Positions 1 to 64,000 of a stretch of 64,000 nucleotides of DNA are shown here, one piece after another. A model generated the notes under the pieces. The model saw only the letters and a list, made by a program, of their open reading frames with translations, was not told the origin of the DNA and did not search any database. Source of the stretch: Thermoplasmatales archaeon SW_10_69_26. Its GTDB lineage: Archaea > Thermoplasmatota > SW-10-69-26. Both the position numbers and the translations under genes were made by a program. Positions within the stretch are counted from its first letter, which is position 1, and each line of letters begins with the position of its first letter. The DNA is taken from the NCBI GenBank assembly GCA_003009755.1, contig PXUB01000017.1:19149-83148 (forward strand), read 5' to 3'.

Positions 1-3000
1 GTCTGCTTCGAGCTGGAAGCTCTCTTCTACGTCTGATGAGCAAGAGACGAGTCCCTCACTGGCCTTCTCGACGTGGACTTGGAACACATCATCGCAACCT
101 GAGCTGGTCCCGCGCCCGATGGCTTCTGCGATCTCACTGAGGGGGATCGACTTCTCCCAGACGGACTCCAACAATGACTCGATCTCTTCGGACTGGAAGG
201 TCCAGGTGGCTGCGGAGAGGGACTCGTTTTCCCATGTGGCCTTGCGCCAATCAGTCTCCTCATAGGGTAGTCGCTTGACAGTTGAGGGGTCTCCACCATC
301 TGCAAGCTTCCAGTAGGTGAATGGCTTTTCCCGTTCGGAGCCCGACAACAGAAGGATCGCTGTGTAGGTCGTGGCGGAGTCTGCGAACACCTGGGTTGAG
401 CCGAAGTCTAAGATGCCTGCAACCTGGGAGTTCTGCGCCAGCCTCTCTCGCAGTGGCTCGCCATAGTCAACACGGAAAATCTTGTTGGGAAGAATGAAGC
501 CAAATCGTCCAGATCCCCGTAGGAGATCTGTGCCTTTCTCCACGAAGATGACGTAGATATCGTAGTTTCCTGTTGGTGTCTTGTAGGTCGCCCTATAGTA
601 GTCTCGCTGCTTCTCCGGGATTCGCTGGATCTCTGCGTACGGCGGGTTTCCGATGATGGCATCGAACCCTGGATCCTCCTGGCGACTCCCATCCTGCTCG
701 TAGAAGGCAATCGGGAATTCTAGTTGCCAGTGGAAGAAATTCTCCTCTGCCGCGAGATCTTGTGCTTCCTGGTACCAATCCTTTTCCTGAATGGCAGCCC
801 ATGATCCATCCAATAGGGCCTCAGCCATCTGTTGGTAAGCATCGGACGGGACCTGGAGCCCATAGGCCTCTGCCGTGTGGACGTTCGCCATTGACCGGAG
901 GTAAGTGTAGAGGTCGTCCTCCCGGACCTCTCGGTAGACGGCCTCCATTTCCTTGATGTCCTCTATGCTCTCATTCTCGATTGAGAGCAGTTCCTCGAAC
1001 CGATCCGTGACGTGTTCAAGCGAGCGTTGTCGAGCCTGGCTGAAGGATTGGCGGAGAGTGAGTTGGCCTCTTGGCGTTGAACCGTTCTCCGTGAGGACTT
1101 CCTCAATGTCGCTTCCGATCAGGGAATTCCCGGCCTTTAATCGGTGATCGAGGAACGCCAGGGGTTGTTCGGCGGCAAGGGTTCGAAGCCAGAGCGAAAC
1201 CTTTGCGAGTTCAACGGCTAGCGGATTGAGATCGACGCCGTAGATGCAGCGTTGGGCCACCTGGCGGCGGGCCCAGTAGATGTCATGGCCTTCCTCAACC
1301 GTCTCGACCCCTTCGGATCTCGCCTGGGCTTCTCGGGTTCGAATGATCTCGCGTGCGAGGTAGTCGATGGCATTGGTCAGGAAGTGGCCGCTTCCCATGG
1401 CGGGATCGAGGATTCTCAGTTCGAAGATTGAATTCGCGAAATCCTCGGCAAAGCCCTCGGTGGAGGTCGCAGACTGTAGGACCTGAGACCTCACGTCCTC
1501 AACGATGGGACCCAAGGTGTTTTCGATGATGTGTTCGACGATGTATTCGGGAGTGTAGTACGAGCCTGTGGCCCTGCGGTCCCCCGAGTCCGTTGTGAGA
1601 TACACTTCGCCCTCGGGGATATCCGGAGTCCTCTGGCCAGGATCAATCGGCTTGTACTCGCCGTCTTCCACGGCGAGAGGCTCTTCGGCAAAGTTCAGTT
1701 TGTACTCCAACAGCCGTTCGTAGATGCTCCCAAGGTGGCGGATGTCGAGCGAGGTATAATCAACGAAGACCTTCTGTCCGCCTTCGCCATTCTCTCGCGT
1801 CGTCAAGAGTTCGATGACTCGTGCGAGATGAGCATCCCCGATCTTGTGCTCTACGAGGAAACGGACCTCTCGACTATCAGCCGGAGATGGATCCGTCCGA
1901 AACAGGCCTCCGTTGTATGGGGGGATGTGCAGGTCTTCCTCGGGAATACCCCGAGCTTGGCTGCCTTGATCGATGAGGGTGAAGAGCCTCTGGAGTCGAT
2001 GCCAGAGGGTGTCTTCCCATTCATAGTAGCCAGGATCTGGTTTTTGGAGGTCTTCCGATATTTCCTGCTTCAGTTGGTTGAGGCTGTATTTCTCTCGGTA
2101 GATGCGGTTGCGGGTGTCCAGCAGGTCTCGACCTTCACTCTCTGCGTAGAGAACGAAGATAAGACGGTAGAGGTAGATGAGGGAGCTATCGTGAATCAGC
2201 TCGAGGTCGTCTCTGTCGAGATCGTTCTCAGGATAGGAGAGGAACCCGCGAGCGAGGAGCTTGATTGCTTCATAGACGTTTTCTTGTAGATCCTCGCCAA
2301 GTTCTCTGGCAAAGACTGTGCTCTTATGGTAGACTCGGTCCAGGAAGCTGTTGCCCGTGGAATCCTCTACGAATGCCGCCTTTCTGAAGAAGAGGTAGAA
2401 GTACTTGAACGCCTCAGGGTCTCCTGCTTCGAGAAGAGTTGGTAGATTAACCTCGTAGAACGAGTCCAGCCGGTGACTGGTCTTGTCGTGGTAGAGCCTC
2501 CATTTCCTGCCGTTTGTGAGTATGCCCCAACTCGCTGAGGTTTCTTGGAGATAGACGTGTATTTGGTGACCCGGATTCTCGAAATCTCGGCGGTGTTCTC
2601 CTTCAGTGTCCAGGGGTCGTCCCCATCGTTTCGCGTCTCCGACGGCAATGGCATTGCGGTAGAAGTCGCCGCCCTGATCTCGGCGTTCATGGGCGTCATC
2701 TAGTGCTTCTTGACTTTCGAAGAAGGCATAGTCCGGGCGGCGTCGACCTCGATAGACGCTTTCTTCTATTTCGAAGGAGAAACCGAGCAAATCGAGAACC
2801 GGATTAACGAACCGTTTCCGGAGCTGCAGCTCATTGAAGTTCTCAAGTCGGTCTTCACTGTCTCTGTACTCTTGAAGTAAATCGTGGAATGCGTCTTCGA
2901 CATCCTCCTCTGGGACAGCGGACCACGCGTCTGACTCTGGGAGAGTGTCATCGAGGAAGTGATTCGAGAACAGTTCGCTGTTCTTCCAAGCTGTAAGGGC

Positions 3001-3009
3001 AGTCTGCAT
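1..3009 (-). CDS. Type IIG restriction-modification enzyme (nuclease plus N6-adenine methyltransferase), 3' end outside window
   Basis: One minus-strand frame stays open from an ATG at 3009 to the window edge, so at least 1003 residues are present and the C-terminus (where target recognition normally lies) is missing. Seen: a PD-(D/E)XK-like nuclease with RPDYAFF (residues 91-97) and VGDAKRWGRP (123-132), giving Asp93, Asp125 and Lys127 as candidate catalytic residues; then an N6-adenine methyltransferase with YYTPEYIVEHII (484-495), SAM motif I DPAMGSGHF (535-543), IYGVDLNPLAVELAK (589-603) and catalytic NPPY (788-791). This order is that of Eco57I/MmeI-type enzymes, which methylate and cut with one chain. 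G+C is clearly lower (about 50-55 percent) than in the rest of the window and A/T-ending codons are common, which suggests horizontal transfer. The frame remains open upstream of 3009, but the composition changes there and the ATG is the best start. It could also be the methylase of a larger defence island. Confidence 0.88.
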   Translation of the reverse strand, partial: MQTALTAWKNSELFSNHFLDDTLPESDAWSAVPEEDVEDAFHDLLQEYRDSEDRLENFNELQLRKRFVNPVLDLLGFSFEIEESVYRGRRRPDYAFFESQEALDDAHERRDQGGDFYRNAIAVGDAKRWGRPLDTEGEHRRDFENPGHQIHVYLQETSASWGILTNGRKWRLYHDKTSHRLDSFYEVNLPTLLEAGDPEAFKYFYLFFRKAAFVEDSTGNSFLDRVYHKSTVFARELGEDLQENVYEAIKLLARGFLSYPENDLDRDDLELIHDSSLIYLYRLIFVLYAESEGRDLLDTRNRIYREKYSLNQLKQEISEDLQKPDPGYYEWEDTLWHRLQRLFTLIDQGSQARGIPEEDLHIPPYNGGLFRTDPSPADSREVRFLVEHKIGDAHLARVIELLTTRENGEGGQKVFVDYTSLDIRHLGSIYERLLEYKLNFAEEPLAVEDGEYKPIDPGQRTPDIPEGEVYLTTDSGDRRATGSYYTPEYIVEHIIENTLGPIVEDVRSQVLQSATSTEGFAEDFANSIFELRILDPAMGSGHFLTNAIDYLAREIIRTREAQARSEGVETVEEGHDIYWARRQVAQRCIYGVDLNPLAVELAKVSLWLRTLAAEQPLAFLDHRLKAGNSLIGSDIEEVLTENGSTPRGQLTLRQSFSQARQRSLEHVTDRFEELLSIENESIEDIKEMEAVYREVREDDLYTYLRSMANVHTAEAYGLQVPSDAYQQMAEALLDGSWAAIQEKDWYQEAQDLAAEENFFHWQLEFPIAFYEQDGSRQEDPGFDAIIGNPPYAEIQRIPEKQRDYYRATYKTPTGNYDIYVIFVEKGTDLLRGSGRFGFILPNKIFRVDYGEPLRERLAQNSQVAGILDFGSTQVFADSATTYTAILLLSGSEREKPFTYWKLADGGDPSTVKRLPYEETDWRKATWENESLSAATWTFQSEEIESLLESVWEKSIPLSEIAEAIGRGTSSGCDDVFQVHVEKASEGLVSCSSDVEESFQLEAD

Positions 3010-3295
3010 GTTGGGGGGACACCCTGTGTACCGAAGTCGCGCCCGAATGGACAGCCCTCCTTCGGCACACTTCTGTTTTGTAGGGGGCCGACGGACTCGA
3101 AACGCCGCGCCCGGGATGATATAGGTTCTGGTTCCTACCTGTGGAACCGCCAAGCGTGAAGCTCGTTCTTCGGGAACCGGGACGAGGCTCCTGGCGAGGA
3201 TCTTCCCACGCTCGGATCCACGGCAACCGGTGAGGCAGAATAGAAGGATGCCGCGACACCGCAGCGAGGGGACGAGCCTTCGACGGTTGTCCAGT

Positions 3296-4210
3296 CTAAG
3301 AGGCTGCGGTCTCGGCTGCGTCCGCGGCGGCGGTCGCCTCAGGTTCCTCGTCCTCGTGGGGGCGGTGGACGTTCCAGACGAGCCCCATCTTCTCGAGGAT
3401 GCGGATCAGGGCGCGGCCGGGGTCCAGCTGCCACCAGGCGTGGCCGATCTCGGCGGAGGTGGGGTAGGCGTGGTGGTTGTTGTGCCAGCCCTCGCCGAAG
3501 CCGAGCAGCGCCACGATCGGGTTGTTGCGGGCTTCGTCCTCGGTGTCGTGCGGGCGGCGCCCGAACATGTGGGAGAGGCTGTTGACGCTCCAGGTGATGT
3601 GGTGGCCGACGAACACGCGCACGAAGCCGCCCCAGACGACACCGAGCCAGGCACCCATCAGGGTGCCCTTGACGGCGAACGCGATCAGGCCCGGGATGAG
3701 CAGACCGATGGTGGCCATCAGCGCGAAGCGGTCGTCGATCCAGCGGACGATCGGATCCCCGCGCAGCTCCTCGTAGATCGGGCCCGAGCGGACGAAGCGG
3801 TCGCGGAACAGCCAGCCGAGGTGGGCGTGCCAGAAGCCCTCCAACGGGCTGTGGGGGTCGCCCTCCTCGTCGGCGTGAGCGTGGTGGCGCTTGTGCGTGG
3901 CGGCCCAGTCGGCGGCGCCGCCTTGGACGGCCATCGACCCGAAGGCGAGCAGCGTCGCCTTCACGGCCGGGTGCGCCTCGAAGGCGCCGTGGGTGAGCAG
4001 GCGGTGGTAACCCACGCTGATGCTGAGGCCGATCAGGCTCCAGCCGCCGACGAGCAGGCCCAGCTCAAGCCAGCCGATCCCGTTCCCCCAAAGATAGACG
4101 ATCGCGTAGACCGTGAGCGCCAGCGGGATGACGACGAACGCGAGAGTGAGCGCCTTGTGCCACCAAGGATCGTCGTGGAATGGGAGAGGGTCGTCGGACA
4201 CGTGAGCCAC
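3296..4210 (-). CDS. Membrane fatty-acid (acyl-CoA/acyl-lipid) desaturase
   Basis: 304-residue integral membrane di-iron desaturase. All three histidine boxes are visible: HRLLTH (69-74), HKRHH (106-110) and HNNHH (243-247, in GEGWHNNHHAYP), with hydrophobic helices at about 22-42, 46-66 and 165-205. This pattern belongs to the delta-9 acyl-CoA/acyl-lipid desaturases, which insert a double bond into an acyl chain using O2 and an electron donor. The start is a GTG at 4210; a second GTG three codons in is possible. It is divergent from an HxlR-type regulator 89 bp away. The C-terminal 20 residues are Ala/Glu-rich and probably disordered. Such an enzyme is unexpected in an archaeon with isoprenoid lipids, so the substrate may be a free fatty acid, an acylated protein or another alkyl chain. 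The family call is firm; the substrate is not. Confidence 0.93.
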   Translation of the reverse strand: MAHVSDDPLPFHDDPWWHKALTLAFVVIPLALTVYAIVYLWGNGIGWLELGLLVGGWSLIGLSISVGYHRLLTHGAFEAHPAVKATLLAFGSMAVQGGAADWAATHKRHHAHADEEGDPHSPLEGFWHAHLGWLFRDRFVRSGPIYEELRGDPIVRWIDDRFALMATIGLLIPGLIAFAVKGTLMGAWLGVVWGGFVRVFVGHHITWSVNSLSHMFGRRPHDTEDEARNNPIVALLGFGEGWHNNHHAYPTSAEIGHAWWQLDPGRALIRILEKMGLVWNVHRPHEDEEPEATAAADAAETAAS

Positions 4211-4299
4211 CTGTGCTTTCGGTTCGAAACCAGGTTCCCTTGCGGGACCAGTTTTCGACGGGCAACCGCTATACGAGCGTCCATCCCTTAAGACCGTTC
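4211..4299. promoter_or_regulatory. Divergent promoter between desaturase and HxlR regulator
   Basis: An 89-bp gap separates two GTG starts. A TATA-like CGCTATACG at 4267-4275 lies about 29 nt before the plus-strand GTG at 4300, which fits a leaderless transcript. A near-palindrome GGTTCGAAACC lies at about 4217-4227 on the desaturase side and is a candidate operator for the adjacent HxlR protein. Binding is inference. Confidence 0.45.
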
Positions 4300-4815
4300 G
4301 TGAACGAGAGCAACCCTGGTGTCGGGCGCGAAAGCAACCTGCCGCCCGACCACGACCGGGTCCCGCAGACCAACGCCGAGCTCGTGGACCGGCTCGAGTC
4401 GTTCCTCGACGACCTGGCCGAGGGCCATCGCGAGGTGATGGAGGAGGTCGTCACCTGGATCAACGCGCACGCCGACCTCGACGACGAGATCGAGGCCAGC
4501 GTCGAGGTGCTCAGCCCCTTGTTCCAGCCGTGGAGCGTCGAGATCTGCTTCGTGTTGCGCATGCACGGCGTCCTGCGCTTCAACGAGCTCAAGCGCGCCC
4601 TCGACGGCATCGGATCCAAGACGCTCAGCCGGCGGCTGGACGAGCTCGAGGACCAGGGCATCGTGGACCGGGAGGCCTACGCCGAGGTCCCCGTCCGGGT
4701 CGAGTACTCGCTGACGCCCAAGGGCGAGCGGATGGGCGACCTCATGCTGCCGGTCATCGCCCACCTGCGCCTGTCGCGTCTGCGCGAGGAGGGCCGGCTG
4801 CCTGAGGAGGACTGA
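4300..4815 (+). CDS. HxlR-family winged-helix transcriptional regulator
   Basis: 171-residue protein from the GTG at 4300; the same frame is open to 4180, but that part overlaps the desaturase promoter and looks non-coding. The C-terminal two thirds carry the HxlR winged helix: LRFNELKRALDGIGSKTLSR is the recognition-helix region, followed by LDELEDQGIVDREAY and a wing with VRVEYSLTPKGERM. The N-terminal 60 residues form an acidic helical stretch (LVDRLESFLDDLAEGHREV). HxlR proteins are dimeric repressors or activators, often of a neighbouring divergent gene, so control of the desaturase is a reasonable inference. No metal- or cysteine-sensing motif is obvious. Confidence 0.88.
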   Translation: MNESNPGVGRESNLPPDHDRVPQTNAELVDRLESFLDDLAEGHREVMEEVVTWINAHADLDDEIEASVEVLSPLFQPWSVEICFVLRMHGVLRFNELKRALDGIGSKTLSRRLDELEDQGIVDREAYAEVPVRVEYSLTPKGERMGDLMLPVIAHLRLSRLREEGRLPEED

Positions 4816-4979
4816 GTTGGGAGGTGCACGCAGAGAAGCAGAGCGGCAGAGGCCAGCAGAGATGCCAGTGGGGGGACGATGGATCGAGGGGGAGAGCTGG
4901 CCGGAGAACGGCCGCGGGAGGGAACGGAGGGAGCAGACCCGCCTTCTGCGTCCGTTGGCTGCCGTCTCCCCGAGGAGGG

Positions 4980-6047
4980 CTAAGCCTCACCGGGCGTCGG
5001 CGGCTGCTCGTCGGGCTCGTCGTCGCCGGAGAGCACGCGCATGGTCTCGGCGCCGGCGAACCGCATCGCGATGACGCCGCCGACGACGATGTCGACGTAG
5101 TAGGTCGAGGCTCGCCACACAAGGACGAACGTGGCGGTCAAGCCCTCGGTGAACGGCGTGAACACGCCCAGCACGCCCGCCTCGGCCAACCCGGACCCGC
5201 CCGGCAACAGCGGGATCGTGGTGAGCACGGAGACGAGGGCGGCGCCGAGCGCGACCGTGATGAAGGGGATCTGGTGTCCGAAGCCGACGTTCAGCAGGTA
5301 GTAGAGGACGCCGAACTCCAGCATCCAGGAGAGGATGGTGGCGACGACGGCAAACCCGAACCGGCTCGGTTTGCGGCCGAGCACGGTCGCCAGCGCCCGC
5401 CGCATGCGCGCCGTCTCGACGACGAGCCACTCCTTGGCGCGAGCGGTGCGGTCCTCGCCGACCAACCCCTCGACCAGGTCCAACACCGGGTGGGCGGCCC
5501 GCGGTTTGAACAAGATCAACAGCGGAACGAGGATCAGGCCGATCAGGAACACGATGCTGACCGGGACGACCAGGGCCAGCAACGCGGAGCGGGGCAGCCG
5601 TGGGACCAGCTCGACGAAGGCCCACACCCCCAGCAGGATGAACAACAGGATGTCCAACCCGCGCTCGAGGAGCACGATCAGGCTGCCCTCGCGGGGCGGC
5701 ATGTCCCGGCTGGTGAGGATGCCGAAGCGCACCGGCTCGCCGCCGAACCGGGCCGGCGTCACGGCGGCCGCGAACACCGAGGAGAACACCGCCTCGATGC
5801 AGACCCACGGGCTCTGCGTGTGACCGGAGCCGTCGGCGAGGGCGTACAGCCGGGCGGCCCACAGCAGCAGCGCTCCGGCGTGGAGGCCGATCGCGATCGC
5901 GAACACGGCCGGGTTCAGGCGGGACAGCGAGGCGATCAGCTCCTCGCGCTGCACGCCGAACGAGAGGGCGAACACCGCCATCAGGGAGAGGACGCTGGCG
6001 ACGATGGCGACGATCAGCAGCCGGCGAAGGCGCTTGTCAAGGGCCAT
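4980..6047 (-). CDS. UPF0104 / lysylphosphatidylglycerol synthase-like transmembrane protein (flippase-like)
   Basis: 355 residues with about eight hydrophobic segments. The family marks FGGEPVRFG (about 102-110) and LPGGSGLAEAGVLG in the second half are both present. This is the UPF0104/AglD C-terminal membrane domain, related to the flippase part of MprF; members are thought to move or modify lipid-linked intermediates, but activity is rarely proven. The C-terminal 20 residues (after GDDEPDEQ) are polar and cytoplasmic. The ATG start at 6047 lies inside the end of the upstream phosphatidyltransferase gene (11-nt overlap), so the two are translated from one message. With the inositol-phosphate synthase upstream, a role in handling inositol phospholipid is plausible but inferred. 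Confidence 0.86.
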   Translation of the reverse strand: MALDKRLRRLLIVAIVASVLSLMAVFALSFGVQREELIASLSRLNPAVFAIAIGLHAGALLLWAARLYALADGSGHTQSPWVCIEAVFSSVFAAAVTPARFGGEPVRFGILTSRDMPPREGSLIVLLERGLDILLFILLGVWAFVELVPRLPRSALLALVVPVSIVFLIGLILVPLLILFKPRAAHPVLDLVEGLVGEDRTARAKEWLVVETARMRRALATVLGRKPSRFGFAVVATILSWMLEFGVLYYLLNVGFGHQIPFITVALGAALVSVLTTIPLLPGGSGLAEAGVLGVFTPFTEGLTATFVLVWRASTYYVDIVVGGVIAMRFAGAETMRVLSGDDEPDEQPPTPGEA

Positions 6048-6660
6048 CCGTGCCTCCCTCCAGGATCCGCATCGCCTTGGCGCCGCGTTGGAGCACGGTG
6101 ACGTGACCCATCACGGCCACGACGGTCACGACCCAAGGCAGGAACTCGACGCCGACACCGAGCGCGTGCGCGATGCCTTGGAAGCCGGCGCCGAACCACA
6201 GGGCCAGCTGGCGTTCGGGGCGCTCGACGAGGTCGGCCCAGTCCCGGCCGGCAGGGCGCACCTCCTCGAAGGTGCGTGCCTTGGCGTAGGAGGTCGCCGC
6301 GGCACCGAGGAACCCGAGCAGGCACACGGCCCAGATCCAGGTGACGTCGTAGTACCAGCCGATGGCGGCGAAGGCGAAGGCGTCGGTGTAGCGATCGAGG
6401 ACGCTGTCGAGGAACCCGCCCTGCGGGCTCGTCTGGTCGGTCAGGCGGGCCACGAGCCCGTCGAAGAGGTCGAGGATGGCGCCGACGCCGGCCACGGCTG
6501 CACCCACGATGAGCTGTCCGCGGGCGACGAGCACGGCGCCGAACCCCGTGATGATCAGACCGACGATCGACAGCGTGTTGGGCGACAGGCCCAGGGCCTG
6601 GAACACCCTGGCGATGGGGGTGGCGGCGCGGTCGATCGCGCCTCGGACCTTGCCGATCAC
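6037..6660 (-). CDS. CDP-alcohol phosphatidyltransferase, probably archaetidylinositol phosphate synthase
   Basis: 207-residue membrane enzyme. The full CDP-alcohol phosphatidyltransferase signature is visible: Asp64, Asp67-Gly68, Ala71-Arg72, Gly81, Asp85 and Asp89 (DLFDGLVAR, then FLDSVLDR). Several helices follow. The family joins a CDP-activated lipid to an alcohol. The gene sits 43 nt downstream of an inositol-1-phosphate synthase gene in the same direction, so the likely acceptor is inositol 1-phosphate and the lipid is CDP-archaeol; the product would be archaetidylinositol phosphate. It starts at a GTG (6660). Alternatives are archaetidylglycerol- or archaetidylserine-type synthases; neighbourhood favours inositol. 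Confidence 0.9.
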   Translation of the reverse strand: MIGKVRGAIDRAATPIARVFQALGLSPNTLSIVGLIITGFGAVLVARGQLIVGAAVAGVGAILDLFDGLVARLTDQTSPQGGFLDSVLDRYTDAFAFAAIGWYYDVTWIWAVCLLGFLGAAATSYAKARTFEEVRPAGRDWADLVERPERQLALWFGAGFQGIAHALGVGVEFLPWVVTVVAVMGHVTVLQRGAKAMRILEGGTDGP

Positions 6661-6703
6661 CGCTTGCCACCCCTGAGCCGCCCGTGCATCCGATCGCCTC
6701 GGG

Positions 6704-7813
6704 TCAGTTCCCGTCGGCGGTCTCGGTCACGAAGGCTTGCATCCGTTCCAGGGCTTCCTCGTCGGTGCACTGGGCCGGCGGACGCTTGAAGAACAAGCTC
6801 GAGGGGCCCTCGATCGGGCCGGCTCGGCCCTCGTCGGCGGCGAGGGCCGCGCATCGGATGGCGTCGGTGAGGATGCCGGCCGAGTTGGGCGAGTCCTCCA
6901 CGGACAGGCGGGCCTCGAGCTCGACGGGGGCGCCGAGGAAGCCCTCGCCTTGCATCCGGATGAAGGCGACCTTGTTGTCGCCGAGGAAGGGCACGTAGTC
7001 GCTGGGCGCGATCTTGATGTCGTGTTCGTCCAGGGGCTCGTCGAGCTGGCTCTGCACGGCCTCGGTCTTCGAGGTCCGCTTGCTGTCCAGCCGCTCGACG
7101 TCCTGGAGGGTGAGGAAGTCGGTGTTGCCGCCGACGTTGAGTTGGTAGGTCTCGCCGACGTCCACGCCGCGGTTCTCGAACATGTTCGAGAGGACGCGGT
7201 GGGTGATCGTGGCCCCGACCTGGCTTTTCACGTCGTCGCCGAGGATCGGGACGTCGGCGTCGGTGAACCGCTTGGCCCACGAGGGCTCGGAGGCGACGAA
7301 GACCGGGATGCCGTTCACGACGGCGACCTCGGCCTCGAGGGCGGCCTGCATCCACGTCTCGGTGGCTTGCTGGGAACCGACCGGGAGGAGGTTGACGAGC
7401 ACGTCGACGTCGTGCTCGGCCAGCTTGGCGGCCGGGTCCACGGGGTCGCGGTCGGCGACGACGAAGGCGTCGTCCTCGTCGGCCTCGTCCATCCGCGGCG
7501 AGCGGCCGTCGGCCGGGGGTGCCATGTAGACGGGGGCCTCGACCTCGGGCGGCTCCTCGCGGACCTCGAGAGCGCAATTGGGATCGGCGAAGATCGCCTC
7601 GCCGACGTCGCGCCCGACCTTGCGCTCGTCGATGTCGAACCCGCACACCACGTCGAGGTCGCCGACGTGGTACCCGCCCAGGACGGGGTTCAGCAGGCCC
7701 GGGATGTCCGCGTCCGGCTCCACGTCGCGGTAGTGTTCGATGCCCTGGACGAGGGCCGAAGCGCAGTTCCCGACGCCGACGATCGCGACGTTGATTGATC
7801 CCACGTGAACCAC
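6704..7813 (-). CDS. ino1: Inositol-3-phosphate (myo-inositol-1-phosphate) synthase
   Basis: 369-residue NAD-dependent enzyme that turns glucose 6-phosphate into inositol phosphate. Seen: an N-terminal Rossmann motif VAIVGVGNCASALVQG, the conserved LVNLLPVGSQQATETW and VNGIPVFVAS stretches, the DDVKSQVGATITHR segment and LNVGGNTDF, all typical of archaeal/actinobacterial-size synthases (about 360-390 residues). An acidic insert (about 107-124) follows PADGRSPRM and looks like a salt-type surface loop. The start is a GTG at 7813; a second GTG three codons later (7804) is equally usable. It is the first gene of a probable operon with the phosphatidyltransferase and the UPF0104 protein, supplying the inositol head group of membrane lipids. 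Confidence 0.95.
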   Translation of the reverse strand: MVHVGSINVAIVGVGNCASALVQGIEHYRDVEPDADIPGLLNPVLGGYHVGDLDVVCGFDIDERKVGRDVGEAIFADPNCALEVREEPPEVEAPVYMAPPADGRSPRMDEADEDDAFVVADRDPVDPAAKLAEHDVDVLVNLLPVGSQQATETWMQAALEAEVAVVNGIPVFVASEPSWAKRFTDADVPILGDDVKSQVGATITHRVLSNMFENRGVDVGETYQLNVGGNTDFLTLQDVERLDSKRTSKTEAVQSQLDEPLDEHDIKIAPSDYVPFLGDNKVAFIRMQGEGFLGAPVELEARLSVEDSPNSAGILTDAIRCAALAADEGRAGPIEGPSSLFFKRPPAQCTDEEALERMQAFVTETADGN

Positions 7814-7884
7814 CGCGCCCCCGGTCGATAGCCGGTCCGGGACCGCACCGCTCGATTCGTCTCCGCGATTTAATGCTTTGGAGC

Positions 7885-8035
7885 CCCTTTCGTTCTCGCG
7901 GGGCCCTGACGCCTGCGGAGGGGGAGACGAAGAACGATCCTCGGCAACGAAGCAACCCCCTCCGGAGCGGTACAGGCCCCGGCGGCGCCGACATTGGGCG
8001 CTGGGGACCTTCGCGCAGGGCTATCCCCGCTCGAG
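7885..8035 (-). repeat. Dispersed repeat R1, copy a
   Basis: Read on the minus strand, this 393-bp gap between ino1 and the PHP gene contains GATAGCCCTGCGCGAAGGTC, then GGGGCCTGTACCGCTCC, GAGGGGGTTGCTTCGTTGCC and a final part with CCCCCTCCGC and GGGCCCCG. The same order of blocks occurs on the plus strand at 46780-46955 and 63775-63915, and in weaker form at 46640-46760. The R1a copy is close enough to align over about 150 bp with 46795-46945. No gene is evident in the gap. Confidence 0.7.
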
Positions 8036-8206
8036 ACGGCGCCGTCGCTGGCGAGTCGGCCTGGGACGAGAAAAGGGATGGCGAAAGCCTCGAGCCCTCG
8101 CGGCGTCTATGCCGTGAGAGGGGAACACCCGCCCCGAGGAAGACCCGAACCCGCCGCGGACCGGGAGGGACCCGCTGGGCGCTCGACCAGCTGCGACGAC
8201 GTCGCC

Positions 8207-8866
8207 TCACAGCCCGATCTTGTGCAGGGCGCGGGCGAACGTGCTCTGCACGCTGACCCAGACCGGGCTCGTCGAGCACTCGTGGGTGCCCTCCGCGAGG
8301 GCCTCGACGAGCTGGTCCGGGTCCGAGGCATCGAAGTCGGGCGTCAGGGTGAAGGCCGAGCCGAACTCGTTGGAGGTGTGGGCGTCCGAGCAGGCGCAGG
8401 TCACCAGCTCGCGCTCCTCGGCGAACTCCCTCGCCTTCCGGTTGGCGCCCTCCAGGCGGGTGCGGGCGTTGAACACCTCGACGATGTCGGGATCGATCTC
8501 CCAGGCCTTCCCCTCCAGGCCCTCCCGCATCGGGTCGAAGGGGTGCTCGAGCAGGACGAGCCCGCCCTGGGCGCGGATCTGCTCGATCGCCTCCTCGAGC
8601 GGGCATGGGCTCTCGATCGTCTCCTCGAGGTAGAGCCCGATGATCTCGCCGTCCGGCGTCGACAGCTCCTCGCCGACGATGACGTCCAGCTCGCGGTCGT
8701 GGTCCGCGATCCAGTCGTGGAAGGCCAACGCGCCCTCGGCCGTGTCGTGGTCGGTCGTGGCCAGCACGTCGATACCCGCCAGCTCGCACGCGTCCGCGAT
8801 CGTCTCGAAGTCCATCCGGCAGTCCGGCGAGAAGCGGGAGTGGGAGTGCAGGTCGACGTGGGGCAT
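8207..8866 (-). CDS. PHP-domain metal-dependent phosphoesterase
   Basis: 219 residues with the PHP fold metal ligands in order: HSHSRFSPDC (7-16), TTDHD (near 38-42), GEEL, LEHPFDP and CSDAHTS. These histidines and aspartates bind a di- or trinuclear metal centre used to hydrolyse phosphoesters. The protein is a stand-alone PHP domain of the TrpH/YciV type, not a polymerase or histidinol phosphatase, which are longer or have other motifs. YciV/TrpH relatives act on 3',5'-nucleoside bisphosphates or short oligonucleotides; that substrate is inferred only. It starts with ATG at 8866. It lies alone between R1a and the geranylgeranyl reductase gene on the same strand. Confidence 0.85.
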   Translation of the reverse strand: MPHVDLHSHSRFSPDCRMDFETIADACELAGIDVLATTDHDTAEGALAFHDWIADHDRELDVIVGEELSTPDGEIIGLYLEETIESPCPLEEAIEQIRAQGGLVLLEHPFDPMREGLEGKAWEIDPDIVEVFNARTRLEGANRKAREFAEERELVTCACSDAHTSNEFGSAFTLTPDFDASDPDQLVEALAEGTHECSTSPVWVSVQSTFARALHKIGL

Positions 8867-9060
8867 CGCGGTCGCAAGCGTATCCTTGGTCGGGAACCGT
8901 TAGCGTTGCGGTTCAGACCCCTTCGACGCGCCCGTGGAGACGTATCCCTGCTGGTGCTCGCCCTCGACGGTAGCTTAGCCTCGGCTGAGGGACACGTGGG
9001 CCAAGCTGCGGTCAACCGATCGTCAACCCCGAGCCGACCGTGACGGGCTCCTGGAGGACC

Positions 9061-10314
9061 TCACTTGAACAGCAGCTTGAGGTAGAACCACCAGCTGGTG
9101 AGCTCCTCCTTCTTGTCCCGGTCGGCCAGCATGTCCGAGATCGTCTCGGCCACGTGGGGGTTGTTGGCCGCGCGGGAGACGACGAAGTTGAGCAGCCACT
9201 TGTGCTGACCCATCTTCTGGAGGCGGTGGCTGGTCTTGAGCTCGTCCCAGGTTTCGTCCCGAAGCCGCTGTTCGTAGGGGGCGAGGTTCTCGCGGGTCGG
9301 TCCGCCGTTGTCGGAGACCTCGTCGTAGCGCTCGGCGGCCAGGTGGGCGCTCGTCATGCCGTTGCCGATGCCCTCGCCGGTGAACGGGTCGATGAGCGAG
9401 GCGGCGTCGCCGCAGAGCATCCAGCCGTTGCCGTGGACGGGCCGCTTCTTCGAGCCCAGCGGCAGGATCCAGCCGCGCTGGGAGCCCTCGACCTTCTCGG
9501 CGTCGGCGAAGCGGTCCTTGAACAGGCGGTGCTCGTAGGCCTTCTCGAGCAGGTCCTTGAGGTCCCGCTCGTGGCCGTCCTCCTTGATCTTGGACTCGAG
9601 CATGCCGACGCCGACGTTGGCGCGGCCGTCCTCGAGCGGGAAGATCCAGAAGTAGCCTGGGATCACGCTGTCGAGGAAGTGGATCTCGATGTCGTCGCCG
9701 AGGTCCTTGATGCCGTCCCAGTAGACGCGGATCGCGGCGACCCAGTGGTCGGGGTCGCGGTCGTAGGCACCGGTCTCGCGGGCCACCGGGCACAGCGCGC
9801 CGCCGGCCCCGATCACGAGGTCGGCGGTGTACTCGTCGCCGCTGGCCGTCTTGACGCCGGTGACCTTCTCGCCCTCCCAGAGGAGGTCGTTGATCGGCGT
9901 CTCCTCGTGGGCCTCGGCGCCGAACTTGCGCGCGGCCTGGAAGACGACGTTGTCGAAGACCTCGCGCCGGCAGACGTAGCCGGGCTTGGTGTAAGGCGAG
10001 GCGTCTTCGCCGCGCTTCTTCCGCCACTCGGCGGCCTTGTTCTCGGGGAAGTCGATCTGGATCTCGTCGCCCTTCGGGCTCGAGAACACGACCCCTCGGG
10101 CGGCCGAGTTGGGAGCCTCGTCGACCTGCCCGATGATGTCGAGCTTCTCCAGCATCCGGACGCTCTTCCCGGAGATCGCGTCGCCGCAAGGCTTGTCGCG
10201 CGGGAACGACTCCTTGTCGAAGAGACCCACGTCGTACCCCTTGCGTGAAAGGAAAGCTGCCGCCGAGGAGCCGCTGGGTCCTCCACCGACGACGATGACA
10301 TCGTAGTCGGGCAC
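9061..10314 (-). CDS. Geranylgeranyl reductase family FAD protein (archaeol double-bond saturation)
   Basis: 417-residue flavoprotein. Seen: the N-terminal dinucleotide motif VIVVGGGPSGSSAAAFL, the family motif KPCGDAISG (42-50), IPGYFWIFPLEDGRANVGVG in the middle, and the second FAD motif LCGDAASLIDPFTGEGI. In archaea this enzyme reduces the geranylgeranyl chains of digeranylgeranylglycerophospholipid to the phytanyl chains of archaeol. Start is GTG 10314. A TATA-like TTTTAGA (minus strand, within 10333-10342) is centred about 24 nt upstream, so the message is probably leaderless. It stands with the inositol-lipid genes but in its own transcription unit. Bacterial relatives act on chlorophyll or menaquinone chains; the archaeal context makes lipid the best guess. 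Confidence 0.93.
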   Translation of the reverse strand: MPDYDVIVVGGGPSGSSAAAFLSRKGYDVGLFDKESFPRDKPCGDAISGKSVRMLEKLDIIGQVDEAPNSAARGVVFSSPKGDEIQIDFPENKAAEWRKKRGEDASPYTKPGYVCRREVFDNVVFQAARKFGAEAHEETPINDLLWEGEKVTGVKTASGDEYTADLVIGAGGALCPVARETGAYDRDPDHWVAAIRVYWDGIKDLGDDIEIHFLDSVIPGYFWIFPLEDGRANVGVGMLESKIKEDGHERDLKDLLEKAYEHRLFKDRFADAEKVEGSQRGWILPLGSKKRPVHGNGWMLCGDAASLIDPFTGEGIGNGMTSAHLAAERYDEVSDNGGPTRENLAPYEQRLRDETWDELKTSHRLQKMGQHKWLLNFVVSRAANNPHVAETISDMLADRDKKEELTSWWFYLKLLFK

Positions 10315-10332
10315 GCGAGGCTGAAGTGTTCG

Positions 10333-10342
10333 CCTCTAAAAG
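10333..10342 (-). promoter_or_regulatory. TATA-like box for geranylgeranyl reductase gene
   Basis: On the minus strand CTTTTAGAGG lies about 24 nt before the GTG at 10314, with no Shine-Dalgarno sequence between. This is the spacing expected when transcription starts at or next to the start codon. Confidence 0.5.
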
Positions 10343-10438
10343 AGCCTACCCCTGCGCGAGCCCGCGGGCGCCGACCTTGACCGGTGACTGACCTCGACGA
10401 ACGACGAAAAAGACCGCGGCGGGGGCTTCGCCGTCGGG

Positions 10439-10591
10439 TCGCGCTGTAAGGGAGAAACCGGGGGGGGGGCCACCAAGTACGCGGGGGGACGCCAGGGCAC
10501 AAAGGGGAGCAGCTGCCGTGACAAGGCCGCCCGGCGGCGAGTCACAGGCCCTTCGTGGCCTTGGCGATTCTTCGTGTCCTTCGCGGCCCCT
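10439..10591 (+). repeat. Dispersed self-complementary repeat R2, copy 1
   Basis: About 150 bp in the 325-bp gap before the HhH gene match 54683-54835 almost base for base, in the same orientation. Both begin GCGCTGTAAGG, have a G run, then CCACCAAGTACGCG, the block GGGCACAAAGG, AGCAGCTGCCGTGAC, a CCGCCCGGCGG core, GTCACAGGCCCTTCGTGGCC and TTCGTGTCCTTCGCGGCCCC. The left and right thirds are roughly reverse complements, GTGAC pairs with GTCAC, and the core is a CCGCC/GGCGG hairpin, so the whole unit could fold into one long stem. No protein-coding constraint is evident. Confidence 0.8.
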
Positions 10592-10639
10592 GCTTAACCA
10601 GACAGCCCGCCGTCGGGTGGCCCCTAGGCCTATCCCTCC

Positions 10640-10957
10640 GTGTGCCATCGGCCCACTGTGTCCCGGACGGAGACGGCTGAGGCTCCCGACGCGATCGACC
10701 GCCTCACGGCGATCCCGAACGTGGGCCCGGCGACCGCCGAGGACCTGCTCGCGCTCGGGATCACGAGCGTCGGAGACCTCGAGGGCCGCGACCCCGAGGA
10801 CCTGTTCGAGGCGCTGTGCTCGCAGGACGGCCGCCGCCACGACCCCTGCACGCGCGACGTGTTCGCCGCCGCCATCGCCTACGCCGACGACGGCGACGAG
10901 CGCCCGTGGTGGCACCACACCCGGCAGCGCAAGGACGACGACGTGGACGACGGGTAG
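10640..10957 (+). CDS. Helix-hairpin-helix protein of the Cdd1 (pathogenicity locus) family
   Basis: 105 residues from a GTG at 10640 (a GTG at 10658 would give 99). The middle has a helix-hairpin-helix: LTAIPNVGPATAEDLLALGI, followed by SVGDLEGRDPEDLFEALC and GRRHDPCTRDVFAAAI, ending PWWHHTR. This matches the small Cdd1/mitomycin-resistance-like family, whose members are thought to bind DNA non-specifically through the HhH; no enzymatic role is known. The last residues are Asp-rich. It is a single gene following repeat R2 and preceding a gene of unknown function. Confidence 0.8.
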   Translation: MCHRPTVSRTETAEAPDAIDRLTAIPNVGPATAEDLLALGITSVGDLEGRDPEDLFEALCSQDGRRHDPCTRDVFAAAIAYADDGDERPWWHHTRQRKDDDVDDG

Positions 10958-11005
10958 GGGCCACAACCGCTTTCTGAGGGGACCGGCACTCCCCACGATG
11001 ACGCG

Positions 11006-11554
11006 ATGCCGAGGGCCGACCGCGAGGAGATCCAGCAGGCGCTCGCCGAGGCCGCCGACCAGCTCGAGGAGGACCTGCGCGAGGTCTTCGGCTTCGAGCA
11101 GGTTCAAGCCCACCGCCAGACCGCCCCCGAACCGAGCCTGGTGGTCACCGGGCCGGAGGGGCGCTTCGAGCTCGCCTGGCCCCCCGCCGACGGCCTGACC
11201 GAGGCCGAAGGCCGCCTGGGCGCCCACGCCCGCATCGCCTTCGAGCTGTGGCTGGCCTCCCACCGCCCCGAGGCGTTCTTCGAGGGCTACCGGCCCGTCT
11301 CGGAGGACTACCGCGACATCGTGTTCTCGGCGCTGAAGGCCTACATCGACGACTCGCTGGGCGAGAACCCCTACTACGCACCGCTCACCTTCGTCCAGCG
11401 CGGCCCGGTCGTGCTCGTCTACGGCGACGACGAGTACGCCTTGATCGCTGACGACGGCAGCCACGAGGGCTCGGGCATCCTCCGCTGGAAGGTCAAGCGC
11501 CTGGCCGCCTTCGCCCTCACCGACGCCGACGCCGAACGCCTCGAGGCCGACTAG
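11006..11554 (+). CDS. Conserved-looking acidic protein of unknown function
   Basis: 182 residues, soluble, acidic, with no signal peptide or membrane helix. I do not recognise a family. The N-terminus is a charged helix (REEIQQALAEAADQLEEDLR); the middle has EGRFELAWPP, YRPVSEDYRDIVFSALK and ENPYYAPLTFVQRGPVVLVYG, and the end is a regular alternation suggesting an alpha/beta fold. Codon usage and G+C match the neighbours, so it is a real gene. ATG at 11006 is preferred; another ATG lies 8 nt upstream in a different frame. Confidence 0.75.
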   Translation: MPRADREEIQQALAEAADQLEEDLREVFGFEQVQAHRQTAPEPSLVVTGPEGRFELAWPPADGLTEAEGRLGAHARIAFELWLASHRPEAFFEGYRPVSEDYRDIVFSALKAYIDDSLGENPYYAPLTFVQRGPVVLVYGDDEYALIADDGSHEGSGILRWKVKRLAAFALTDADAERLEAD

Positions 11555-11871
11555 GTCTCCAGTCGAATCACAGGAGGCAACCATCGGGGCCCGGGCGCAA
11601 GGCTCGAGGGCCTCCGGGGCATGATCCAAGCCCCGGGCTGTGACCAGACCACTCATGGCCGCAACCCGGCGGAGCCCCACTCCCGCGCCCACGGCCCCTG
11701 CGAGAAGTGCGGGCCCTCTTCTCCTCGATGAAGACGGGTACCCCGACCGTGTGCCCCAACGGCGGGCACACCGAGGGCTGCTCGGACGAGCTCCAGGTGC
11801 TCCAGGCGAAGGCGCCCGTTGCCTCCACGCCTGCCACATCGCTTAATAGGGGTCGCGTGCCACTTTGGCTC
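11555..11871. other. Gap with only a weak small-ORF candidate
   Basis: No recognised gene. A 36-codon frame from ATG 11621 to the stop at 11731 encodes a Cys/His-containing peptide with PCEKCG near its end, and the overlapping frame after 11730 reads TVCPNGGHTEGCSDEL. Both could be degraded zinc-finger coding sequence related to the zinc-ribbon gene that follows. A TATA-like GCTTAATAGG at 11840-11849 belongs to that gene. Confidence 0.3.
11840..11849 (+). promoter_or_regulatory. TATA-like box for the zinc-ribbon gene
   Basis: GCTTAATAGG is centred about 27 nt before the ATG at 11872. No ribosome binding site lies between, so the transcript is probably leaderless. Confidence 0.5.
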
Positions 11872-12012
11872 ATGGCGACGATCGCCTCCCCGCTGTCGGC
11901 TGTGTGCCCCGCGTGCGGCTTGACCGACACCTCCGCGAGCACCAGCGGCCCCACGCTGTGCTCGAACTGCGGCCACCGCGACCCAGCCGCGTGGGCCGAG
12001 CGGGACAACTAG
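11872..12012 (+). CDS. Small zinc-ribbon protein
   Basis: 46 residues. Two knuckles, CPACG and CSNCGH, are separated by 15 residues and would bind one zinc ion, as in archaeal rubredoxin-like or transcription-factor ribbons. The frame is open further upstream, but the TATA box 27 nt before this ATG and the lack of sequence sense upstream favour 11872. Similar tiny ribbons are common in archaea and mostly uncharacterised. Its target, nucleic acid or protein, is unknown. A hairpin directly follows the stop codon. Confidence 0.6.
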   Translation: MATIASPLSAVCPACGLTDTSASTSGPTLCSNCGHRDPAAWAERDN

Positions 12013-12014
12013 AA

Positions 12015-12032
12015 GCCCAGCGCCTGCTGGGC
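12015..12032. terminator. Hairpin between convergent genes
   Basis: GCCCAGC, loop GCCT, GCTGGGC forms a perfect 7-bp stem three bases after the zinc-ribbon stop. A second inverted repeat, GTTGCC and GGCAAC, lies at 12081-12099 next to the stop of the convergent methyltransferase. Neither has a T run, so termination is only likely from position. Confidence 0.4.
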
Positions 12033-12101
12033 CCGGCCGTCGGTGACCAGCTCGGCACCACGGCGTCTCGGGGCTCGGACGTTGCCGTGGGCTGGCAACG
12101 G

Positions 12102-12719
12102 TTACGCGCGCTCGAGCACCGCGTACGCGAACGATTGGGTGTCGCCCCAGGGCGTCTCGTGCGCTTCCCGGCGCTCGTGGACGAGCCGGAAGGACTCACC
12201 CAGTTCGGCGCTGAGCGCCTCGGCGTCGTAGCGGCGGACCGGCAACCCGCTGCACCGCTCGGGGCCTTCGGGAGAGAACGTCGCCACGATCGCCGTTCCC
12301 TCGGGCGAGAGCAGCTGATCGAGCCGCTCGGCGTAGCGGGCCCGATCCTCGGCGTCGGTCAGGAAGTGGAACACCGCCCGGTCGTGCCAGAGATCGATGC
12401 CCGGCTCGAACTCGGCCTCCAGCACGTCGCCGACGAGCCAGTCCACGCCGTCGGCGCGATCGCCGAGCCGCTCGCGGGCCCGAGCCAGCGCAGGCTCGGC
12501 GATGTCGAGCACGGTCACGTTGCTGTAGCCGTCGTCGAGCAGGCGGTCGACCAGGCGGGAGGCCCCGCCCCCGACGTCGACGATGCGGGCCGCCTTCGAG
12601 AGATCGAGGCCGGCGATCAGTGCCAGCGAGACGGCCGGCTCGGGCTGGAACCAGCTGACCTCGTCGGGCGCGGTGTCGGCCCACACGTCTCGCCAGTGGG
12701 CTCGGGTCTGCTCGCTCAT
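12102..12719 (-). CDS. SAM-dependent class I methyltransferase
   Basis: 205 residues from ATG 12719; the same frame is open for hundreds of bases upstream but that part is antisense to the next gene. Motif I is IVDVGGGASRLVDRL (46-60), followed by VTVLDIAEPALARARERL and a motif IV-like FEPGIDLWHDRAVFHFLTDA. The start MSEQTRAHWRDVWAD and SWFQPEP are typical of a small-molecule methyltransferase group related to thiopurine methyltransferases. The substrate is unknown. It is convergent with the zinc-ribbon gene and 68 bp downstream of an LVIVD lipoprotein gene on the same strand. Confidence 0.85.
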   Translation of the reverse strand: MSEQTRAHWRDVWADTAPDEVSWFQPEPAVSLALIAGLDLSKAARIVDVGGGASRLVDRLLDDGYSNVTVLDIAEPALARARERLGDRADGVDWLVGDVLEAEFEPGIDLWHDRAVFHFLTDAEDRARYAERLDQLLSPEGTAIVATFSPEGPERCSGLPVRRYDAEALSAELGESFRLVHERREAHETPWGDTQSFAYAVLERA

Positions 12720-12787
12720 CGTCTTGGGGCTCGCTGGGGTGAGGGCGGCGCGGGGTGTTGAACCCCGCTGTGGAGGCCGGCCGTCGC

Positions 12788-14224
12788 CTACTTCGCGGAC
12801 CCGGCGGAGGCTTCCTCGGGGTACAGACCCCACTCGGGCTCGAGCGTGTACACGCCGGTGTACATGTCGCCGAGCACGACGCGGCCCTCGTCGGTCCACT
12901 GCGGGCCCCAGACGAGCGGGACGGCGCCGTGGTCGAGCACGGCGACCCCGGGCGGGACGGAGGGGGCGTAGGGCTCGTGCGGCTGGTAGAAGCCCAGCGT
13001 CTCGGGGTTCTCCTGGCGCTCCTCCGTCGAGACGTCGAAGGCCCACATGCCGCCGTGGTACCAGGCCGAGATGACCTGGCCCGTCGGCGTGATGTCCACG
13101 TTGTGGGCGCTGTAGCGGTAGCTCGTGTAGGGGGGCTGGGTCTCGATCGGGAGCTGCCAGGTGGCCAGCTTCTCGGGGTTGGCGGGGTCGGTCACGTCGA
13201 TGACGTACAGCTTCTGACGCTCGGCACCGCCGACGTCGCCCGTGCTGGACAGGCGCTCGCCGCCGCCGATCGCGATCACGCGCCCGTCGATCACGCTGTT
13301 GGCGACGGTCTGCTCGTGCCAGCCGACCACGTCGTCCATCGACTGCACGATGGGCGAGGGGGTCGACGGGTCGTTGATGTCGTAGATCGCCATCGAGGTG
13401 CCGTCCTCGGGCGAGCCGGTGTACAGCAGCCAGTCCTCCGTGACCGGATGCTTGTGGACGTACACGTCGTGCGTGCCCTTCACCGTCGCGACTTTGGTCA
13501 GCCGCTCGCCCTCGGGGGCGTCGGGCTGGAACTCGAGGATCTCGACCTCGTTGGTGAAGATGTAGATCGTGCCGTCGATCGTCTTCGTCCACAGGTTGTG
13601 GGTGGCTTGCGTGGCCAGCTGGGCGACGGGCTCGGGGTTCTCGGGGTCGGAGATGTTGTAGACGCTGACGACGTTCTCCGTGCTTGTCGGCAGGTGGGGG
13701 GTAACCGCGTCCTCTTGGCAGTCGCCCATCACGGTGTGCGTGGGGGAGAATACGGCGCTAGCTTGGCATCCGACGGCCAGGTAGTTGCCATCCTCCGTGA
13801 TGCGGGTGTCGAAGTCGGCGCCGGTGGACGTCGTGTACGACAGCGGCTCGGGGTCCGAGGGGTCGGAGATGTCGACCAGCGTCGCGCCCAGCGGACCGTC
13901 GGCGGACGAGATGGCCGCCAGGTCCCCTTGGACGTCGACCTCGCCCCAGCCGCCCTGGTAGGTGGTCGGGTAGAAGCCTTGGAAGTTCTCGTGGCCGGCG
14001 AGCTCGAACCCATGCGTGTTCGAGTGCAGCTCGGGAGCCTGGTGGGCGTGGTCGGTGTCGATCGCGCCCACGAAGTCGCGGTCCGGTGCCGGCGGCACGA
14101 AGCTCTCGGATGTCTCGTTCTCGATGTCCTCGGATTGCTCCTCGATGTCCCCCGCGTCCAACGCTCCGATGCAGCCGGTGAAGGCCGCGGTCACGAGGAG
14201 CAACGCGATCAGTGGTGCCCGCAT
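12788..14224 (-). CDS. LVIVD-repeat beta-propeller lipoprotein
   Basis: 478 residues. The N-terminus has a hydrophobic stretch ending in a lipobox, AAFTGC with Cys18, so the mature protein is probably lipid-anchored outside the membrane. The body holds repeated blades with the LVIVD pattern, for example TLVDISDPSDPEPLSYT, VSVYNISDPENPEPVAQL and LYVIDVTDPANPEKLATW, as expected of a beta-propeller. Function of such archaeal proteins is unknown; ligand binding or adhesion is usual speculation. A second protein of the same type is encoded at 19496-20968. The ATG at 14224 has no clear TATA box. Confidence 0.85.
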   Translation of the reverse strand: MRAPLIALLLVTAAFTGCIGALDAGDIEEQSEDIENETSESFVPPAPDRDFVGAIDTDHAHQAPELHSNTHGFELAGHENFQGFYPTTYQGGWGEVDVQGDLAAISSADGPLGATLVDISDPSDPEPLSYTTSTGADFDTRITEDGNYLAVGCQASAVFSPTHTVMGDCQEDAVTPHLPTSTENVVSVYNISDPENPEPVAQLATQATHNLWTKTIDGTIYIFTNEVEILEFQPDAPEGERLTKVATVKGTHDVYVHKHPVTEDWLLYTGSPEDGTSMAIYDINDPSTPSPIVQSMDDVVGWHEQTVANSVIDGRVIAIGGGERLSSTGDVGGAERQKLYVIDVTDPANPEKLATWQLPIETQPPYTSYRYSAHNVDITPTGQVISAWYHGGMWAFDVSTEERQENPETLGFYQPHEPYAPSVPPGVAVLDHGAVPLVWGPQWTDEGRVVLGDMYTGVYTLEPEWGLYPEEASAGSAK

Positions 14225-14376
14225 CGTCTCGCCTCACCACCGAGGGAACCTGCCAACGCATGAGCGTTTCGGCCCGCGCGTGGGCCAGCGCGGCCGTCAG
14301 CCGTCCAGTCGTGACCCCAGAGCCCGCACCTCCGAGCCGGGCGAACTCGCAGCGGCCCGAAGGCCGTCGTCGCGAT

Positions 14377-14615
14377 CCGAGCGTCCGACCCGGAGCGGCC
14401 ATCGTCCGGTCGGGGACGCTCGGCGGCGTACTCGCTCGTGTGGTTTGGGTGGGGTCTGTGAGGCTGGGGGCGGGGTTCTCGTCTTGTGATTCGAGACCGG
14501 CGTCTCTCCGTGCTTGGGCTTGCCGGTCTCGAACTTCGCAGGCCGCCTCGCTCGTCTTCTGCGATGTCCGCGACGCTCGGCGGCGTACTCGCTCGTGACC
14601 AGCGAAGCTGGTCAC
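14377..14615. repeat. Direct and inverted repeats in the 14225-14611 gap
   Basis: The 387-bp gap has no gene. A 26-bp sequence at 14415-14440 is repeated exactly at 14572-14597. CCGAGCGTCC at 14377-14386 is the reverse complement of GGACGCTCGG at 14414-14423. At the 3' end of the minus-strand YjbQ-like gene, GTGACCAGC and GCTGGTCAC (14595-14615, 3-nt loop) form a perfect 9-bp hairpin that may end that transcript. Confidence 0.65.
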
Positions 14616-15082
14616 TCGCCCCACACGTGCACCGCGACCGTCCGCTCGCGAGGCTCGTTGTCGAGCTCGACGAAGACGATCTGCTCCCAGGTCCCCAACC
14701 GCAGCCGGCCGTTCTGCACGGGCGCAGTGATCTCGGGCCCGATGAAGGCCGCGCGGACGTGCGAGTGGCCGTTGCCGTCCTGCCAGCGGCGCTGGTGGCC
14801 GTAGTCCATGCGCTTGGCGGCCGACTGGCCGTCCGCCGTCGTCGGCGCCGCGTCCCCGTGGCGCGGGAACAAGCGATCGAGCGCCTCCGGCAGGTCCTCC
14901 TCGGCGAGCCCGGGCTCGTGCTCGAGCGTCGTGATCGCCGACGTGCTCGAGAGCGTGTGCACGAGCACCTGGCCGAGCTCGACGCCGTCGGCCTGCACGA
15001 TCTCGTCGACGTCCTCAGTGAGGTCGATCACGTCGACCTCGCCGTCCGTGGAGAAGGTCAGGTCCTTCGCGTGCTGGGGCAC
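14612..15082 (-). CDS. YjbQ/UPF0047 family protein
   Basis: 156 residues from a GTG at 15082, close to the usual 130-145 of the family; the open frame extends upstream but looks non-coding. Family marks are HTLSSTSAITTLEHEPGL, a GDAAP region, YGHQRRWQDGNGHSHVRAAF with conserved histidines, PVQNGRLRLGTWEQIVFVEL and the C-terminal VAVHVWGE. Crystal structures of the family are trimers with a metal or phosphate site; some members show weak thiamine-phosphate synthase activity, but the true role is not settled. The stop overlaps the 14595-14615 hairpin. Confidence 0.88.
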   Translation of the reverse strand: MPQHAKDLTFSTDGEVDVIDLTEDVDEIVQADGVELGQVLVHTLSSTSAITTLEHEPGLAEEDLPEALDRLFPRHGDAAPTTADGQSAAKRMDYGHQRRWQDGNGHSHVRAAFIGPEITAPVQNGRLRLGTWEQIVFVELDNEPRERTVAVHVWGE

Positions 15083-15212
15083 GCGGACCGAGAGCGCTGC
15101 CCGTTGACAGGCTTTGCGTCGTTGCCTCGACCCGCACGCTGAAGGAGGCGTTCTTGCCGCAACCCGAACCCGCAACCCCCTCCCCACCTCATGCCGGCTC
15201 GGTGCGATCCCC

Positions 15213-16052
15213 GTGACCGAGTACGCCAACCCCGATCGCCTGGTGACCGTGGACGAGCTCGACGAGCGACGCGGCGACGACGACGTCGCCGTGCTCGAGG
15301 TGGACGTCGACACGACCCTCTACGAGAAAGGCCACGTCCCCGAGGCCGTCGGCTGGAGCTGGACCGAGGACCTCAACCACCCCGTCCGCCGAGACATCGT
15401 CTCCGCCGAGAGCTTCGAGACGCTCGCCCAGCAGGCCGGCATCGACGACGACACGACCGTCCTGCTCTACGGCGACAACCACAACTGGTTCGCCGCGTTC
15501 GCGCTGTGGGTGTTCGAGGTCTACGGCCACGACGACGTCGCGCTCGTCGATGGCGGCCGCGACGCGATCACGCGCTCCCACATCGAGCTCACCACCGAGA
15601 CGCCCGAGCCCGCCGAGGGCAGCTTCACCGTCACCGAAACCCGCGAAGAGCTCCGCGCCACGCGCGACGAGGTGCTCGCAGCCGTCGACGAGGGCCGCGA
15701 GAACTTCATCGACGTCCGCTCCAGCGAGGAGTTCAGCGGCGAGCTGGTCGCCCCGCCCGACCTCGACGAGACCGCCCAGCGCGGCGGTCACATCCCTGGA
15801 GCCACGAACGTCACGTGGTCCGAGGCCGTCGACCGCGATGGCACGTTTCGGCCCCGCGAGGAGCTCGAGCAGCTCTACGGTCCCGTGCTCGACCAGGAGG
15901 GCACGATCGCCTACTGCCGGATCGGCGAGCGCTCGGCCCACTCGTGGTTCGTCCTCCGCCACCTGCTCGGCGACGACGAGGCGCGCAACTACGACGGCAG
16001 CTGGACCGAGTACGGGAACCTCATCGGAGTCCCTGTGGAGACCGGGGAGTGA
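15213..16052 (+). CDS. Two-domain sulfurtransferase (rhodanese / mercaptopyruvate sulfurtransferase type)
   Basis: 279 residues from GTG 15213, with two tandem rhodanese domains. The first is catalytically inactive (YGDNHNWFAAFALWVFEVYG); the second has NFIDVRSSEEFSGE, RGGHIPGATNV and the active loop YCRIGERSAHSWFVL, whose Cys carries the persulfide. CRIGERS is typical of thiosulfate sulfurtransferases. The enzyme moves sulfane sulfur to cyanide or thiols. The gene ends in GVPVETGE, and the same codons recur in frame about 120 bp downstream (see 16020-16170). It is divergent from the YjbQ-like gene. Confidence 0.92.
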   Translation: MTEYANPDRLVTVDELDERRGDDDVAVLEVDVDTTLYEKGHVPEAVGWSWTEDLNHPVRRDIVSAESFETLAQQAGIDDDTTVLLYGDNHNWFAAFALWVFEVYGHDDVALVDGGRDAITRSHIELTTETPEPAEGSFTVTETREELRATRDEVLAAVDEGRENFIDVRSSEEFSGELVAPPDLDETAQRGGHIPGATNVTWSEAVDRDGTFRPREELEQLYGPVLDQEGTIAYCRIGERSAHSWFVLRHLLGDDEARNYDGSWTEYGNLIGVPVETGE

Positions 16053-16170
16053 GGGACTCCGATGAGAGGACGGATCTCCGATCCGTCCGGATCGCGAGCA
16101 TCGCTCGCCGACGGCGATCGTGCGGCGCGATGCTCGCGCCCGATCGGCGTCCCTGTGGAGACGGGGGAGT
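16020..16170. repeat. Hairpin-rich insert with duplicated 3' end of the sulfurtransferase gene
   Basis: A 14-bp perfect inverted repeat (16020-16033 with 16053-16066) spans the stop codon. An 8-bp stem follows (GGACGGAT with ATCCGTCC, 16068-16088), then an 11-bp stem (CGCGAGCATCG with CGATGCTCGCG, 16093-16138). The sequence GTCCCTGTGGAGAC at 16029 recurs at 16149, and codons for IGVPVETGE plus a stop are repeated in the same frame at 16143-16172. Together this looks like a short palindromic insertion with a target duplication, or a slippage duplication. The stems may also terminate transcription. Confidence 0.7.
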
Positions 16171-16263
16171 AGGGGCCCGATCGGCGACCCGACAAGGCAA
16201 CCCTAGCGATCCTCCGCCCCGTCGGCCCGACAGCCGGCGGGGCCCTGCCTCGTCCCTCGACTC

Positions 16264-17193
16264 TCAGCGTCGACCCGATCGCGCGCCGAGGGCCGTCGTG
16301 GCCAGGCCCGCGAGGGCCGCGGCCAGCCCGATCGATCCCGCGCCCGGCCCCGGCACCGTCGCCTCGTCGGGCGGGTGCGTCGGCACGGCGCCGCGGGCCC
16401 GATCGGCGTGACAGCCCCAGTCGTCGACGCGCGCCACCTCGTCTCCGGTCCGCTCGATCTGGACGTTGCGGCAGTGTACGAAGGCGACGTGCTCGTCCCC
16501 GCCTTGCTCGCCCTCGAAGAGGATCCGGACGTGGCTGGCGACGAACACCGTCGTCCGCTCGCCCTCGCTCAACGGGAACGCGAAGACGTGGTGGGCCCGA
16601 GCCTGGCCCTCCTCGGCCCGCGCTTGCCCCTCCTCGCCGCCCAGCGAGTGCCGCAGCTCGAAGGCGCCCAACCGCATCCAGGCCGCCCCTCGGTTCACCG
16701 TGTAGTTCGCCTCGACCGTCTCGGGTCCGGTCACCGCGAAGCTCGTGCCCGTGGCCGCGCGAGGCGGCGGGACCGCGGCCTCCGGCGCGTTCCCGGCTAA
16801 TCCGCGCCCGGGCGCCGAGTAGGCGTAGACGCAGCAGGCCGCCTCCTTCACCAGCTCGTCGGGCGCCGCGAGCTGGGCCTTCCAGAAACCGCGACCGTCG
16901 ACGGCGAGTTCCCAGGTGCGCGTCGCCGACTCGCCGGCCTCGAGCGAGAGGTTCCATCGCTCGCTGCCCGCGGGTCGGGCGTGGTCGGGGACCTCGAGCC
17001 GGAAGGTGGCGTCCATGTCGCGGTTGGCCACCACCTCGACGGCGACGTCGACGGTGGACCCGGTGCGGGGTTCGCCCTCGAGCGCCAGCGAGCCGGTCCA
17101 GGTAGGCTGCGCCCCGTGGGCGTCGACCGTCGGCGCTGGCAGCCCGAGCGCCAGCAGACCCGCGACCAGGAACGCCGCGCCGAGCCCTCGCAC
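16264..17193 (-). CDS. Secreted protein with C-terminal PGPG-transmembrane-Arg anchor
   Basis: 309 residues. A signal peptide (hydrophobic 5-20) is followed by an extracellular body that begins near HGAQPTWTGSL and has Ig-like beta strands (STVDVAVEVV, ATFRLEVPDH, ATRTWELAV). Near the end VPGPGAGSIG leads into a hydrophobic helix and the basic tail GARSGRR, a three-part signal like the PGF-CTERM/archaeosortase type. A Cys pair (ACCVY) and further cysteines could form disulfides. A short repeat GGEEGQARAEEGQARA occurs in the second half. No enzymatic motif. It is convergent with the sulfurtransferase gene. Confidence 0.7.
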   Translation of the reverse strand: MRGLGAAFLVAGLLALGLPAPTVDAHGAQPTWTGSLALEGEPRTGSTVDVAVEVVANRDMDATFRLEVPDHARPAGSERWNLSLEAGESATRTWELAVDGRGFWKAQLAAPDELVKEAACCVYAYSAPGRGLAGNAPEAAVPPPRAATGTSFAVTGPETVEANYTVNRGAAWMRLGAFELRHSLGGEEGQARAEEGQARAHHVFAFPLSEGERTTVFVASHVRILFEGEQGGDEHVAFVHCRNVQIERTGDEVARVDDWGCHADRARGAVPTHPPDEATVPGPGAGSIGLAAALAGLATTALGARSGRR

Positions 17194-17356
17194 GGCGCGA
17201 GGTCCGCCTGCGAGGGGTTAAACCTTGTCGAAACGACGTCGAACGACGACCGGCGCTCGCTCTCGCCCAGCCTGCGGGCTGCAAGCGCCGCTCACCCGAG
17301 CCAAGCCCCCGCCGTGGTACGCAAGCGTTTTGTGCCTGGGCGTCGTGCCCTGCCCG

Positions 17357-18703
17357 ATGGCTGGTAGGGCGCGCTTCGGCTCGAAGCTGGGACTGATCTT
17401 GTCCGGTGTCGGTTCCGCCGTCGGACTGGGCAACATCTGGCGGTTCCCGCAGGTCACCAGCAGCGAGGGAGGAGCCGCGTTCCTGTTCATCTACCTCCCC
17501 CTCGTCGCGTTCCTCAGCTTCCCGCTGATCCTCGCCGAGATGTCGCTCGGCCAGAAGGGGCAAGGCTCCCCGTTCCGGACCGTCAAGAACGTAGCCGGCG
17601 ACAAGTGGGGCTGGGTCGGTGGCTTCCTGATCTTAGCCACCGTCCTGTTCATGAGCTACTACACGATCATCGGCGGTCTCACGCTGAAGTACGCGATCTT
17701 CGGGGCCTTCCAGGACGCACTCACCAACCCTGAACCGTTCCTGGCCGCCTCCAACGAAGGGCCAAGCGCCCTGCTGATGCACGGCGTGTTCACCGCCATC
17801 GGCGTCGGCATCATCGCCTACGGCGTCTCCGACGGCCTGGAGAAGGCGAACAAGATCATGATGCCCGCCCTCTTCGTGATCGTCATCGCGCTGGCGATCT
17901 ACGCCGTCTTCCAGGACGGGGCCGGGGCAGGCATCGACTACTACCTGTCGCCGGACTTCAGCGCGATCGGGTTGAACACGATCCAGGTCGCGATCGGGCA
18001 GGCGTTCTTCTCGACGAGCGTCGGGTTCGGCATCATGCTGACCTTCGGCAGCTACATGGAGTCCGGCCAGAGCTTGATCCGCTCGGCCGGCACGATCGCC
18101 GTGATGGACACCTTCGTGGCGTTCACGGCCGGCCTGATGATCTTCCCGCTCGTCTTCTCCCAGGGTCTGGCCGACCAGGTGATCGGCACCGAGTCGTTGA
18201 CGGACGCGTTGTACCTGACGATGCCCACGGCCTTCGGCCAGATCAGCACGGGCCTGGTCGGGTACGTCTTCCTCATCGGCTTCTTCGGCATGGTCACGAT
18301 GGGCGCGCTGTCCTCCTCGATCTCCGGGCTCGAGGTCATCACGAGCTTCATGGAGGAGCAGTGGGACATCTCCCGCTGGAAGGGCGCGCTGCTGGCCGCC
18401 GAGCTCACCTTCGGGCTCGGCATCGTCTCGGCCCTCAACTCGACGATGCTGGGCAACGTCGACACGATCGTCGGCAACGTGATGCTCGTCGGCGGCGGCT
18501 TGCTCGTCGCGATCCTCTACGGGTTCGCCATCGACGAACCCGTCAAGACGCTGCTCGGCGGTGAGGAGGATCCCGGCGTCTGGGAGGAGCGCATCACCCG
18601 CTACGTGAGCTACATCCTCCGCTACGTGATCCCGCTGGCTCTGGCCGCGATCCTCATCGGCAACATCCCGGGCACGATCGACTCGCTGACGTGGCCCTTC
18701 TGA
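17357..18703 (+). CDS. Sodium:neurotransmitter symporter family (NSS/SNF) transporter
   Basis: 448 residues from ATG 17357; the frame is open upstream but not coding-like. The TM1 signature GSAVGLGNIWRFPQ is complete, including the unwound region that binds sodium and substrate, and about eleven hydrophobic helices follow, which is usual for prokaryotic LeuT-like members. FSTSVGFGIMLTFGSYM in the middle and ALSSSISGLEV near TM8 are the other conserved sodium-site regions. It imports amino acids or related amines with Na+; the substrate cannot be read from sequence. It is a single gene, divergent from the secreted-protein gene at 16264-17193. Confidence 0.95.
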   Translation: MAGRARFGSKLGLILSGVGSAVGLGNIWRFPQVTSSEGGAAFLFIYLPLVAFLSFPLILAEMSLGQKGQGSPFRTVKNVAGDKWGWVGGFLILATVLFMSYYTIIGGLTLKYAIFGAFQDALTNPEPFLAASNEGPSALLMHGVFTAIGVGIIAYGVSDGLEKANKIMMPALFVIVIALAIYAVFQDGAGAGIDYYLSPDFSAIGLNTIQVAIGQAFFSTSVGFGIMLTFGSYMESGQSLIRSAGTIAVMDTFVAFTAGLMIFPLVFSQGLADQVIGTESLTDALYLTMPTAFGQISTGLVGYVFLIGFFGMVTMGALSSSISGLEVITSFMEEQWDISRWKGALLAAELTFGLGIVSALNSTMLGNVDTIVGNVMLVGGGLLVAILYGFAIDEPVKTLLGGEEDPGVWEERITRYVSYILRYVIPLALAAILIGNIPGTIDSLTWPF

Positions 18704-18721
18704 CCGGTCGACAACGGCGGG

Positions 18722-18913
18722 CTAGGACCCGCCGGCTTCCTCTTGCACCAGAGGCCGGTGCCGCAACCACAGGTACCGGCACGTGTCCGACTCGTCGAGG
18801 TGCTTGAGGAACGAGGGGCCGGGATCGGGCAGCATCTCGCCGCAGAACTCGCACTCGTGGTCGTCGTAGGCGGCCTGGATCCGCTCCTCCTCGGACAGCT
18901 CCTCGTCGGCCAC
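18722..18913 (-). CDS. Small C2H-type zinc-finger-like protein
   Basis: 63 residues from GTG 18913. CEFCGEMLPDPGPSFLKHL followed by DESDTC gives Cys-X2-Cys, a His and a third Cys, enough for a treble-clef-like zinc site. The N-terminus is acidic (ADEELSEEERIQAAYDD). Similar short proteins are frequent in haloarchaea and Thermoplasmata and are uncharacterised. It is convergent with the NSS gene, 18 bp apart. Coding bias supports it despite its size. Confidence 0.6.
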   Translation of the reverse strand: MADEELSEEERIQAAYDDHECEFCGEMLPDPGPSFLKHLDESDTCRYLWLRHRPLVQEEAGGS

Positions 18914-18992
18914 GCACCGTCGGGTAGACCCGCCGTGACTTCAGCGTTTCGTCGCGCGCCGAAGATGGACGCATTCCTAAGGGGAGCCAGGG

Positions 18993-19472
18993 GTGGCTGT
19001 CTCGATGGCTGACGTCGCGCATCTCACCGCTCGCTTCCTGCACGTCGGCGCCGCCCTCCTGTGGGTCGGCTACCTGGCCTTCCTCGCCTGGGCCGTGATC
19101 CCCGCCGCCCGCCACGGGGGCGCCCACGGCGCCAACGTCGGCCCGATCGTCGAGCGCATCCGGCCGTTCACGTTCCTGGGTCCCCTCGTGCTCGCGTTCG
19201 GGCTCTGGCTCGTCACCGCCTCCGGGCACGCCTACGGTGAACTGCTGCAACCGGGCTGGGGCCACGCGATCACCGGCGGCATCGTCCTCTCGATCGCGAT
19301 GATGGGCCTCGAGCACGGGCTCGTCGCGCCTCGGCTGCGCGATGCCCACACCGGGCCCACCGAGGAGCGCGAGGACCACCTGGCCAAGGCCTCCACCGGC
19401 GCCCAGGTCGCGGCCGTGCTCGGCCTGCTGGCCGCCTTCCTGATGGTCCTGGCGCTGCTGGGGGGCCTCTAG
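18993..19472 (+). CDS. Small integral membrane protein, CopD/DUF2269-like
   Basis: 159 residues with four hydrophobic helices (about 12-35, 58-78, 90-108, 133-157). The opening TARFLHVGAALLWVGYLAF, with its His in the first helix, resembles CopD, HemJ and the DUF2269 group, where such histidines can bind heme or copper. A second His (YGELLQPGWGHA) sits at the start of the third helix. Function is not established. The start is either GTG 18993 or the ATG at 19005. A TATA-like CCTAAGG lies about 20 nt upstream of the first. Confidence 0.7.
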   Translation: MAVSMADVAHLTARFLHVGAALLWVGYLAFLAWAVIPAARHGGAHGANVGPIVERIRPFTFLGPLVLAFGLWLVTASGHAYGELLQPGWGHAITGGIVLSIAMMGLEHGLVAPRLRDAHTGPTEEREDHLAKASTGAQVAAVLGLLAAFLMVLALLGGL

Positions 19473-19495
19473 GGAGTCCCCGGCGGTCCTGGGCT

Positions 19496-20968
19496 CTACC
19501 TTGCGGCGGCGGGCGCGGGGTCGGCCTCGCCGTCGCCGGGCGTCGGGCCCGTGTAGTCGTACACGTAGAGCCCGCTGCCGCGCTCGGTGACCCAGATCTG
19601 GTCCTCGTGCCAGGTCGCCCGGAAGATGTTCGGGATGTAGCCCTCGGGGTCGAAGTTCGGCTTCTTCCACCAGTAGTCGCCGTCGAACAGCTCGCCGGGG
19701 CCGCCGGTGCGCTCGTTGAAGGCCACGTGCTCGGGGTTGGCCGGGTCCGAGGTGTCCAGCACCCACACGCCGGCGTGGTAGTGGCCGACGGCGGCCAACG
19801 GTTGATCGGGGTGCGGCGAGACGACGTGGGGTGACATCAGGTACTGGCCGGGGATCGTGACGTTGCCTGGCAGCTGCCAGGAGCCGACCTGCTCGAAGTT
19901 GGCCGGATCCGTCAGGTCGTAGGAGCGGACCACGCCCGACCCGTTGTCGAGCTGGCCGATCTCCGGCGCGCTGTACCCGAACACCTGCTGACCGCGAGCG
20001 TTCGGCTCGGGCCGGAACTGGTGGATCGACAGCTCCTCGCTGGGCGCCCACTGGCGGACCTTGTCCTGCTCGACGGGCGCGGCCGGATCGGAGACGTCGA
20101 CCGTGATCGCTCCGCCGTCCCACCAGCTGGCGTACATCGTGAGGTCGCCCGTGACCGGGTGCTCCTCGATGAACGTGTCGTGGGGGAACGAGGAGACGTT
20201 CTGCTGCTGGTAGGTGTCGGTGTGCCGGTACTCGGTCACCTTGGCGAGGTGGGCGCCGGCGGGGGTCTCCACGAGGCGCGCGATCCCGACGTAGTTGCCG
20301 GCCGGGTCGCTCCCGAACGGCTGCCCGGTGTAGAAGACCCACGTCTCGCCGTCGACCGTCTCCAGCTCGATGTTGTGCGTGCCCAGCAGGTCGACGGGGA
20401 ACCGGCTGACGAGCTCGGGGTTCGATCGGTCGCTGACGTCGACCACGTGGATGCAGACCTGGCAGTCGCCGGCTCCCTCGTCGGCCGGCGGGATCGTCTG
20501 CACGTTCATGAGGACGTAGTCGCCGCTCGGGCTCCAGACCGCCTCCTGGATGCCGCTGCCGGCGATCCGGTAGGTGCCGATCGTCTCCATGGTCTGGGGG
20601 TCGGAGACGTCGACGATGTTGAACCCGCCCTCGTCGTCGCCGTCGACGGCGACGACGGCCAGCTCCTCGCCGTCCTCCTCGTGGAACTGGAAGTCGGCGA
20701 AGCCGTTGCCGTCCTCGCCCACGTCGACGCCCAGATCGCTGTAGGCCACGATCTCCAGGTTGTGGCTCTGGTTGTGGACGGCCGGGTCGGTGTGGTCGTG
20801 GAACATCTCGATCGGTTCGCCGATCTCGTCCTGGATCGCGTCGTGATCGAGCTGCTCGCCGGCCGACTGGGCCTCGGTGGTCTCCTCGTCTTTCGCCATC
20901 CCGATGCAACCAGCCACAGCCAGCAACGAGACCAGTCCGGCCATGGCAAGGAGTCGCGTGCCTCGCAT
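19496..20968 (-). CDS. LVIVD-repeat beta-propeller lipoprotein, second copy
   Basis: 490 residues. The signal ends in LLAVAGC (Cys21), a good archaeal lipobox, followed by an acidic tether (KDEETTEAQSAGEQ). Blades are marked by FNIVDVSDPQTMETI, IHVVDVSDRSNPELVS, AITVDVSDPAAPVEQ, VRSYDLTDPANFEQV and VWVLDTSDPANPEHV. Two cysteines (DCQVC) could pair. The C-terminus is Ala/Pro-rich with no second anchor. A TATA-like GCTTAAGG sits about 30 nt before the ATG. It is similar in plan to 12788-14224 but not adjacent, so the two are dispersed paralogues. It is convergent with the membrane-protein gene at 18993-19472. Confidence 0.86.
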   Translation of the reverse strand: MRGTRLLAMAGLVSLLAVAGCIGMAKDEETTEAQSAGEQLDHDAIQDEIGEPIEMFHDHTDPAVHNQSHNLEIVAYSDLGVDVGEDGNGFADFQFHEEDGEELAVVAVDGDDEGGFNIVDVSDPQTMETIGTYRIAGSGIQEAVWSPSGDYVLMNVQTIPPADEGAGDCQVCIHVVDVSDRSNPELVSRFPVDLLGTHNIELETVDGETWVFYTGQPFGSDPAGNYVGIARLVETPAGAHLAKVTEYRHTDTYQQQNVSSFPHDTFIEEHPVTGDLTMYASWWDGGAITVDVSDPAAPVEQDKVRQWAPSEELSIHQFRPEPNARGQQVFGYSAPEIGQLDNGSGVVRSYDLTDPANFEQVGSWQLPGNVTIPGQYLMSPHVVSPHPDQPLAAVGHYHAGVWVLDTSDPANPEHVAFNERTGGPGELFDGDYWWKKPNFDPEGYIPNIFRATWHEDQIWVTERGSGLYVYDYTGPTPGDGEADPAPAAAR

Positions 20969-21100
20969 CGCGCCGAGCAGAGCGCTTCCCCTCCTTAAGC
21001 CTCGGGCCCCAACCGTTGGTCGGACCGCGCCGGCCGGCCCGCCCCGTGCCCATCTGTGCCCATCGGTCTCGAGGCGACGGCCGCCAGGCGTCGGCGAAAC

Positions 21101-21110
21101 CCCTTAGACG
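21101..21110 (+). promoter_or_regulatory. TATA-like box deciding the start of the BtuF-like gene
   Basis: CCCTTAGACG is centred about 26 nt before a GTG at 21131. This favours that GTG over the upstream in-frame GTG at 21056, which would lie before the promoter. Confidence 0.45.
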
Positions 21111-21130
21111 GGCTCGACCCTGACCCGAGC

Positions 21131-22054
21131 GTGCCCGCCGACCGCATCGTGTCCCTCGTCCCAGCCGCGAGCGAGATCCTATTCGCGATCGGCGCCGGGG
21201 GCAAGGTCCAGGCCGTCTCCCACGCGTGCGATCACCCGCCCGAGGCGGCCCAGCGGCCCGCCGCCTCGCGCACCCGGCTCGATGCCGAGGGGTCCAGCCG
21301 GGCGATCGACGAGGACGTGCGCGAGGCCGTCGACGAGGGCGAGGCCACGTTCGAGGTGCTCGGCGAGGTCCTCCACCACGCCCAGCCCGATCTCGTCGTC
21401 ACGCAGGAGGCTTGCGACGTCTGCGGCATCACGCCCGTCGACGTCCGCGCCAAGCTGGCGCGCTTCGAGCCCGGCGAGGGCCCCGAGCTGATGGGGTTGC
21501 ACCCGCACACGCTGGCCGACGTGCTCGACCAGATCCGCCAGCTGGGTGAGGCCACCGGCACCGCCGAGGCCGCCCAGCGCCTGGTCGGGGCCCTCGAGCA
21601 GCGCATCGAGGCGGTCGAGGCCTTCGCCAGCGACCGCGAGCGGCCCACGGTGGCGGTGCTCGATTGGATCGATCCGCCGATGGCCGCCGGCCACTGGATC
21701 CCCGGCATGGTGGAGGCGGCCGGCGGGGACCCGGTGCTGCTCGACGACGCCAGCCCCTCGACCTACGTCGAGTGGGACGACGTCGAGGCGGCCGACCCCG
21801 ACGTCCTGTTGTCGATCCCGTGCGGGTTCGACGCTCGCCGCGCCCTCGCCGAGGCCGAGGCCGTCGTCGAGCCCGACGACCGTCTGCCGGGCCTGCCCCG
21901 CGAGCGCGTCGTCGCGCTGGACGCCGGCGCCTACACCTCGCGTCCGGGTCCGCGTCTCGTGGACGGCCTCGAGCAGATCGCCTGCGCGCTGCACGGGCCC
22001 GCGGCCCGGCAGCGGTGGCCCGAGCAGGCGACCCGCGTCCAGCGGTTGGGCTAA
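21131..22054 (+). CDS. Cobalamin-binding / periplasmic-binding-fold protein (BtuF-like), no signal peptide
   Basis: 307 residues from GTG 21131. The first domain begins RIVSLVPAASEILFAIGAG and continues with VSHACDHPPEA, a pattern shared by BtuF-like proteins, then a QEACDVCGIT segment and the second lobe starting PTVAVLDWIDPPMAAGHWIP. It ends with DRLPGLPRERVVALDAGAYTSRPGPRLVDGLEQIA. This is the helical-backbone metal-receptor fold used by vitamin B12 and siderophore binders. No signal peptide or lipobox is visible, so it is probably cytoplasmic, as in the stand-alone cobalamin-binding proteins of many bacteria. No BtuCD genes are adjacent. It is convergent with the next gene, one base apart. 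Confidence 0.85.
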   Translation: MPADRIVSLVPAASEILFAIGAGGKVQAVSHACDHPPEAAQRPAASRTRLDAEGSSRAIDEDVREAVDEGEATFEVLGEVLHHAQPDLVVTQEACDVCGITPVDVRAKLARFEPGEGPELMGLHPHTLADVLDQIRQLGEATGTAEAAQRLVGALEQRIEAVEAFASDRERPTVAVLDWIDPPMAAGHWIPGMVEAAGGDPVLLDDASPSTYVEWDDVEAADPDVLLSIPCGFDARRALAEAEAVVEPDDRLPGLPRERVVALDAGAYTSRPGPRLVDGLEQIACALHGPAARQRWPEQATRVQRLG

Positions 22055-22055
22055 C

Positions 22056-23774
22056 TCAGCGAGCCTCGCGACGGGCGAGCGCGGCACCGACCCCCGCGAC
22101 GGCGAGGCCGGCGAGCACGCCCGGGCCCGGCGCGTTCTTGACGGGGTCGACGCCCATCGTCTCGCCGGGCGGGGGGCCCAGCTCGCCGGGGCCGCCGGTG
22201 AAGACCCCCTCGCCGCTGGAGGAGCCCTGCCACTCGGCCGCTTCGTCGCTCTCGCCGCCGCCGTCCGTGGCCCTCTCGTGGGCGTACGTGCGGTAACAGC
22301 AGCGATCGTCGGCCGGCTGGCCGGGCGTCAGCTGGACCGTGATCCGCTCGTCGCCGTCGACCTGCACGTTCGTCGCGTTGGCGTAGTAGCCGTCGGCGCG
22401 GACGCGCACCGTGTAGTAGCCCTCGTCCACGTCCACCTGGAAGGAGCCGTCCTCGCCGGTCGCGGCCTGGCCCCACTCGCCGGTCTCCTCGTTGCGGATC
22501 TGCAGCTGGGCGTCGGGCACGGCCTCGCCGGTCGAGGCGTTCACGACCCAGCCGTCGAGGCGTGCGTCGGGCTGGGGCTCGGGCTGCAGGCCGCGGTCGA
22601 GCGCGACCGTCTGGCCGGCCTCGGTCTGGATCGTCGTCTCGATCGGCAGGTAGGCCGTCGAGCGCTCGCGGCGGTTGTCGCAGACCTCGGTCCGGTTCGC
22701 GCCGTTCCCGTCGTCCTCCTCGGTCCCCTCGTCCGCGGGTTGACAGGGGACGTGGTAGGTCTCGTCGGCGCGGATCTGGACGAGGGCGTAGCCGGGCTCG
22801 ATCGAGAGCTTAAAGCGCCCGTCCTCGTCGGTGCGCGTCCGGTTGTCGGTGCCCCACTTCAGGTTCTCGACCCGGATCTCGGCGGCCTCGATCGGCTCGC
22901 CCGTGTCCTGGTCGACGATCGCGCCCTCGACGCTGACGGAGCGCGGCGGGAACGGGGTCAGGCTCGCGTCGGCGCGAGCCGATGCGCCCTCGGGGGCCTC
23001 GACGCTCGTGCGAGCGTTCAGGTGGCCGTCGGCGCGCACGAAGATCCGGTAGTGGCCGTCGGGGACGCGGACCTCGTAGTCGCCCTGCGGTCCGGTCTCG
23101 GCGCGGACGTGGCGGTCGCTTCGCGGGTGGTAGGTGATCTCGACCGTGCCCTCGTCGGTCTCGACCTCGCGAGAGCTCGATCTATCGCCGGCGGCGCGAG
23201 CGTCCTCGGGGTGCTGCTCGCAGTCCCAGGCGTCCTCGCAGCCCTCGGGGACGGGGCTGATCTGGACGTAGGCGTCCCCGATCGGGTCGCCGTCCTCGCT
23301 GGTGACGGTCCCGTGGACGCGGGCCAGGTCCTGGGACACCGGCTCCATCGGGATGTCGAGGCGGGTGTCGTTCCGGACGGAGAACTCGGCGTGGGCTCGC
23401 TGGTAGCTCTCGTCGTCGATGCGCAGGTCGACGTGGCCCTCGGAGACGTTCACGCTGTAGCGGCCCTCGTCGTCGGTCGCGGCGGAGAGGGAGTCGCGGC
23501 CGTGGTGCCGCTCGTCGCCGTCCCGCGTCTCCCAGACGTTGTGGATCCGCAGCTCGAGGCCGGCCACGGGCTCGCCGGAGCTTGCGTTCGTGACCTGGCC
23601 CTCGAGGGTCAGGTTGCGGGGCCCTTGCTTGGATTCCTCGCGAGCGACGGCCGTGGGCTCGGCCTCGCTGGCCAACGTGGTCGTCGACCCGACGACGACG
23701 GCGACGCCGGCCGTCAAGAGCGAGATCGCGATCAACAGGGGGAGGCGGGACGGTGCACGAGTCATGGTTCGCAT
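22056..23774 (-). CDS. Secreted carboxypeptidase-regulatory-like repeat protein with C-terminal anchor signal
   Basis: 572 residues. Signal peptide at about 10-35, then four or five CarboxypepD_reg-like beta-sandwich repeats, each with a core such as LEGQVTNASSGEPVAGLEL, VHGTVTSEDGDPIGDAYV, VEGAIVDQDTGEPIEAAEI and LDGWVVNASTGEAVPDAQL. Sequons (NAS, NVS, NAT) suggest N-glycosylation. The end reads APGPGVLAGL, a hydrophobic helix and ARREAR: the same three-part signal as 16264-17193. It is a likely cell-surface or S-layer-associated protein; there is no catalytic domain. Start is ATG 23774, with CCCTAAGTACC about 30 nt upstream as a TATA box. Confidence 0.82.
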   Translation of the reverse strand: MRTMTRAPSRLPLLIAISLLTAGVAVVVGSTTTLASEAEPTAVAREESKQGPRNLTLEGQVTNASSGEPVAGLELRIHNVWETRDGDERHHGRDSLSAATDDEGRYSVNVSEGHVDLRIDDESYQRAHAEFSVRNDTRLDIPMEPVSQDLARVHGTVTSEDGDPIGDAYVQISPVPEGCEDAWDCEQHPEDARAAGDRSSSREVETDEGTVEITYHPRSDRHVRAETGPQGDYEVRVPDGHYRIFVRADGHLNARTSVEAPEGASARADASLTPFPPRSVSVEGAIVDQDTGEPIEAAEIRVENLKWGTDNRTRTDEDGRFKLSIEPGYALVQIRADETYHVPCQPADEGTEEDDGNGANRTEVCDNRRERSTAYLPIETTIQTEAGQTVALDRGLQPEPQPDARLDGWVVNASTGEAVPDAQLQIRNEETGEWGQAATGEDGSFQVDVDEGYYTVRVRADGYYANATNVQVDGDERITVQLTPGQPADDRCCYRTYAHERATDGGGESDEAAEWQGSSSGEGVFTGGPGELGPPPGETMGVDPVKNAPGPGVLAGLAVAGVGAALARREAR

Positions 23775-23859
23775 CCAGGGATGGAGGGCCGCTGGTACTT
23801 AGGGTGACGCCAACGGTTCGGCGCCCGCCGAACCACCGTTCGCTGGGCCCGAACGGACC

Positions 23860-24738
23860 TCAGCTTCGCGGCGTCCTCTGGACGAAGTCGACGATCTTCG
23901 CCGCCAGCTCCTCGCCGGCGTCCTCCTGGATGAAGTGGCCTGCACCGTCGATCCAGTCGAGATCGGCGTCGAGCAGCTCGCTCATCGGCTCGGCGCCGGG
24001 CGCCATGATCGGGTCCTGCTCGGCGAACACGCAGTAGGTGTCGGCCTCGAGGTCCGCCAACCGCGTGCGGGTCTCGCGGATCGGGTCGGCGGCCGGGGCG
24101 TCGGGCGAGCGGGGCACGAGGTCGGGCAGCCGGCGCGCGCCGGCCTTGTGCTCCTCGCTCGGGAACGGGGCATCGTAGGCGGCCACGACCTCGTCGGGGA
24201 GATCGGTCACGCAGGCGCGCTGGACGAGGAAACCGGCGGGTACGTCGGGGGTGCGCTGGACGAAGTCGTGGAACTCGTGCCAGGGCTCGGGCAGCGGTTG
24301 GCTGCCGTCGGGCAGGAACGTGTTGGCCGCCACCAGCCGCTGGAAGCGATCGGGCAGGCGCGTGGCGGCGTGGAAGCCGAAGGGGCCGCCCCAGTCCTGG
24401 CCGACGAGCGTGACGTCGTCGAGGTCGAGCGCCTCGACGAACCGCGTCACGGTGCGGGCGTGCATGTCGTAGGTGTGCGCGTCGTCGGCCGGCTTGCTCG
24501 AGGCGCCGAAGCCGACGAGGTCGGGGACGAGGACCCGGCCGGCCTCGATCAGCGTGGGCACCATCTTGCGATACAGGTAGCTCCACGTGGGTACGCCGTG
24601 AAGCAACAGGAAGGTCTCGGGGCCCTCGCCCTCGTCGAGGTAGGCCATCTCGTGGCCCTCGACCTCGATCGTGTCCTGCTCGTAGGGGAAGCCCGAGAGG
24701 TCGCAAAGGCGGCCGAGGTCGGTCTCTGGGACGGTCAT
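23860..24738 (-). CDS. Haloalkane dehalogenase-like alpha/beta hydrolase
   Basis: 292 residues. Oxyanion-hole motif LLHGVPTWSYLYR (45-57), nucleophile elbow VGQDWGGPFG with Asp115 followed by Trp116, acid Asp242 in FAEQDPIMAP, and His268 in DGAGHFIQED. An Asp nucleophile followed by Trp and the HGxPTWS motif are the marks of haloalkane dehalogenases, which open carbon-halogen bonds by ester formation and hydrolysis. Epoxide hydrolases use the same layout but lack the Trp. Whether it acts on haloalkanes here is inferred; many marine and saline relatives have unknown natural substrates. It is upstream of and on the same strand as the surface-protein gene. Confidence 0.88.
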   Translation of the reverse strand: MTVPETDLGRLCDLSGFPYEQDTIEVEGHEMAYLDEGEGPETFLLLHGVPTWSYLYRKMVPTLIEAGRVLVPDLVGFGASSKPADDAHTYDMHARTVTRFVEALDLDDVTLVGQDWGGPFGFHAATRLPDRFQRLVAANTFLPDGSQPLPEPWHEFHDFVQRTPDVPAGFLVQRACVTDLPDEVVAAYDAPFPSEEHKAGARRLPDLVPRSPDAPAADPIRETRTRLADLEADTYCVFAEQDPIMAPGAEPMSELLDADLDWIDGAGHFIQEDAGEELAAKIVDFVQRTPRS

Positions 24739-24791
24739 CGCCCGCCAAGCGTGGGCCGGTTACTCAAGGGTTCGCCGCGCGGAAGGTGCGG

Positions 24792-25064
24792 TCAGAGGTA
24801 GCGGGGGATCTCGTCCTCGTACGCGCCGAAGTAGCGCTCGATGACGGGCAGCTCGAACGCCGAGAGGATCTGCTCCTTGGGTTCCCGGTCGAGCAGGAAC
24901 CGGAAGCTGGCCTCGACGAGGTGGTCGGGCTCGACGGCGGGGGCCAGGCGCTCGTGGTCCTCGCGGGACAGCTTGACCTCGTGCTGGCTGGCGCTGTTGG
25001 CCTCCTCGACCCGCACCTCGAACACCATCGGGTCCCCGTCGTCGAGCTGCTTCACCTCGATCAT
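24792..25064 (-). CDS. Conserved hypothetical protein (90 residues)
   Basis: Start ATG 25064; the frame opens further upstream but the MIEVKQLDDGD start and the short divergent gap support this one. It ends RFLLDREPKEQILSAFELPV then IERYFGAYEDEIPRYL, a block I recall from widespread bacterial and archaeal hypothetical proteins of this length. No function is assigned. A likely small alpha/beta fold: two strands (MVFEVRVEE, HEVKLS), then helices. It is 53 bp upstream of the dehalogenase gene on the same strand. Confidence 0.7.
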   Translation of the reverse strand: MIEVKQLDDGDPMVFEVRVEEANSASQHEVKLSREDHERLAPAVEPDHLVEASFRFLLDREPKEQILSAFELPVIERYFGAYEDEIPRYL

Positions 25065-25147
25065 CGCGGTAGCGGATACGGTGGGGAAGGGAAAAGCCGT
25101 CGCTCGACGGTCGTCGCCGTCGTTTCGACGACAGACCAACAACCTTG

Positions 25148-25753
25148 ATGGTTGCTGAACCCAACCACCCGTCGATGCTCTGGAACCGATCGACCGCCCG
25201 AGCGGGGGCGACCCGGGCGCTCGCGTTGACGATCGCCGGTCTCGCTGCGTTGCTCGTCGTGGCGGCTGCGCCGACCGGGGCGCAGGCGCAGTCCGACACG
25301 GTGAAGATCGACCCCGGGCAACACGCGGCGGTCGAGATCGACTTCCGCGACGGCCCGACGAAGGACGTCAGCTACCAGGTGACGGTCCAGGAAGGCCCCA
25401 ACGTCGACGTGCTGTTCCTCGACAACGCCAACTACCAGAAGTACACGGACGGCGAGTCCTTCGAGTACATCGGCGAGTGGTCGGACCTCGACACCGGCGA
25501 CACGGACGCGTCGTTCCGACTCGAGCGCCACGGGACGTGGTGGCTCGTCCTCGACCACACGGATCGGCCCGACGACGGAGCCTCGCCGGCGACGATCGGG
25601 GCCGAGTCCGTGACGGCCCGCTACTCCCTGTCGACGGAGACGAACGTCACCGACCAGGCGCGCGACCGCGCCAACCAGCTGCCGGCACCGGGCGCGAGCG
25701 CGGCGGTGGGCCTGTTGGGCACGGTGGCGCTGCTCGCCGCCCGCGAGCGGTGA
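25148..25753 (+). CDS. Secreted beta-sandwich protein with C-terminal PAPG anchor signal
   Basis: 201 residues from ATG 25148 (ATG 25175 also possible). A basic n-region and a hydrophobic helix (about residues 25-43) end near GAQAQS. The body resembles an emp24/PPC-type beta sandwich (VKIDPGQHAAVEIDF, VSYQVTVQEGPNVDVLFLD, SFRLERHGTWWLVLDHTDRP). The end has LPAPGASAAVG, a hydrophobic helix and AARER, the third example of the three-part surface signal here. Sequon NVT. It is divergent from the 90-residue hypothetical gene. Confidence 0.72.
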   Translation: MVAEPNHPSMLWNRSTARAGATRALALTIAGLAALLVVAAAPTGAQAQSDTVKIDPGQHAAVEIDFRDGPTKDVSYQVTVQEGPNVDVLFLDNANYQKYTDGESFEYIGEWSDLDTGDTDASFRLERHGTWWLVLDHTDRPDDGASPATIGAESVTARYSLSTETNVTDQARDRANQLPAPGASAAVGLLGTVALLAARER

Positions 25754-25759
25754 CGCGGG

Positions 25760-25966
25760 GGTCCATCGCGGCCCCCGCGGGGGCGGCGCCGATCAGCTGA
25801 TCTCCTGCCGTCGCCCTCGAGGTCGCGGTCCCCGCGGCGGGACTCGATCTCCTCGTCGACGGCCTCGAGGTGGCGGGTTTCGACGCGCGCCGCCTCGACG
25901 GCGGCCTCGTCCTCGGGGTCGCCCTCGGGCCCGACGTTCGCGGTAGGGACAGCCGCTGATGCGGGC
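25760..25966 (-). other. Open acidic frame without a start, after the AbrB-PhoU stop
   Basis: In a frame other than that of the regulator gene, the minus strand just past its stop reads VGPEGDPEDEAAVEAARVET and RHLEAVDEEIESRRGDRDLE, with coding-like base use and no stop. There is no ATG or GTG start. It could be a C-terminal tail lost by frameshift, or a gene remnant. Confidence 0.3.
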
Positions 25967-26980
25967 CTAGGCGGTCGTGTCCGGGGCTGCGACGTCGTGG
26001 TTGATCGCGATCTCGGCGATGTTGGCCGCGTACGCCGCCGTGCGGCCGATCGACTCGACGACGAAGGCGATGTGCACCGCCGCCTGGGAGCCGAAGTCGG
26101 TCCCGCGCTTGAGCAGCTGAGCCTGCTCGTCCTGGAACTCGTTGGCCTCCTGGATCACCCGGTCGGCGGTCTCGGGGTCGTGGTGGCGGAACGTGTCCAC
26201 GGCATCCTCGAAGAGGCTGGTCGACCGCCGCCAGGCCTGAGCGATCTCGCCGAGGAGCTCGTCGGCCTCACCGTCCCGCGGGATCTCCATCGCTTCCCCG
26301 GCGACCCGGTTGGCGTGGTCGGCGGTCCGCTCGCACAGCCGGGCGACCAGCAGGAAGTTGTGAGCTTCGCCGGGCGACAGCTCCATCTTCGAGGCGTAGC
26401 TGACGTCGCGCAACAGCGCGTGGAACTGCTTGTTGATCAGCCAGAACAGGCGGTCGACCTCGTCGTCCCGGTCCCGCACGGAGGTGCGCTTGCGGTCGTC
26501 GGGTGTCGTCAGCAGGTCGTCGGCGTCCTGCTGCATCGCCTGGGTCAGCATCTGCAACCGGCGCAGCGCCTTGTCGACGTGGAAGTCCTTCGGGTCCAGG
26601 AAGTCCTGCACCGTCACCGAGCCCATGTCCTCCTCGATGATCTCGAGCCCCATGATGCGGTCCTTGGCGCGCTGGACGGCGTCCCGGGCCTCGGGAGAGA
26701 TCTCGTCCACGGACGTCACGGTGATCGCGTCGAAGCCGTTCAGGTAGGCCGAGATGACCTGGCGGAACAGCGACTCGGTGTCGGCGCCGTCCGCGCTGAG
26801 GTGGTAGGTCTGGATCTCCCGATCGCCCTTCGCGTGCGGGTGCACGGCCATCGACCCATCCGGTTGCTCGGCACATCCGACGACGTCCCCCGCCTGGAGG
26901 TCGGCTTTCTCGGCCCACGTCTTGGGCAGGGTGACGGTCAACGAGGAGCCGCCGGTCAACTGGACTTTGCGGAGCTCCAT
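25967..26980 (-). CDS. AbrB-PhoU phosphate regulator
   Basis: 337 residues from ATG 26980; the frame continues upstream but crosses the promoter. The N-terminal 50 residues are a SpoVT/AbrB swapped-hairpin DNA-binding domain (MELRKVQLTGGSSLTVTLPK, then W, then LQAGDVVG). Residues about 120-330 are helical with two PhoU-type repeats (VDKALRRLQMLTQAMQQDAD, VARLCERTADHANRVAGEAM, VVESIGRTAAYAANIAE). This fusion is common in archaea and is thought to sense phosphate status and control the pst genes. It is divergent from pstS, and two copies of an inverted-repeat motif lie in the 141-bp gap, a natural target for its AbrB domain (inference). Confidence 0.92.
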   Translation of the reverse strand: MELRKVQLTGGSSLTVTLPKTWAEKADLQAGDVVGCAEQPDGSMAVHPHAKGDREIQTYHLSADGADTESLFRQVISAYLNGFDAITVTSVDEISPEARDAVQRAKDRIMGLEIIEEDMGSVTVQDFLDPKDFHVDKALRRLQMLTQAMQQDADDLLTTPDDRKRTSVRDRDDEVDRLFWLINKQFHALLRDVSYASKMELSPGEAHNFLLVARLCERTADHANRVAGEAMEIPRDGEADELLGEIAQAWRRSTSLFEDAVDTFRHHDPETADRVIQEANEFQDEQAQLLKRGTDFGSQAAVHIAFVVESIGRTAAYAANIAEIAINHDVAAPDTTA

Positions 26981-27007
26981 CTTAACCTCACGATTGGACC
27001 CCCTGGC

Positions 27008-27061
27008 ATATAGAGTTTCTCTATACTCTCCATACGGATACTTACTGGTTAGAGTTTCTAA
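27008..27061. promoter_or_regulatory. Divergent pst promoter with repeated operator-like motif
   Basis: Two copies of TAGAGTTTCT occur at 27011-27020 and 27050-27059, 39 bp apart. Each lies in an inverted repeat: ATAGAG-TTT-CTCTAT (27010-27024) and TTAG-AGTTT-CTAA (27049-27061). The first overlaps a TATATG that serves as TATA box for the regulator gene on the minus strand (ATG 26980). The region is the most AT-rich in the window after the restriction gene. Candidate binding sites for the adjacent AbrB-PhoU protein. Confidence 0.65.
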
Positions 27062-27121
27062 GGGCAACGGGTATCCCCAGGGTGGGTCTCACGCCGACAG
27101 AACCGAAACGAGTGTCTCATC

Positions 27122-28156
27122 ATGGTCAACGAACCGCTCTCCGATCGTCTTCGCGCTCCGCTCGCCATCGCTGTGGGACTCTTGATGCTCGGCAGCCTGT
27201 TCGCCGGATGCATCACGTCCGACTCCGGTGGCGGTCAGGCCAACCTCAAGCAGACCGGCTCCTCGACCGTTCACCCGCTCGCCCAAGCCTGGGCCCAAGA
27301 GTTCACGGAGGCAGAGATCGCCGTGAGCGGTGGCGGATCCAGCCACGGTCGCAACGCCATCCTCACCGGCAACGCTCACCTCGGTGACGCCTCCAGCAAG
27401 ATGGGGCCCGGCGACTATGACAAGGTCGGGTGCGACGTCTCCCAAGACGAGATCGACGCCGCGCAAAGCGGCCCACACCCCTGGAAGTACCCGAGCTGCA
27501 ACGGCGTAACCCCGACCGAGTGGGTCGTCGCCTGGGACGTGCTCGTCGTCGTCGTGAACCCGAACAACGACTGGGCTGATGAGCTCAGCTACGAGCAGCT
27601 CCGGCAGATCTTCACGACCGAGAACACGGCCGAGAAGTGGAGCGAGGTCGAGGGCCTCGAGGACGCACCGGACGAGAAGATCGAGATCCACGCCCCCGAC
27701 GCCGCCTCCGGCACGTACGAGTTCTTCTTCGAGGAGGTCGCCGGCCACACCGACAAGTCCCTGCTCGCCGAGGGCAGCGACCGCTACCACGGCTCCGCCA
27801 ACGACAACGTGATCCTGAACAAGATCACGGAGAACGAGAACGCGATCGGCTACTTCGGGCTCGCCTACTACGTCCAGAACGAGGACAAGATCGACACCGT
27901 AGCCATCTCCGAGGAGGGCGAGGATTTCGTGGAACCCAGCTTCGAGACGGCCAGCGAGTACCCGGTCACGCGCCCGCTGCACATCTACACCGACGGCGTC
28001 CCCAGCGGTGACGACGCCACCTCCCAGGCCGTCAAGGACTACATGTGCTTCGCGATGAGCGAGGAGGGCCAGTCGATCGTCCCCGACGTCGGCTACGTCA
28101 AGGAGTCCGACTTCGACCCCGAGTCGCACTCGAACCAGCAGAGCAAGGTCTGCTGA
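27122..28156 (+). CDS. pstS: Phosphate ABC transporter substrate-binding lipoprotein
   Basis: 344 residues. A signal with lipobox LFAGC (Cys30) anchors it outside. The PstS fold starts LKQTGSSTVHPLAQAWAQEF (the TGSSTV loop binds phosphate) and has AVSGGGSSHGRNAIL, GDASSKM, VLVVVVNPNNDW, LRQIFTTE and the PDAASGTYEFFFEE phosphate loop. There are four cysteines in the mature protein that could pair. It is the first gene of pstSCAB. Expression is probably induced by low phosphate through the divergent promoter. Confidence 0.96.
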   Translation: MVNEPLSDRLRAPLAIAVGLLMLGSLFAGCITSDSGGGQANLKQTGSSTVHPLAQAWAQEFTEAEIAVSGGGSSHGRNAILTGNAHLGDASSKMGPGDYDKVGCDVSQDEIDAAQSGPHPWKYPSCNGVTPTEWVVAWDVLVVVVNPNNDWADELSYEQLRQIFTTENTAEKWSEVEGLEDAPDEKIEIHAPDAASGTYEFFFEEVAGHTDKSLLAEGSDRYHGSANDNVILNKITENENAIGYFGLAYYVQNEDKIDTVAISEEGEDFVEPSFETASEYPVTRPLHIYTDGVPSGDDATSQAVKDYMCFAMSEEGQSIVPDVGYVKESDFDPESHSNQQSKVC

Positions 28157-28211
28157 CAGCCGGTAAAGCCAAAACAAACCGCTCTATACAGCCCGTCGAC
28201 GGAGCATCGCG

Positions 28212-29582
28212 ATGGAGGAGAACCGGGGCCTCGGCAAGCTCGCCAGCACAGCGGACGATGCGGTCGTCGCGGCCAAGCGCCGCGAACGCATCGTCCGCGT
28301 CCTCCTCTTCGCGGCTGCGAGCGTCGCGCTCGTCGTGACCGGCGCGATCATCTGGACGCTCGTCGACGGCACGATCCGCTTCTTCGGTGCCTCCGGAACG
28401 AGCTTGAGCGCGTTCTTTGGCAACCCGCAGTGGGGCGGCATCGCGACCGTCTTGGGGCTGTCCGCTCTCGGCCTACTCGCTGCCGAGGCCTTCCTCTGGG
28501 GCGGATCGAACGTGCTGGGTGGGGTGACCCGCGCCCAACCGCCCTCCCTGCGTCGGCGGCTCCGCACCCGCCTCGTGGCGCGATGGAGCATCATCGCAAC
28601 GACACCGATCGCGTACGCGATCAACCGCGAGTTCTTCCTGCCGCTGTTCCCGTCGAACCCCGTCGTCGCGGTTGCGGTCCCCACGGTTCCCACGCTGGGG
28701 TACGTCTGGCTGGCGGGGCAACTGGCCAGCGAGGACGTCCTGCCGACCCGAGATCTCCCCGGACCCGGCGACTGGCCGCGCGCGATCGGGCTCACCGCGG
28801 CCGCGATCGTGTTCGCGGCCGTCGTGACCACGTACGACCTGTCGACGAGCACGTTCCTGGGCTCGGTCCAGTGGGCGGGCGTCGCGGGCGAGTTCAGCAT
28901 CTGGTCGCTGGTGTCCGGCACCGTTCTCATAGCGATCGGCGCCCTGATCCTGGCGGGCCCGGTGGGCGTCGGTGCCGCCCTGTACCTGGCCGAGTTCGCC
29001 GACGAGCGCGTGCGGGCGATCGGGAAACCGATCGTCGAGGTTCTCGCCGGCGTGCCCAGCATCGTGTACGGGTTCTTCGCGCTGTTCACGATCAGCCCGT
29101 TCATGCAGGAGCACTTCGGCGCGATGACGTACAACGCCGGGAGCGCGATCCTCGTCGTCTCCGTCATGGTGCTCCCGATCGTCGTCTCGCTCAGCGAGGA
29201 CGCGATCTCGAGCGTGCCAGGCCACCTGCGCGACGCCTCGCTCGCGATGGGCGCCACCGAGTGGGAGACCAGCCTGAACGTGATCCTCCCCGCCGCACGC
29301 TCGGGCGTGTTCGCCAGCTTGTTCCTCGGCCTGGCCCGGGCCCTGGGCGAGACGATGGCCGTCCTACTGGCCGCGGGCAGCATCGCCCGCTGGCACCTCG
29401 ACCCCTTGATGGAGGTGCAGACGATGACGACCTACATCGCCCGCGTCTCCACCGGAGACATCCCGCCCGGGCCGGCCACGGATGCCGCGTTCGCGGTCGG
29501 CCTGGTGCTCTTCGTGATCACGTACACCGTCAACCTCGGCGGTCAGGAGATCCTGGACCGCATGGGGGTGGATGAAGTTTGA
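28212..29582 (+). CDS. pstC: Phosphate ABC transporter permease PstC, with large N-terminal membrane insertion
   Basis: 456 residues against a usual 290-340. The core permease is at about 225-450: [30 protein letters not shown], the EAA-like region [13 protein letters not shown], and [19 protein letters not shown] (the ATPase-coupling loop). Before it, after the normal first helix (about 29-52) and the SAFFGNPQW segment, comes an extra stretch of about 150 residues with further hydrophobic helices (78-94, 120-137, 147-167, 190-206); then a similar TFLGSVQW segment opens the core. It looks like an insertion with a partly duplicated entry motif. It follows pstS by 55 bp. Confidence 0.93.
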
Positions 29583-30475
29583 ACGCGGAGGACCTCGGCG
29601 AGGAGCTGCGCAAGGGATCGGGCGAACTCTCCCGCCGGCGCAAGACGGCGCTCATCGGACGCGCCGTCACGGGCCTCTGCCTGGCGATCGCCGTGGTCTT
29701 CCTGGGGCTGCTCATCTTCGACGTTCTGCGACGGGGCCTGCCCCAACTGGATTGGCAGTTCCTCACCACGGACGTGAAGGGGTTCAACCCCGAGACCGGC
29801 GGCGTCCGGAACGCGATCGTCGGCAGCGTGTACCTGATCTTGATCACGATGGCCGTCGCCGTCCCCCTCGGTGTGGCTACGGCCGTGTACCTCGAAGAGT
29901 TCGCCAAGGACAACGCGATCACCACGGGGCTCCAGCGCCTCGTCGAGAACCTCGCTGGTGTGCCCAGCATCGTGTTCGGCCTGCTCGGGCTGGCGTTCTT
30001 CGCTCGACTGATGGATTTCGGCACGAGCCTGATCTCCGGCGGCCTCACGCTGGGCCTGCTCGTGCTGCCGATCGTCGTCGTCTCGACCCAAGAAGCCCTG
30101 TCTGCGGTGCCCGACGAGTTCCGCAACGGCGCTCGCGCGATGGGAGCCACGGAGTGGCAGGTGGTGAAGGACCACGTGCTCCCCGCGGCGCTGCCTGGCA
30201 TCATGACCGGATCGATCCTCTCCCTCTCGCGCGCGATCGGCGAGACGGCTCCGATCCTCTTCGTCGTCTCCTCGTTCATCCGCGGTGTCCCGACCGCGCT
30301 CACCGACGGGTTCCTCGCGCTCCCCTACCAGATCTTCTACTGGGCACAATTGCCCAGTCAGGAGGTCCAGCAGATGGCGGCCAGCGCGATCATCGTCCTC
30401 ATGGCCCTGTTGCTCACGATGAACGGTGTCGCCGTCGCTATCCGACAGTGGTCGTTGTCCCGGAGGCAATGGTAA
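29579..30475 (+). CDS. pstA: Phosphate ABC transporter permease PstA
   Basis: 298 residues, six helices. It has the family features [41 protein letters not shown] and [20 protein letters not shown], the last being the EAA coupling helix. It begins at a TTG (29579) whose last two bases overlap the pstC stop codon, so translation is coupled. The final residues ([11 protein letters not shown]) are basic. No deviation from normal PstA length. Confidence 0.95.
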
Positions 30476-31224
30476 TGTCGAACATCACGGTCGAAGATCT
30501 CAACGTCTGGTACGGCGACGATCACGCCCTCAAGAACATCAACATGGAGATCCCAGAGGGGGAAGTCACCGCGCTCATCGGTGCCAGCGGTTGCGGGAAA
30601 TCCACGTTCCTGCGCTGCTTCAACCGGATGAACGACGAGATCGGCGTCGCCCGCGTCGAGGGCTCGATCCGCTGGAAGGGCGTCGACCTCAACGGCGAGG
30701 ACGTCGACCCCGTCGCGCTGCGACGACGCGTCGGGATGGTCTTCCAAAAGCCCAACCCGTTCCCGAAGACCGTCTACGACAACATCGCGTACGGCGTGTC
30801 GCTGAACGGGCGCGGCGACGACGACATGGACCAGATCGTCGAGACGAGCCTCGAGCAGGCCAACCTCTGGGACGAGGTCGAGGACCGGCTCGACAAGAAC
30901 GCGCTCACGCTCTCCGGCGGTCAGCAACAGCGGCTCTGCATCGCGCGCGCGGTGGCCGTGAAGCCCGACGTCATCCTGATGGACGAGCCCGCCAGCGCGC
31001 TCGACCCCGTGTCCACGCAGAAGATCGAGAACCTGATCGAGGAGCTGCGGGAGGAGTACACGGTCGTCGTCGTGACGCACAACATGCAGCAGGCCGCGCG
31101 GATCAGCGACAAGACCGCTCACCTCCACCTCGGCGAGCTCGTCGAGTTCGACAACACCGACAAGATCTTCGAGAACCCCGAGGAAGAGCTCACCGAGGCC
31201 TACATCACAGGCCGCTTCGGTTGA
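30475..31224 (+). CDS. pstB: Phosphate ABC transporter ATPase PstB
   Basis: 249 residues, standard length. Walker [10 protein letters not shown] (36-44, Lys42), Q-loop in [17 protein letters not shown], signature LSGGQQQR (146-153), Walker B VILMDEP (166-172) and switch His in [11 protein letters not shown]. The ATG overlaps the pstA stop by one base, and a good ribosome binding site, CGGAGG, lies at 30461-30466; this shows that internal operon genes here use Shine-Dalgarno sequences while first genes are often leaderless. Confidence 0.97.
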
Positions 31225-31281
31225 CCGACACACCTATACCCTGGCCGTTTCGATCCAACAACGCGACGAGGAACGCCCCAC

Positions 31282-31938
31282 ATGGCTCGCGACACCTTCG
31301 ACAAGCAGCTCGGCGATCTGAAGGCCCAGGTCATGGAGATGGCCGACCTGGCCAAGTGGATGTTCGAGACCGGCGTCCAGAGCCTCATCGATCTCTCCGA
31401 CGACACCGCCGACGAGGTCTTGGAGAAGCGCCACCGCCTGGCCGAGCTCGACGAGCAGATCGAGGAGGACGCGCTCAAGCTCGTCGCCCGCCAGCAACCG
31501 ATGGCCAAGGACATGCGCGCCATCGGCGCCGCGCTCAAGCTGATCACCTACATCAACCGCATCGGGCGCTACGGCAAGGACATCGCCCAGATCACCACGC
31601 AGTGGGACTCGGAAACCCACTACTCCGACCTCGTCAACCTACCCCGCATGGTCGAGCTCGTGCACAACGGGCTCAACCACGTGCTCCGCTGCTACCACGA
31701 GGAGGAGGACATCGACCTCGAGCAGCTCGTCGAGTGGGAGGACGAGATCGACGCGCTGCGCTGGAGCGTCTTCCGCGAGTGCCTGACCTACATGGCCCAG
31801 GACCCCGAGCACATCGAGGAGTACGCCTACTACATGATGATCGCGCGCTACCTGGAGCGCTGCGGGGACAACGTCTGCAAGATGGCCGAGAAGATCCACT
31901 ACATGGTCGAAGGCGAGCACCTCGCCATCGACACCTAA
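31282..31938 (+). CDS. phoU: PhoU phosphate-signalling protein
   Basis: 218 residues of helical PhoU fold with two three-helix repeats: LGDLKAQVMEMADLAKWMF and an ARQQPMAKDMRAIGAALKLI block, then CYHEEEDIDLEQLVEWEDEI and ARYLERCGDNVCKMAEKIHY. The E/D-rich metal-binding motifs of PhoU are visible. It lacks the AbrB domain of the divergent regulator, so the locus has one DNA-binding and one plain PhoU. It lies 57 bp after pstB and a weak TATA-like CCTATACCC is at about 31233, so it may have a promoter of its own. Confidence 0.94.
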   Translation: MARDTFDKQLGDLKAQVMEMADLAKWMFETGVQSLIDLSDDTADEVLEKRHRLAELDEQIEEDALKLVARQQPMAKDMRAIGAALKLITYINRIGRYGKDIAQITTQWDSETHYSDLVNLPRMVELVHNGLNHVLRCYHEEEDIDLEQLVEWEDEIDALRWSVFRECLTYMAQDPEHIEEYAYYMMIARYLERCGDNVCKMAEKIHYMVEGEHLAIDT

Positions 31939-32245
31939 GTCGGGAGCTCGCACCCTGCAGAGCCCTCCGCGCGTTGCCTCACATCTGTAACCATCTCTCC
32001 CGAGCCTACCCAGCCAACCCTTTCCCCCGTCCCGTCCGTGAGTCCCGATGCCGGTGGCCCCGGGGACCGCCGGCCACCTCCATTCTCCCCCCCTCCCGGC
32101 CCCCACGGGCCGGGCTCCCTCCCACTGGGCGGCCAGCGACCCGTCTCGGGGGGGTCTGCGGGACCCGATCCTCTGGGGGTCTCGGTAGGCCTCCGGAGAC
32201 TCCTCCAGCAACCCCCAAGCCCGGTCCACCCGTGGCCGAGCCTGC
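31939..32245. other. Structured gap after the pst operon
   Basis: No gene. Two GC hairpins: GGTGGCC (32053-32059) with GGCCACC (32072-32078), and CCCGGCCC (32095-32102) with GGGCCGGG (32107-32114, 4-nt loop). Both could end the phoU transcript or form a leader of the next gene. The rest is C-rich on the plus strand. Confidence 0.45.
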
Positions 32246-33460
32246 ATGGAACCCAACACCCTGCCCGCCTGGCTGTTGCTCGCCTCCGCCAGCCTGCTGC
32301 TCACCGTCCCCGCGGCCGGGGCCGAGGACTACCCCTTCGGCTCCTACGTGGACACCGGCGACACCGACCACGTCCCCGCCGCCGAGGCCGTCGAGGACGT
32401 CCGGCTTTGCATCATCGACGAGGACGGCAGCGACCACTGGACCGAAGGCGAACCCCTGGTGCTCAGCTTCGACGGCGCCTGCGACCGCGTCAGCTACGAG
32501 GACCGTTGCCTGATCTGCCTGGACGACAAGGGTCCGGGCGCCGAGATCGAGATGGCCGACCCCGAACACGACCGCTTCCTCACCGCCGTCGACGACCACA
32601 ACCTCACCTACGTCGACATGGCCAACGAGAATGGGGTCGACCCCGACAACCCCACTTACATCGATCTCCGCAACCCCCAGGCCGAGCGCGTCGACCCCGG
32701 CGACCTGCGGCTCACGTCCTGGAAGGACCACGAGGCGTTGACGACGGTCGAGCCCGGTGACGCCGACGCCGGCGTCGCGGTCTCCCACATCACCGGCGAC
32801 CCCTGGGATTTCAACGCCACTGACGCGCTGCTCGAGCAGGGCGACGGCTTCTACCTCAACACCGACGGCGGCACGCCCGGCGCGGACTTCGACCACGTGC
32901 CCGGCGACGCCATCCGGCTCGACGACGCCGTCACGGATCCCGCCCGCGCCCTGATCGAGGACGCCATGGCCGAGATGGGAACCGAGACCGGCGAACCCAA
33001 CATCACGGCCGGCCAGCTCGCGATCGAGCCCACCGAGGCTAGCCCCGGCGAGCTCATCCGCATCCACGTAACCGCGGCCAACCACGGCCAGGCGGCCGGC
33101 GCCGGAACCATCGACACCGCCCTCGACGGAGAGGTCTTCGACGTCCGGGGTACGCCGACCCTCGAGCCCGGCCAACAGGCCAAGCTCGTGATCCCCCTGC
33201 CCGCTCCCGACGCCGAGGGCGAGGTAACCGTCTCCGTCGGCAGCCTCCAGGAGACGCTCGCGATCGAACCCGCGGAGACCGAGGCGGGCCAGGCCGACGC
33301 GGAGCCGGAGACCGACGAGGTCGAGGCCCAGGACGCCAGCACCGAGGAGCCCGTCGAGGAGCCGCCCGAGCAGGCCAGCGTCCCCGCGCTCCCCCTGGCC
33401 GGCCTGCTGGCCGCGATCGGGTTCGCCCACGCGATCGCACCCTCGCGGGAGGCCCGTTGA
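32246..33460 (+). CDS. Secreted acidic protein with CARDB-like domain and C-terminal anchor
   Basis: 404 residues. Signal peptide 1-26 (ends PAAGAED). The N-terminal half has two Cys-containing segments (RLCIIDEDGSDHW, DRCLICLDD) and many Asp residues. From about 255 there is a CARDB/Ig-like domain: LAIEPTEASPGELIRIHVTA, DTALDGEVFDVRG, LEPGQQAKLVIPLP. Then comes an acidic linker (EAGQADAEPETDEVEAQ) and the tail ASVPALPLAG, a hydrophobic helix and SREAR, the fourth three-part anchor in this window. It lies after the pst operon, and a phosphate link is only guesswork. Its stop codon shares a base with the next start. Confidence 0.75.
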   Translation: MEPNTLPAWLLLASASLLLTVPAAGAEDYPFGSYVDTGDTDHVPAAEAVEDVRLCIIDEDGSDHWTEGEPLVLSFDGACDRVSYEDRCLICLDDKGPGAEIEMADPEHDRFLTAVDDHNLTYVDMANENGVDPDNPTYIDLRNPQAERVDPGDLRLTSWKDHEALTTVEPGDADAGVAVSHITGDPWDFNATDALLEQGDGFYLNTDGGTPGADFDHVPGDAIRLDDAVTDPARALIEDAMAEMGTETGEPNITAGQLAIEPTEASPGELIRIHVTAANHGQAAGAGTIDTALDGEVFDVRGTPTLEPGQQAKLVIPLPAPDAEGEVTVSVGSLQETLAIEPAETEAGQADAEPETDEVEAQDASTEEPVEEPPEQASVPALPLAGLLAAIGFAHAIAPSREAR

Positions 33461-33909
33461 TGGCCGAGGGCCCGATGCAGATCGCCTTCGTCTGCGTTCG
33501 GAACGCCGGGCGCAGCCAGCTCGCGCTTAGCTACACCCAGCGCCGCCTCCAACGCAGCGGCCTCGACGACGCCGTGAGCCTCGTCACGGGCGGCACCTAC
33601 CCCGCCGACGAGATCCACACCGGCGTCCACGAGGTCCTCGAAGCGGAAGGCTTCGAGCTCGAGGGCCGCACGCCTCGCCAGATCACCGAGGCCGAGCTGC
33701 TCGCCAGCGACATCATCGTGACCATGGGCTGCGAGGACCTCGAGCTGCCCGACGACCTCGAGGCCGACGTCCACGCCTGGGAGCTGCCCGACCCCGCCGG
33801 CGAACCCCCGCGACACGTTCTCGAGATCGCCGAGGAGGTCGACGACCGCGTGCGGGATCTGCTGGCGGATCTCGAGCCCCGCCTCGAACGCCAGCCCGAG
33901 CGCCCCTGA
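33460..33909 (+). CDS. Low-molecular-weight phosphatase / arsenate reductase (ArsC thioredoxin-coupled type)
   Basis: 149 residues from ATG 33460, which overlaps the upstream TGA by one base; ATG 33475 is an alternative. The P-loop is FVCVRNAGRSQLA with Cys12 and Arg18 (C-X5-R-S), the version found in arsenate reductases of this fold. The D-P pair appears late (ELPDPAGEPPRHVLEI). Such enzymes reduce arsenate or dephosphorylate tyrosine. The position next to the phosphate transporter fits arsenate entering through Pst, but that is inference. No ArsR or arsenite efflux gene is nearby. Confidence 0.85.
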   Translation: MAEGPMQIAFVCVRNAGRSQLALSYTQRRLQRSGLDDAVSLVTGGTYPADEIHTGVHEVLEAEGFELEGRTPRQITEAELLASDIIVTMGCEDLELPDDLEADVHAWELPDPAGEPPRHVLEIAEEVDDRVRDLLADLEPRLERQPERP

Positions 33910-34051
33910 CGCGATCTCGCCAGAGGGGGAATCCACCCCTGGGGGTCCCCCCGCTGCTTGCCTCCGACCTGGACCCCCTCCTGGCGAACCGTAAGGAGGT
34001 CTCCACAGATTCCGCTGGGAACCCCTATCCAGGGTCGAAGATACGTACCCG

Positions 34052-34735
34052 GTGGAGATGAGAACGACACCGAACACGGAACGGACGGGTCGGGTGGCCG
34101 AGCCCACACGGGGCTGGGGCCCGACCCACAGCGGGTCGGACCTCGACCAGGGCCAAGAGCTGGCCATCGCCGTCGACGTCGACGGCGTCCTCTTCGACCA
34201 CATCCCCTACGTGCTGCGCGGCTTCCGCGATGCCCACGGCATCGATTTGGCCGACGAGGGGCTGCGGTACTGGGACTTCTTCCAGTACCAGGCCGTCCGC
34301 GAGGCCGGCCTCACCGAGGAGTGCGTGCGCAGCGTGCTCGACCGCATCGAGACCGACCCCGCGCTCCACGAACGAGGTCCCCGCGACCCGTTCGCGGCCC
34401 GCGTCATGGACGCCTGGAAACAGGCCGGCCACCGGGTCGACGTCGTCACCGCCCGCGGCGAGATCTCCCGCGAGGTGACCCGCCGATTCCTGCGCACGAA
34501 CGAGATCCCCTACGACGAGCTCGTCATGGAAGCCGAGACGAAGACCGGCTGGGACCTGCTCGTCGACGACGCGGCCCACAACGTGCTCGCGGCGGCCGAC
34601 GACGGCTCCACCGCGCTGCTCATGGATCAGCCCTACAACCGCGACGTCGACGCCCAGGGCAACCCCCACCGCGTCCACGACTGGGTCGAGGTCGCCCGCC
34701 TGCTCGAACCGGCGGCGCCCAGCCCGACGCCATGA
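34052..34735 (+). CDS. HAD-superfamily hydrolase, 5'-nucleotidase-like
   Basis: 227 residues as read; the first 35 are probably not structured, and GTG 34097 could be the start. HAD motif I is AVDVDGVLFDHIPY with Asp42 and Asp44; motif II is VDVVTARGE (Thr); motif III/IV is TGWDLLVDDAAHNVLAA. The helical cap between I and II (RYWDFFQYQAV) resembles that of deoxyribonucleotidases and the NT5C group. It removes phosphate from a small molecule, perhaps a nucleotide. Its stop overlaps the ATG of the SemiSWEET gene (ATGA). Confidence 0.8.
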   Translation: MEMRTTPNTERTGRVAEPTRGWGPTHSGSDLDQGQELAIAVDVDGVLFDHIPYVLRGFRDAHGIDLADEGLRYWDFFQYQAVREAGLTEECVRSVLDRIETDPALHERGPRDPFAARVMDAWKQAGHRVDVVTARGEISREVTRRFLRTNEIPYDELVMEAETKTGWDLLVDDAAHNVLAAADDGSTALLMDQPYNRDVDAQGNPHRVHDWVEVARLLEPAAPSPTP

Positions 34736-35025
34736 GCCTCGTCGCCGCAACCGGCGCCTGCCTGCTGGCCGCCGCCACGCTGCCCCAGGCCGTGCGCCTG
34801 CTGCGTACCCGCGAGGCCGAGGACTTCAGCTGGGCGTTCAGCACGCTGAACTTCGCCGGCCTGGCCCTGCTCGCGGTCCGCAGCTTCGTGATCGGGGAGT
34901 GGGCCTTCCTCGCCGTGAACACGGTCACGACTCTCTTCTGGGGCCTGGTCCTCCTCGTCAAGCTGGACACGCCGTTCCCCAGCAGGCCGGACGCCCCGTT
35001 GAGGCCGACTCCCCGATCCCGTTGA
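34732..35025 (+). CDS. SemiSWEET sugar transporter (PQ-loop)
   Basis: 97 residues with three helices, the length of a single SemiSWEET subunit that works as a dimer. The PQ motif is in TLPQAVRLLRTREAEDFSW, followed by AFSTLNFAGLALLAVRSFVI and a third helix AFLAVNTVTTLFWGLVLLV; Asn and Trp residues are in the right places for the substrate pocket. It transports a small sugar passively. Translation is coupled to the HAD gene by a 4-nt overlap. The C-terminal 18 residues are Pro/Arg-rich. Confidence 0.85.
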   Translation: MSLVAATGACLLAAATLPQAVRLLRTREAEDFSWAFSTLNFAGLALLAVRSFVIGEWAFLAVNTVTTLFWGLVLLVKLDTPFPSRPDAPLRPTPRSR

Positions 35026-35039
35026 CCGTCCCGGTCTCG

Positions 35040-35400
35040 AACACCGCCGGCCGCCCCCGGGTTGCCCTGCTCGCGCACCGCCTCCACGACGCGGTCGGCG
35101 TCGTAGCGAACCCGGTGGATCCGCGTCCCCAGCTCCTCCCCCAACGTCAGCTCCACGTGAATGGGCCGCGTGTCCCCGTCGTCGGGCAACCCCGTCGTCC
35201 CCGCGTTCACCACGTGGACGCCATCGATCTCGCGGTGGAAGGGCAGGTGGGTGTGCCCGCACGAGCACGTCCGGCTGGACGCCGTCGAGCTTGCGCTCAG
35301 CGGCCGATCGAGCCGTTCAGCGTGCGCGAACGCCGGCTGGCGTCCGCGGAGCTGGCCACGTGACGCGTTCCCGACACAGACGACGGACAGGCCCGAGGGC
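35040..35400 (-). pseudogene. Remnant of a metallophosphoesterase (YfcE/MJ0936 type)
   Basis: On the minus strand a frame encodes CGHTHLPFHREIDGVHVVNA then GTTGLPDDGDTRPIHVEL, the C-terminal metal-binding half of a calcineurin-like phosphodiesterase. The preceding piece, ERKLDGVQPDVLV, is in another frame, so at least one frameshift lies at about 35265-35275. The N-terminal half with its GDxxD and GNHD motifs is absent (the biotin ligase gene begins there), and the C-terminal frame runs on without a stop into antisense of the SemiSWEET gene. This is a broken gene, or possibly a sequencing error plus truncation. Confidence 0.7.
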
Positions 35401-35462
35401 TCCCCGCCGGCCACGAGCCGGGCGAACCGGCCCGGTGCCCACCCGGTTCGGGGCGGTCGGCG

Positions 35463-36260
35463 TCACGTCCGGCCGCGATCGCCGCCTTCCCCGACGATGC
35501 GGACGAACTTGGCGAGGCTCGGATCCTCGACGCGGTGGCGGTCGCCCTCGCGGTCGAGCAGCAACGCGCCGTCGCTGTCGATGCCGACGGCCTCGCCCTC
35601 GTACACCATGTGGCCCGCATCGATGCGGACCTCGGCGCCCTTCTGCGTCCACGAGGCCTCGAACGAGCGCACGAGCTCGGCCGGCTCGTGCACCAACCGA
35701 CGGGCCCGGGCGAGGCTCTCGGCGACCGTGTCGCCCAGCTCCTCCAGGCCGATCTGCTCGTTCGCGATCGCGTGCAGCGCCACCGCCTCGTCGCGCACGT
35801 CCTCGGGCAGCTCGGCGATCGGGTTGTTGACGTTGATGCCGATCCCGATGGCCGCTTGCTCGACGTCGTGGCCGTCGACCTGACCCTCGACGAGCACGCC
35901 GCCGAGCTTGTCGCCGTCGACGACGAGATCGTTGGGCCACTTGAGGCCGGGCTCGATCCCGGTGTGCCGGCGGATGCCCTCGCGGACGCCCAAGGCGCCC
36001 GCCAGCGTCAACCGCGCCGCCGAGCAGGCGTCCAGCTGGGGCTCCCACAGCGTCGACAGCCACAGCCCGCCGCGCGGGGCGTGCCAGCTCCCCGTGCCGC
36101 CGCGGGAGCCGGTCTGCTCGCGGGCGACGACGATGGTGTGCTCCTCGGCCCCCTTGCCGCCGAGCCGCATGACGACATCGTTGGTCGAGGCCAACTTGTC
36201 GAACCGGAGGGTCTCGGGGATCGAGCTGGGCCCGTCGGGGTCCACGAGCCGGTATCCCAT
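35463..36260 (-). CDS. birA: Biotin-protein ligase (BirA catalytic domain)
   Basis: 265 residues from ATG 36260. It lacks the N-terminal HTH of bacterial bifunctional BirA, so it is a group I ligase. Biotin/AMP loop EQTGSRGGTGSWHAPRGG, then LKWPNDLVVDGDKLGGVLVE with the catalytic lysines, and AIGIGINVNNPIAELPED. The C-terminal SH3-like domain is at about 215-265 (VYEGEAVGIDSDGALLLDRE). It attaches biotin to a carboxylase carrier protein. The acceptor is not in the window. It shares a 150-bp divergent gap with the Mre11/SbcD gene. Confidence 0.94.
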   Translation of the reverse strand: MGYRLVDPDGPSSIPETLRFDKLASTNDVVMRLGGKGAEEHTIVVAREQTGSRGGTGSWHAPRGGLWLSTLWEPQLDACSAARLTLAGALGVREGIRRHTGIEPGLKWPNDLVVDGDKLGGVLVEGQVDGHDVEQAAIGIGINVNNPIAELPEDVRDEAVALHAIANEQIGLEELGDTVAESLARARRLVHEPAELVRSFEASWTQKGAEVRIDAGHMVYEGEAVGIDSDGALLLDREGDRHRVEDPSLAKFVRIVGEGGDRGRT

Positions 36261-36410
36261 CCCGGGCTCTTGAGCGTTGCTGATTCCCGCTGTCGGGGTC
36301 GGCCCCAGCGGCCGGTCCGAGGACGATCGGTCCCCCGTCGAACCGTGCGGGGGTAGCCTCTTGACCGAGCAAGGATTCAGGGGAGGCCACGGGGTCTTCG
36401 GGGTATCCTC

Positions 36411-37622
36411 ATGCGGATCCTGCACACCGCCGACTGGCACCTCGGGCGTCGCCTGAACCGCGCCAGCCGCCTCGCCGAGCAGCGCGAGCTCTTGCACGAT
36501 CTCGTCGAGCACACCGACCGCCTGGACCCGGACGCGGTGGTCGTGGCCGGCGACGTGTACGACGTGTTCACGCCCGGCGCCGACGCCGAACGCCTGTACT
36601 ACCGCACCGTGCAGCGCCTGGCCGACGACGGCACCCGCCCGGTCCTGGTCGTCGCCGGCAACCACGACAGCCCGGCCCGGCTCACGGCGCCGCGCGCCCT
36701 GCTCGAGGACCACGGCGTGTTCGTGTACGGCGACCCGCACGACCCCGACGACGTCCCGCAGGCCCGCGACCACGAGGGCTTCACGATCCACGACGCCGGC
36801 CCCGGCTGGTTGGACGTCGAGACCGACGGCGGCCGCGGGACCTTCCACCTGCTCAGCTTCCCCTCCCGGTCCCGTCTGCCCTCCGACGTCGACGAGGAGG
36901 ACGCCTCGGCGACCGAGATCGTCGACACCCTCGGCGATCGCGTCCCCACCGGCCCGGGCGCCCGCTACCTCGTCGGCCACCTCTACGTCGGCGAGGGCCA
37001 CGACGTCGCGGAGGACACCGACGACTACGTCGGCGGCGCCTACGCCGTCCATCCCGACGCCCTGGAGACCTACGACGCCGCCTTCCTCGGTCACCTGCAC
37101 CGGCCCTTCGGCTCCGGCAACTGGCGCTACGCCGGCGCCCCGATGGCCTTCGACTTCGACGACCCGGCCACGGAGCGCGGCGCCTGGCTGTACGAGGACG
37201 GGGTCGGCGAGACGGTGCCCTTGGCCGGCGACCGCGGACTGACCGAGCACCGCCTGGCCAGCTTCGATCAGGCGCTGGCGCTCGCCGAGGACGACGAGGA
37301 CGGCTGGGTCCGGCTCGTCTTCGAACGCGGCACCGTGATCGAACGCAACCAGCGCAAGCGCCTGCGCGAGGCCTTCGGCGACCGGCTCGTCAACATCCGG
37401 TTCAGTGAACCCGACGACGACGCGCTCGCCACCTCGGCCACCGTCGAGCTCGGCGACCTCGATCCCGAGCAAGCCTTCCGCGACTACGTCGAGGACCGGG
37501 AGGGCAAAGGGCCCGACGACGAGCTCGTCGACATGTTCCTCGAGGTGCTCGACGGGCCCCAGACGCCCGACGACGAGCCCGAGGCCGAGACGGGGCAAGC
37601 CACGCTGGAGGTCGACGGATGA
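36411..37622 (+). CDS. DNA double-strand-break nuclease SbcD/Mre11
   Basis: 403 residues. Metallophosphoesterase motifs in order: TADWHLGR (Asp8, His10), VVVAGDVYD, VVAGNHDSPARL, LVGHLYV and FLGHLHRP. The overall plan, with a capping domain to about 330 and a C-terminal part that binds the ATPase (AFRDYVEDREGKGPDDEL), is closer to bacterial SbcD than to archaeal Mre11, whose motif I usually reads differently. It trims DNA ends and hairpins with its ATPase partner. The gene overlaps sbcC by 4 nt. The last 25 residues are acidic. Confidence 0.94.
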   Translation: MRILHTADWHLGRRLNRASRLAEQRELLHDLVEHTDRLDPDAVVVAGDVYDVFTPGADAERLYYRTVQRLADDGTRPVLVVAGNHDSPARLTAPRALLEDHGVFVYGDPHDPDDVPQARDHEGFTIHDAGPGWLDVETDGGRGTFHLLSFPSRSRLPSDVDEEDASATEIVDTLGDRVPTGPGARYLVGHLYVGEGHDVAEDTDDYVGGAYAVHPDALETYDAAFLGHLHRPFGSGNWRYAGAPMAFDFDDPATERGAWLYEDGVGETVPLAGDRGLTEHRLASFDQALALAEDDEDGWVRLVFERGTVIERNQRKRLREAFGDRLVNIRFSEPDDDALATSATVELGDLDPEQAFRDYVEDREGKGPDDELVDMFLEVLDGPQTPDDEPEAETGQATLEVDG

Positions 37623-40528
37623 TCCCGATCGAGCTCGAGATCGGCGGCCTGCACAGCTACCGTGACACGGTCACGGTCGACTTCGACGAGGCCGTCGAGG
37701 ACGGCCTCTTCGGCATCTTCGGCCCGACCGGATCCGGCAAGTCCACGCTGCTCGACGCGATGACGCTGGCGCTGTACGACCGCGTCGACCGGCTCGGCGG
37801 CCGCGAGAAGACGCCGATGATGAACGTCGACGCCGACGAGCTCACCGTCACCTACACCTTCGAGCTCGGCGGCACCACCTACCAGGCCCACCGCCGCTGG
37901 GTCCGCTCGGGCGACGGTGCCCAGCAACGCGACGCCGAGCTGCGCAACCTCGACCGCCAGGAGACGATCGCCAGCCAAGCCCGCGAGATGACGGCCGCCG
38001 TCGAACAGCGCCTCGGCATGGACTTCGAGCAGTTCACCCGCGCCGTGTTCCTCCCCCAGGGCAAGTTCGCCCGCTTCCTCGACGACAACCCCAAGAAACG
38101 CCTCGAACTGCTGGAGGAGATCTTCGGCCTCGACCGCTACGGCGACCAGCTCCGCCAGCGCGCCCGCGACAAGCGCGAACAGCTCCAACAGGAGCACGAC
38201 CGCATCCAAGGCAGCCTCGAGGGCGAGATGAGCGAGGTCACCGAGGACGCCGTCGAGACCCTCGCCCAGCGGACCGGCGAGGCCAAGCAGACGATCGAGG
38301 ACCTGACCGAGCGCGAACGCGCCCTCGCCGAGGACGCCCAGCGGGCCCGCAAGCTGCTCGACACGCTCGAGGATCTCGAGCAGGCCCGAGACCAACGGGC
38401 CCAGCTAGCCGAGCGCGCCGACGACATCGAGACCAAGCGCAAGCGCCTGGCCCGCGCCGAGGACGCCCACGACCCCTACCGCACCCTGCAGGACCTCGAG
38501 GACGCCCGCGACAAGCTCGCCGGGACCCGGTCCCAGCTCGAGGCGCTCGAGGCCGACCGCGAGGACGCCCAGACCCAGCTCGAGGAAGCCTGCCAGGCGC
38601 GCGAGGATGGCAGCGACGAGCTCGACACCCGCGAAGCCGAGCTCGACGAGGCCCGCACCCGTCTGGAGGCCCTGGCCACCGACGCCGACCGCCTCGACGA
38701 CCTGCGCGAGGACCGACGCCGAGCCCAGCGGACCCTCGACGAGCTCGACGAGGCGACCCCACCGCCCGAGAGCCTCGACGAGGACGACCTCCAAGCCGCC
38801 CTCGACACGATCCAGGCCGGCCAACGCGCCGGGGACCGCCGCGCACGCCACGAACGCGACCGTCGGGACGCGCTGGAGGCCCGCGGCGAGGCCCGCTGCG
38901 AGCTGGCCGAGATCGACGAGACCACCGACGAGCTGGCCGCCGAAGCCGACGAGGTCGCCGAGGAGCTCGCCGAGGCCGAACAGACGCTCGAGGACGCCCG
39001 CGTGCAGGACCGCGCGGCCGTGCTCGGCGCCCACCTCGCCGAGGACCAGCCCTGCCCGGTGTGCGGCTGTGAGGAACACCCCGACCCCGTCGAGGAGCCC
39101 GAGACCCCGATCGCCGACCTCGAGGACCGGTGCCAGCAGCTCACCGATCGAAGCGAGGAGATCGACCGCGAGCGCACGCGCCTCACCGAACGCCGCCAGC
39201 AGGCCGCCGACCGGCTCGCCCAGGCCCGCGAGGACGCCCGCCAGGCCCGCCAAGCCCTCGCCCAGGCCCGCGAGCAGGTCGACGACCAGCGCCAGCGGCT
39301 CCCCGAGGCCCTCGCCGAGGAACCCTGGAAGCGAGCCCGCGAGACCGTGAAGGCCTGGCGCAGCGGCCTCGAGGCCCAGGCCGCCGAGGCGACCATCGAG
39401 GAGATCGGCGAGAGCCTCGAGACGGCCCGCGCGCGCTTCGCCCTCGTCCGGGACGTGCTCGACCTCGACGCCCGCGAGCCCACCGAGGACAACCTCGAGG
39501 TAGCCCGCGAGGAGCTCGAGCAGGCCGTCGCGAGCCTGGAGGAGGGCCGCGAGCAGCTCGACGCCCAGGTCGAGGAGGCCGAGGACGCCGTCGACGAGAT
39601 CGAGGACGAGCTCGGCCAGGTGCGCGGCCGATGCTCGACGCTCGCCGAGCAGACCCAGACCCTCGAAGAACGGCTCGCCGAGCAGCTCGCCGACACCCCC
39701 TTCGAGGACGCCGACGAGCTGGCGGGGGCCCACAAACCCGCCGCCGTCCGCCACCGCCTGGAGGACGAGATCGAGAGCTTCGAGGAGAAGCGCCGCCAGG
39801 TCCAGGCGACGATCGACCAGCTCGAGGACCGAGCCGACGGCACCGACCTCGACGCCGAGGACGCCGACGACCTCATCGACGAGCACGAGCAGGTCGAAGC
39901 CCAGCTCGGCCAGGCGCGCGAACACCACGGCAAGCTCAGCGAGCGCCTGGAGACCCAGCGCAAGCGCCTCGAGCGCAAGCGCGAGCTGACCGAGCAGCTC
40001 GACGCCACCGAGGAGAAGCTGACCCGCGCCCAGAGGCTCACCCACCTGCTCGGCGCCCGACGCTTCATCGAGTACCTCGCCCGCAGCCGGTTCGACACCG
40101 TGCTCGAGCAAGCCTCCCAGCGGCTGGCGCAGATCTCCGGCGGCCAGTACCGGCTCGAGGGTACGCCCAGCGACATCCACGTCGTCGACCTCATGGCCGG
40201 CGGCGAGGACCGCGATCTGCGCACCCTCTCCGGCGGCGAGACGTTCATGGTCTCCCTGTCGCTGGCGTTGGCCCTCTCCGACGCCATCCAGCACCAGCGC
40301 GGCGGCGGCTACCCGCCGATCGAGTTCTTCTTCCTCGACGAGGGGTTCGGCTCCCTGGACGGCGACCGGCTCGACCAGGTGATGCGGATGCTGCACGAAC
40401 TCGTCGACCAGGACGTGCGCGTGGGCCTGATCACGCACGTCGAGGAAGCCCAACGCTACGTGCCCCGCAAGGTGCTCGTCGAGGAAGCCACCGAGGAGCA
40501 CGGCAGCTCGGTCACGGTGACGACGTGA
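37619..40528 (+). CDS. SbcC/Rad50-type SMC-like ATPase
   Basis: 969 residues. N-terminal ATPase half with Walker A FGPTGSGKST (34-43) and the SbcC-like FTRAVFLPQGKFARFLDDN; two long coiled-coil arms rich in Glu, Arg, Leu and Gln; a zinc hook PCPVCGCEE with Cys479 and Cys482 at the midpoint; and a C-terminal half with signature LSGGETF (870-876), Walker B FFFLDEGFGSLDG (Asp907, Glu908) and the H-loop LITHVEEA. The FFFLDEGFGSLD form and the QGKFARFL block are typical of bacterial SbcC. It forms the SbcCD/MR complex. The next gene starts 4 nt after its stop. Confidence 0.95.
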   Translation: MIPIELEIGGLHSYRDTVTVDFDEAVEDGLFGIFGPTGSGKSTLLDAMTLALYDRVDRLGGREKTPMMNVDADELTVTYTFELGGTTYQAHRRWVRSGDGAQQRDAELRNLDRQETIASQAREMTAAVEQRLGMDFEQFTRAVFLPQGKFARFLDDNPKKRLELLEEIFGLDRYGDQLRQRARDKREQLQQEHDRIQGSLEGEMSEVTEDAVETLAQRTGEAKQTIEDLTERERALAEDAQRARKLLDTLEDLEQARDQRAQLAERADDIETKRKRLARAEDAHDPYRTLQDLEDARDKLAGTRSQLEALEADREDAQTQLEEACQAREDGSDELDTREAELDEARTRLEALATDADRLDDLREDRRRAQRTLDELDEATPPPESLDEDDLQAALDTIQAGQRAGDRRARHERDRRDALEARGEARCELAEIDETTDELAAEADEVAEELAEAEQTLEDARVQDRAAVLGAHLAEDQPCPVCGCEEHPDPVEEPETPIADLEDRCQQLTDRSEEIDRERTRLTERRQQAADRLAQAREDARQARQALAQAREQVDDQRQRLPEALAEEPWKRARETVKAWRSGLEAQAAEATIEEIGESLETARARFALVRDVLDLDAREPTEDNLEVAREELEQAVASLEEGREQLDAQVEEAEDAVDEIEDELGQVRGRCSTLAEQTQTLEERLAEQLADTPFEDADELAGAHKPAAVRHRLEDEIESFEEKRRQVQATIDQLEDRADGTDLDAEDADDLIDEHEQVEAQLGQAREHHGKLSERLETQRKRLERKRELTEQLDATEEKLTRAQRLTHLLGARRFIEYLARSRFDTVLEQASQRLAQISGGQYRLEGTPSDIHVVDLMAGGEDRDLRTLSGGETFMVSLSLALALSDAIQHQRGGGYPPIEFFFLDEGFGSLDGDRLDQVMRMLHELVDQDVRVGLITHVEEAQRYVPRKVLVEEATEEHGSSVTVTT

Positions 40529-40532
40529 GGAG

Positions 40533-40958
40533 GTGATCGAGCTGGCCCTGACCGTCCCCGAAGAGCTCGCCTGGATCGCGGCCGGCCTGGTGGCGCTGGG
40601 CTGGCTGGGCCTGTACCTCGCCTGGCGCAGCCGACGCGAGATCAAGGCCCAGCTGCGCGAGGCGCGCTCGGCCAAGCGCTCGCAGTCGGTCCGCTACGGC
40701 CAGATGAGCGAGGAGTTCGCGCCCTGGATGGCCGAGTGGCCCTTCGACCCGGAGGGCTTCCGCTCGCTGGGCGGTCCGATCGACGGCGTGCAGTTCACCG
40801 ACGAGGCCGTCTACCTGGTCGAGATCAAGGCCGCCGACAGCCGCCTGTCCGCCGACCAGCGCGAGGTGCGCGAGCTCGTGCGCGAGGGTCGCGTCGGCTG
40901 GCTCACCTTCCGCGTCGGCGACGAGCACCCCGTCGCCTACGAGGAGCCGTGGCGCTGA
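40533..40958 (+). CDS. Membrane-anchored Holliday-junction-resolvase-like endonuclease (COG4741 type)
   Basis: 141 residues from GTG 40533; a GAGGAGG ribosome binding site overlaps it. One hydrophobic helix (10-29) is followed by a basic stretch (SRREIKAQLREARSAKRS), then the nuclease-like domain with RSLGGPIDGVQF, AVYLVEIKAADSRLSADQRE (acidic residues and the E-I-K that fit a PD-(D/E)XK core) and VGWLTFRVGDE. This is the small family of predicted endonucleases related to archaeal Holliday junction resolvases. It is the third gene of the SbcD-SbcC operon, which suggests a shared role in DNA ends or junctions near the membrane. Confidence 0.83.
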   Translation: MIELALTVPEELAWIAAGLVALGWLGLYLAWRSRREIKAQLREARSAKRSQSVRYGQMSEEFAPWMAEWPFDPEGFRSLGGPIDGVQFTDEAVYLVEIKAADSRLSADQREVRELVREGRVGWLTFRVGDEHPVAYEEPWR

Positions 40959-41088
40959 GGGTGGGAGCCCGAGCCTTGCCGGAGCTCTCCGGGCCACCTC
41001 ACTTGGGAACGAGCGGACCTGCTCAGCCGCGGTCCCCCGAAAGGACGGTGGCAACATCCCCGAACCCATACAGTCGACAGAACCCCGG

Positions 41089-42585
41089 ATGTCCGAGGTG
41101 GCGACCCCCGCGGGCGTCGAAGCCGCGGACCGGAGCCTCCTCGTCGTCTCGAACCGACAACCGTACCGCCACGGCCACGGCGACGACGATCTCGACGTCG
41201 ATCGCCCCGCCGGCGGCCTCACCGCGGGCCTGGACCCCGTCATGCAGGAGCTGGGCGGCACGTGGATCGCCTGGGGAGACGGCGACGCCGACGCCGACGT
41301 CGTGGACGAGGACGGCCGCATCGAGGTCCCGCCCGAGGACCCCAGCTACACGCTGAAACGCGTCTGGCTGAGCGAGGACCAGGTGGACGGCTACTACTAC
41401 GGGTTCAGCAACCAGGTGCTGTGGCCGGTCTGCCACTCGGCCCTGACCGAGGTCCGCTGCGAGCCCGCGTACTGGACCAGCTACCAGGAAGCCAACCAGC
41501 AGTTCGCGGCCGCCGTCCTCGACCAAGCTGCCGAGGGCGACACGATCTGGGTCCAGGACTACCACCTGGCGCTCGTCCCCGCCCTGATCGCCGACCGCCT
41601 GTCGCCCACGACCGAGTTGTTCCACTTCTGGCACATCCCCTGGCCCTCCTGGGACACCTTCCGCGCCTGCCCCTACGGGCCCGCGCTGCTGCGAGGCCTG
41701 CTCGGCAACGACGTGATCGGGTTCCACACCCAACGCTACTGCCGCAACTTCCTCGAGTGCGTCGAGACCGCGTTGTCGGACGCCTCCGTCGACCGGCGCT
41801 CGGACCAGATCCGCTACCGCGGCCGCCTCACCCGTGTCAAGGCGATGCCGATGGGCGCCCCCGTCGACCGCGTCGTCGAGCAGGCCAACTCGCAGACGGG
41901 CCGCACCTTCGGGCGATCGTTCCGCGAAACGCATGGCATCGACGCCGACACCCAGCTCGTGCTCGGCGTCGACCGCCTGGACTACATGAAAGGCATCCCG
42001 CAGCGCATCCGGGCGCTCGAGCGCGTGTGGGAGACCCGCCCCGAGCGCCGCGGCGAGGTCACCTACGTCCAGAAGGGAAGCGAAAGCCGCTCCCGCATCC
42101 CCGCCTACCGGCGCCTGCAGGCCGAGGTCGAACGCCGGGTCGAGGCCGTCAACGAACGCTTCGGCACCGACGACTGGACACCGATCGAGTACACGACACG
42201 CATGCTGTCCCAGGAGGAGCTGTACGGCCTCTACCGCGAGGCCGACGTCGGGCTCGTGACCTCCCTGCGCGACGGCATGAACCTCACCGCCCAGGAGTTC
42301 GCCGCCGCCCAGACCGACGCCGACGGCGTGCTGGTGCTCAGCGACCAGGCCGGCGTGCACGCCATCCTGGGCGACCAGGCGCTGACGATCAACCCCAACG
42401 AGATCGAGGACGTCGCCGCCACGATCGTCCAGGCCCTCGACATGGGGCCCGAGGAGCGCCACGAGCGCATGCAGCGCATCCGCGAGCGTCTGGCCTCGCG
42501 CGACCTCACGTCCTGGATGGAGCGCTGCCTGCAAGCCGACCGCCCCCGCCCGGCCCAGAGGAGAGAGATCCGTGACGACGCCTAG
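41089..42585 (+). CDS. otsA: Trehalose-6-phosphate synthase
   Basis: 498 residues, GT20 fold. Seen: LLVVSNRQPYRH and RPAGGLTAGLDPVM at the N-terminus (the usual SNR...GGL motif), VQDYHLALVPALI, FFHIPFP-like FHFWHIPWPSWDTF, IGFHTQRYCRNF, VLGVDRLDYMKGIPQRIRAL, and LVTSLRDGMNLTAQEF at the UDP-glucose site. It joins UDP- or GDP/ADP-glucose to glucose 6-phosphate. It is followed, with a 14-nt overlap, by the phosphatase gene; together they make trehalose, a compatible solute, in line with an acidic, salt-adapted proteome. Confidence 0.96.
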   Translation: MSEVATPAGVEAADRSLLVVSNRQPYRHGHGDDDLDVDRPAGGLTAGLDPVMQELGGTWIAWGDGDADADVVDEDGRIEVPPEDPSYTLKRVWLSEDQVDGYYYGFSNQVLWPVCHSALTEVRCEPAYWTSYQEANQQFAAAVLDQAAEGDTIWVQDYHLALVPALIADRLSPTTELFHFWHIPWPSWDTFRACPYGPALLRGLLGNDVIGFHTQRYCRNFLECVETALSDASVDRRSDQIRYRGRLTRVKAMPMGAPVDRVVEQANSQTGRTFGRSFRETHGIDADTQLVLGVDRLDYMKGIPQRIRALERVWETRPERRGEVTYVQKGSESRSRIPAYRRLQAEVERRVEAVNERFGTDDWTPIEYTTRMLSQEELYGLYREADVGLVTSLRDGMNLTAQEFAAAQTDADGVLVLSDQAGVHAILGDQALTINPNEIEDVAATIVQALDMGPEERHERMQRIRERLASRDLTSWMERCLQADRPRPAQRREIRDDA

Positions 42586-43429
42586 GCCCCGCCCCATCGA
42601 CGACCGAGGACCGATCACCGACCGCCTCTCCGACGTCGAGGGCCTCCTCGTCGGCACCGACTTCGACGGGACCCTGTCCCCGATCGTCGACGACCCCGAC
42701 GACGCGCTGCCCTCCGCCGACGCCAAGCGGGCCCTGCGGCGCCTGGCGGCCCACCCGGCGACCGTCGTCGCCCTCGTCAGCGGCCGATCGCTGTCCGATC
42801 TGCGCCCGCGGGTCGGGCTCGCCGACGTCATCTACGTCGGCAACCACGGCCTCGAGATCGATCGCGGCGGCCCGCCCCGCGTCCATCCCGAAGCGCGCGA
42901 CCGACGCCGCCTCGTCCACCGAGCCTGTCGGACGGTCCGCGAGGCTCTCGGTCACACCCCCGTCCGCGTGGAGGGCAAGGGCCTCACCGCAACCGTGCAC
43001 CTCCGCGAGGCCGAGGACCGGGTCCGCGAGCGCGCGCTTGGCCTGCTCGAGGACTGCGTGGAGGCCTTCGATCACGAGCTGTGGCTGTCGTCCGCCGAGG
43101 CCGCCATCGAGATCCGACCCGCCGTCGACTGGGACAAAGGGGACGCGCTGCGGAACCTCGCCGACGACGCCCCCGAGGGATGGACGACCCTGTACCTCGG
43201 CGACGAGGAGACCGACGAGGACGCCTTCGAAGCGCTGGGCCCCGGCGAGGTCGGTATCCACGTCGGGAACGATCCCGACACCGCTGCCGGCTACCGGCTC
43301 CCCGAGCAGGCCCAGGTCGGCCCGTTCCTCGACGCGCTCGCCGAGGAGGTCCACGGCGAGGACGCCTCCATCGGGGCCCCCTCTCGGGGCATCCCGGTCC
43401 AACCGCCCAGCCCCACCGATCGCGCTTAG
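42572..43429 (+). CDS. otsB: Trehalose-6-phosphate phosphatase
   Basis: 285 residues from GTG 42572. HAD motif I is GTDFDGTLSPI with Asp30 and Asp32; motif II is VVALVSGRSLSDL; the cap begins IYVGNHGLEID; motif IV is LYLGDEETDEDAF. The pattern AVDWDKGDALRNL is typical of OtsB. It removes phosphate from trehalose 6-phosphate. The start overlaps the end of otsA, and the stop overlaps the stop of the convergent thioesterase gene by 4 nt. Confidence 0.95.
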   Translation: MTTPRPRPIDDRGPITDRLSDVEGLLVGTDFDGTLSPIVDDPDDALPSADAKRALRRLAAHPATVVALVSGRSLSDLRPRVGLADVIYVGNHGLEIDRGGPPRVHPEARDRRRLVHRACRTVREALGHTPVRVEGKGLTATVHLREAEDRVRERALGLLEDCVEAFDHELWLSSAEAAIEIRPAVDWDKGDALRNLADDAPEGWTTLYLGDEETDEDAFEALGPGEVGIHVGNDPDTAAGYRLPEQAQVGPFLDALAEEVHGEDASIGAPSRGIPVQPPSPTDRA

Positions 43430-43965
43430 CCGATCGGGATGTCGTCCGGCCCGGCCTCGGGCTTGGCGTTCTTCGTCGAGTAGGTCGCCCGCCCGGTCGC
43501 CACGAGCTTGCCCACCTCGTCCAGCTGTTCGGGGTCCACCTGGTCCGGCTCCGTGATCCCGGCGTCCTCCGGCAGCTGGAGCACGTCCACGTCCACGAAA
43601 GCGATCGTGGATCCGGCGTTCACGATCTCGGCCGCCGCCACCGTGTTCCGCTGCAGCGCCGGTCGCACGTAGTCGATGCGCAGATCGATCGTCGGCGTCG
43701 GCGCGTTCGTCAGGGTGAACGTCGCCGCGCCGCCGGCCAGGTCGATCAACCCGGCCAGGATGCCGCCGTGGATGCTGGGGATCTTCGGGTTGCCGACGAG
43801 CTCCTCACGGTAGGGAAGCCAGATCGTGGCCTCGCCCGGCTCCACGTCGACGACGCGGAGATCCATCCAGTCGTGGAAGTTCGGGACCCGGATCAGGTCC
43901 TCCAGCGTCTCGATGTCCCAGGAGGGCCCGTCCTCGTCGGCCTCGGTCGACCGGTCCGCGGACAC
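43426..43965 (-). CDS. PaaI-type hot-dog thioesterase
   Basis: 179 residues from GTG 43965. The hot-dog core is IPSIHGGILAGLIDLAGGAA (the HGG motif and the following Asp are the active-site region), then TIDLRIDYVRPAL and AEIVNAGSTIAFVDVDVLQ. An insertion of about 25 acidic residues follows and the C-terminus has RATYSTKNAK. Acyl-CoA thioesterases of the PaaI group have this layout. The substrate is unknown. GGCTTTTCAC on the minus strand, about 26 nt before the GTG, is a likely TATA box. Confidence 0.88.
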   Translation of the reverse strand: MSADRSTEADEDGPSWDIETLEDLIRVPNFHDWMDLRVVDVEPGEATIWLPYREELVGNPKIPSIHGGILAGLIDLAGGAATFTLTNAPTPTIDLRIDYVRPALQRNTVAAAEIVNAGSTIAFVDVDVLQLPEDAGITEPDQVDPEQLDEVGKLVATGRATYSTKNAKPEAGPDDIPIG

Positions 43966-44002
43966 GACGGCCCAGCAGGCCGCGGCGTGAAAAGCCGACC
44001 GG

Positions 44003-45286
44003 TCACGGCTCGTCGGCGTCCGCCAGCCGGACCCGCACCGTCAAGATGCGCCGGTTGGCGACCTCCTCCAGCGTGAACGTCACGTCCTCGTGCTCGATCG
44101 TCTCGCCGGCTCGCCCCGGGCGGCCCAGCTCGTGGAACAGGAACCCGCCCAGCGTCTCGTACCCGGCGTCGTCGGGCAGATCGAGCTCCAGCTCGTCGTT
44201 CACCCGCTCGATGTCGGTGCGCGCGTCGAAGATCGCCTCCGCCTCGTCGACCCACTCGACCGTCTCGGCGGCCGGGTCGTACTCGTCGAAGATGTCGCCC
44301 ACGATCTCCTCGAGGATGTCCTCCAACGTCACGAGGCCCGCGGTCCCGCCGAACTCGTCGTGCACGATCGCCATGTGGATCCGCCGGGTCTTCATCTCCC
44401 GCAGGATCTCGTCCAACGGCGTCGTCTCGGGCACGAACAGCGTCTCCTTCATGACCGAGTCCGCCGAGGCTTTCGGCTGGTCCTGCACGGCGTCGAGCAC
44501 GTCCTTGCCGTAGACGACGCCGACGATGTTGTCCAGATCCTCGCGGAACACCGGCAGCCGCGAGTACCCGGTGTCGGTGACGAGCTGGGCGACCTCCTCC
44601 ACCGGGGCGCTGGCCTCGATCGCGACGACGTCGGTGCGCGGTGCCATCACGTCGCCGACCTGCTCGTCGCCGAAATCCAGCACCGCCTCGATCATCTCGA
44701 TCTCGGCCGCGGCGAGCACGTCCTGGCGGCGACCGGCCCGCAACATGCCGCGGATCTCCGGCTCGTCGAGGAACACGCGCTTGGGCGCCAGATCGCCCGG
44801 CTCGGTCAGCTCGGACAGCGCCTCGATCAGCCCCACGGCCGGCGCCAGCACGACCTGGGCTGCCCGGATCGGGCTGGTCAGGTCCGGGCCCCGCTCCTCG
44901 GGATCGCGCGAGGCGATCACGCGGGGGGCCACCTCGGCCGCCGTCACCAGGACGAGCCCACCCAAAGCGATGCCGGCCACGACCGCCCAACCCAGCGACA
45001 CGGGCAGCGCGGTGACCGCGATCGCGACGGCGAGCCCGCCGGCGGCCACGTTGGCCAGGTGCTTGCCGACGAGGACCGCGGTGAACGCCTGCGTGGGCGG
45101 CCCCAGGCTGCGCCGATCGGTTTCGGTGCCGACGCCCAGGCGCTCGCGGTAGAAGGACGGCGCCGTGGACAGGGCCGTCTCGCAGGCCGCGAACAGGGCC
45201 GAGGCCGCGACGAAGAGGACGAAGAAGGCCGCCTGCACGCCGACCGCGAAGGCCGACACCAGCAGGCCGCCGGCGGCCCCGATCAC
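44003..45286 (-). CDS. CNNM/CorC-type membrane protein with CBS pair (hemolysin-like)
   Basis: 427 residues from GTG 45286. N-terminal DUF21/CNNM membrane domain with about four helices (VQAAFFVLFVAASALFAACE and AFTAVLVGKHLANVAAGGLA are characteristic, the latter ending in the conserved N). Then CBS domains from GDVMAPRTDVVAIEASAPVE to TRRIHMAIVHDEFGGTAGLV, then a CorC_HlyC domain at the end (ETLGGFLFHELGRPG). Members act in Mg2+ or Co2+ efflux or sodium-magnesium exchange. The open frame continues upstream to about 45589 with no ATG, and a TATA-like box (CCCATAGAAAG, about 45415) lies 130 nt upstream, so the start is not certain. Confidence 0.9.
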   Translation of the reverse strand: MIGAAGGLLVSAFAVGVQAAFFVLFVAASALFAACETALSTAPSFYRERLGVGTETDRRSLGPPTQAFTAVLVGKHLANVAAGGLAVAIAVTALPVSLGWAVVAGIALGGLVLVTAAEVAPRVIASRDPEERGPDLTSPIRAAQVVLAPAVGLIEALSELTEPGDLAPKRVFLDEPEIRGMLRAGRRQDVLAAAEIEMIEAVLDFGDEQVGDVMAPRTDVVAIEASAPVEEVAQLVTDTGYSRLPVFREDLDNIVGVVYGKDVLDAVQDQPKASADSVMKETLFVPETTPLDEILREMKTRRIHMAIVHDEFGGTAGLVTLEDILEEIVGDIFDEYDPAAETVEWVDEAEAIFDARTDIERVNDELELDLPDDAGYETLGGFLFHELGRPGRAGETIEHEDVTFTLEEVANRRILTVRVRLADADEP

Positions 45287-45644
45287 CGACGCCCACCGAC
45301 CGGTGTGCCTCGCCGATCGCGGCTCCAGACCTCCGTCTGGACGCTCGGTAGGCTCGTCGGCGGCCGTCGCTGACGCCGTGCGACCATCGGGCCGCGAGAT
45401 GCAGCGGACCCTTCTTCTTTCTATGGGGGCCAGCTCTCGCCTTCCCAAGCGGCCCCGACGCCCGATCCCTCCCCCGAAGAGGAGATTCCAGGCCGGGGGC
45501 GCGATCCGTGGACGCGAGATCGCCTGGGCTGGTGGGTCGAAGTCTGCGTGGAGAAGCGCAGGCGGCCAACCGAGGCCCACCCACAGCAATCATCCCCTAC
45601 GAGACAGCGGCCGGTTGACCGTACAAAACCGTTGGGGTGCGGGG
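45287..45644. other. Gap between CNNM gene and ThiR gene
   Basis: 358 bp without a convincing gene. The CNNM frame stays open over most of it but has no ATG or GTG, and the TATA-like site near 45415 suggests a long leader. No repeat or tRNA was recognised. Confidence 0.4.
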
Positions 45645-46556
45645 TCAGGCGGGGTCGGCGAACAGCTGCTCGGCTCGACCGGCGACGGCCAGGGCGTCCT
45701 CGCCGAGCAGGTAGGCGACGGGCTCGATCCCGAAGGCGCCCTCGTGGTAGAGGAGCAGGGGGCCCTCCGCGCCGGTGTCGGCCAGACGGTCGCGGACACG
45801 CTCGCGCCGGGCCTCGTAGCTGGCGTCGAAGCCGACGGTCGCGAGCCCGGCCTCGCGGGCGCGCTCGACGAGCGGTTCGCGGAAGGCGACGTTCAGGGCC
45901 GCCCGCAGCTCGGGGTGCTCGTCCCGCACGGCGAGGACGACGGTGGCGACGTGGCGCGAGGCGCCGAACGAGGGTTCGGTCGTGACGCGCGCCTGACCGC
46001 CGATCACGTTGATCCGGCCCGGCAGGGCGGCCACGTCCCACACGCCCTCGGCCCCCTCGACGGCCTGGGCAAGGTTCGAGCCCACGTGAGGGATCCAGTC
46101 GGCCAGGCCCTCGATCAACGTCAACCGGCGCACGGCCACGCGCAGGTCGACGAGGACCCGGTGCTCGGCCATCACCCGGCTGTCGGGCTCGATGCAGGCA
46201 TCGCACCCGGTGCCCTCCAGCTCGGGCATCCGCTCCTCGTGCATCCGACAGATCGGGCCGCGGTTCTCGAGGCGTCGCACCAGATGGAGGCTCTCGGCCA
46301 GCGCCGCGACCTCGTCCATCGTGCCCTGGGCGAGCCCCTCGGCCACCTCGCGAGCGGTCGCCTGCACGCGCTCGTCGGCCGCGATCGCCCCCTCGAGCCC
46401 GTCCGCGCTGAGGTACTTCGACACCTGAGCCTGGCTGATGCCCAGATGATCGGCGATCGCCGCCTGCGAGAGGCCACGGTCGGCCAGCTCGTCGGCCACC
46501 ATCGCCCGGTAGGTCGGCAAGAACGCCTCGACCACGACCTCCTGCGGGAAACGCAC
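45645..46556 (-). CDS. ThiR-like regulator: HTH plus ThiN domain
   Basis: 303 residues from GTG 46556; GGCTTTTTGG on the minus strand, about 27 nt upstream, is a TATA box that fixes this start within a much longer open frame. The N-terminal HTH is at about 10-50 (MVADELADRGLSQAAIADHL, then ISQAQVSKYLS), with a DEVAALAESLHL helix and a CRMHEER/CDAC cysteine pair. From about 150 follows the ThiN fold, with WIPHVGSNLAQAVEGAEGV, VAALPGRI and FGASRHVATVVLAVRDEHP. In archaea ThiN occurs alone as a thiamine phosphate synthase or fused to an HTH (ThiR) that represses thiamine genes. This is the latter plan. No thiamine gene is in the window. Confidence 0.88.
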   Translation of the reverse strand: MRFPQEVVVEAFLPTYRAMVADELADRGLSQAAIADHLGISQAQVSKYLSADGLEGAIAADERVQATAREVAEGLAQGTMDEVAALAESLHLVRRLENRGPICRMHEERMPELEGTGCDACIEPDSRVMAEHRVLVDLRVAVRRLTLIEGLADWIPHVGSNLAQAVEGAEGVWDVAALPGRINVIGGQARVTTEPSFGASRHVATVVLAVRDEHPELRAALNVAFREPLVERAREAGLATVGFDASYEARRERVRDRLADTGAEGPLLLYHEGAFGIEPVAYLLGEDALAVAGRAEQLFADPA

Positions 46557-46639
46557 GCTGCGGCAACGCCAACGCCCGCCAAAAAGCCACAGGGGTCCAG
46601 CGGCGGTGAAGCTGTGCCCAGGCCCCCACGACCCGGCCA

Positions 46640-46760
46640 GGGCGGATCCGGCGAACATAGCCCTGCGGGAAGTCCGGAAGGGCCGAAGATCTGTGCCGAT
46701 AGGGGCCTGCGTCGGCCTGGCCGGGCTTCGTCTTCCTTGCCGAGCGTTCTCCTTGCCTCT
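46640..46760 (+). repeat. Dispersed repeat R1, diverged copy b
   Basis: Starts ACATAGCCCTGCGGGAAGTC, then GGGGCCTGCGTCGGCCTGGC and TTCCTTGCCGAGCGTTCTCC. The order of blocks matches copies c and d, but with many substitutions. It stands 25 bp before copy c, making a tandem pair in the 458-bp gap between the ThiR gene and the acidic-protein gene. Confidence 0.6.
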
Positions 46761-46779
46761 CGGAAGGCGGGGCCGGCGA

Positions 46780-46955
46780 GTCCAGTTGCCCGTCAGGCGG
46801 AGATAGCCTTGCGCGAAGATCCCACAGCGTCCAAGATCAGGGTCGATGGGGCCTTCGTCGCTGGCGAGGGGGGTTTCTTTCTTCGCGACCGTTTTTCTTT
46901 GTCCCCCTCGCCAGACGCCGAGGCCCCGTAGAAAGAAAAAGGGTCTTCGTTTCAC
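46780..46955 (+). repeat. Dispersed repeat R1, copy c
   Basis: Begins TTGCCCGTCAGGCGGAGATA, then GCGCGAAGATCCCACAGCG, CCAAGATCAGGGTCG, GGGGCCTTCGTCGC, GAGGGGGGTTTCTTTCTTCG and TTTTTCTTTG, and ends with CCCCCTCGCCAG and GGCCCCGTAGAAAGAAAAAG. The first 100 bp are nearly identical to 63787-63890, the last 60 bp to copy a (7885-8035, minus). The T-rich blocks could act as archaeal terminators. Confidence 0.75.
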
Positions 46956-47014
46956 GCGCGCTGCCAAACCGCCTTTTCACCACTCCCGGGGGAGCCCGTC
47001 GTTGGTGACAACCG

Positions 47015-48172
47015 ATGCGTCGATCGATCACGACGGTCGGGTTCGTCGTCCTCACGCTGCTGGTGGCAGGTGGCGGGGCCGCGCAGACGGTCTCGGGCTC
47101 CGCTGACGCCTCCGCCGACGCGGAGACGACGACCGATCAGGACTGGGAAACCGAGGGCTACAGCACGCAGAACGACCAGGCCGACGCCGAGGCCTCCACC
47201 GGCGAGTCCACGCGGGTCTCCGCCGACGCCTCCGCCGACGCGGAGCTCGACGCCGACGAGGTCCGCCAAGAGGCCGAGAACCGGCTCGACCAGGCGCGCG
47301 AGACGGCCAACTCCACCCAGGCCGAGCTCTCGTCCCAGGTCGAGGGCGAGGTCCACCTCGACGAGGACCTCGATACGCACGAAGAGGTCGCCTTCGAGAC
47401 CAACACCGAGGAGGACCACGAGGACGAGCCCTCCGCCGAGGACGACGAAAACGCCTCCGAGGAGGACGAGGGCGAGGCTGAGCGCGCGGACCGCGCCCAG
47501 GCCGACACTCGCTCCAACAGCCACGGCTACGTCCAACACAACGCCTCCGGCGAAGGGCAGGCCGAGGCCGAGGGCGAGACCGAGCAGGACACCGAGCAGG
47601 ACGCCGACGCCGAGGACGAGCGCGAGCAGCCCGACGAGGCGGACGAGGCCGAGACCGAGCCCTCGATCCAGATCGAGGCCTCGCACTCGCACTGGGCCTA
47701 CGCGCAACAGCGCATCGAGGAGATCGAGTCCCAGACCCAGATCCGCGCCGACGGTGTGGACGTCCACCACGAGCGCTCGATCGACCCGGACCTCGACGAG
47801 AGCGCCTCCGCCGACGTGGGCCTCTCGGCCGCCTTCAGCGCGACGACCGCCCACATCGCCAACGGTGCCTCCACCGTGCAGGAGACGACCCAGTCGCTGA
47901 CCTCCGAGGTCCGCGAGCTCGTCGATCACACCTCGGGTGGCGCCCGAGCATCCTCGCACACGACGGTCGACGAGCGGGTCGACGTCGCCGGGCAGGCCCA
48001 AGGCTCCCTCGAGGGCCAAGCCGAGTCCCAGCTCGACCACGAGGTCCCCGACCCCGAGCTGCCCGACGCCGATCCGCCGCGGACCGACGTCGACGCCGAC
48101 ACGCAGGCCTCCTCCCACACCGAGGCCGAGTCCAGCCTCGCGGGCGACGAGCAGATCGGAACCGACATCTGA
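47015..48172 (+). CDS. Secreted, extremely acidic low-complexity protein
   Basis: 385 residues with a signal peptide (MRRSITTVGFVVLTLLVAGG). The rest is dominated by Asp, Glu, Ala, Ser, Thr and Gln, with little hydrophobic content except the segment SVVLSAAF-like around 268-290 (SADVGLSAAFSATTAHIANG). SADASADAE occurs twice near the N-terminus, and phrases such as EGQAEAEGETEQDTEQDADA and QGSLEGQAESQLDHEVPDPE are repetitive. Cysteine is absent. No known domain. It could be an acidic extracellular matrix or ion-binding polymer. Its last 338 bases overlap the antisense tail of the MBL frame. Confidence 0.75.
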   Translation: MRRSITTVGFVVLTLLVAGGGAAQTVSGSADASADAETTTDQDWETEGYSTQNDQADAEASTGESTRVSADASADAELDADEVRQEAENRLDQARETANSTQAELSSQVEGEVHLDEDLDTHEEVAFETNTEEDHEDEPSAEDDENASEEDEGEAERADRAQADTRSNSHGYVQHNASGEGQAEAEGETEQDTEQDADAEDEREQPDEADEAETEPSIQIEASHSHWAYAQQRIEEIESQTQIRADGVDVHHERSIDPDLDESASADVGLSAAFSATTAHIANGASTVQETTQSLTSEVRELVDHTSGGARASSHTTVDERVDVAGQAQGSLEGQAESQLDHEVPDPELPDADPPRTDVDADTQASSHTEAESSLAGDEQIGTDI

Positions 48173-48809
48173 TCCCCGCCGCGGCCGCCATCTCGACGTG
48201 CCGGTCGCCGCCGCCTTCCACCGGTTCGACGTGGCCGGGGTACAGGTTCTCGACGTCGAGGTCGGCCAACCGCTTCAGCGTCGACAGCATCTGGGAGCCG
48301 TCGCCGGTCGGCAGGTCCACCCGACCGAAGGAACCCTGCGAGAACACGGCGTCGCCGGCCAACAGCGTGCCCGAGTCGGCATGCCACAGGCTGGTGTGGC
48401 CCGCCGTGTGCCCCGGCGTGTGCAGCACCGCCAGCTCGACGTCGCCGACGGCGATCGCCGTCTCCGGCTCGATGCCCGTCACGGGGTGGGCCCGTTGCTC
48501 GGCGCCGTACTGCTCGCCCAACGTCAGATCGGCTCGGCCCTCGCGGACGGCCTGCGCCTCGGCTTCGGGCATGACGAGCTCGGCGTCGAAGGCCTCGGCC
48601 AAGGCGGGCGCGCCGCCGACGTGGTCGTGGTGCCAGTGGGTCAGGTAGATGCGGTCCAGCGTCCGATCGCCCAGCAGCTCCTCGACCCGATCACGCGTCG
48701 AGGCGAGCCCGAGCCCGGTCCCGGCGTCGACGATCAACGCCTCGTCGCTCGCCGTCACGAGGTAGTGGTTGCAATCGAAGCCGCCACCGCCGACCCGTTC
48801 GACGTCCAC
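47835..48809 (-). CDS. Metallo-beta-lactamase-fold hydrolase (glyoxalase II-like), with anomalous antisense tail
   Basis: Core from GTG 48809: VGGGGFDCNHYLV, then the metal motif THWHHDHVGGAPAL (HxHxDH), LHTPGHTAGHTSLW, LAGDAVFSQGSFGRVDLP and YPGHVEPVEGGGDRHVEMA. These bind two metal ions and hydrolyse a thioester, phosphodiester or similar bond. The functional core ends near 48185; beyond it the frame runs without a stop for another 350 nt exactly antisense to the acidic-protein gene and encodes an Arg-rich tail (RCRFRSARRPRGWTRPR) of no plausible fold. The original stop may have been lost by a frameshift or deletion. Confidence 0.75.
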   Translation of the reverse strand: MDVERVGGGGFDCNHYLVTASDEALIVDAGTGLGLASTRDRVEELLGDRTLDRIYLTHWHHDHVGGAPALAEAFDAELVMPEAEAQAVREGRADLTLGEQYGAEQRAHPVTGIEPETAIAVGDVELAVLHTPGHTAGHTSLWHADSGTLLAGDAVFSQGSFGRVDLPTGDGSQMLSTLKRLADLDVENLYPGHVEPVEGGGDRHVEMAAAAGIRCRFRSARRPRGWTRPRCGRRPACRRRRRSAADRRRAARGRGPRGRAGTRLGPRGSLGPARRRRPARRPSCARMLGRHPRCDRRARGPRRSATGSSPARWRHRWRCGRSSR

Positions 48810-48965
48810 GCCGACGGCAGGTCCTCGGATGCCTTCAGCCTTCCGTCGGGGCACCCACGGTCCACCACGGCCTCCCGCTCGCCGGTTCCCCGTCCAGGTC
48901 GATCCCTGGAACGGAAGAGAAGGTCTTTTGCGGGCCGACGGTGGGACAAATAAAGGTAGACGAAA

Positions 48966-48979
48966 CATCTATATAGATG
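48966..48979 (+). promoter_or_regulatory. Palindromic TATA/operator before the 126-residue gene
   Basis: CATCTATATAGATG is a perfect 14-bp palindrome containing CTATATAG. It lies about 36 nt before ATG 49009 and about 24 nt before an in-frame GTG at 48997. A TATA box inside a perfect dyad suggests a repressor site that blocks TBP. Confidence 0.55.
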
Positions 48980-49008
48980 GAACAACAGAATACCGGGTGG
49001 GATGGACC

Positions 49009-49389
49009 ATGGACGTGGACATCGAGCCGGGGGATTGGCCGGTGGAGGGCGTCGCGCGTGTCCTCGAGCAGCGGCTGGGCCAGCCGCCCGACGTCGCTCG
49101 GGAGCAGTCCGAGCGCCTGCTCGAGATCTTCCACGCCGACACCACGATCGAGGACACCGAGGTCGAAAGCGACGAGCGCGAGCTGCTGTGGGACCTGATG
49201 TTGGCCGGCCTGGTGACGATGGAGACCCAGCACCGGCCCCACCCCGACCACGGGCGGATGTGGCGGTACTTCTACTGGCACCTCGTCCCGCCCGAGCGCC
49301 TCGAGGAGGAGGACCAGGAGGGCGAGGAGGAGCCCACCGTCTACGACGAGCTCCCCGCCAGCGCCTGGCGCGACCGCGCCACCGCGTGA
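49009..49389 (+). CDS. DUF6015-like small acidic archaeal protein
   Basis: 126 residues from ATG 49009 (GTG 48997 is an alternative better placed for the TATA box). No signal or membrane helix. The N-terminal half is helical (VARVLEQRLGQPPDVAREQS); the rest, ERELLWDLMLAGLVTMETQH then GRMWRYFYWHLVPPE, looks like a winged-helix-type ending and resembles a short archaeal family I associate with DUF6015 in Thermoplasmata. That match is from memory and not certain. It ends in an acidic tail. Its role is unknown; it lies directly before the Kae1-Bud32 gene, 66 bp away. Confidence 0.6.
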   Translation: MDVDIEPGDWPVEGVARVLEQRLGQPPDVAREQSERLLEIFHADTTIEDTEVESDERELLWDLMLAGLVTMETQHRPHPDHGRMWRYFYWHLVPPERLEEEDQEGEEEPTVYDELPASAWRDRATA

Positions 49390-49455
49390 TCGCGGCCGAC
49401 CCCCCCGCGGCCCCGTCCGAAAGAGCTTGAAGGGGTGGCCAGCTGCGAAGACACG

Positions 49456-51108
49456 ATGCGGGTCCTCGGCATCGAATCGACGGCTCACACTTTCGGCGTC
49501 GGCATCGTCGAGGGTGACCCATCGGCCGAGGAACCCCACCCCCAAGTGCTCGCCAACGAGCGCGAGCTGTACACGCCGGCCCCCGAAGACGAGCCCGGCG
49601 GCACGACCGGCGGCATCCACCCCCGCGAGGCCGCCAACCACCACGCCCGCCTGGCCAGCGACGTGCTCGCCCGCGCCCTCGGGCAGGCCGACACGGGCCT
49701 CGACGAGGTCGACGCGATCGCGTTCTCCCAGAGCCCCGGGCTGGGCCCCTGCCTGCGCACCGGTGCCACCGTCGCCCGCGCCCTGGCGCTGCGCGAGGAG
49801 CTGGCCCTCGTCGGGGTCAACCACTGCGTGGCCCACCTCGAGATCGGGCGCGCCGTCTGCAACGTCGACGACCCGCTGCTGTTGTACGCCTCCGGCGCCA
49901 ACACCCAGGTCGTCGCCTACGCCCGCGGCCGCTACCGCGTCTTCGGCGAGACCCTGGACATCGGCGTCGGCAACTTCCTCGACAAGCTGGCCCGACGCAT
50001 TGGCCAACCGTTCCCCGGCGGCCCCGAGATCGAACGCCTGGCCGCCCGCGGCGACGAGCTGCTGGAGCTGCCGTACACGATCAAAGGCATGGACGTGGCC
50101 TTCTCCGGCATCCTGACCGCCGCCCAGTCGCTGCTCGACGACCACCGGGAGGAGGACGTCGCCTACAGCGTGCAGGAGACCGTGTTCGCCATGCTGACCG
50201 AGGTCACCGAGCGGGCCCTGGCCCACGTCGGCAAGGAGGACGTCGTCCTCGGCGGCGGCGTCGCCTGCAACGAACGCCTGACCGGCATGGTGAACCGCAT
50301 GGGCGCCGAACGCGGCGCCACGTCCCACCGACCGCCCAAGCCCCTGCTCGTCGACAACGGCGCCATGATCGCCTGGGCCGGCGCCGTGGCCCACGAGGCC
50401 GGCCGGGTGACGCCGGTCGCGGACAGCCGCATCGACCAGAAGCTGCGCACCGACCAGGTCGAGGTCCCCTGGCGCAGCGAACCCAAGCTCCGTCCCGACG
50501 CCCGCCGCGGCGGCGAAGCGATCGTCGACATCGAGGGCGAGCTCGTCACCAAGACCCGCCCGGTCAAGGACTACCGCCACCCCGCCCTCGACGAGCGTCT
50601 GCGCCGGCGCCGCACCAGCCGCGAGGCCCGGCTGCTCGCTCGGGCTCGCGAAGCCGGCGTCCCGACGCCGATCGTCCACGACGTCGACCCTCCGCCCGCC
50701 CGGTTGCGGATGCGCCGAGCCCGCGGGGTCCGCCTCCGCGACGCGCTCGAGGACCTGTCCCCCGAGGATCAACGCAGCACGCTCGAGGCCTTCGGCCACG
50801 CCCTCGCCCGCCTGCACCAGGCCGACATCGCCCACGGCGACCCGACGACCAGCAACGCGTTCGTCCGCGAGGACGGCCGCGTCGAGCTGATCGACTTCGG
50901 GCTCGCCAGCCTCGAGGACGAACCCGAGCCCAAAGCCACCGACCTCCACGTGCTCGACGAGGCGCTGGACGCCACCCACGACGATCCCGCCGGTGGCTTC
51001 GACGCCGTGCTCGCCGGCTACCGAGCCGCCGGCGAGGAGGCCGTGCTCGGCCAGCTCGAGGAGGTCCGCGCCCGGGGCCGCTACCGCGGCAGCGAGGACG
51101 CGGCCTGA
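49456..51108 (+). CDS. Kae1-Bud32 fusion (KEOPS tRNA t6A synthesis)
   Basis: 550 residues from ATG 49456. Residues 1-330 are Kae1/TsaD: GIHPREAANHHARLASDVLA, metal histidines 123 and 127 in VNHCVAHLEIG, GVGNFLDKLARRIG, LGGGVACNERL and Asp300 in LLVDNGAMIAWAG. Residues about 350-550 are the Bud32 kinase: Lys366 in LVTKTRPVKDYRHP, HGDPTTSNAF (His460, Asp462, Asn467) and LIDFGLASLED (Asp480). Kae1 makes the t6A base at position 37 of ANN-decoding tRNAs; Bud32 is its ATPase partner. The fusion is known from several euryarchaea. Pcc1 and Cgi121 are not in the window. The 3' end overlaps the convergent lipoprotein gene by 28 nt. Confidence 0.97.
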   Translation: MRVLGIESTAHTFGVGIVEGDPSAEEPHPQVLANERELYTPAPEDEPGGTTGGIHPREAANHHARLASDVLARALGQADTGLDEVDAIAFSQSPGLGPCLRTGATVARALALREELALVGVNHCVAHLEIGRAVCNVDDPLLLYASGANTQVVAYARGRYRVFGETLDIGVGNFLDKLARRIGQPFPGGPEIERLAARGDELLELPYTIKGMDVAFSGILTAAQSLLDDHREEDVAYSVQETVFAMLTEVTERALAHVGKEDVVLGGGVACNERLTGMVNRMGAERGATSHRPPKPLLVDNGAMIAWAGAVAHEAGRVTPVADSRIDQKLRTDQVEVPWRSEPKLRPDARRGGEAIVDIEGELVTKTRPVKDYRHPALDERLRRRRTSREARLLARAREAGVPTPIVHDVDPPPARLRMRRARGVRLRDALEDLSPEDQRSTLEAFGHALARLHQADIAHGDPTTSNAFVREDGRVELIDFGLASLEDEPEPKATDLHVLDEALDATHDDPAGGFDAVLAGYRAAGEEAVLGQLEEVRARGRYRGSEDAA

Positions 51109-52199
51109 GCCATCCGCGGGCGATCGAACCGCGAATCGTGCCAGGTGACGACCCGTTCGCCATCCAGCTCGGGGTGCAGCCGGGCGGCGTACTGGAAGCG
51201 GTCCTCGTCCTCGCCGCGGGGCGGTTCGTGCAGGTCCACGGCATTCGAGAACGGGCCCTGGGGCTGGTCGGCGGCCCGCAGGGTGATCGTGCCGGTACCG
51301 AGCCCCTCGAGCGTCGTGAGAATGACCCGGTCGTCGATCCGGTGCGCCGTGAACGAGGCCGCCAGCGTCTCGGCCACGACCTCCGGCTCGCCCTCTGGGG
51401 CGAAGCCGTCACCAGTCCACCGCTCGGCCCGACCCCAGTGGCCCTCGCGCACGTCCTCGACGGCCCACCGGAACAGGGCGACCTCGTGGACCTGGATCTC
51501 CCCGCTGTCGTCGGCCCGCTGCCCGTAGGCGTACAGATAGCCGTCCTCGACGAGCGCGGCGATGCCGACCGTGTACCCGTGGTCCTCGATCGCCGGGTCC
51601 ACGCGCTCGAGGGACCACTCCTCGGGCGAGCGCTCGTGCCCGCTCACCTCGAAGACCCGCCAGCCAGCCGCCTCGAAGCCGAACGGGCCCTCGCCGGTGT
51701 CTCGGACGCGGTTCGAGAAGACGACGAGCGCGTCCTCGACGAGCGCCGGCGCCGCCGGCCAGTGGAAGACCTCCTCGGACTCGTTCGGGAAGAACGCCGT
51801 CGGTCGCGTGCGCTCCTCCTCGCCCAGCGGATCCGGCGCCTCGTCCCCCTCATCGACGACCTCGGTCCCCCAGGCCGCCTCGAAGGACCCGCGGGCGGGA
51901 TCGGTCCCCGCCTGGATCGCGACCGTGTTGTGTACGAACGCGGGATCCCCGTCCCCGTCCGGGTCGACGAAGCTGTCGCCGAACAGCCAGAGGACGCGAT
52001 CGTCCTCGAGGAGCAGCGACTGGGCGCCGTCGCCGCCCTGCCAGGCTGGGTCCTGTTCGAACAACGAGCGGCCCTCTTCCCAGGCCTCCATGTCGGTCGT
52101 CGGCGGGGGCTCGGGGCCAAGCACCCCGATGCAGCCTGCCACCAAGGCCGCCATCGCGATCGCCGGGACGGCGAGCTCGACAGCCGTGCGTTCGCCCAC
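51081..52199 (-). CDS. Lipoprotein with beta-propeller of DUF5005/DUF4185 type
   Basis: 372 residues from GTG 52199. Lipobox LVAGC with Cys23. Body: LLEDDRVLWLFGDSFVDPDG, AFVHNTVAIQAGTDPA, VFHWPAAPALVEDALVVFSN, AALVEDGYLYAYGQRADDSG and ARLHPELDGERVVTWHDSRF. This is the five-bladed fold related to GH43-like DUF5005/DUF4185 proteins, often called glycosyl-hydrolase-like, but the catalytic acids cannot be assigned. It is an extracellular lipid-anchored protein. The gene is divergent from the XTP pyrophosphatase gene. Confidence 0.8.
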   Translation of the reverse strand: MGERTAVELAVPAIAMAALVAGCIGVLGPEPPPTTDMEAWEEGRSLFEQDPAWQGGDGAQSLLLEDDRVLWLFGDSFVDPDGDGDPAFVHNTVAIQAGTDPARGSFEAAWGTEVVDEGDEAPDPLGEEERTRPTAFFPNESEEVFHWPAAPALVEDALVVFSNRVRDTGEGPFGFEAAGWRVFEVSGHERSPEEWSLERVDPAIEDHGYTVGIAALVEDGYLYAYGQRADDSGEIQVHEVALFRWAVEDVREGHWGRAERWTGDGFAPEGEPEVVAETLAASFTAHRIDDRVILTTLEGLGTGTITLRAADQPQGPFSNAVDLHEPPRGEDEDRFQYAARLHPELDGERVVTWHDSRFDRPRMAQAASSLPR

Positions 52200-52239
52200 C
52201 TTGGAGCCTCCAGACGAGTAGCCCCCGCTCGCGGGATGT

Positions 52240-52250
52240 TTTTTACGGGG
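52240..52250 (+). promoter_or_regulatory. TATA-like box for the XTP pyrophosphatase gene
   Basis: GTTTTTTACGG lies about 22-28 nt before ATG 52268 with no Shine-Dalgarno sequence between, which fits a leaderless transcript. Confidence 0.5.
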
Positions 52251-52267
52251 GGCGGGCTGCCTCGGCG

Positions 52268-52816
52268 ATGCCCACGATCACCTTCGCGACCGGCAACGAG
52301 GGCAAGCTCTCCGAGGCCCGCCAGCAGCTGGAACCGCTGGGTTTCGAGATCGACGCCTACGGCGGGGGCTACCCCGAGATCCAGGCCGACACGCTGGAGG
52401 CGGTCGCCCGCTTCGGGCTCGAGACCCTGGCCGGTGAGGTCCCCGAGCCGTTCCTGCTCGAGGACGCCGGCCTGTTCGTCGACGCCCTCGAGGGCTTCCC
52501 CGGCGTCTACTCCTCCTACGTCTTCGGGACGCTCGGCAACGAGGGCATCCTCTCGCTGCTCGCCGACACTGAGGACCCAAGCGCCCGCTTCCGCTCCGTG
52601 ATCGGGTTCCGCGTCGACGGCGAGGAGCACACGTTCGTCGGCGAGGTCGAGGGCACGATCACCGAGCAGGCCCGCGGCTCCGCCGGCTTCGGCTTCGACC
52701 CGATCTTCCAGCCCCGCGAGGCCGAGCGCACCTTCGCCGAGATGAGCCCCGAGGAGAAGATCGAGCTCAGCCACCGGTCGCGGGCCCTGGCCCGGCTCCG
52801 CGAGCACCTCGCCTGA
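52268..52816 (+). CDS. XTP/dITP pyrophosphatase (RdgB/HAM1 family)
   Basis: 182 residues, the usual length. Begins ITFATGNEGKLSEARQQL (the T-G-N-x-x-K substrate loop), then PFLLEDAGLFVDALEGFPGV (the catalytic Asp), SARFRSVIGFRVDGEEHTFV, FGFDPIFQP and SHRSRALARLREHL with the final His-Arg. It cleaves ITP, XTP and dITP to monophosphates and so keeps these bases out of nucleic acid. It is archaeal in form, without the bacterial N-terminal extension. Confidence 0.95.
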   Translation: MPTITFATGNEGKLSEARQQLEPLGFEIDAYGGGYPEIQADTLEAVARFGLETLAGEVPEPFLLEDAGLFVDALEGFPGVYSSYVFGTLGNEGILSLLADTEDPSARFRSVIGFRVDGEEHTFVGEVEGTITEQARGSAGFGFDPIFQPREAERTFAEMSPEEKIELSHRSRALARLREHLA

Positions 52817-52869
52817 GGATGTTCGCCTGAGCGCATCCTGATAGGGACGGTGTTGCCGGACACCGACCC

Positions 52870-54006
52870 ATGCCCGATGCAGGCGGAAACGACGGGGCCT
52901 CGCCGCTGTCCTTCACCCGGCGAGCGCTGGAGCAAGCGGCTCGCTGCCGGGAGGCCGACCACGAGGGCGTCAACCCCCACAAGTTCTACCGCGGGCTGCG
53001 CGAGCACCTCGTCCACCTCCGCGGGCCCCGGGACCCACCCTACGAGGTGCTTGGCCAGCGCGCCCGCGATCTGCGATTCGATCCCGACGCCGCCGGCCAA
53101 CGCACCGGCGCCTTCACCGCCCGCATGCAGGCCCGCTCGACGACGCCCGCGCTCGGCCCCGCCCTCCTCGACCACCGCCCCTACGGCCCCCAAGGCGCGG
53201 GCCTGGCCGGGATCGGGCTGCTCGTCGTCTGCTTCGGCCTCGTCTCGAACCCGCTGCTGCTCCTCGGCTCCGCCCTCACCCTCGTCGGCCTCGGGATCTT
53301 CTCCCACACCGACGAGGCCGCCATCCCCCTGCAGCGCCGCGACGTCGTCAGCGCCCTCGTGGAAGGCGAAGCCCGGGAGTCTATGCGCTCCACCCCCAGC
53401 GGCCAGCGCAGCGAGCTCTCCGCCGAGATGGGCGTCGTCTACGCCGGCGACGTGTTCCTCCAGATCCCGGCCCGCCAGGTGAGCCAGCTCCCCTGGGCGG
53501 TCCGCACCGAGCTGGCGAACCGACGGTCGCGGTGGAGCCGGGCCCTCGCCGACGACCGCGAGACCCACGGCGACGTCGCCACCGGGTTCCTCGACGCCCT
53601 CCGGGCGTGGACGCTGCTCGAAGGCGAGTGGACCCGCCACCGGATCGAGAGCCTCCAACGCGAGGCCCGCGGCAGCCTCCACCGGCGGCAAACCTACACC
53701 CGGTTGCTCTCGCGGATGCGCCCGACCGACGTCCGCAGCCGCGAGCTCGACCGCATCGAGCGCGATCTCGACGCCTGGGCGGCCGCCATGGACGCCTATA
53801 TCGCCCACGAGCGCGAGCGGCCCATCCCTCGCCACAACGGGCACGCGTCCCCGACCCGCACCGACGGCGACCGACGGCGATCGCGGACCCGCGATGGCCA
53901 CGCCCGCCCTCCGCTGCGCGCCCGGACGGACCGACCGCTGGAGGCGGTAGACTGGGTCCAGCGAGCCGAAGCTCGGCGGCCGACGCGCCGCACTAAACGA
54001 AGCTGA
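52870..54006 (+). CDS. Membrane protein of unknown function
   Basis: 378 residues. The N-terminal 110 are soluble (LSFTRRALEQAARCREADHE, YRGLREHLVHLRGPRDPPYE); two hydrophobic helices lie at about 112-145 (AGIGLLVVCFGLV and LLLGSALTLVGLGIF), giving a hairpin. The rest is helical and basic (RSRWSRALADDRETHGDVAT, RHRIESLQREARGSLHRRQT) and ends in a very Arg-rich, low-complexity tail (DGDRRRSRTRDGHARPPLRA). I do not recognise a family. CCTGATAGGG, about 30 nt upstream, may be the TATA box. Its 3' end overlaps the VOC gene by 14 nt. Confidence 0.75.
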   Translation: MPDAGGNDGASPLSFTRRALEQAARCREADHEGVNPHKFYRGLREHLVHLRGPRDPPYEVLGQRARDLRFDPDAAGQRTGAFTARMQARSTTPALGPALLDHRPYGPQGAGLAGIGLLVVCFGLVSNPLLLLGSALTLVGLGIFSHTDEAAIPLQRRDVVSALVEGEARESMRSTPSGQRSELSAEMGVVYAGDVFLQIPARQVSQLPWAVRTELANRRSRWSRALADDRETHGDVATGFLDALRAWTLLEGEWTRHRIESLQREARGSLHRRQTYTRLLSRMRPTDVRSRELDRIERDLDAWAAAMDAYIAHERERPIPRHNGHASPTRTDGDRRRSRTRDGHARPPLRARTDRPLEAVDWVQRAEARRPTRRTKRS

Positions 54007-54373
54007 AGAACTGCAGGTGGAAACCGTCGGGGTCGCGCACCGTGAAGCGCCGGATGCCCCACGGCTTGTCCTCCGGTTCCTGCTCGACGGGGGCCCCGCC
54101 CTTCTCGACGACGCGCTCGTAGTACTTGTCCACGTCGTCGACCTCGAAGCAGACGTTCTGGCCCACGCCTCGCTTGTAGGACTTGACCTCCTCCCGGTAG
54201 TCTTCGTCCTCGATCGCGTCCTCGCCGTGCAACCAGACGGTGAGCTGACCGGAGCGCAGCTCGACGACGCCCTCGTCGCGACCGGCGACGACGAAACCGA
54301 GCACGTCGCGGTAGAACTCGATCGACTCCTCGAGGTCCTCCGGGATGATCATCGGGATGGCTTTGCGAAGCAT
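53993..54373 (-). CDS. VOC-family (glyoxalase/bleomycin-resistance-like) protein
   Basis: 126 residues, one VOC module of two beta-alpha-beta-beta-beta units. Seen: IPMIIPEDLEESIEFYRDVL and GFVVAGRDEGVVELRSGQLT, then VCFEVDDVDKYYERVVEKGG, RRFTVRDPDGFHLQFFSF. Metal ligands His49 region (LTVWLHGED) and Glu near DPDGFHLQF are plausible. The family includes glyoxalase I and dioxygenases; the substrate cannot be told. ATG at 54373. Confidence 0.9.
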   Translation of the reverse strand: MLRKAIPMIIPEDLEESIEFYRDVLGFVVAGRDEGVVELRSGQLTVWLHGEDAIEDEDYREEVKSYKRGVGQNVCFEVDDVDKYYERVVEKGGAPVEQEPEDKPWGIRRFTVRDPDGFHLQFFSFV

Positions 54374-54493
54374 GGGAACCCTCCGCCCTCGGCGGGGCTA
54401 GTCCACCCGCCCCGAGGGGCCTGCTCGGCCTTCAAGGTGACGCCGGGGAGACCACCGCTCGTCTTACTTCGACCCTAAGCTACGGAGAGGGAT

Positions 54494-54503
54494 AGGAAGA
54501 CTA
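54494..54503 (+). promoter_or_regulatory. TATA box without an obvious gene
   Basis: ACTATATACA stands out from its high-GC surroundings. Transcription would begin at about 54525. A small RNA is possible. Confidence 0.4.
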
Positions 54504-54682
54504 TATACAAGATGCTATCCTGCCTGGACGTGGAGGGCGTGGCCCGGCACGGACCGAGAGCGCTCCGCAGCCCAGCCTCCCAAGCCTCCACGCTTAATCC
54601 TACGGACCTTTCGGCACCGGCTGTCATGGGTCACCCCTCCGTCCTTTCCCTTCCCCTCCAACGGCTCCAGACCGACGACCCC

Positions 54683-54835
54683 TCGCGCTGTAAGGATAAA
54701 AAACGGGGGGGGACCACCAAGTACGCGAAGGGACACCAGGGCACAAAGGCGAGCAGCTGCCGTGACAACGCCGCCCGGCGGCGAGTCACAGGCCCTTCGT
54801 GGCCTTGGCGATCCTTCGTGTCCTTCGCGGCCCCT
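54683..54835 (+). repeat. Dispersed self-complementary repeat R2, copy 2
   Basis: Same orientation and order of blocks as 10439-10591, with about a dozen differences by eye, including a shorter G run and GGGACACCAGGGCACAAAGG on the left arm. The right arm CCTTCGTGTCCTTCGCGG pairs with the left arm CGCGAAGGGACACC. Confidence 0.8.
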
Positions 54836-54929
54836 CCTCCGCCCGCGTGCCGTTGACCCGGCCCCCTCCTTCCCGCGGCCCCCTCTCGGTCTCCGCCGGG
54901 AGCCCCGCCGCCGTCCCCGAGGTGGAGCC

Positions 54930-55151
54930 GTGAACGATACCGACGAGAGCCTGCCGGCGACCAGCCCCCGCACCGTCATGGTCGCGGCCGGCGTCTTCCT
55001 GCTCGTCATCGGGCTGCCCGCGGCCCTGTTCTTCTACGCGGGACGGATGCAGGTCGCTCTCGGCCTGCTCGCCATCTTCGCGCTCATGGTCCTGGCCACC
55101 GCCTACGCCCTGCACAAGGCCATGGAAGCCGAGGACAGCGAGGACGCGTAG
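54930..55151 (+). CDS. Small two-helix membrane protein
   Basis: 73 residues from GTG 54930. After a polar N-terminus (NDTDESLPATSPR) there are two hydrophobic helices (about 16-36 and 41-61) linked by AGRMQ, and an acidic C-terminus (EAEDSEDA). No family recognised. It is 36 bp upstream of the DMT transporter gene and may be cotranscribed, though that gene has its own TATA-like site. Confidence 0.6.
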   Translation: MNDTDESLPATSPRTVMVAAGVFLLVIGLPAALFFYAGRMQVALGLLAIFALMVLATAYALHKAMEAEDSEDA

Positions 55152-55187
55152 GGCCGAGCGTATTTGTCTTCGGAGCCTTGGGTCGGC

Positions 55188-56081
55188 GTGGACCGCGAGC
55201 AGGCGGCCGCCTACTCGGCTCTCGTCACCGTCCAGCTCCTCTTCGCCACGCTCCCCGTCGCGATGAAGTTCGGGCTCGAGGAGCTGCACCCGACGGTGTT
55301 CGTCGCCATCCGCGTCGCCGCCGGCGCAGGCCTGCTGTTCGCCCTCGAACGCCTCGTCCACGCTTCCCAGATCCCCAGCGTCTCCGACCTCGGCCGCCTG
55401 GCCCTCTACGCCGTGTTCGGGGTCACCCTGAACATGGTCCTGTTCGTCTGGGGCCTGGACCTCTCGACCGCCGTCAACGCGACGCTGCTGATGACGATGA
55501 TCCCGGTCTTCACCTACGCGATCGCGTTGATCGCCGGGCAGGAGTTCTTCGCGATACCGCGGGCCGCCGGCATCCTCGTCGCCTTGGCCGGCGTCGCCGT
55601 GCTGCTGGATCCCCGCCGGTTCTCCCTCGGCGATTCCACCTTGCTGGGGAACCTGCTCATCCTCGTCAACACGCTGGCCTACTCGATCTACCTGGTCATC
55701 AGCCGGCCGATCCTGACCCGTATCGAGCCGCTCACCGCGATCGCCTGGATCTTCCTCTTCGGCGCCTTCATGCTCGTCCCCCTGGGCCTTTTCCAGGCCG
55801 GCGCCGGCGCCTTCCTCGTCTCCGGCCGCTCGGCGATCATCCTGACCTACATCGTGATCGGTCCGACCGTCTCCGTGTACGCGCTCAACCTCTGGGCGCT
55901 GGAACGGGTCGCCTCGAGCACGGTGGCCGCCTTCATCTACCTGCAACCGATCGCCGGCGTCGCCCTCGCCTGGTGGCTGCTGGGTGAACCCGTGCACGCC
56001 CGCACGTTCGTCGCCGGCGCCCTGGTCTTCGCCGGCGTCGGCCTCGTCACCCTCCTCGACCCCGACAGCGAACCAGCCTGA
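55188..56081 (+). CDS. EamA/DMT-family transporter
   Basis: 297 residues from GTG 55188; CGTATTTGTC at about 55158-55167 is centred 26 nt upstream, which chooses this start over the in-frame TTG at 55164. Ten helices in two EamA halves; marks are FVAIRVAAGAGLLFALERL, LDLSTAVNATLLMTMIPVFT, and in the second half LVNTLAYSIYLVISRPIL and ASSTVAAFIYLQPIAGVALA with WWLLGEPV. Such carriers export or import amino acids or other metabolites. The substrate is unknown. Confidence 0.92.
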   Translation: MDREQAAAYSALVTVQLLFATLPVAMKFGLEELHPTVFVAIRVAAGAGLLFALERLVHASQIPSVSDLGRLALYAVFGVTLNMVLFVWGLDLSTAVNATLLMTMIPVFTYAIALIAGQEFFAIPRAAGILVALAGVAVLLDPRRFSLGDSTLLGNLLILVNTLAYSIYLVISRPILTRIEPLTAIAWIFLFGAFMLVPLGLFQAGAGAFLVSGRSAIILTYIVIGPTVSVYALNLWALERVASSTVAAFIYLQPIAGVALAWWLLGEPVHARTFVAGALVFAGVGLVTLLDPDSEPA

Positions 56082-56143
56082 GCCGTTCGTCTCTTCCCAC
56101 AGTGGCGGTACCTTGACAAGCCCGGGCAGGGTAGGCTGCAACG

Positions 56144-59100
56144 ATGCGGCGAGGCCTCCTCGCGCTGCTGGCCGTCTGCCTAGTCACGTCCATGGTCCCC
56201 CTGCAGGTCGCCGCCAGTTCCACGACGACCGAGGAGGACCCGACCTTCGAGGGCTCGGCGGCCGCCGGTTGGATGACCGGCGCCCGCTGGGACGAGGTCG
56301 GCCTGTTCACCGAGATCCCCAACCAGGTCGTCTACCCGACGGACAGCTACGTGATCCTCGAGACCCTCGAGGACCGCGGCGCCAGCGACCGCGTCGACGA
56401 GGAGCATCCCGCCTGGTCGGTCCGCCGGCTGCAGAACGCCAACGGCGGCTTCCTCCGGTTCCAGGGCGACAGCCTGGGCCCCTGGACCGATGCCACGGCC
56501 TACGCGCTCGTGTTCGCCCAACAGACCTCTGCCGACGTCTACGAGGACCGGGCCATCGAGTTCCTGGACGCCCGCCAGAACGACGACGGCCAAAAAGACG
56601 ACGGCGGGTTCGCGCCGCGTGTCGGTGCCACCGGAAGTAACCTGCCATCCTTCATGGGGGCAACCTACGACGCCGTCGTGGGCCTCCAGGCCGCCGACGC
56701 GCTCAACGAGACGACCCGGAGCGAGGTGCTGTCCTTCCTCGAGGACCACCAGAACGACGACGGCGGTTGGCCGACCAGCATGTACAACCCCGACCGGTCC
56801 ACGATGACCGGCACCTGGTTCGCCGTCCGCACGCTGCTCACCCTCGACGCGCTCGACGACGAGACCCGGCGCGCGGCCGTCGACTTCGTCCTCTCGCTCG
56901 AGGCCGCCACCGGCGGCTTCGCCGCGAGCAACGGCCCGATCAAGTGCGGCACCGTGCACTGCGCCGACATCGGGGAAGAGGTCACCACCTACAGCACCTC
57001 CCGCGCCGTCCAACTGCTCGACACCCTCGACGCCCTCGACCAGGCCAGCGTCTCCCTGGTCGACCACGCCGACTGGCTGGCCAACCGCCAGGTCACCGAC
57101 GGCTACTACGAGGGCGCCTTCCGCTCCTACAAGGAGTCCCCGCTGCCGGCGCAGGCCCCCGACACGCCCGAGACCCCCGGCCAACCGAGCCCCTTCGAGC
57201 CCTTCCAACCGCCCGTCACCCACTACTCGCTGACGACGAGCCTCGCGCTGGGTGCTCTCGACAGCCTCGAGGCGCTCGACCGCGCCGACCAGCAAGCCGC
57301 CGTCGACTACCTCGTGTCCGTCCAACACCCCGGCACGGGCGGCTTCGGCTGGTGGCCCGGCTACGTCGGCTCGCTGTCCGACACCGGGTACGCCACGCGC
57401 GGCCTCGACGCCCTCGACCGGCTGGACCTGGCCGCCGGTGACGGCATGGCCGACACCCTCGGTGACCTCCAGCGCCCCGGTGGCGGCATCACCGAGCTCG
57501 ACTGGGATTACAGCCCGCGCATGGACCACACCGCCCACGCGCTGCTGGCCCTCACCCGCGTGGATCAGGCCGAGGCCATCGACGAGGACGCGGCCGCCTC
57601 CTACATCGGGGACCACCAGACCGACGAGGGCGGGTTCCGCCACACCGAGAGCAGCTACACCGATCCCTCGATCCGCGCCACCGACCTCGCCATCCGCGCC
57701 CTCGACGCCGTGGACGAGCTCGACCGCATCAACCGATCGGCCGCCGTCGACTGGTTGGCCGACCACCAGGGCGAGGGCGGGGAGATCAGCTCGAAGTCCG
57801 CCGAGGACGCCACCGCCGTCAAGCACACCTCGGTCGCCCTGCGCGCCCTGTCCGTGCTCGAGGCGCTCGACGCCGTCGACACGGACGCCGCCGGCCAGTT
57901 CCTCGCCAGCTGGCAGGCCGAGGATGGCACCTACCTGAACACCTACGTGGCCGGCCTCGCCGTGAACGGCCTCGCCACCGTCGGCGACCTGACCGCGATC
58001 GACACCGACGGCGTCCAGCAACAGATCGCCGACGCCCAGGTCCCCCGCGGGACGACGATCCCCGAGGCCTTCTACACCGACGACGACCACGTCTTCCGCC
58101 AGCACGCCGTCGTCGTCGAGGCCGCCGACCACCTGGGCATCCTCTCCGGGCCCACCGGTCCCTGCGTCGACCACCCCCAGCCCGGCGACGTCCCCGCCTC
58201 GCTGTACCTCGACGCGGACGTCGACACCCTGACCCTCACGCGCGGCGAAAGCGCCTCGATCCCCCTCGATCTCGCGCAAGCCGCCTACCGGTACGACGCC
58301 GCCACGGTCTCGCCCACCGACACGCCCCACGGCGTCGACGTGCAGGAGATCACGCGCGAGCTCGCACCCCTCGAGCTCCCCAACCCGAGCCTCGCCGTCG
58401 CGGCCAACTGGACGGCGACCACGGGCGCGACCACGCTCACGCTGTGCGCCCAGGACGAGGGCGGCGGCCACGGCAAGGCCCAGCTCGGGCTCACCGTCGA
58501 GACCCCGCCGGAGGAAAAGCTGGCCCTCTCGGCCCCCGACGCGGTCGATATCAGGCCCGGCCAGACGGACACGGCGGCCCTCACGGTGACGAACACCGGC
58601 GACGACATCGCCGACCTCCGCCTGGAGGCCGAGGACACCTCCGAGGTGACCGTCGAGCCCGCCAGCGACCAGCTCCGGCTGGCGCCCGGCCAGTCCGAGA
58701 CCGTGACGACCGAGATCGCGGTCCCGGCCACGTGCGAGGTCCCCGACACCGTCGACGTCGGCCTGCGCGCCTGGGGGCCCGGCGGCGGCGAAGCCACCCA
58801 CACCCTCACGGTGAACGTCACCGAGCGCCCCGCCGACCAGTTGTCTCTGGCGACCCCCGAACGTCCCGAGGTCCCGCTGGGCGCCTCGACGCCGATCGAC
58901 GTCTCCGTCACCAACGACGCCTCGACCTACGCTTGCGTGGACGCCGCGGTCACCGACGTCCCCGACCCGCTCGAGGCCAGCATCCAGCCCGCCCAGACCC
59001 TGATCGAGGGCGGGCAAACCGAGGACCTGGCGCTCGTCGTCACCACCCCCGACAGCCTCGAGGACGCCAAGCACGAGCTCGCCATCCAGGTCGCCGGCCA

Positions 59101-60091
59101 GACCGACACCGGGGACGTGATCGAGCGCTCGCTGAACGTGACGATCTCCGACTACCCGGCGCCGTCGCTGACCGTCGGGGACCCGGTCGAGACGAACACC
59201 GGCACGGCGACCACCACCGCCATCGTCGGCGAACCGCTGCGCCTGTCCACCCGAGCCGCCGACGCCGACGGCAACGTCACCGACGTCCGGATCCACCCTC
59301 GAGGCGTCGACGAGCCGGCGATCGACGCCCGCCCGATCGACGACCGCTACCTCGCCGAGATCACCTACGACGAGCCGGGCATCCGCGAGGTTGTCTACGT
59401 CGCCGAGGACGACGAGGGCCAACGCACGATCGCCACCCAGACCGTCACCGTCGTGGCCAACCAGCCGCCCACCATCGGGTTCGCCGACCGCCTCGTGAAC
59501 GCCACCTCCCAACACGGGGCGCTGCTCGAGCTCTCGGCCCAGGCCCAGGACCCCGAGGACCGCCCGATCGAGGACGCAGCCTACGGCTGGACGGCGCCGG
59601 GCTCGTTCGCCACCGCCACCCAGATCGGGCCCGAGGCCTTCGCCCAGCTGCCCGTCGGCGAGCACGCCGTCGATCTGACCGTCGACGACGCCCAGGGCGC
59701 CACCAGCACCGCGCAAGCCACCGTCGCCGTCGACGACGCCCTCCAGCTCGAGGCCCACCTCACGGGCAACGACACGAAGGGCGTCCACGAGCGACCGACG
59801 CTCTCCGTGCTCGCCCAGCGCGACAACGGCGCACCGATCCCCTCGCCGGTCTGGATCAACGTCACGCACGCCGACACCGGCGCGCCCGTCTCCAGCGTCC
59901 AGGCCGACGTCGCCGGCCCCATCGGCCACGTCCAGCTGCCCTACGACGTCGACGGCGGCGTCGGCGGGTTCAACCTCGCCGGCGAGCACGTCGTCACGCT
60001 GGCGACGCAGGCCGACTCGCGGCCCGCGGCCCCGCTTGGGGACCTCGAGACCGCCACCGCCAGCCTCACCTACACGATCGGGACGCGGTGA
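56144..60091 (+). CDS. Giant secreted alpha/alpha-toroid plus Ig-like repeat protein
   Basis: 1315 residues. Signal peptide 1-24. Residues about 90-640 hold prenyltransferase/squalene-cyclase-type repeats, each a helix pair ending in a Gly-rich turn: LQNANGGFLRF, HQNDDGGWPTS, LEAATGGFAAS, QHPGTGGFGWW, LQRPGGGITEL, HQTDEGGFRHT and SWQAEDGTYLN. These stack into an alpha/alpha toroid like the beta subunit of prenyltransferases or complement C3d. No DxDD or zinc ligands for cyclase or transferase chemistry were seen. From about 690 come CARDB/Ig-like modules (LSAPDAVDIRPGQTDTAALT, LATPERPEVPLGASTPIDVS, VVANQPPTIGFADRLVN). No C-terminal anchor. It is a large extracellular structural or binding protein. 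Its own promoter is not clear. Confidence 0.85.
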   Translation: MRRGLLALLAVCLVTSMVPLQVAASSTTTEEDPTFEGSAAAGWMTGARWDEVGLFTEIPNQVVYPTDSYVILETLEDRGASDRVDEEHPAWSVRRLQNANGGFLRFQGDSLGPWTDATAYALVFAQQTSADVYEDRAIEFLDARQNDDGQKDDGGFAPRVGATGSNLPSFMGATYDAVVGLQAADALNETTRSEVLSFLEDHQNDDGGWPTSMYNPDRSTMTGTWFAVRTLLTLDALDDETRRAAVDFVLSLEAATGGFAASNGPIKCGTVHCADIGEEVTTYSTSRAVQLLDTLDALDQASVSLVDHADWLANRQVTDGYYEGAFRSYKESPLPAQAPDTPETPGQPSPFEPFQPPVTHYSLTTSLALGALDSLEALDRADQQAAVDYLVSVQHPGTGGFGWWPGYVGSLSDTGYATRGLDALDRLDLAAGDGMADTLGDLQRPGGGITELDWDYSPRMDHTAHALLALTRVDQAEAIDEDAAASYIGDHQTDEGGFRHTESSYTDPSIRATDLAIRALDAVDELDRINRSAAVDWLADHQGEGGEISSKSAEDATAVKHTSVALRALSVLEALDAVDTDAAGQFLASWQAEDGTYLNTYVAGLAVNGLATVGDLTAIDTDGVQQQIADAQVPRGTTIPEAFYTDDDHVFRQHAVVVEAADHLGILSGPTGPCVDHPQPGDVPASLYLDADVDTLTLTRGESASIPLDLAQAAYRYDAATVSPTDTPHGVDVQEITRELAPLELPNPSLAVAANWTATTGATTLTLCAQDEGGGHGKAQLGLTVETPPEEKLALSAPDAVDIRPGQTDTAALTVTNTGDDIADLRLEAEDTSEVTVEPASDQLRLAPGQSETVTTEIAVPATCEVPDTVDVGLRAWGPGGGEATHTLTVNVTERPADQLSLATPERPEVPLGASTPIDVSVTNDASTYACVDAAVTDVPDPLEASIQPAQTLIEGGQTEDLALVVTTPDSLEDAKHELAIQVAGQTDTGDVIERSLNVTISDYPAPSLTVGDPVETNTGTATTTAIVGEPLRLSTRAADADGNVTDVRIHPRGVDEPAIDARPIDDRYLAEITYDEPGIREVVYVAEDDEGQRTIATQTVTVVANQPPTIGFADRLVNATSQHGALLELSAQAQDPEDRPIEDAAYGWTAPGSFATATQIGPEAFAQLPVGEHAVDLTVDDAQGATSTAQATVAVDDALQLEAHLTGNDTKGVHERPTLSVLAQRDNGAPIPSPVWINVTHADTGAPVSSVQADVAGPIGHVQLPYDVDGGVGGFNLAGEHVVTLATQADSRPAAPLGDLETATASLTYTIGTR

Positions 60092-60094
60092 GGC

Positions 60095-60505
60095 TCACGC
60101 CACGCGGGCCTGCCAGCTCACGTCGGGCGAGCTGCGGATCGTGTCCAGCACGCTGCAGTACTTCTCGACGCTGAGCTCGCAGGCCTGCTCCAGGGCCTCG
60201 TCGTCCACGTCGCCCTCGACCGTGTAGGTGAGGTCGATCTCCGTGAACCGGCGCGGGTTCTCCCCTCGCCGCTCGGCCGTGATCTCCACGCGCAGATCCT
60301 CGAAGTCGGCCTGCTTCTTCTCGAGGATGTTCACCACGTCGATCAGCGAGCACGCCCCTGCCGAGGCCAGAAGCATCTCGACCGGCGTCGCGCCCTCGCC
60401 GCCCGGGTCCGGGCTGGAGTCCATCTCGACGGTGTGCCCGCTGGGCGTCTGGGTCCGCATGACGTGCTCTTCGACGTGCTCGGTCGCGATCTCGTAGGTG
60501 GCCAT
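60095..60505 (-). CDS. OsmC-family protein
   Basis: 136 residues from ATG 60505. Cysteines of the peroxidase pair are in LLASAGACSLIDVVNIL and in ELSVEKYCSVLDTI; between them is FEDLRVEITAERRGENPRRF. The PGGEGATPVEM segment precedes the first Cys, as in OsmC/YhfA relatives. The enzymes reduce organic hydroperoxides, or in the YhfA branch have unknown roles. It is convergent with the giant gene, 3 bp apart. Confidence 0.9.
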   Translation of the reverse strand: MATYEIATEHVEEHVMRTQTPSGHTVEMDSSPDPGGEGATPVEMLLASAGACSLIDVVNILEKKQADFEDLRVEITAERRGENPRRFTEIDLTYTVEGDVDDEALEQACELSVEKYCSVLDTIRSSPDVSWQARVA

Positions 60506-60625
60506 CAACGAGGGACAGGGGGCCGCGGGCAAGTAGTTGAGGGGGACAGGGCAGACGAGGGGGAGCCCGCAGAGCCCTCACACCGGCACGAAGCCACGGA
60601 GAACCGCTGAGGAGTGACAGAGGAG

Positions 60626-60638
60626 CCAAAAAAGGGGG
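60626..60638 (-). terminator. T-tract terminator of the winged-helix gene
   Basis: On the minus strand CCCCCTTTTTTGG follows the stop codon of the regulator gene within a few bases. A short T run is the usual archaeal termination signal. Confidence 0.5.
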
Positions 60639-60639
60639 T

Positions 60640-61251
60640 CTAGGGGAACTCCAGCTCGTCCCACGCGTCCAGGAAGCCCTGCACGAGCTCGTCCGGCGGC
60701 TCGAAGCGGATCAACAGCTCGGCCACGCGCTCGGGGTCCCTCACCCGGTAGATGCGCGAGCGGCCCTGCTTGTCGGCCTCGACGAGGCCGACCTCCTGCA
60801 TCTGCGAGGTGTGGTAGGACATCGTGGACGCCGCCACGCCGACCGCCTCGGCCAGCTCGCCGGCCTGGGCCTGGCCCTCGTCCAGAAGGACCAACGTCGT
60901 GTGGAGGGGCACCTCTTTCCGGAGCAGGGAGACGATCTCCTTCTCCTCCGGCGAGAGCACCTCCTTGGGTCCCAGCTCGGACTCCTCGCGGGGGAAGAAC
61001 CGCCAGTAGCCCTCCTCCTTCTCGCTCGCGACCAACCCGTGGCGCTCGAGCACCTCCAGGTGGTACTTGGCGTGGTTGGTCTCCATGTCCACACGGCGTG
61101 CGATCTCGCTCAGGTGCAGGCCCGGGTACGCCTCGACGCACTCGTAGATCTCCCGCCGCGTCTCGAGGTCCAGGGGCTCCTTCTCCCGGCGAGCGAGGAA
61201 GACAATGCCGGTCGCCCACGCGGGCGACGTCAACAGATCCCGTTCGCGCAG
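60640..61251 (-). CDS. Double winged-helix transcriptional regulator
   Basis: About 203 residues. Two ArsR/MarR-like winged helices: the first has YECVEAYPGLHLSEIARRVD and NHAKYHLEVLERHGLV; the second has PLHTTLVLLDEGQAQAGELA and ASTMSYHTSQMQEVGLVEAD followed by a wing GRSRIYRVRDPERVA. This tandem plan is common in archaea. The start is unsettled: there is no ATG or GTG; a CTG at 61251 lies 7 nt after a perfect AGGAGG, and a TTG lies at 61233. The gene directly follows the small membrane-protein gene on the same strand, and such pairs may form a membrane-linked regulator. Confidence 0.82.
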   Translation of the reverse strand: MRERDLLTSPAWATGIVFLARREKEPLDLETRREIYECVEAYPGLHLSEIARRVDMETNHAKYHLEVLERHGLVASEKEEGYWRFFPREESELGPKEVLSPEEKEIVSLLRKEVPLHTTLVLLDEGQAQAGELAEAVGVAASTMSYHTSQMQEVGLVEADKQGRSRIYRVRDPERVAELLIRFEPPDELVQGFLDAWDELEFP

Positions 61252-61262
61252 ACGATCGCCTC

Positions 61263-61538
61263 CTAAGACAGCACGGCGCCGTAGAACACGCCCAAGATCC
61301 CCAGATCGATCACGAGGCTCGGCGTCAGCAACGCCGTCCAGTCGCCGGCCCAGAACAGGCCGACCGACAGCATCACACCCTTGACCAGGAACAGGCCGAA
61401 CCCGAGGGCCAGCAGGCCGACCTTGCGCGACCGGCGATGCAACCAGGCCCGGACGGCGATCACGGTGAGGCCGAGGGCGACGACCGTCAAGCCGGCGGTC
61501 GCGAGGTTCTCCAGCCAAGCCATGGGTGCTCGGAACAT
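61263..61538 (-). CDS. Small three-helix membrane protein paired with the winged-helix regulator
   Basis: 91 residues from ATG 61538 (ATG 61523 also possible). Helices at about 12-30, 40-60 and 68-90; a basic loop HRRSRKVG lies between the first two. It ends GVFYGAVLS, and its stop overlaps the ribosome binding site of the regulator gene. I do not know a function; small membrane proteins of this size next to wHTH genes recur in haloarchaea and Thermoplasmata as far as I recall. Confidence 0.7.
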   Translation of the reverse strand: MFRAPMAWLENLATAGLTVVALGLTVIAVRAWLHRRSRKVGLLALGFGLFLVKGVMLSVGLFWAGDWTALLTPSLVIDLGILGVFYGAVLS

Positions 61539-61784
61539 ACGGCCCCCTCGTCTTGTAGCCCCCGGACCGACGAGGAGGGGTGAGCGGGGGCCGCCGGGCG
61601 AGGGCAGGGCGGGGACCGGGTCACGTGCCCGGCGGCCGAGGGGAGGCGGGACCGGTCCCGGTCGGGACGCGATGGGGCGTGGGCGTGGGACCGGACCCAG
61701 CTACACGGTGCACGAGGGACCTTAACGGGGCTTTGGCACGCGTCTCGAAACGTCCGCCACCTCGCGGGTGGTTCGCGCCCAAGC

Positions 61785-61792
61785 TTAAGGAC
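61785..61792 (+). promoter_or_regulatory. TATA-like box for the amidohydrolase gene
   Basis: GCTTAAGG lies about 26 nt before ATG 61814. The same sequence precedes other first genes in this window, such as the LVIVD lipoprotein at 20968. Confidence 0.5.
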
Positions 61793-61813
61793 CCGCTCGC
61801 TGCTCGTCCAGCC

Positions 61814-62845
61814 ATGCGCTGGGCGGGAACGCGCATCCTCACGCCCGAGGGCCTCACCCCTGGGTCGGTGCTCGTCGGTCCCGAGGGCCGGGTCCATCGC
61901 GTGAGGGAAGGCCAGCCCGAGGAGGACCCCGATCTCCCCGGCGTGGTGGCGCCGGCGCCCACGAACGCCCACACCCACCTAGCCGACCGGCGGGCCCGAG
62001 AGAAGATCGACGCCGAGGGCCTCAGCGTCGAGGAGGCCGTGGCCCCGCCCGACGGCCTCAAGCACCGGCTGCTCCGCAGCACGCCGACCCGTCAGCTCGT
62101 CGAGGGCATGCGCGAGGCGCTCGAGGAGGCCCACCGGGCCGGCGTCCGGCGCGTGCTCGACTTCCGCGAGGGCGGCCCCCGCGGGGCCCGGGCGCTGCGC
62201 GAAGCCGCCGAACCGCTGCCGGTCGAGGTCACCGTGCTCGGCCGACCCAGCCGCGCCGAGGTCTGGGACGAGGAGAAGGACCTGCTCGTCGACCTCGTCG
62301 ACGGGATCGGCGTCAGCGGGCTCGAGGATCAACCGCTGGAGCTGTCGCGGGCCCAGGCTCGATGGGCCGACGACCACGGCAAGCGGCTGGCGTTGCACCT
62401 TAGCGAGGCCCGCCAGGAGGACGTGGACGCCGCGCTCTCGCTCGATCCCGATCTGATCGTGCACGCCACCGAGTGCACGGAGGACGAGCTCGCCCGGATC
62501 GCCGACGCCGGCGTCCCCGTGGCCGCCTGCCCCCGCTGCAACGCCCTCTTCGACCGCCGGCCGCCGCTGACCGCGATGGTCGAGGCCGGGATCGACGTCG
62601 GCTTGGGGAGCGACAACGCGATGTTCCACGAGCCCGATCCCTTCGACGAAGCTGCGTTCGTCGCCCGCGAGTGGCCCGAGATCGACGCCGAGGAGATCCT
62701 CGCGATGGCCTGCTCGTTCGCGCTCGAGGCCGACCCCTCGCCGACCGTCGAGGAGGGCGGCGAGATCGTGGTGGTCGACGACCGGAACGGGCTTCGCGAG
62801 GGCATCGAGGACCGACGGATCCAAGCCAGGGAGGATCGACGATGA
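61814..62845 (+). CDS. Amidohydrolase-superfamily deaminase-like enzyme
   Basis: 343 residues from ATG 61814; the frame is open 230 nt upstream, but the TATA box decides. Metal motif NAHTHLAD (His-X-His), then LALHLSEARQEDV and IVHATECTEDELARIADAGV with the later histidines, and DVGLGSDNAMFHEPDPF with the final Asp. The ATZ/TRZ, guanine-deaminase and aminofutalosine-deaminase enzymes share this plan. An acidic N-terminal beta sandwich (MRWAGTRILTPEGLTPGSVL) is present, and the C-terminal strand returns to it. The substrate is unknown. Its stop overlaps the next ATG (ATGA). Confidence 0.88.
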   Translation: MRWAGTRILTPEGLTPGSVLVGPEGRVHRVREGQPEEDPDLPGVVAPAPTNAHTHLADRRAREKIDAEGLSVEEAVAPPDGLKHRLLRSTPTRQLVEGMREALEEAHRAGVRRVLDFREGGPRGARALREAAEPLPVEVTVLGRPSRAEVWDEEKDLLVDLVDGIGVSGLEDQPLELSRAQARWADDHGKRLALHLSEARQEDVDAALSLDPDLIVHATECTEDELARIADAGVPVAACPRCNALFDRRPPLTAMVEAGIDVGLGSDNAMFHEPDPFDEAAFVAREWPEIDAEEILAMACSFALEADPSPTVEEGGEIVVVDDRNGLREGIEDRRIQAREDRR

Positions 62846-63327
62846 ACGACATCGACACCGACCTCAGCCAGCGACAGTTCGACCGTGTCCTGATCCCGAC
62901 CGACGGGAGCCACACCAGCCAGGTCGCGCTCGAGACCGGCATCGAGATGGCCCGCCTCATGGATTCAGAGGTCACCGGCCTCTACGTGATGGACAACAGC
63001 GCGTACGCGGCCTTCCCCGGCGAGCTGGAGTGGGATGCGATCAAGGACATGCTCGCCCAGGAGTCCGAGGCGGCGCTCGACGAGGTCGAGACAGCCTGCG
63101 AGGACCACGGGCTCGCGTGCAGCGTGCTCGTCCGCGAGGGCCACCCGGCCGACGAGATCCTCTCCACCGCCGAGGACCACGACCTGATCGTCATGGGCAC
63201 GCACGGCCGCTCCGGGCTCGAGCACCTGCTGCTCGGCTCGGTCACCGAGAAGGTGATCCGCCACGCCGAATCCCCCGTGCTCGTCGTCCGCTCCGACGAG
63301 GACGAACAAGGCGAGGACGAGGGCTGA
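62842..63327 (+). CDS. Universal stress protein (UspA family)
   Basis: 161 residues. Starts DRVLIPTDGSHTSQVALETG, typical of ATP-binding Usp proteins; the nucleotide loop MGTHGRSGLEHLLLGSVTEK carries the G-X2-G-X9-G-S pattern, and SPVLVVRSDE is the last strand. An acidic tail (EDEQGEDEG) follows. It probably binds ATP and forms a dimer; its target is unknown. Coupled to the amidohydrolase gene by a 4-nt overlap. Confidence 0.95.
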   Translation: MNDIDTDLSQRQFDRVLIPTDGSHTSQVALETGIEMARLMDSEVTGLYVMDNSAYAAFPGELEWDAIKDMLAQESEAALDEVETACEDHGLACSVLVREGHPADEILSTAEDHDLIVMGTHGRSGLEHLLLGSVTEKVIRHAESPVLVVRSDEDEQGEDEG

Positions 63328-63596
63328 GCCCGGTCTGCCACCTCGTCGCCGCTGGCGCTGTCGCGGTCGACAAAAAGCCCCGGCAGGCGTGGAGGCCGAC
63401 GGCCGCGGAAGGGGAAAGTGGCACGGACGGGGTGGCCGTTCCGTCGTCGTAGAGAAAGGGGAACGGCGGACGAGGACGGGGAAGAGGGAGTGGAGGATCC
63501 CTGCGAGGTCGAGGTGTTGCCGAGGTGCCGAACCCGCACACGCCCGGCCTCGTCCGCTTCACCCACGAGGTCCTCCCGCATACGTAAGAACCGTGT

Positions 63597-63614
63597 CGTG
63601 AAGGTCGCTTCACG
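63597..63614. repeat. Perfect hairpin in the 63328-63979 gap
   Basis: CGTGAAG, loop GTCG, CTTCACG. It stands alone in a 650-bp stretch without a convincing gene between the universal stress gene and the window end. CGCATACGTAAG just upstream is AT-rich for this genome. Confidence 0.45.
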
Positions 63615-63774
63615 TCCTCGAACATCCCTTCGTCATCGCCCGCCCCGCGCGACTGCGCCGTCGCCCGTCGAGAGATCGTTCTGCGTGGAGGTCTACAGCG
63701 TCCGTGGTCGGCGATGGGGGGACGCGGCCTCGTTCTCCCTACTCAGGCCTTGGTTGTCCGCGCTGGGGTCGATT

Positions 63775-63915
63775 GAGCCCTTCGTCGTTGCCCGTCAGGC
63801 AGAGTTAGCCCTGCGCGAAGATCCAACAGCGGCCAAGATCAGGGTCGCTGGGGCCTGCGTCGCTCCCGAGGGGGGTTTCTTTGTTGCCGAGGATTTTTCT
63901 TTGGGCGATTGAGGA
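63775..63915 (+). repeat. Dispersed repeat R1, copy d
   Basis: TTGCCCGTCAGGCAGAGTTA, then CCCTGCGCGAAGATCC, CCAAGATCAGGGTCGCTGGG, GCCTGCGTCGCTCCCGAGGG, GGGTTTCTTTGTTGCCGAGG and TTTTTCTTTGG. It is nearly identical to copy c over its first 100 bp, then diverges. Confidence 0.75.
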
Positions 63916-63979
63916 GTGTCATTACCGCCCGAACCGTTCGCCACAGCCGGCCTAACCCCTGACACCGCTACCCCCGCTC

Positions 63980-64000
63980 ATGGGAAACCCACCCGGCCTG
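63980..64000 (+). CDS. Possible start of a further gene, cut by the window
   Basis: ATG at 63980 opens a frame (MGNPPGL) that reaches the end of the window. GGCCTAACCC, about 28 nt upstream, is weakly TATA-like. Only seven codons are visible. Confidence 0.2.

Follow-up and report, generated by a model that had tools for sequence, protein, structure and literature searches.

The dispersed repeat R1 of an uncultured Thermoplasmata archaeon is a multi-copy, non-coding element with a covarying structure, which has inserted into a formerly closed gene boundary and whose tail, in about half of the complete copies, ends at a stop codon. We give roughly even credence to the reading that R1 is a lineage-specific repeat of the REP/MITE type, mobile but not autonomous, docking at gene ends where it would serve as a 3′-end control. 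The window analysed here is a stretch of 64,000 nucleotides from this genome (2.8 Mb in 49 contigs, 95% complete). Genes near R1 in the window are archaeal and encode ThiN, an AbrB-PhoU protein and a Kae1-Bud32 fusion. Among named sequences, Kae1 is matched best in the Thermoplasmata MAG CSSed11_322R1 (66% identity). An earlier note on this DNA had recognised R1 as a dispersed intergenic family, and this stands; what it had overlooked is the real content of R1, namely its hairpin, the pairing of loop and tail, and the docking at stop codons.

All four copies reported earlier, on both strands of the window, were recovered with refined coordinates:

7882-8042, minus strand: copy a, complete short form, with arms of the S1 hairpin at 7899-7924 and 7956-7981 (inverted repeat)
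46639-46782, plus strand: copy b, degenerate and tailless, directly 5′ of copy c
46785-46945, plus strand: copy c, complete short form
63649-63718, plus strand: possible leftover of an extra 5′ domain before copy d (nhmmer E 0.004 only)
63787-63903, plus strand: copy d, its loop cut after TTTTTCTTT by the insertion-sequence end GGGCGATTGAG

Their location between genes was borne out against genes called by codon usage, copy a lying upstream of the myo-inositol-1-phosphate synthase gene (6704-7804, minus strand). With copy c as reference, local alignment scores were 54 for copy a, 38 for copy b and 87 for copy d, against maxima of 15-16 in 500 dinucleotide-preserving shuffles. The similarity of copies c and d, which had been put at more than 90%, is real but slightly lower (87% across 117 bp, 89% within the first 100); a common 3′ tail of copies a and c, claimed over 60 bp, is likewise real but weak (76% over 38 bp). 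Copy c scored 179 bits with cmsearch (E 7e-46 genome-wide) under a covariance model that had it in the training set, and the family was also recovered by plain blastn. Copy b was found at a genome-wide E of 5e-4 by a covariance model that did not contain it.

Blastn with copy c as query found more than 20 copies in the source genome, and the covariance model, built from 11 copies, raised this to about 30 with E<=1e-3 as the limit and to 40 with E<=1, a few matches being the opposite strand of the palindrome. The earlier note had named confinement to its four copies as an outcome that would speak against the family, and this is not what the genome shows. Under strict filters the same model found no R1 at E<=0.01 in 96 further genomes of the phylum, nor at E<=0.001 in 388; the two scans (of 97 and 389 genomes, with the source genome included and the sole match) partly overlap, and the filters could miss weak relatives. 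Phages, plasmids, IMG/VR contigs and GTDB contigs (the last by pattern scan), collections which exclude the source genome, gave no match to R1 either, and a phage, plasmid or viral origin was rejected on this ground. Rfam families were searched as well: nothing reached a gathering threshold in the window, and three R1 loci gave matches at chance level only, in agreement with the earlier statement that R1 has no named relative. Literature searches on archaeal triple-helix elements and on dispersed structured repeats turned up no account of the family. Among the genomes and collections scanned, R1 appears to be lineage-specific.

A reading frame shared by copies c and d (ALREDP...EGGFF), open in most 5′ domains as well, had raised the idea that R1 encodes a tiny peptide. 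The synonymous share of single-base codon differences in this frame was 28%, versus 33% and 35% in the other frames, and the variability of alignment columns had no period of three. As synonymous changes are thus scarcest in the very frame proposed, and neither codon periodicity nor any sign of protein constraint is seen, a short R1 peptide is hardly credible and was rejected. We conclude that the R1 family is non-coding.

Copies of R1 are 160-330 bases long. A complete copy begins with a conserved 5′ domain (GTTGCCCGTCAGGCGGAGATAGCCCTGCGCGAAGATCCAACMGCGYCCAAGATCAGSGWCGMT, about 60 nt), which is followed by a hairpin of about 25 bp (S1) and an A-rich 3′ tail; the tail pairs with a U-rich part of the hairpin loop (S2). 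S1 is built from an outer stem (GGGGCC/GGCCCC), an internal loop and an inner stem of 12-14 bp; its loop runs from a first U-tract (TTTCTTT) through an apex to a second U-tract (GAGGATTTTTCTTT or variants), to which the tail after the stem (GAAAGAAAAATGCTC or variants) is complementary. The parts of copy c are as follows:

46785-46846, plus strand: 5′ domain, conserved in sequence, with no clear covariation and no coding signal (alignments, entropy test)
46847-46872, plus strand: 5′ arm of S1 (inverted repeat, arm swap test)
46873-46886, plus strand: first U-rich tract and apex of the loop, a tentative candidate Hoogsteen strand (P ~6e-4, relatedness uncorrected)
46887-46900, plus strand: second U-rich tract of the loop, GACCGTTTTTCTTT, partner of the tail in S2 (inverted repeat, swap test)
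46903-46928, plus strand: 3′ arm of S1 (inverted repeat, swap test)
46932-46945, plus strand: A-rich tail, AAAGAAAAAGGGTC, partner of the loop (inverted repeat, swap test)

In middle-sized copies the loop holds two additional hairpins; in the largest it holds up to three, with two more in the internal loop. Some copies are scarcely more than a 5′ domain, tandem copies exist, and the tail is missing in copy b and in the first copy of locus L038.

The arms of S1 covary among copies, as do loop and tail, and both pairings were disrupted when partners were swapped between copies. The loop:tail duplexes of true partners summed to -278 kcal/mol versus -196 (sd 13) for permuted ones, and the inner arms of S1 to -389 versus -275 (sd 18), with 0 of 5000 permutations as good in either case, values which are inflated by kinship among the copies. 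At least six distinct matched loop/tail pairs were seen (GAGG/GCTC, GACC/GGTC, GAAG/CTTC, GAAC/GTTC, GCAG/CTGC and GCCAG/CTGGC). The constrained feature of R1 would then be its structure, in which the U-rich strand of the S1 loop is complementary to the A-rich tail. Mismatches were 9 G-T versus 9 A-C in S1, and 5 versus 2 in the loop-tail pairing. Since the counts in S1 are equal, neither RNA strand is marked as selected, and the covariation could be upheld at the DNA level. Folding of single reverse-strand sequences, by a method that does not model pseudoknots, was mixed: copy c folded into the hairpin (z -3.4), and two larger copies partly took other folds.

The order of parts in R1 (stem, first U-tract, upper hairpins, second U-tract, stem, A-rich tail) is also that of the ENE/MALAT1 elements, and R1 might accordingly be an RNA with a 3′ U-A-U triple helix that protects or processes a transcript, which we consider unlikely. 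The second U-tract pairs with the tail, and the extra hairpins of large copies lie at the position of an upper stem. A triple helix is further hinted at by the first U-tract, which matched the tail in the parallel (Hoogsteen) register (true partners 126 versus 113.5 for permuted ones, sd 3.8, P 6e-4, in a post hoc test uncorrected for relatedness) but not significantly in the antiparallel register (P 0.18). However, only about 3 nt join the base of the 25-bp stem to the tail, too short for the loop to be reached unless the stem bends or partly opens; S1 and the loop-tail pairing can therefore coexist only in that case, and are otherwise alternatives. The first U-tract is moreover poor in some copies (L082 and copy a), and the asymmetry between strands expected of an RNA is missing.

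In the window, whose GC content is 70%, 0.01 occurrences of the T-rich motif TTTTTCTTT are expected and three were found, every one within R1; the earlier suggestion that the T-rich blocks of R1 act as terminators is plausible. An insertion sequence with GGGCGATTGAG ends was found directly after this motif in two R1 loops and one R1-like tail (window 63904-64000, and contigs C36 and C10; loci L090, L091 and L089), and the fragment it encodes on C10 matches the IS1595/ISXO2 transposase domain. The motif seems to be the target of this insertion sequence, and several contigs break at the motif or the insertion-sequence site. Another R1 copy (L038:7090-7201) lies at a contig end and is cut after GACGTCGAG, apparently by the terminus of a different transposase gene. 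A gene for an IS110-family transposase (L034:9307-10425), also close to the end of a contig, is separated from an R1 copy by about 2.8 kb. The window also holds a second dispersed repeat of 156 nt at 10439-10594 and 54683-54838 (identity about 91-92%), whose ends are nearly palindromic (CACCAAGTACGCG...CCTTCGTGTCCTTCGCGG) and which occurs in at least four further places (L040, L084/L070, and twice in L087).

In 11 of the 23 complete copies the tail ends within 2 nt of, or overlaps, the stop codon of a gene on the antisense strand, as called by codon usage. In the commonest fit the final C of R1 complements the G of TAG. The stop codons at these flush copies were TAG in nine cases and TGA in two, and TAG ends 26% of genes in the background (P 2e-4). 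Among the genes concerned are those for archease, RtcB, ribosomal protein S27ae, NMD3, the PheRS core-domain protein, a protein of aminoacyl-tRNA editing, a cyclophilin and an Lhr-type helicase. As protein profiles of archease, RtcB and S27ae extend to or near the last residue, the stop codon flush with R1 is the natural one. Seven of the 11 flush genes are related to RNA or translation, a count which serves as a lead only. None of the remaining 12 complete copies ends at a stop codon in this way. Non-flush copies include copy a and those with a GGGTC tail end, most of which precede the start of a gene on the same strand by 16-113 bp (in one case by 377 bp). A large-form R1 copy has been duplicated 3.8 kb away along with the final codons of the Lhr-type helicase gene (L044:4398-4718 and L044:8171-8490).

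Comparison with the sole other genome of the same family among the genomes compared (G001) revealed the history of these sites. The G001 genes for RtcB, archease and tRNA editing stop at the corresponding place, with a TGA codon, and R1 is missing there. Its NMD3 gene and the convergent neighbour (65% identical to that of the source genome) abut with zero gap (...TGATCA...), whereas in the source genome they are separated by 229 bp, of which 157 are R1. Evidently, as the orthologous sites are empty, R1 inserted after the two lineages split. The archease and rtcB genes stand side by side in G001 and near each other in further relatives; in the source genome (contig C43:27429-42345, locus L192) they are 13 kb apart, in reversed order, with R1 at each stop codon, so that at least one rearrangement breakpoint fell at R1. 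No T-tract comparable to that of R1 was found after the stop codons of genes without R1, nor in the G001 orthologues, and the possibility that the tail of R1 is the host gene's own terminator, captured upon insertion, was therefore rejected.

Like a MITE, R1 is interspersed, short, multi-copy, non-coding and missing at orthologous sites. It has no terminal inverted repeats, the strong inverted repeats being internal only and the 5′ end and tail being, by inspection, not complementary. Copy L042 is flanked by TA on both sides, a hint only, with the 5′ boundary blurred in most copies and G001 too diverged. A Y1/RAYT transposase (PF01797) had no match in the 95%-complete genome, and matches in 5 of 14 control genomes; neither a transposase nor a clear target-site duplication could be tied to R1. 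R1 was presumably spread by an enzyme acting in trans.

At the flush copies the host mRNA would read UA(G-AGCAUUUUUCUUUC)-hairpin, that is, UA(GAGCAUUUUUCUUUC) and then the hairpin, so that the host gene would gain a U-tract and a strong hairpin from its stop codon on. Such a combination may work as a 3′-end signal, by archaeal U-tract termination, and/or as a brake on ribosome release close to the stop codon. Termination by archaeal aCPSF1 relies on U-tracts (PMC8716108), and in E. coli REP hairpins no more than 15 nt from a stop codon cause ribosome stalling (PMC12306157). With either effect, R1 would be an element that controls the 3′ ends of its host genes.

It is possible rather than probable that R1 is instead purely selfish, its palindromes serving a single-stranded or hairpin transposition intermediate, or being kept free of mismatches by replicative template switching, and gene boundaries being simply the only sites where insertion is tolerated. 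The equal mismatch counts in S1, with no RNA-strand signature, agree with this, as do the tandem and tailless copies; and where NMD3 and its neighbour leave no gap, as in G001, a tolerated insertion is forced onto the stop codon. Random tolerated insertion, however, predicts scattered distances after stop codons and not 11 of 23 copies at 0-2 nt, and the share of flush hosts with RNA- or translation-related functions may be non-random. The reading of R1 as a mobile repeat turned 3′-end control is for its part weakened by the lack of a linked transposase, by the 12 complete copies that are not flush and by the missing RNA-strand signature in S1. A bolder combination, which we regard as quite improbable, is an archaeal mobile RNA-based element that integrates exactly at the stop codons of housekeeping genes (TA/G, T/GA) and places an ENE-like U-A-U triplex at the 3′ end of its own transcript or of the host mRNA. 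If true, it would be an archaeal counterpart to the 3′-end triplexes of eukaryotes and viruses.

R1 shares features with several known systems. It resembles integron attC sites in being a folded imperfect palindrome adjoining stop codons, but its end is, by inspection, GTTGCCC or variants and not the RYYYAAC/GTTRRRY core, there is no cassette array, and the hosts are housekeeping genes. ERIC and the pneumococcal BOX elements are intergenic, MITE-like, modular or palindromic repeats of 100-170 bp confined to a lineage. The enterobacterial RU-1, RU-2 and RU-3 are of the same kind, at 100-170 bp, in one lineage (PMC2759123). Unlike RU, ERIC and BOX, to which no sequence relation was found, R1 lacks terminal inverted repeats and has as modules hairpins inserted in S1 and the loop. 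Bacterial REP/BIME sequences of the GTAG and CGTC families are, like R1, multi-copy, palindromic and intergenic, mostly 3′ of genes and between convergent or co-directional ones, and have been proposed to affect termination, the stability of mRNA and the control of translation close to stop codons (PMC3733652, PMC12306157). R1 differs from REP in its size (160-330 bp versus a 20-40-bp palindrome), its 5′ domain and loop-tail pairing, its number (about 30 copies, not hundreds), and in having neither a GTAG/CGTC tag at the hairpin foot of aligned copies nor a RAYT/Y1 transposase in the genome. The ENE/MALAT1 elements of eukaryotes and their viruses have a stem, two U-tracts, a stem and an A-rich tail (PMC11411715, PMC12501189); R1 has this order and the Watson-Crick pairing of the second U-tract with the tail, a small apical loop replacing the upper stem in short copies. 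It differs in its long S1, in having almost no linker to the tail, in a triplex that is merely hinted at, and in occurring as many dispersed copies in archaeal DNA. Since for each of these classes some defining features are missing or at most hinted at, R1 is not classed as a member of REP, MITE or ENE.

Short structured repeats dispersed near gene ends are thus a kind known in bacteria (PMC3733652, PMC12306157, PMC2759123), where they are much described, and little described in archaea. As far as literature searches reach, the architecture of R1, its archaeal lineage and its exact docking at stop codons are undescribed. R1 joins a covarying loop-tail fold with a precise position at the stop codons of conserved RNA and translation genes. 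It thereby poses the questions of how an element can settle so precisely on stop codons, and whether essential archaeal genes can come to use an inserted repeat as their 3′-end signal.
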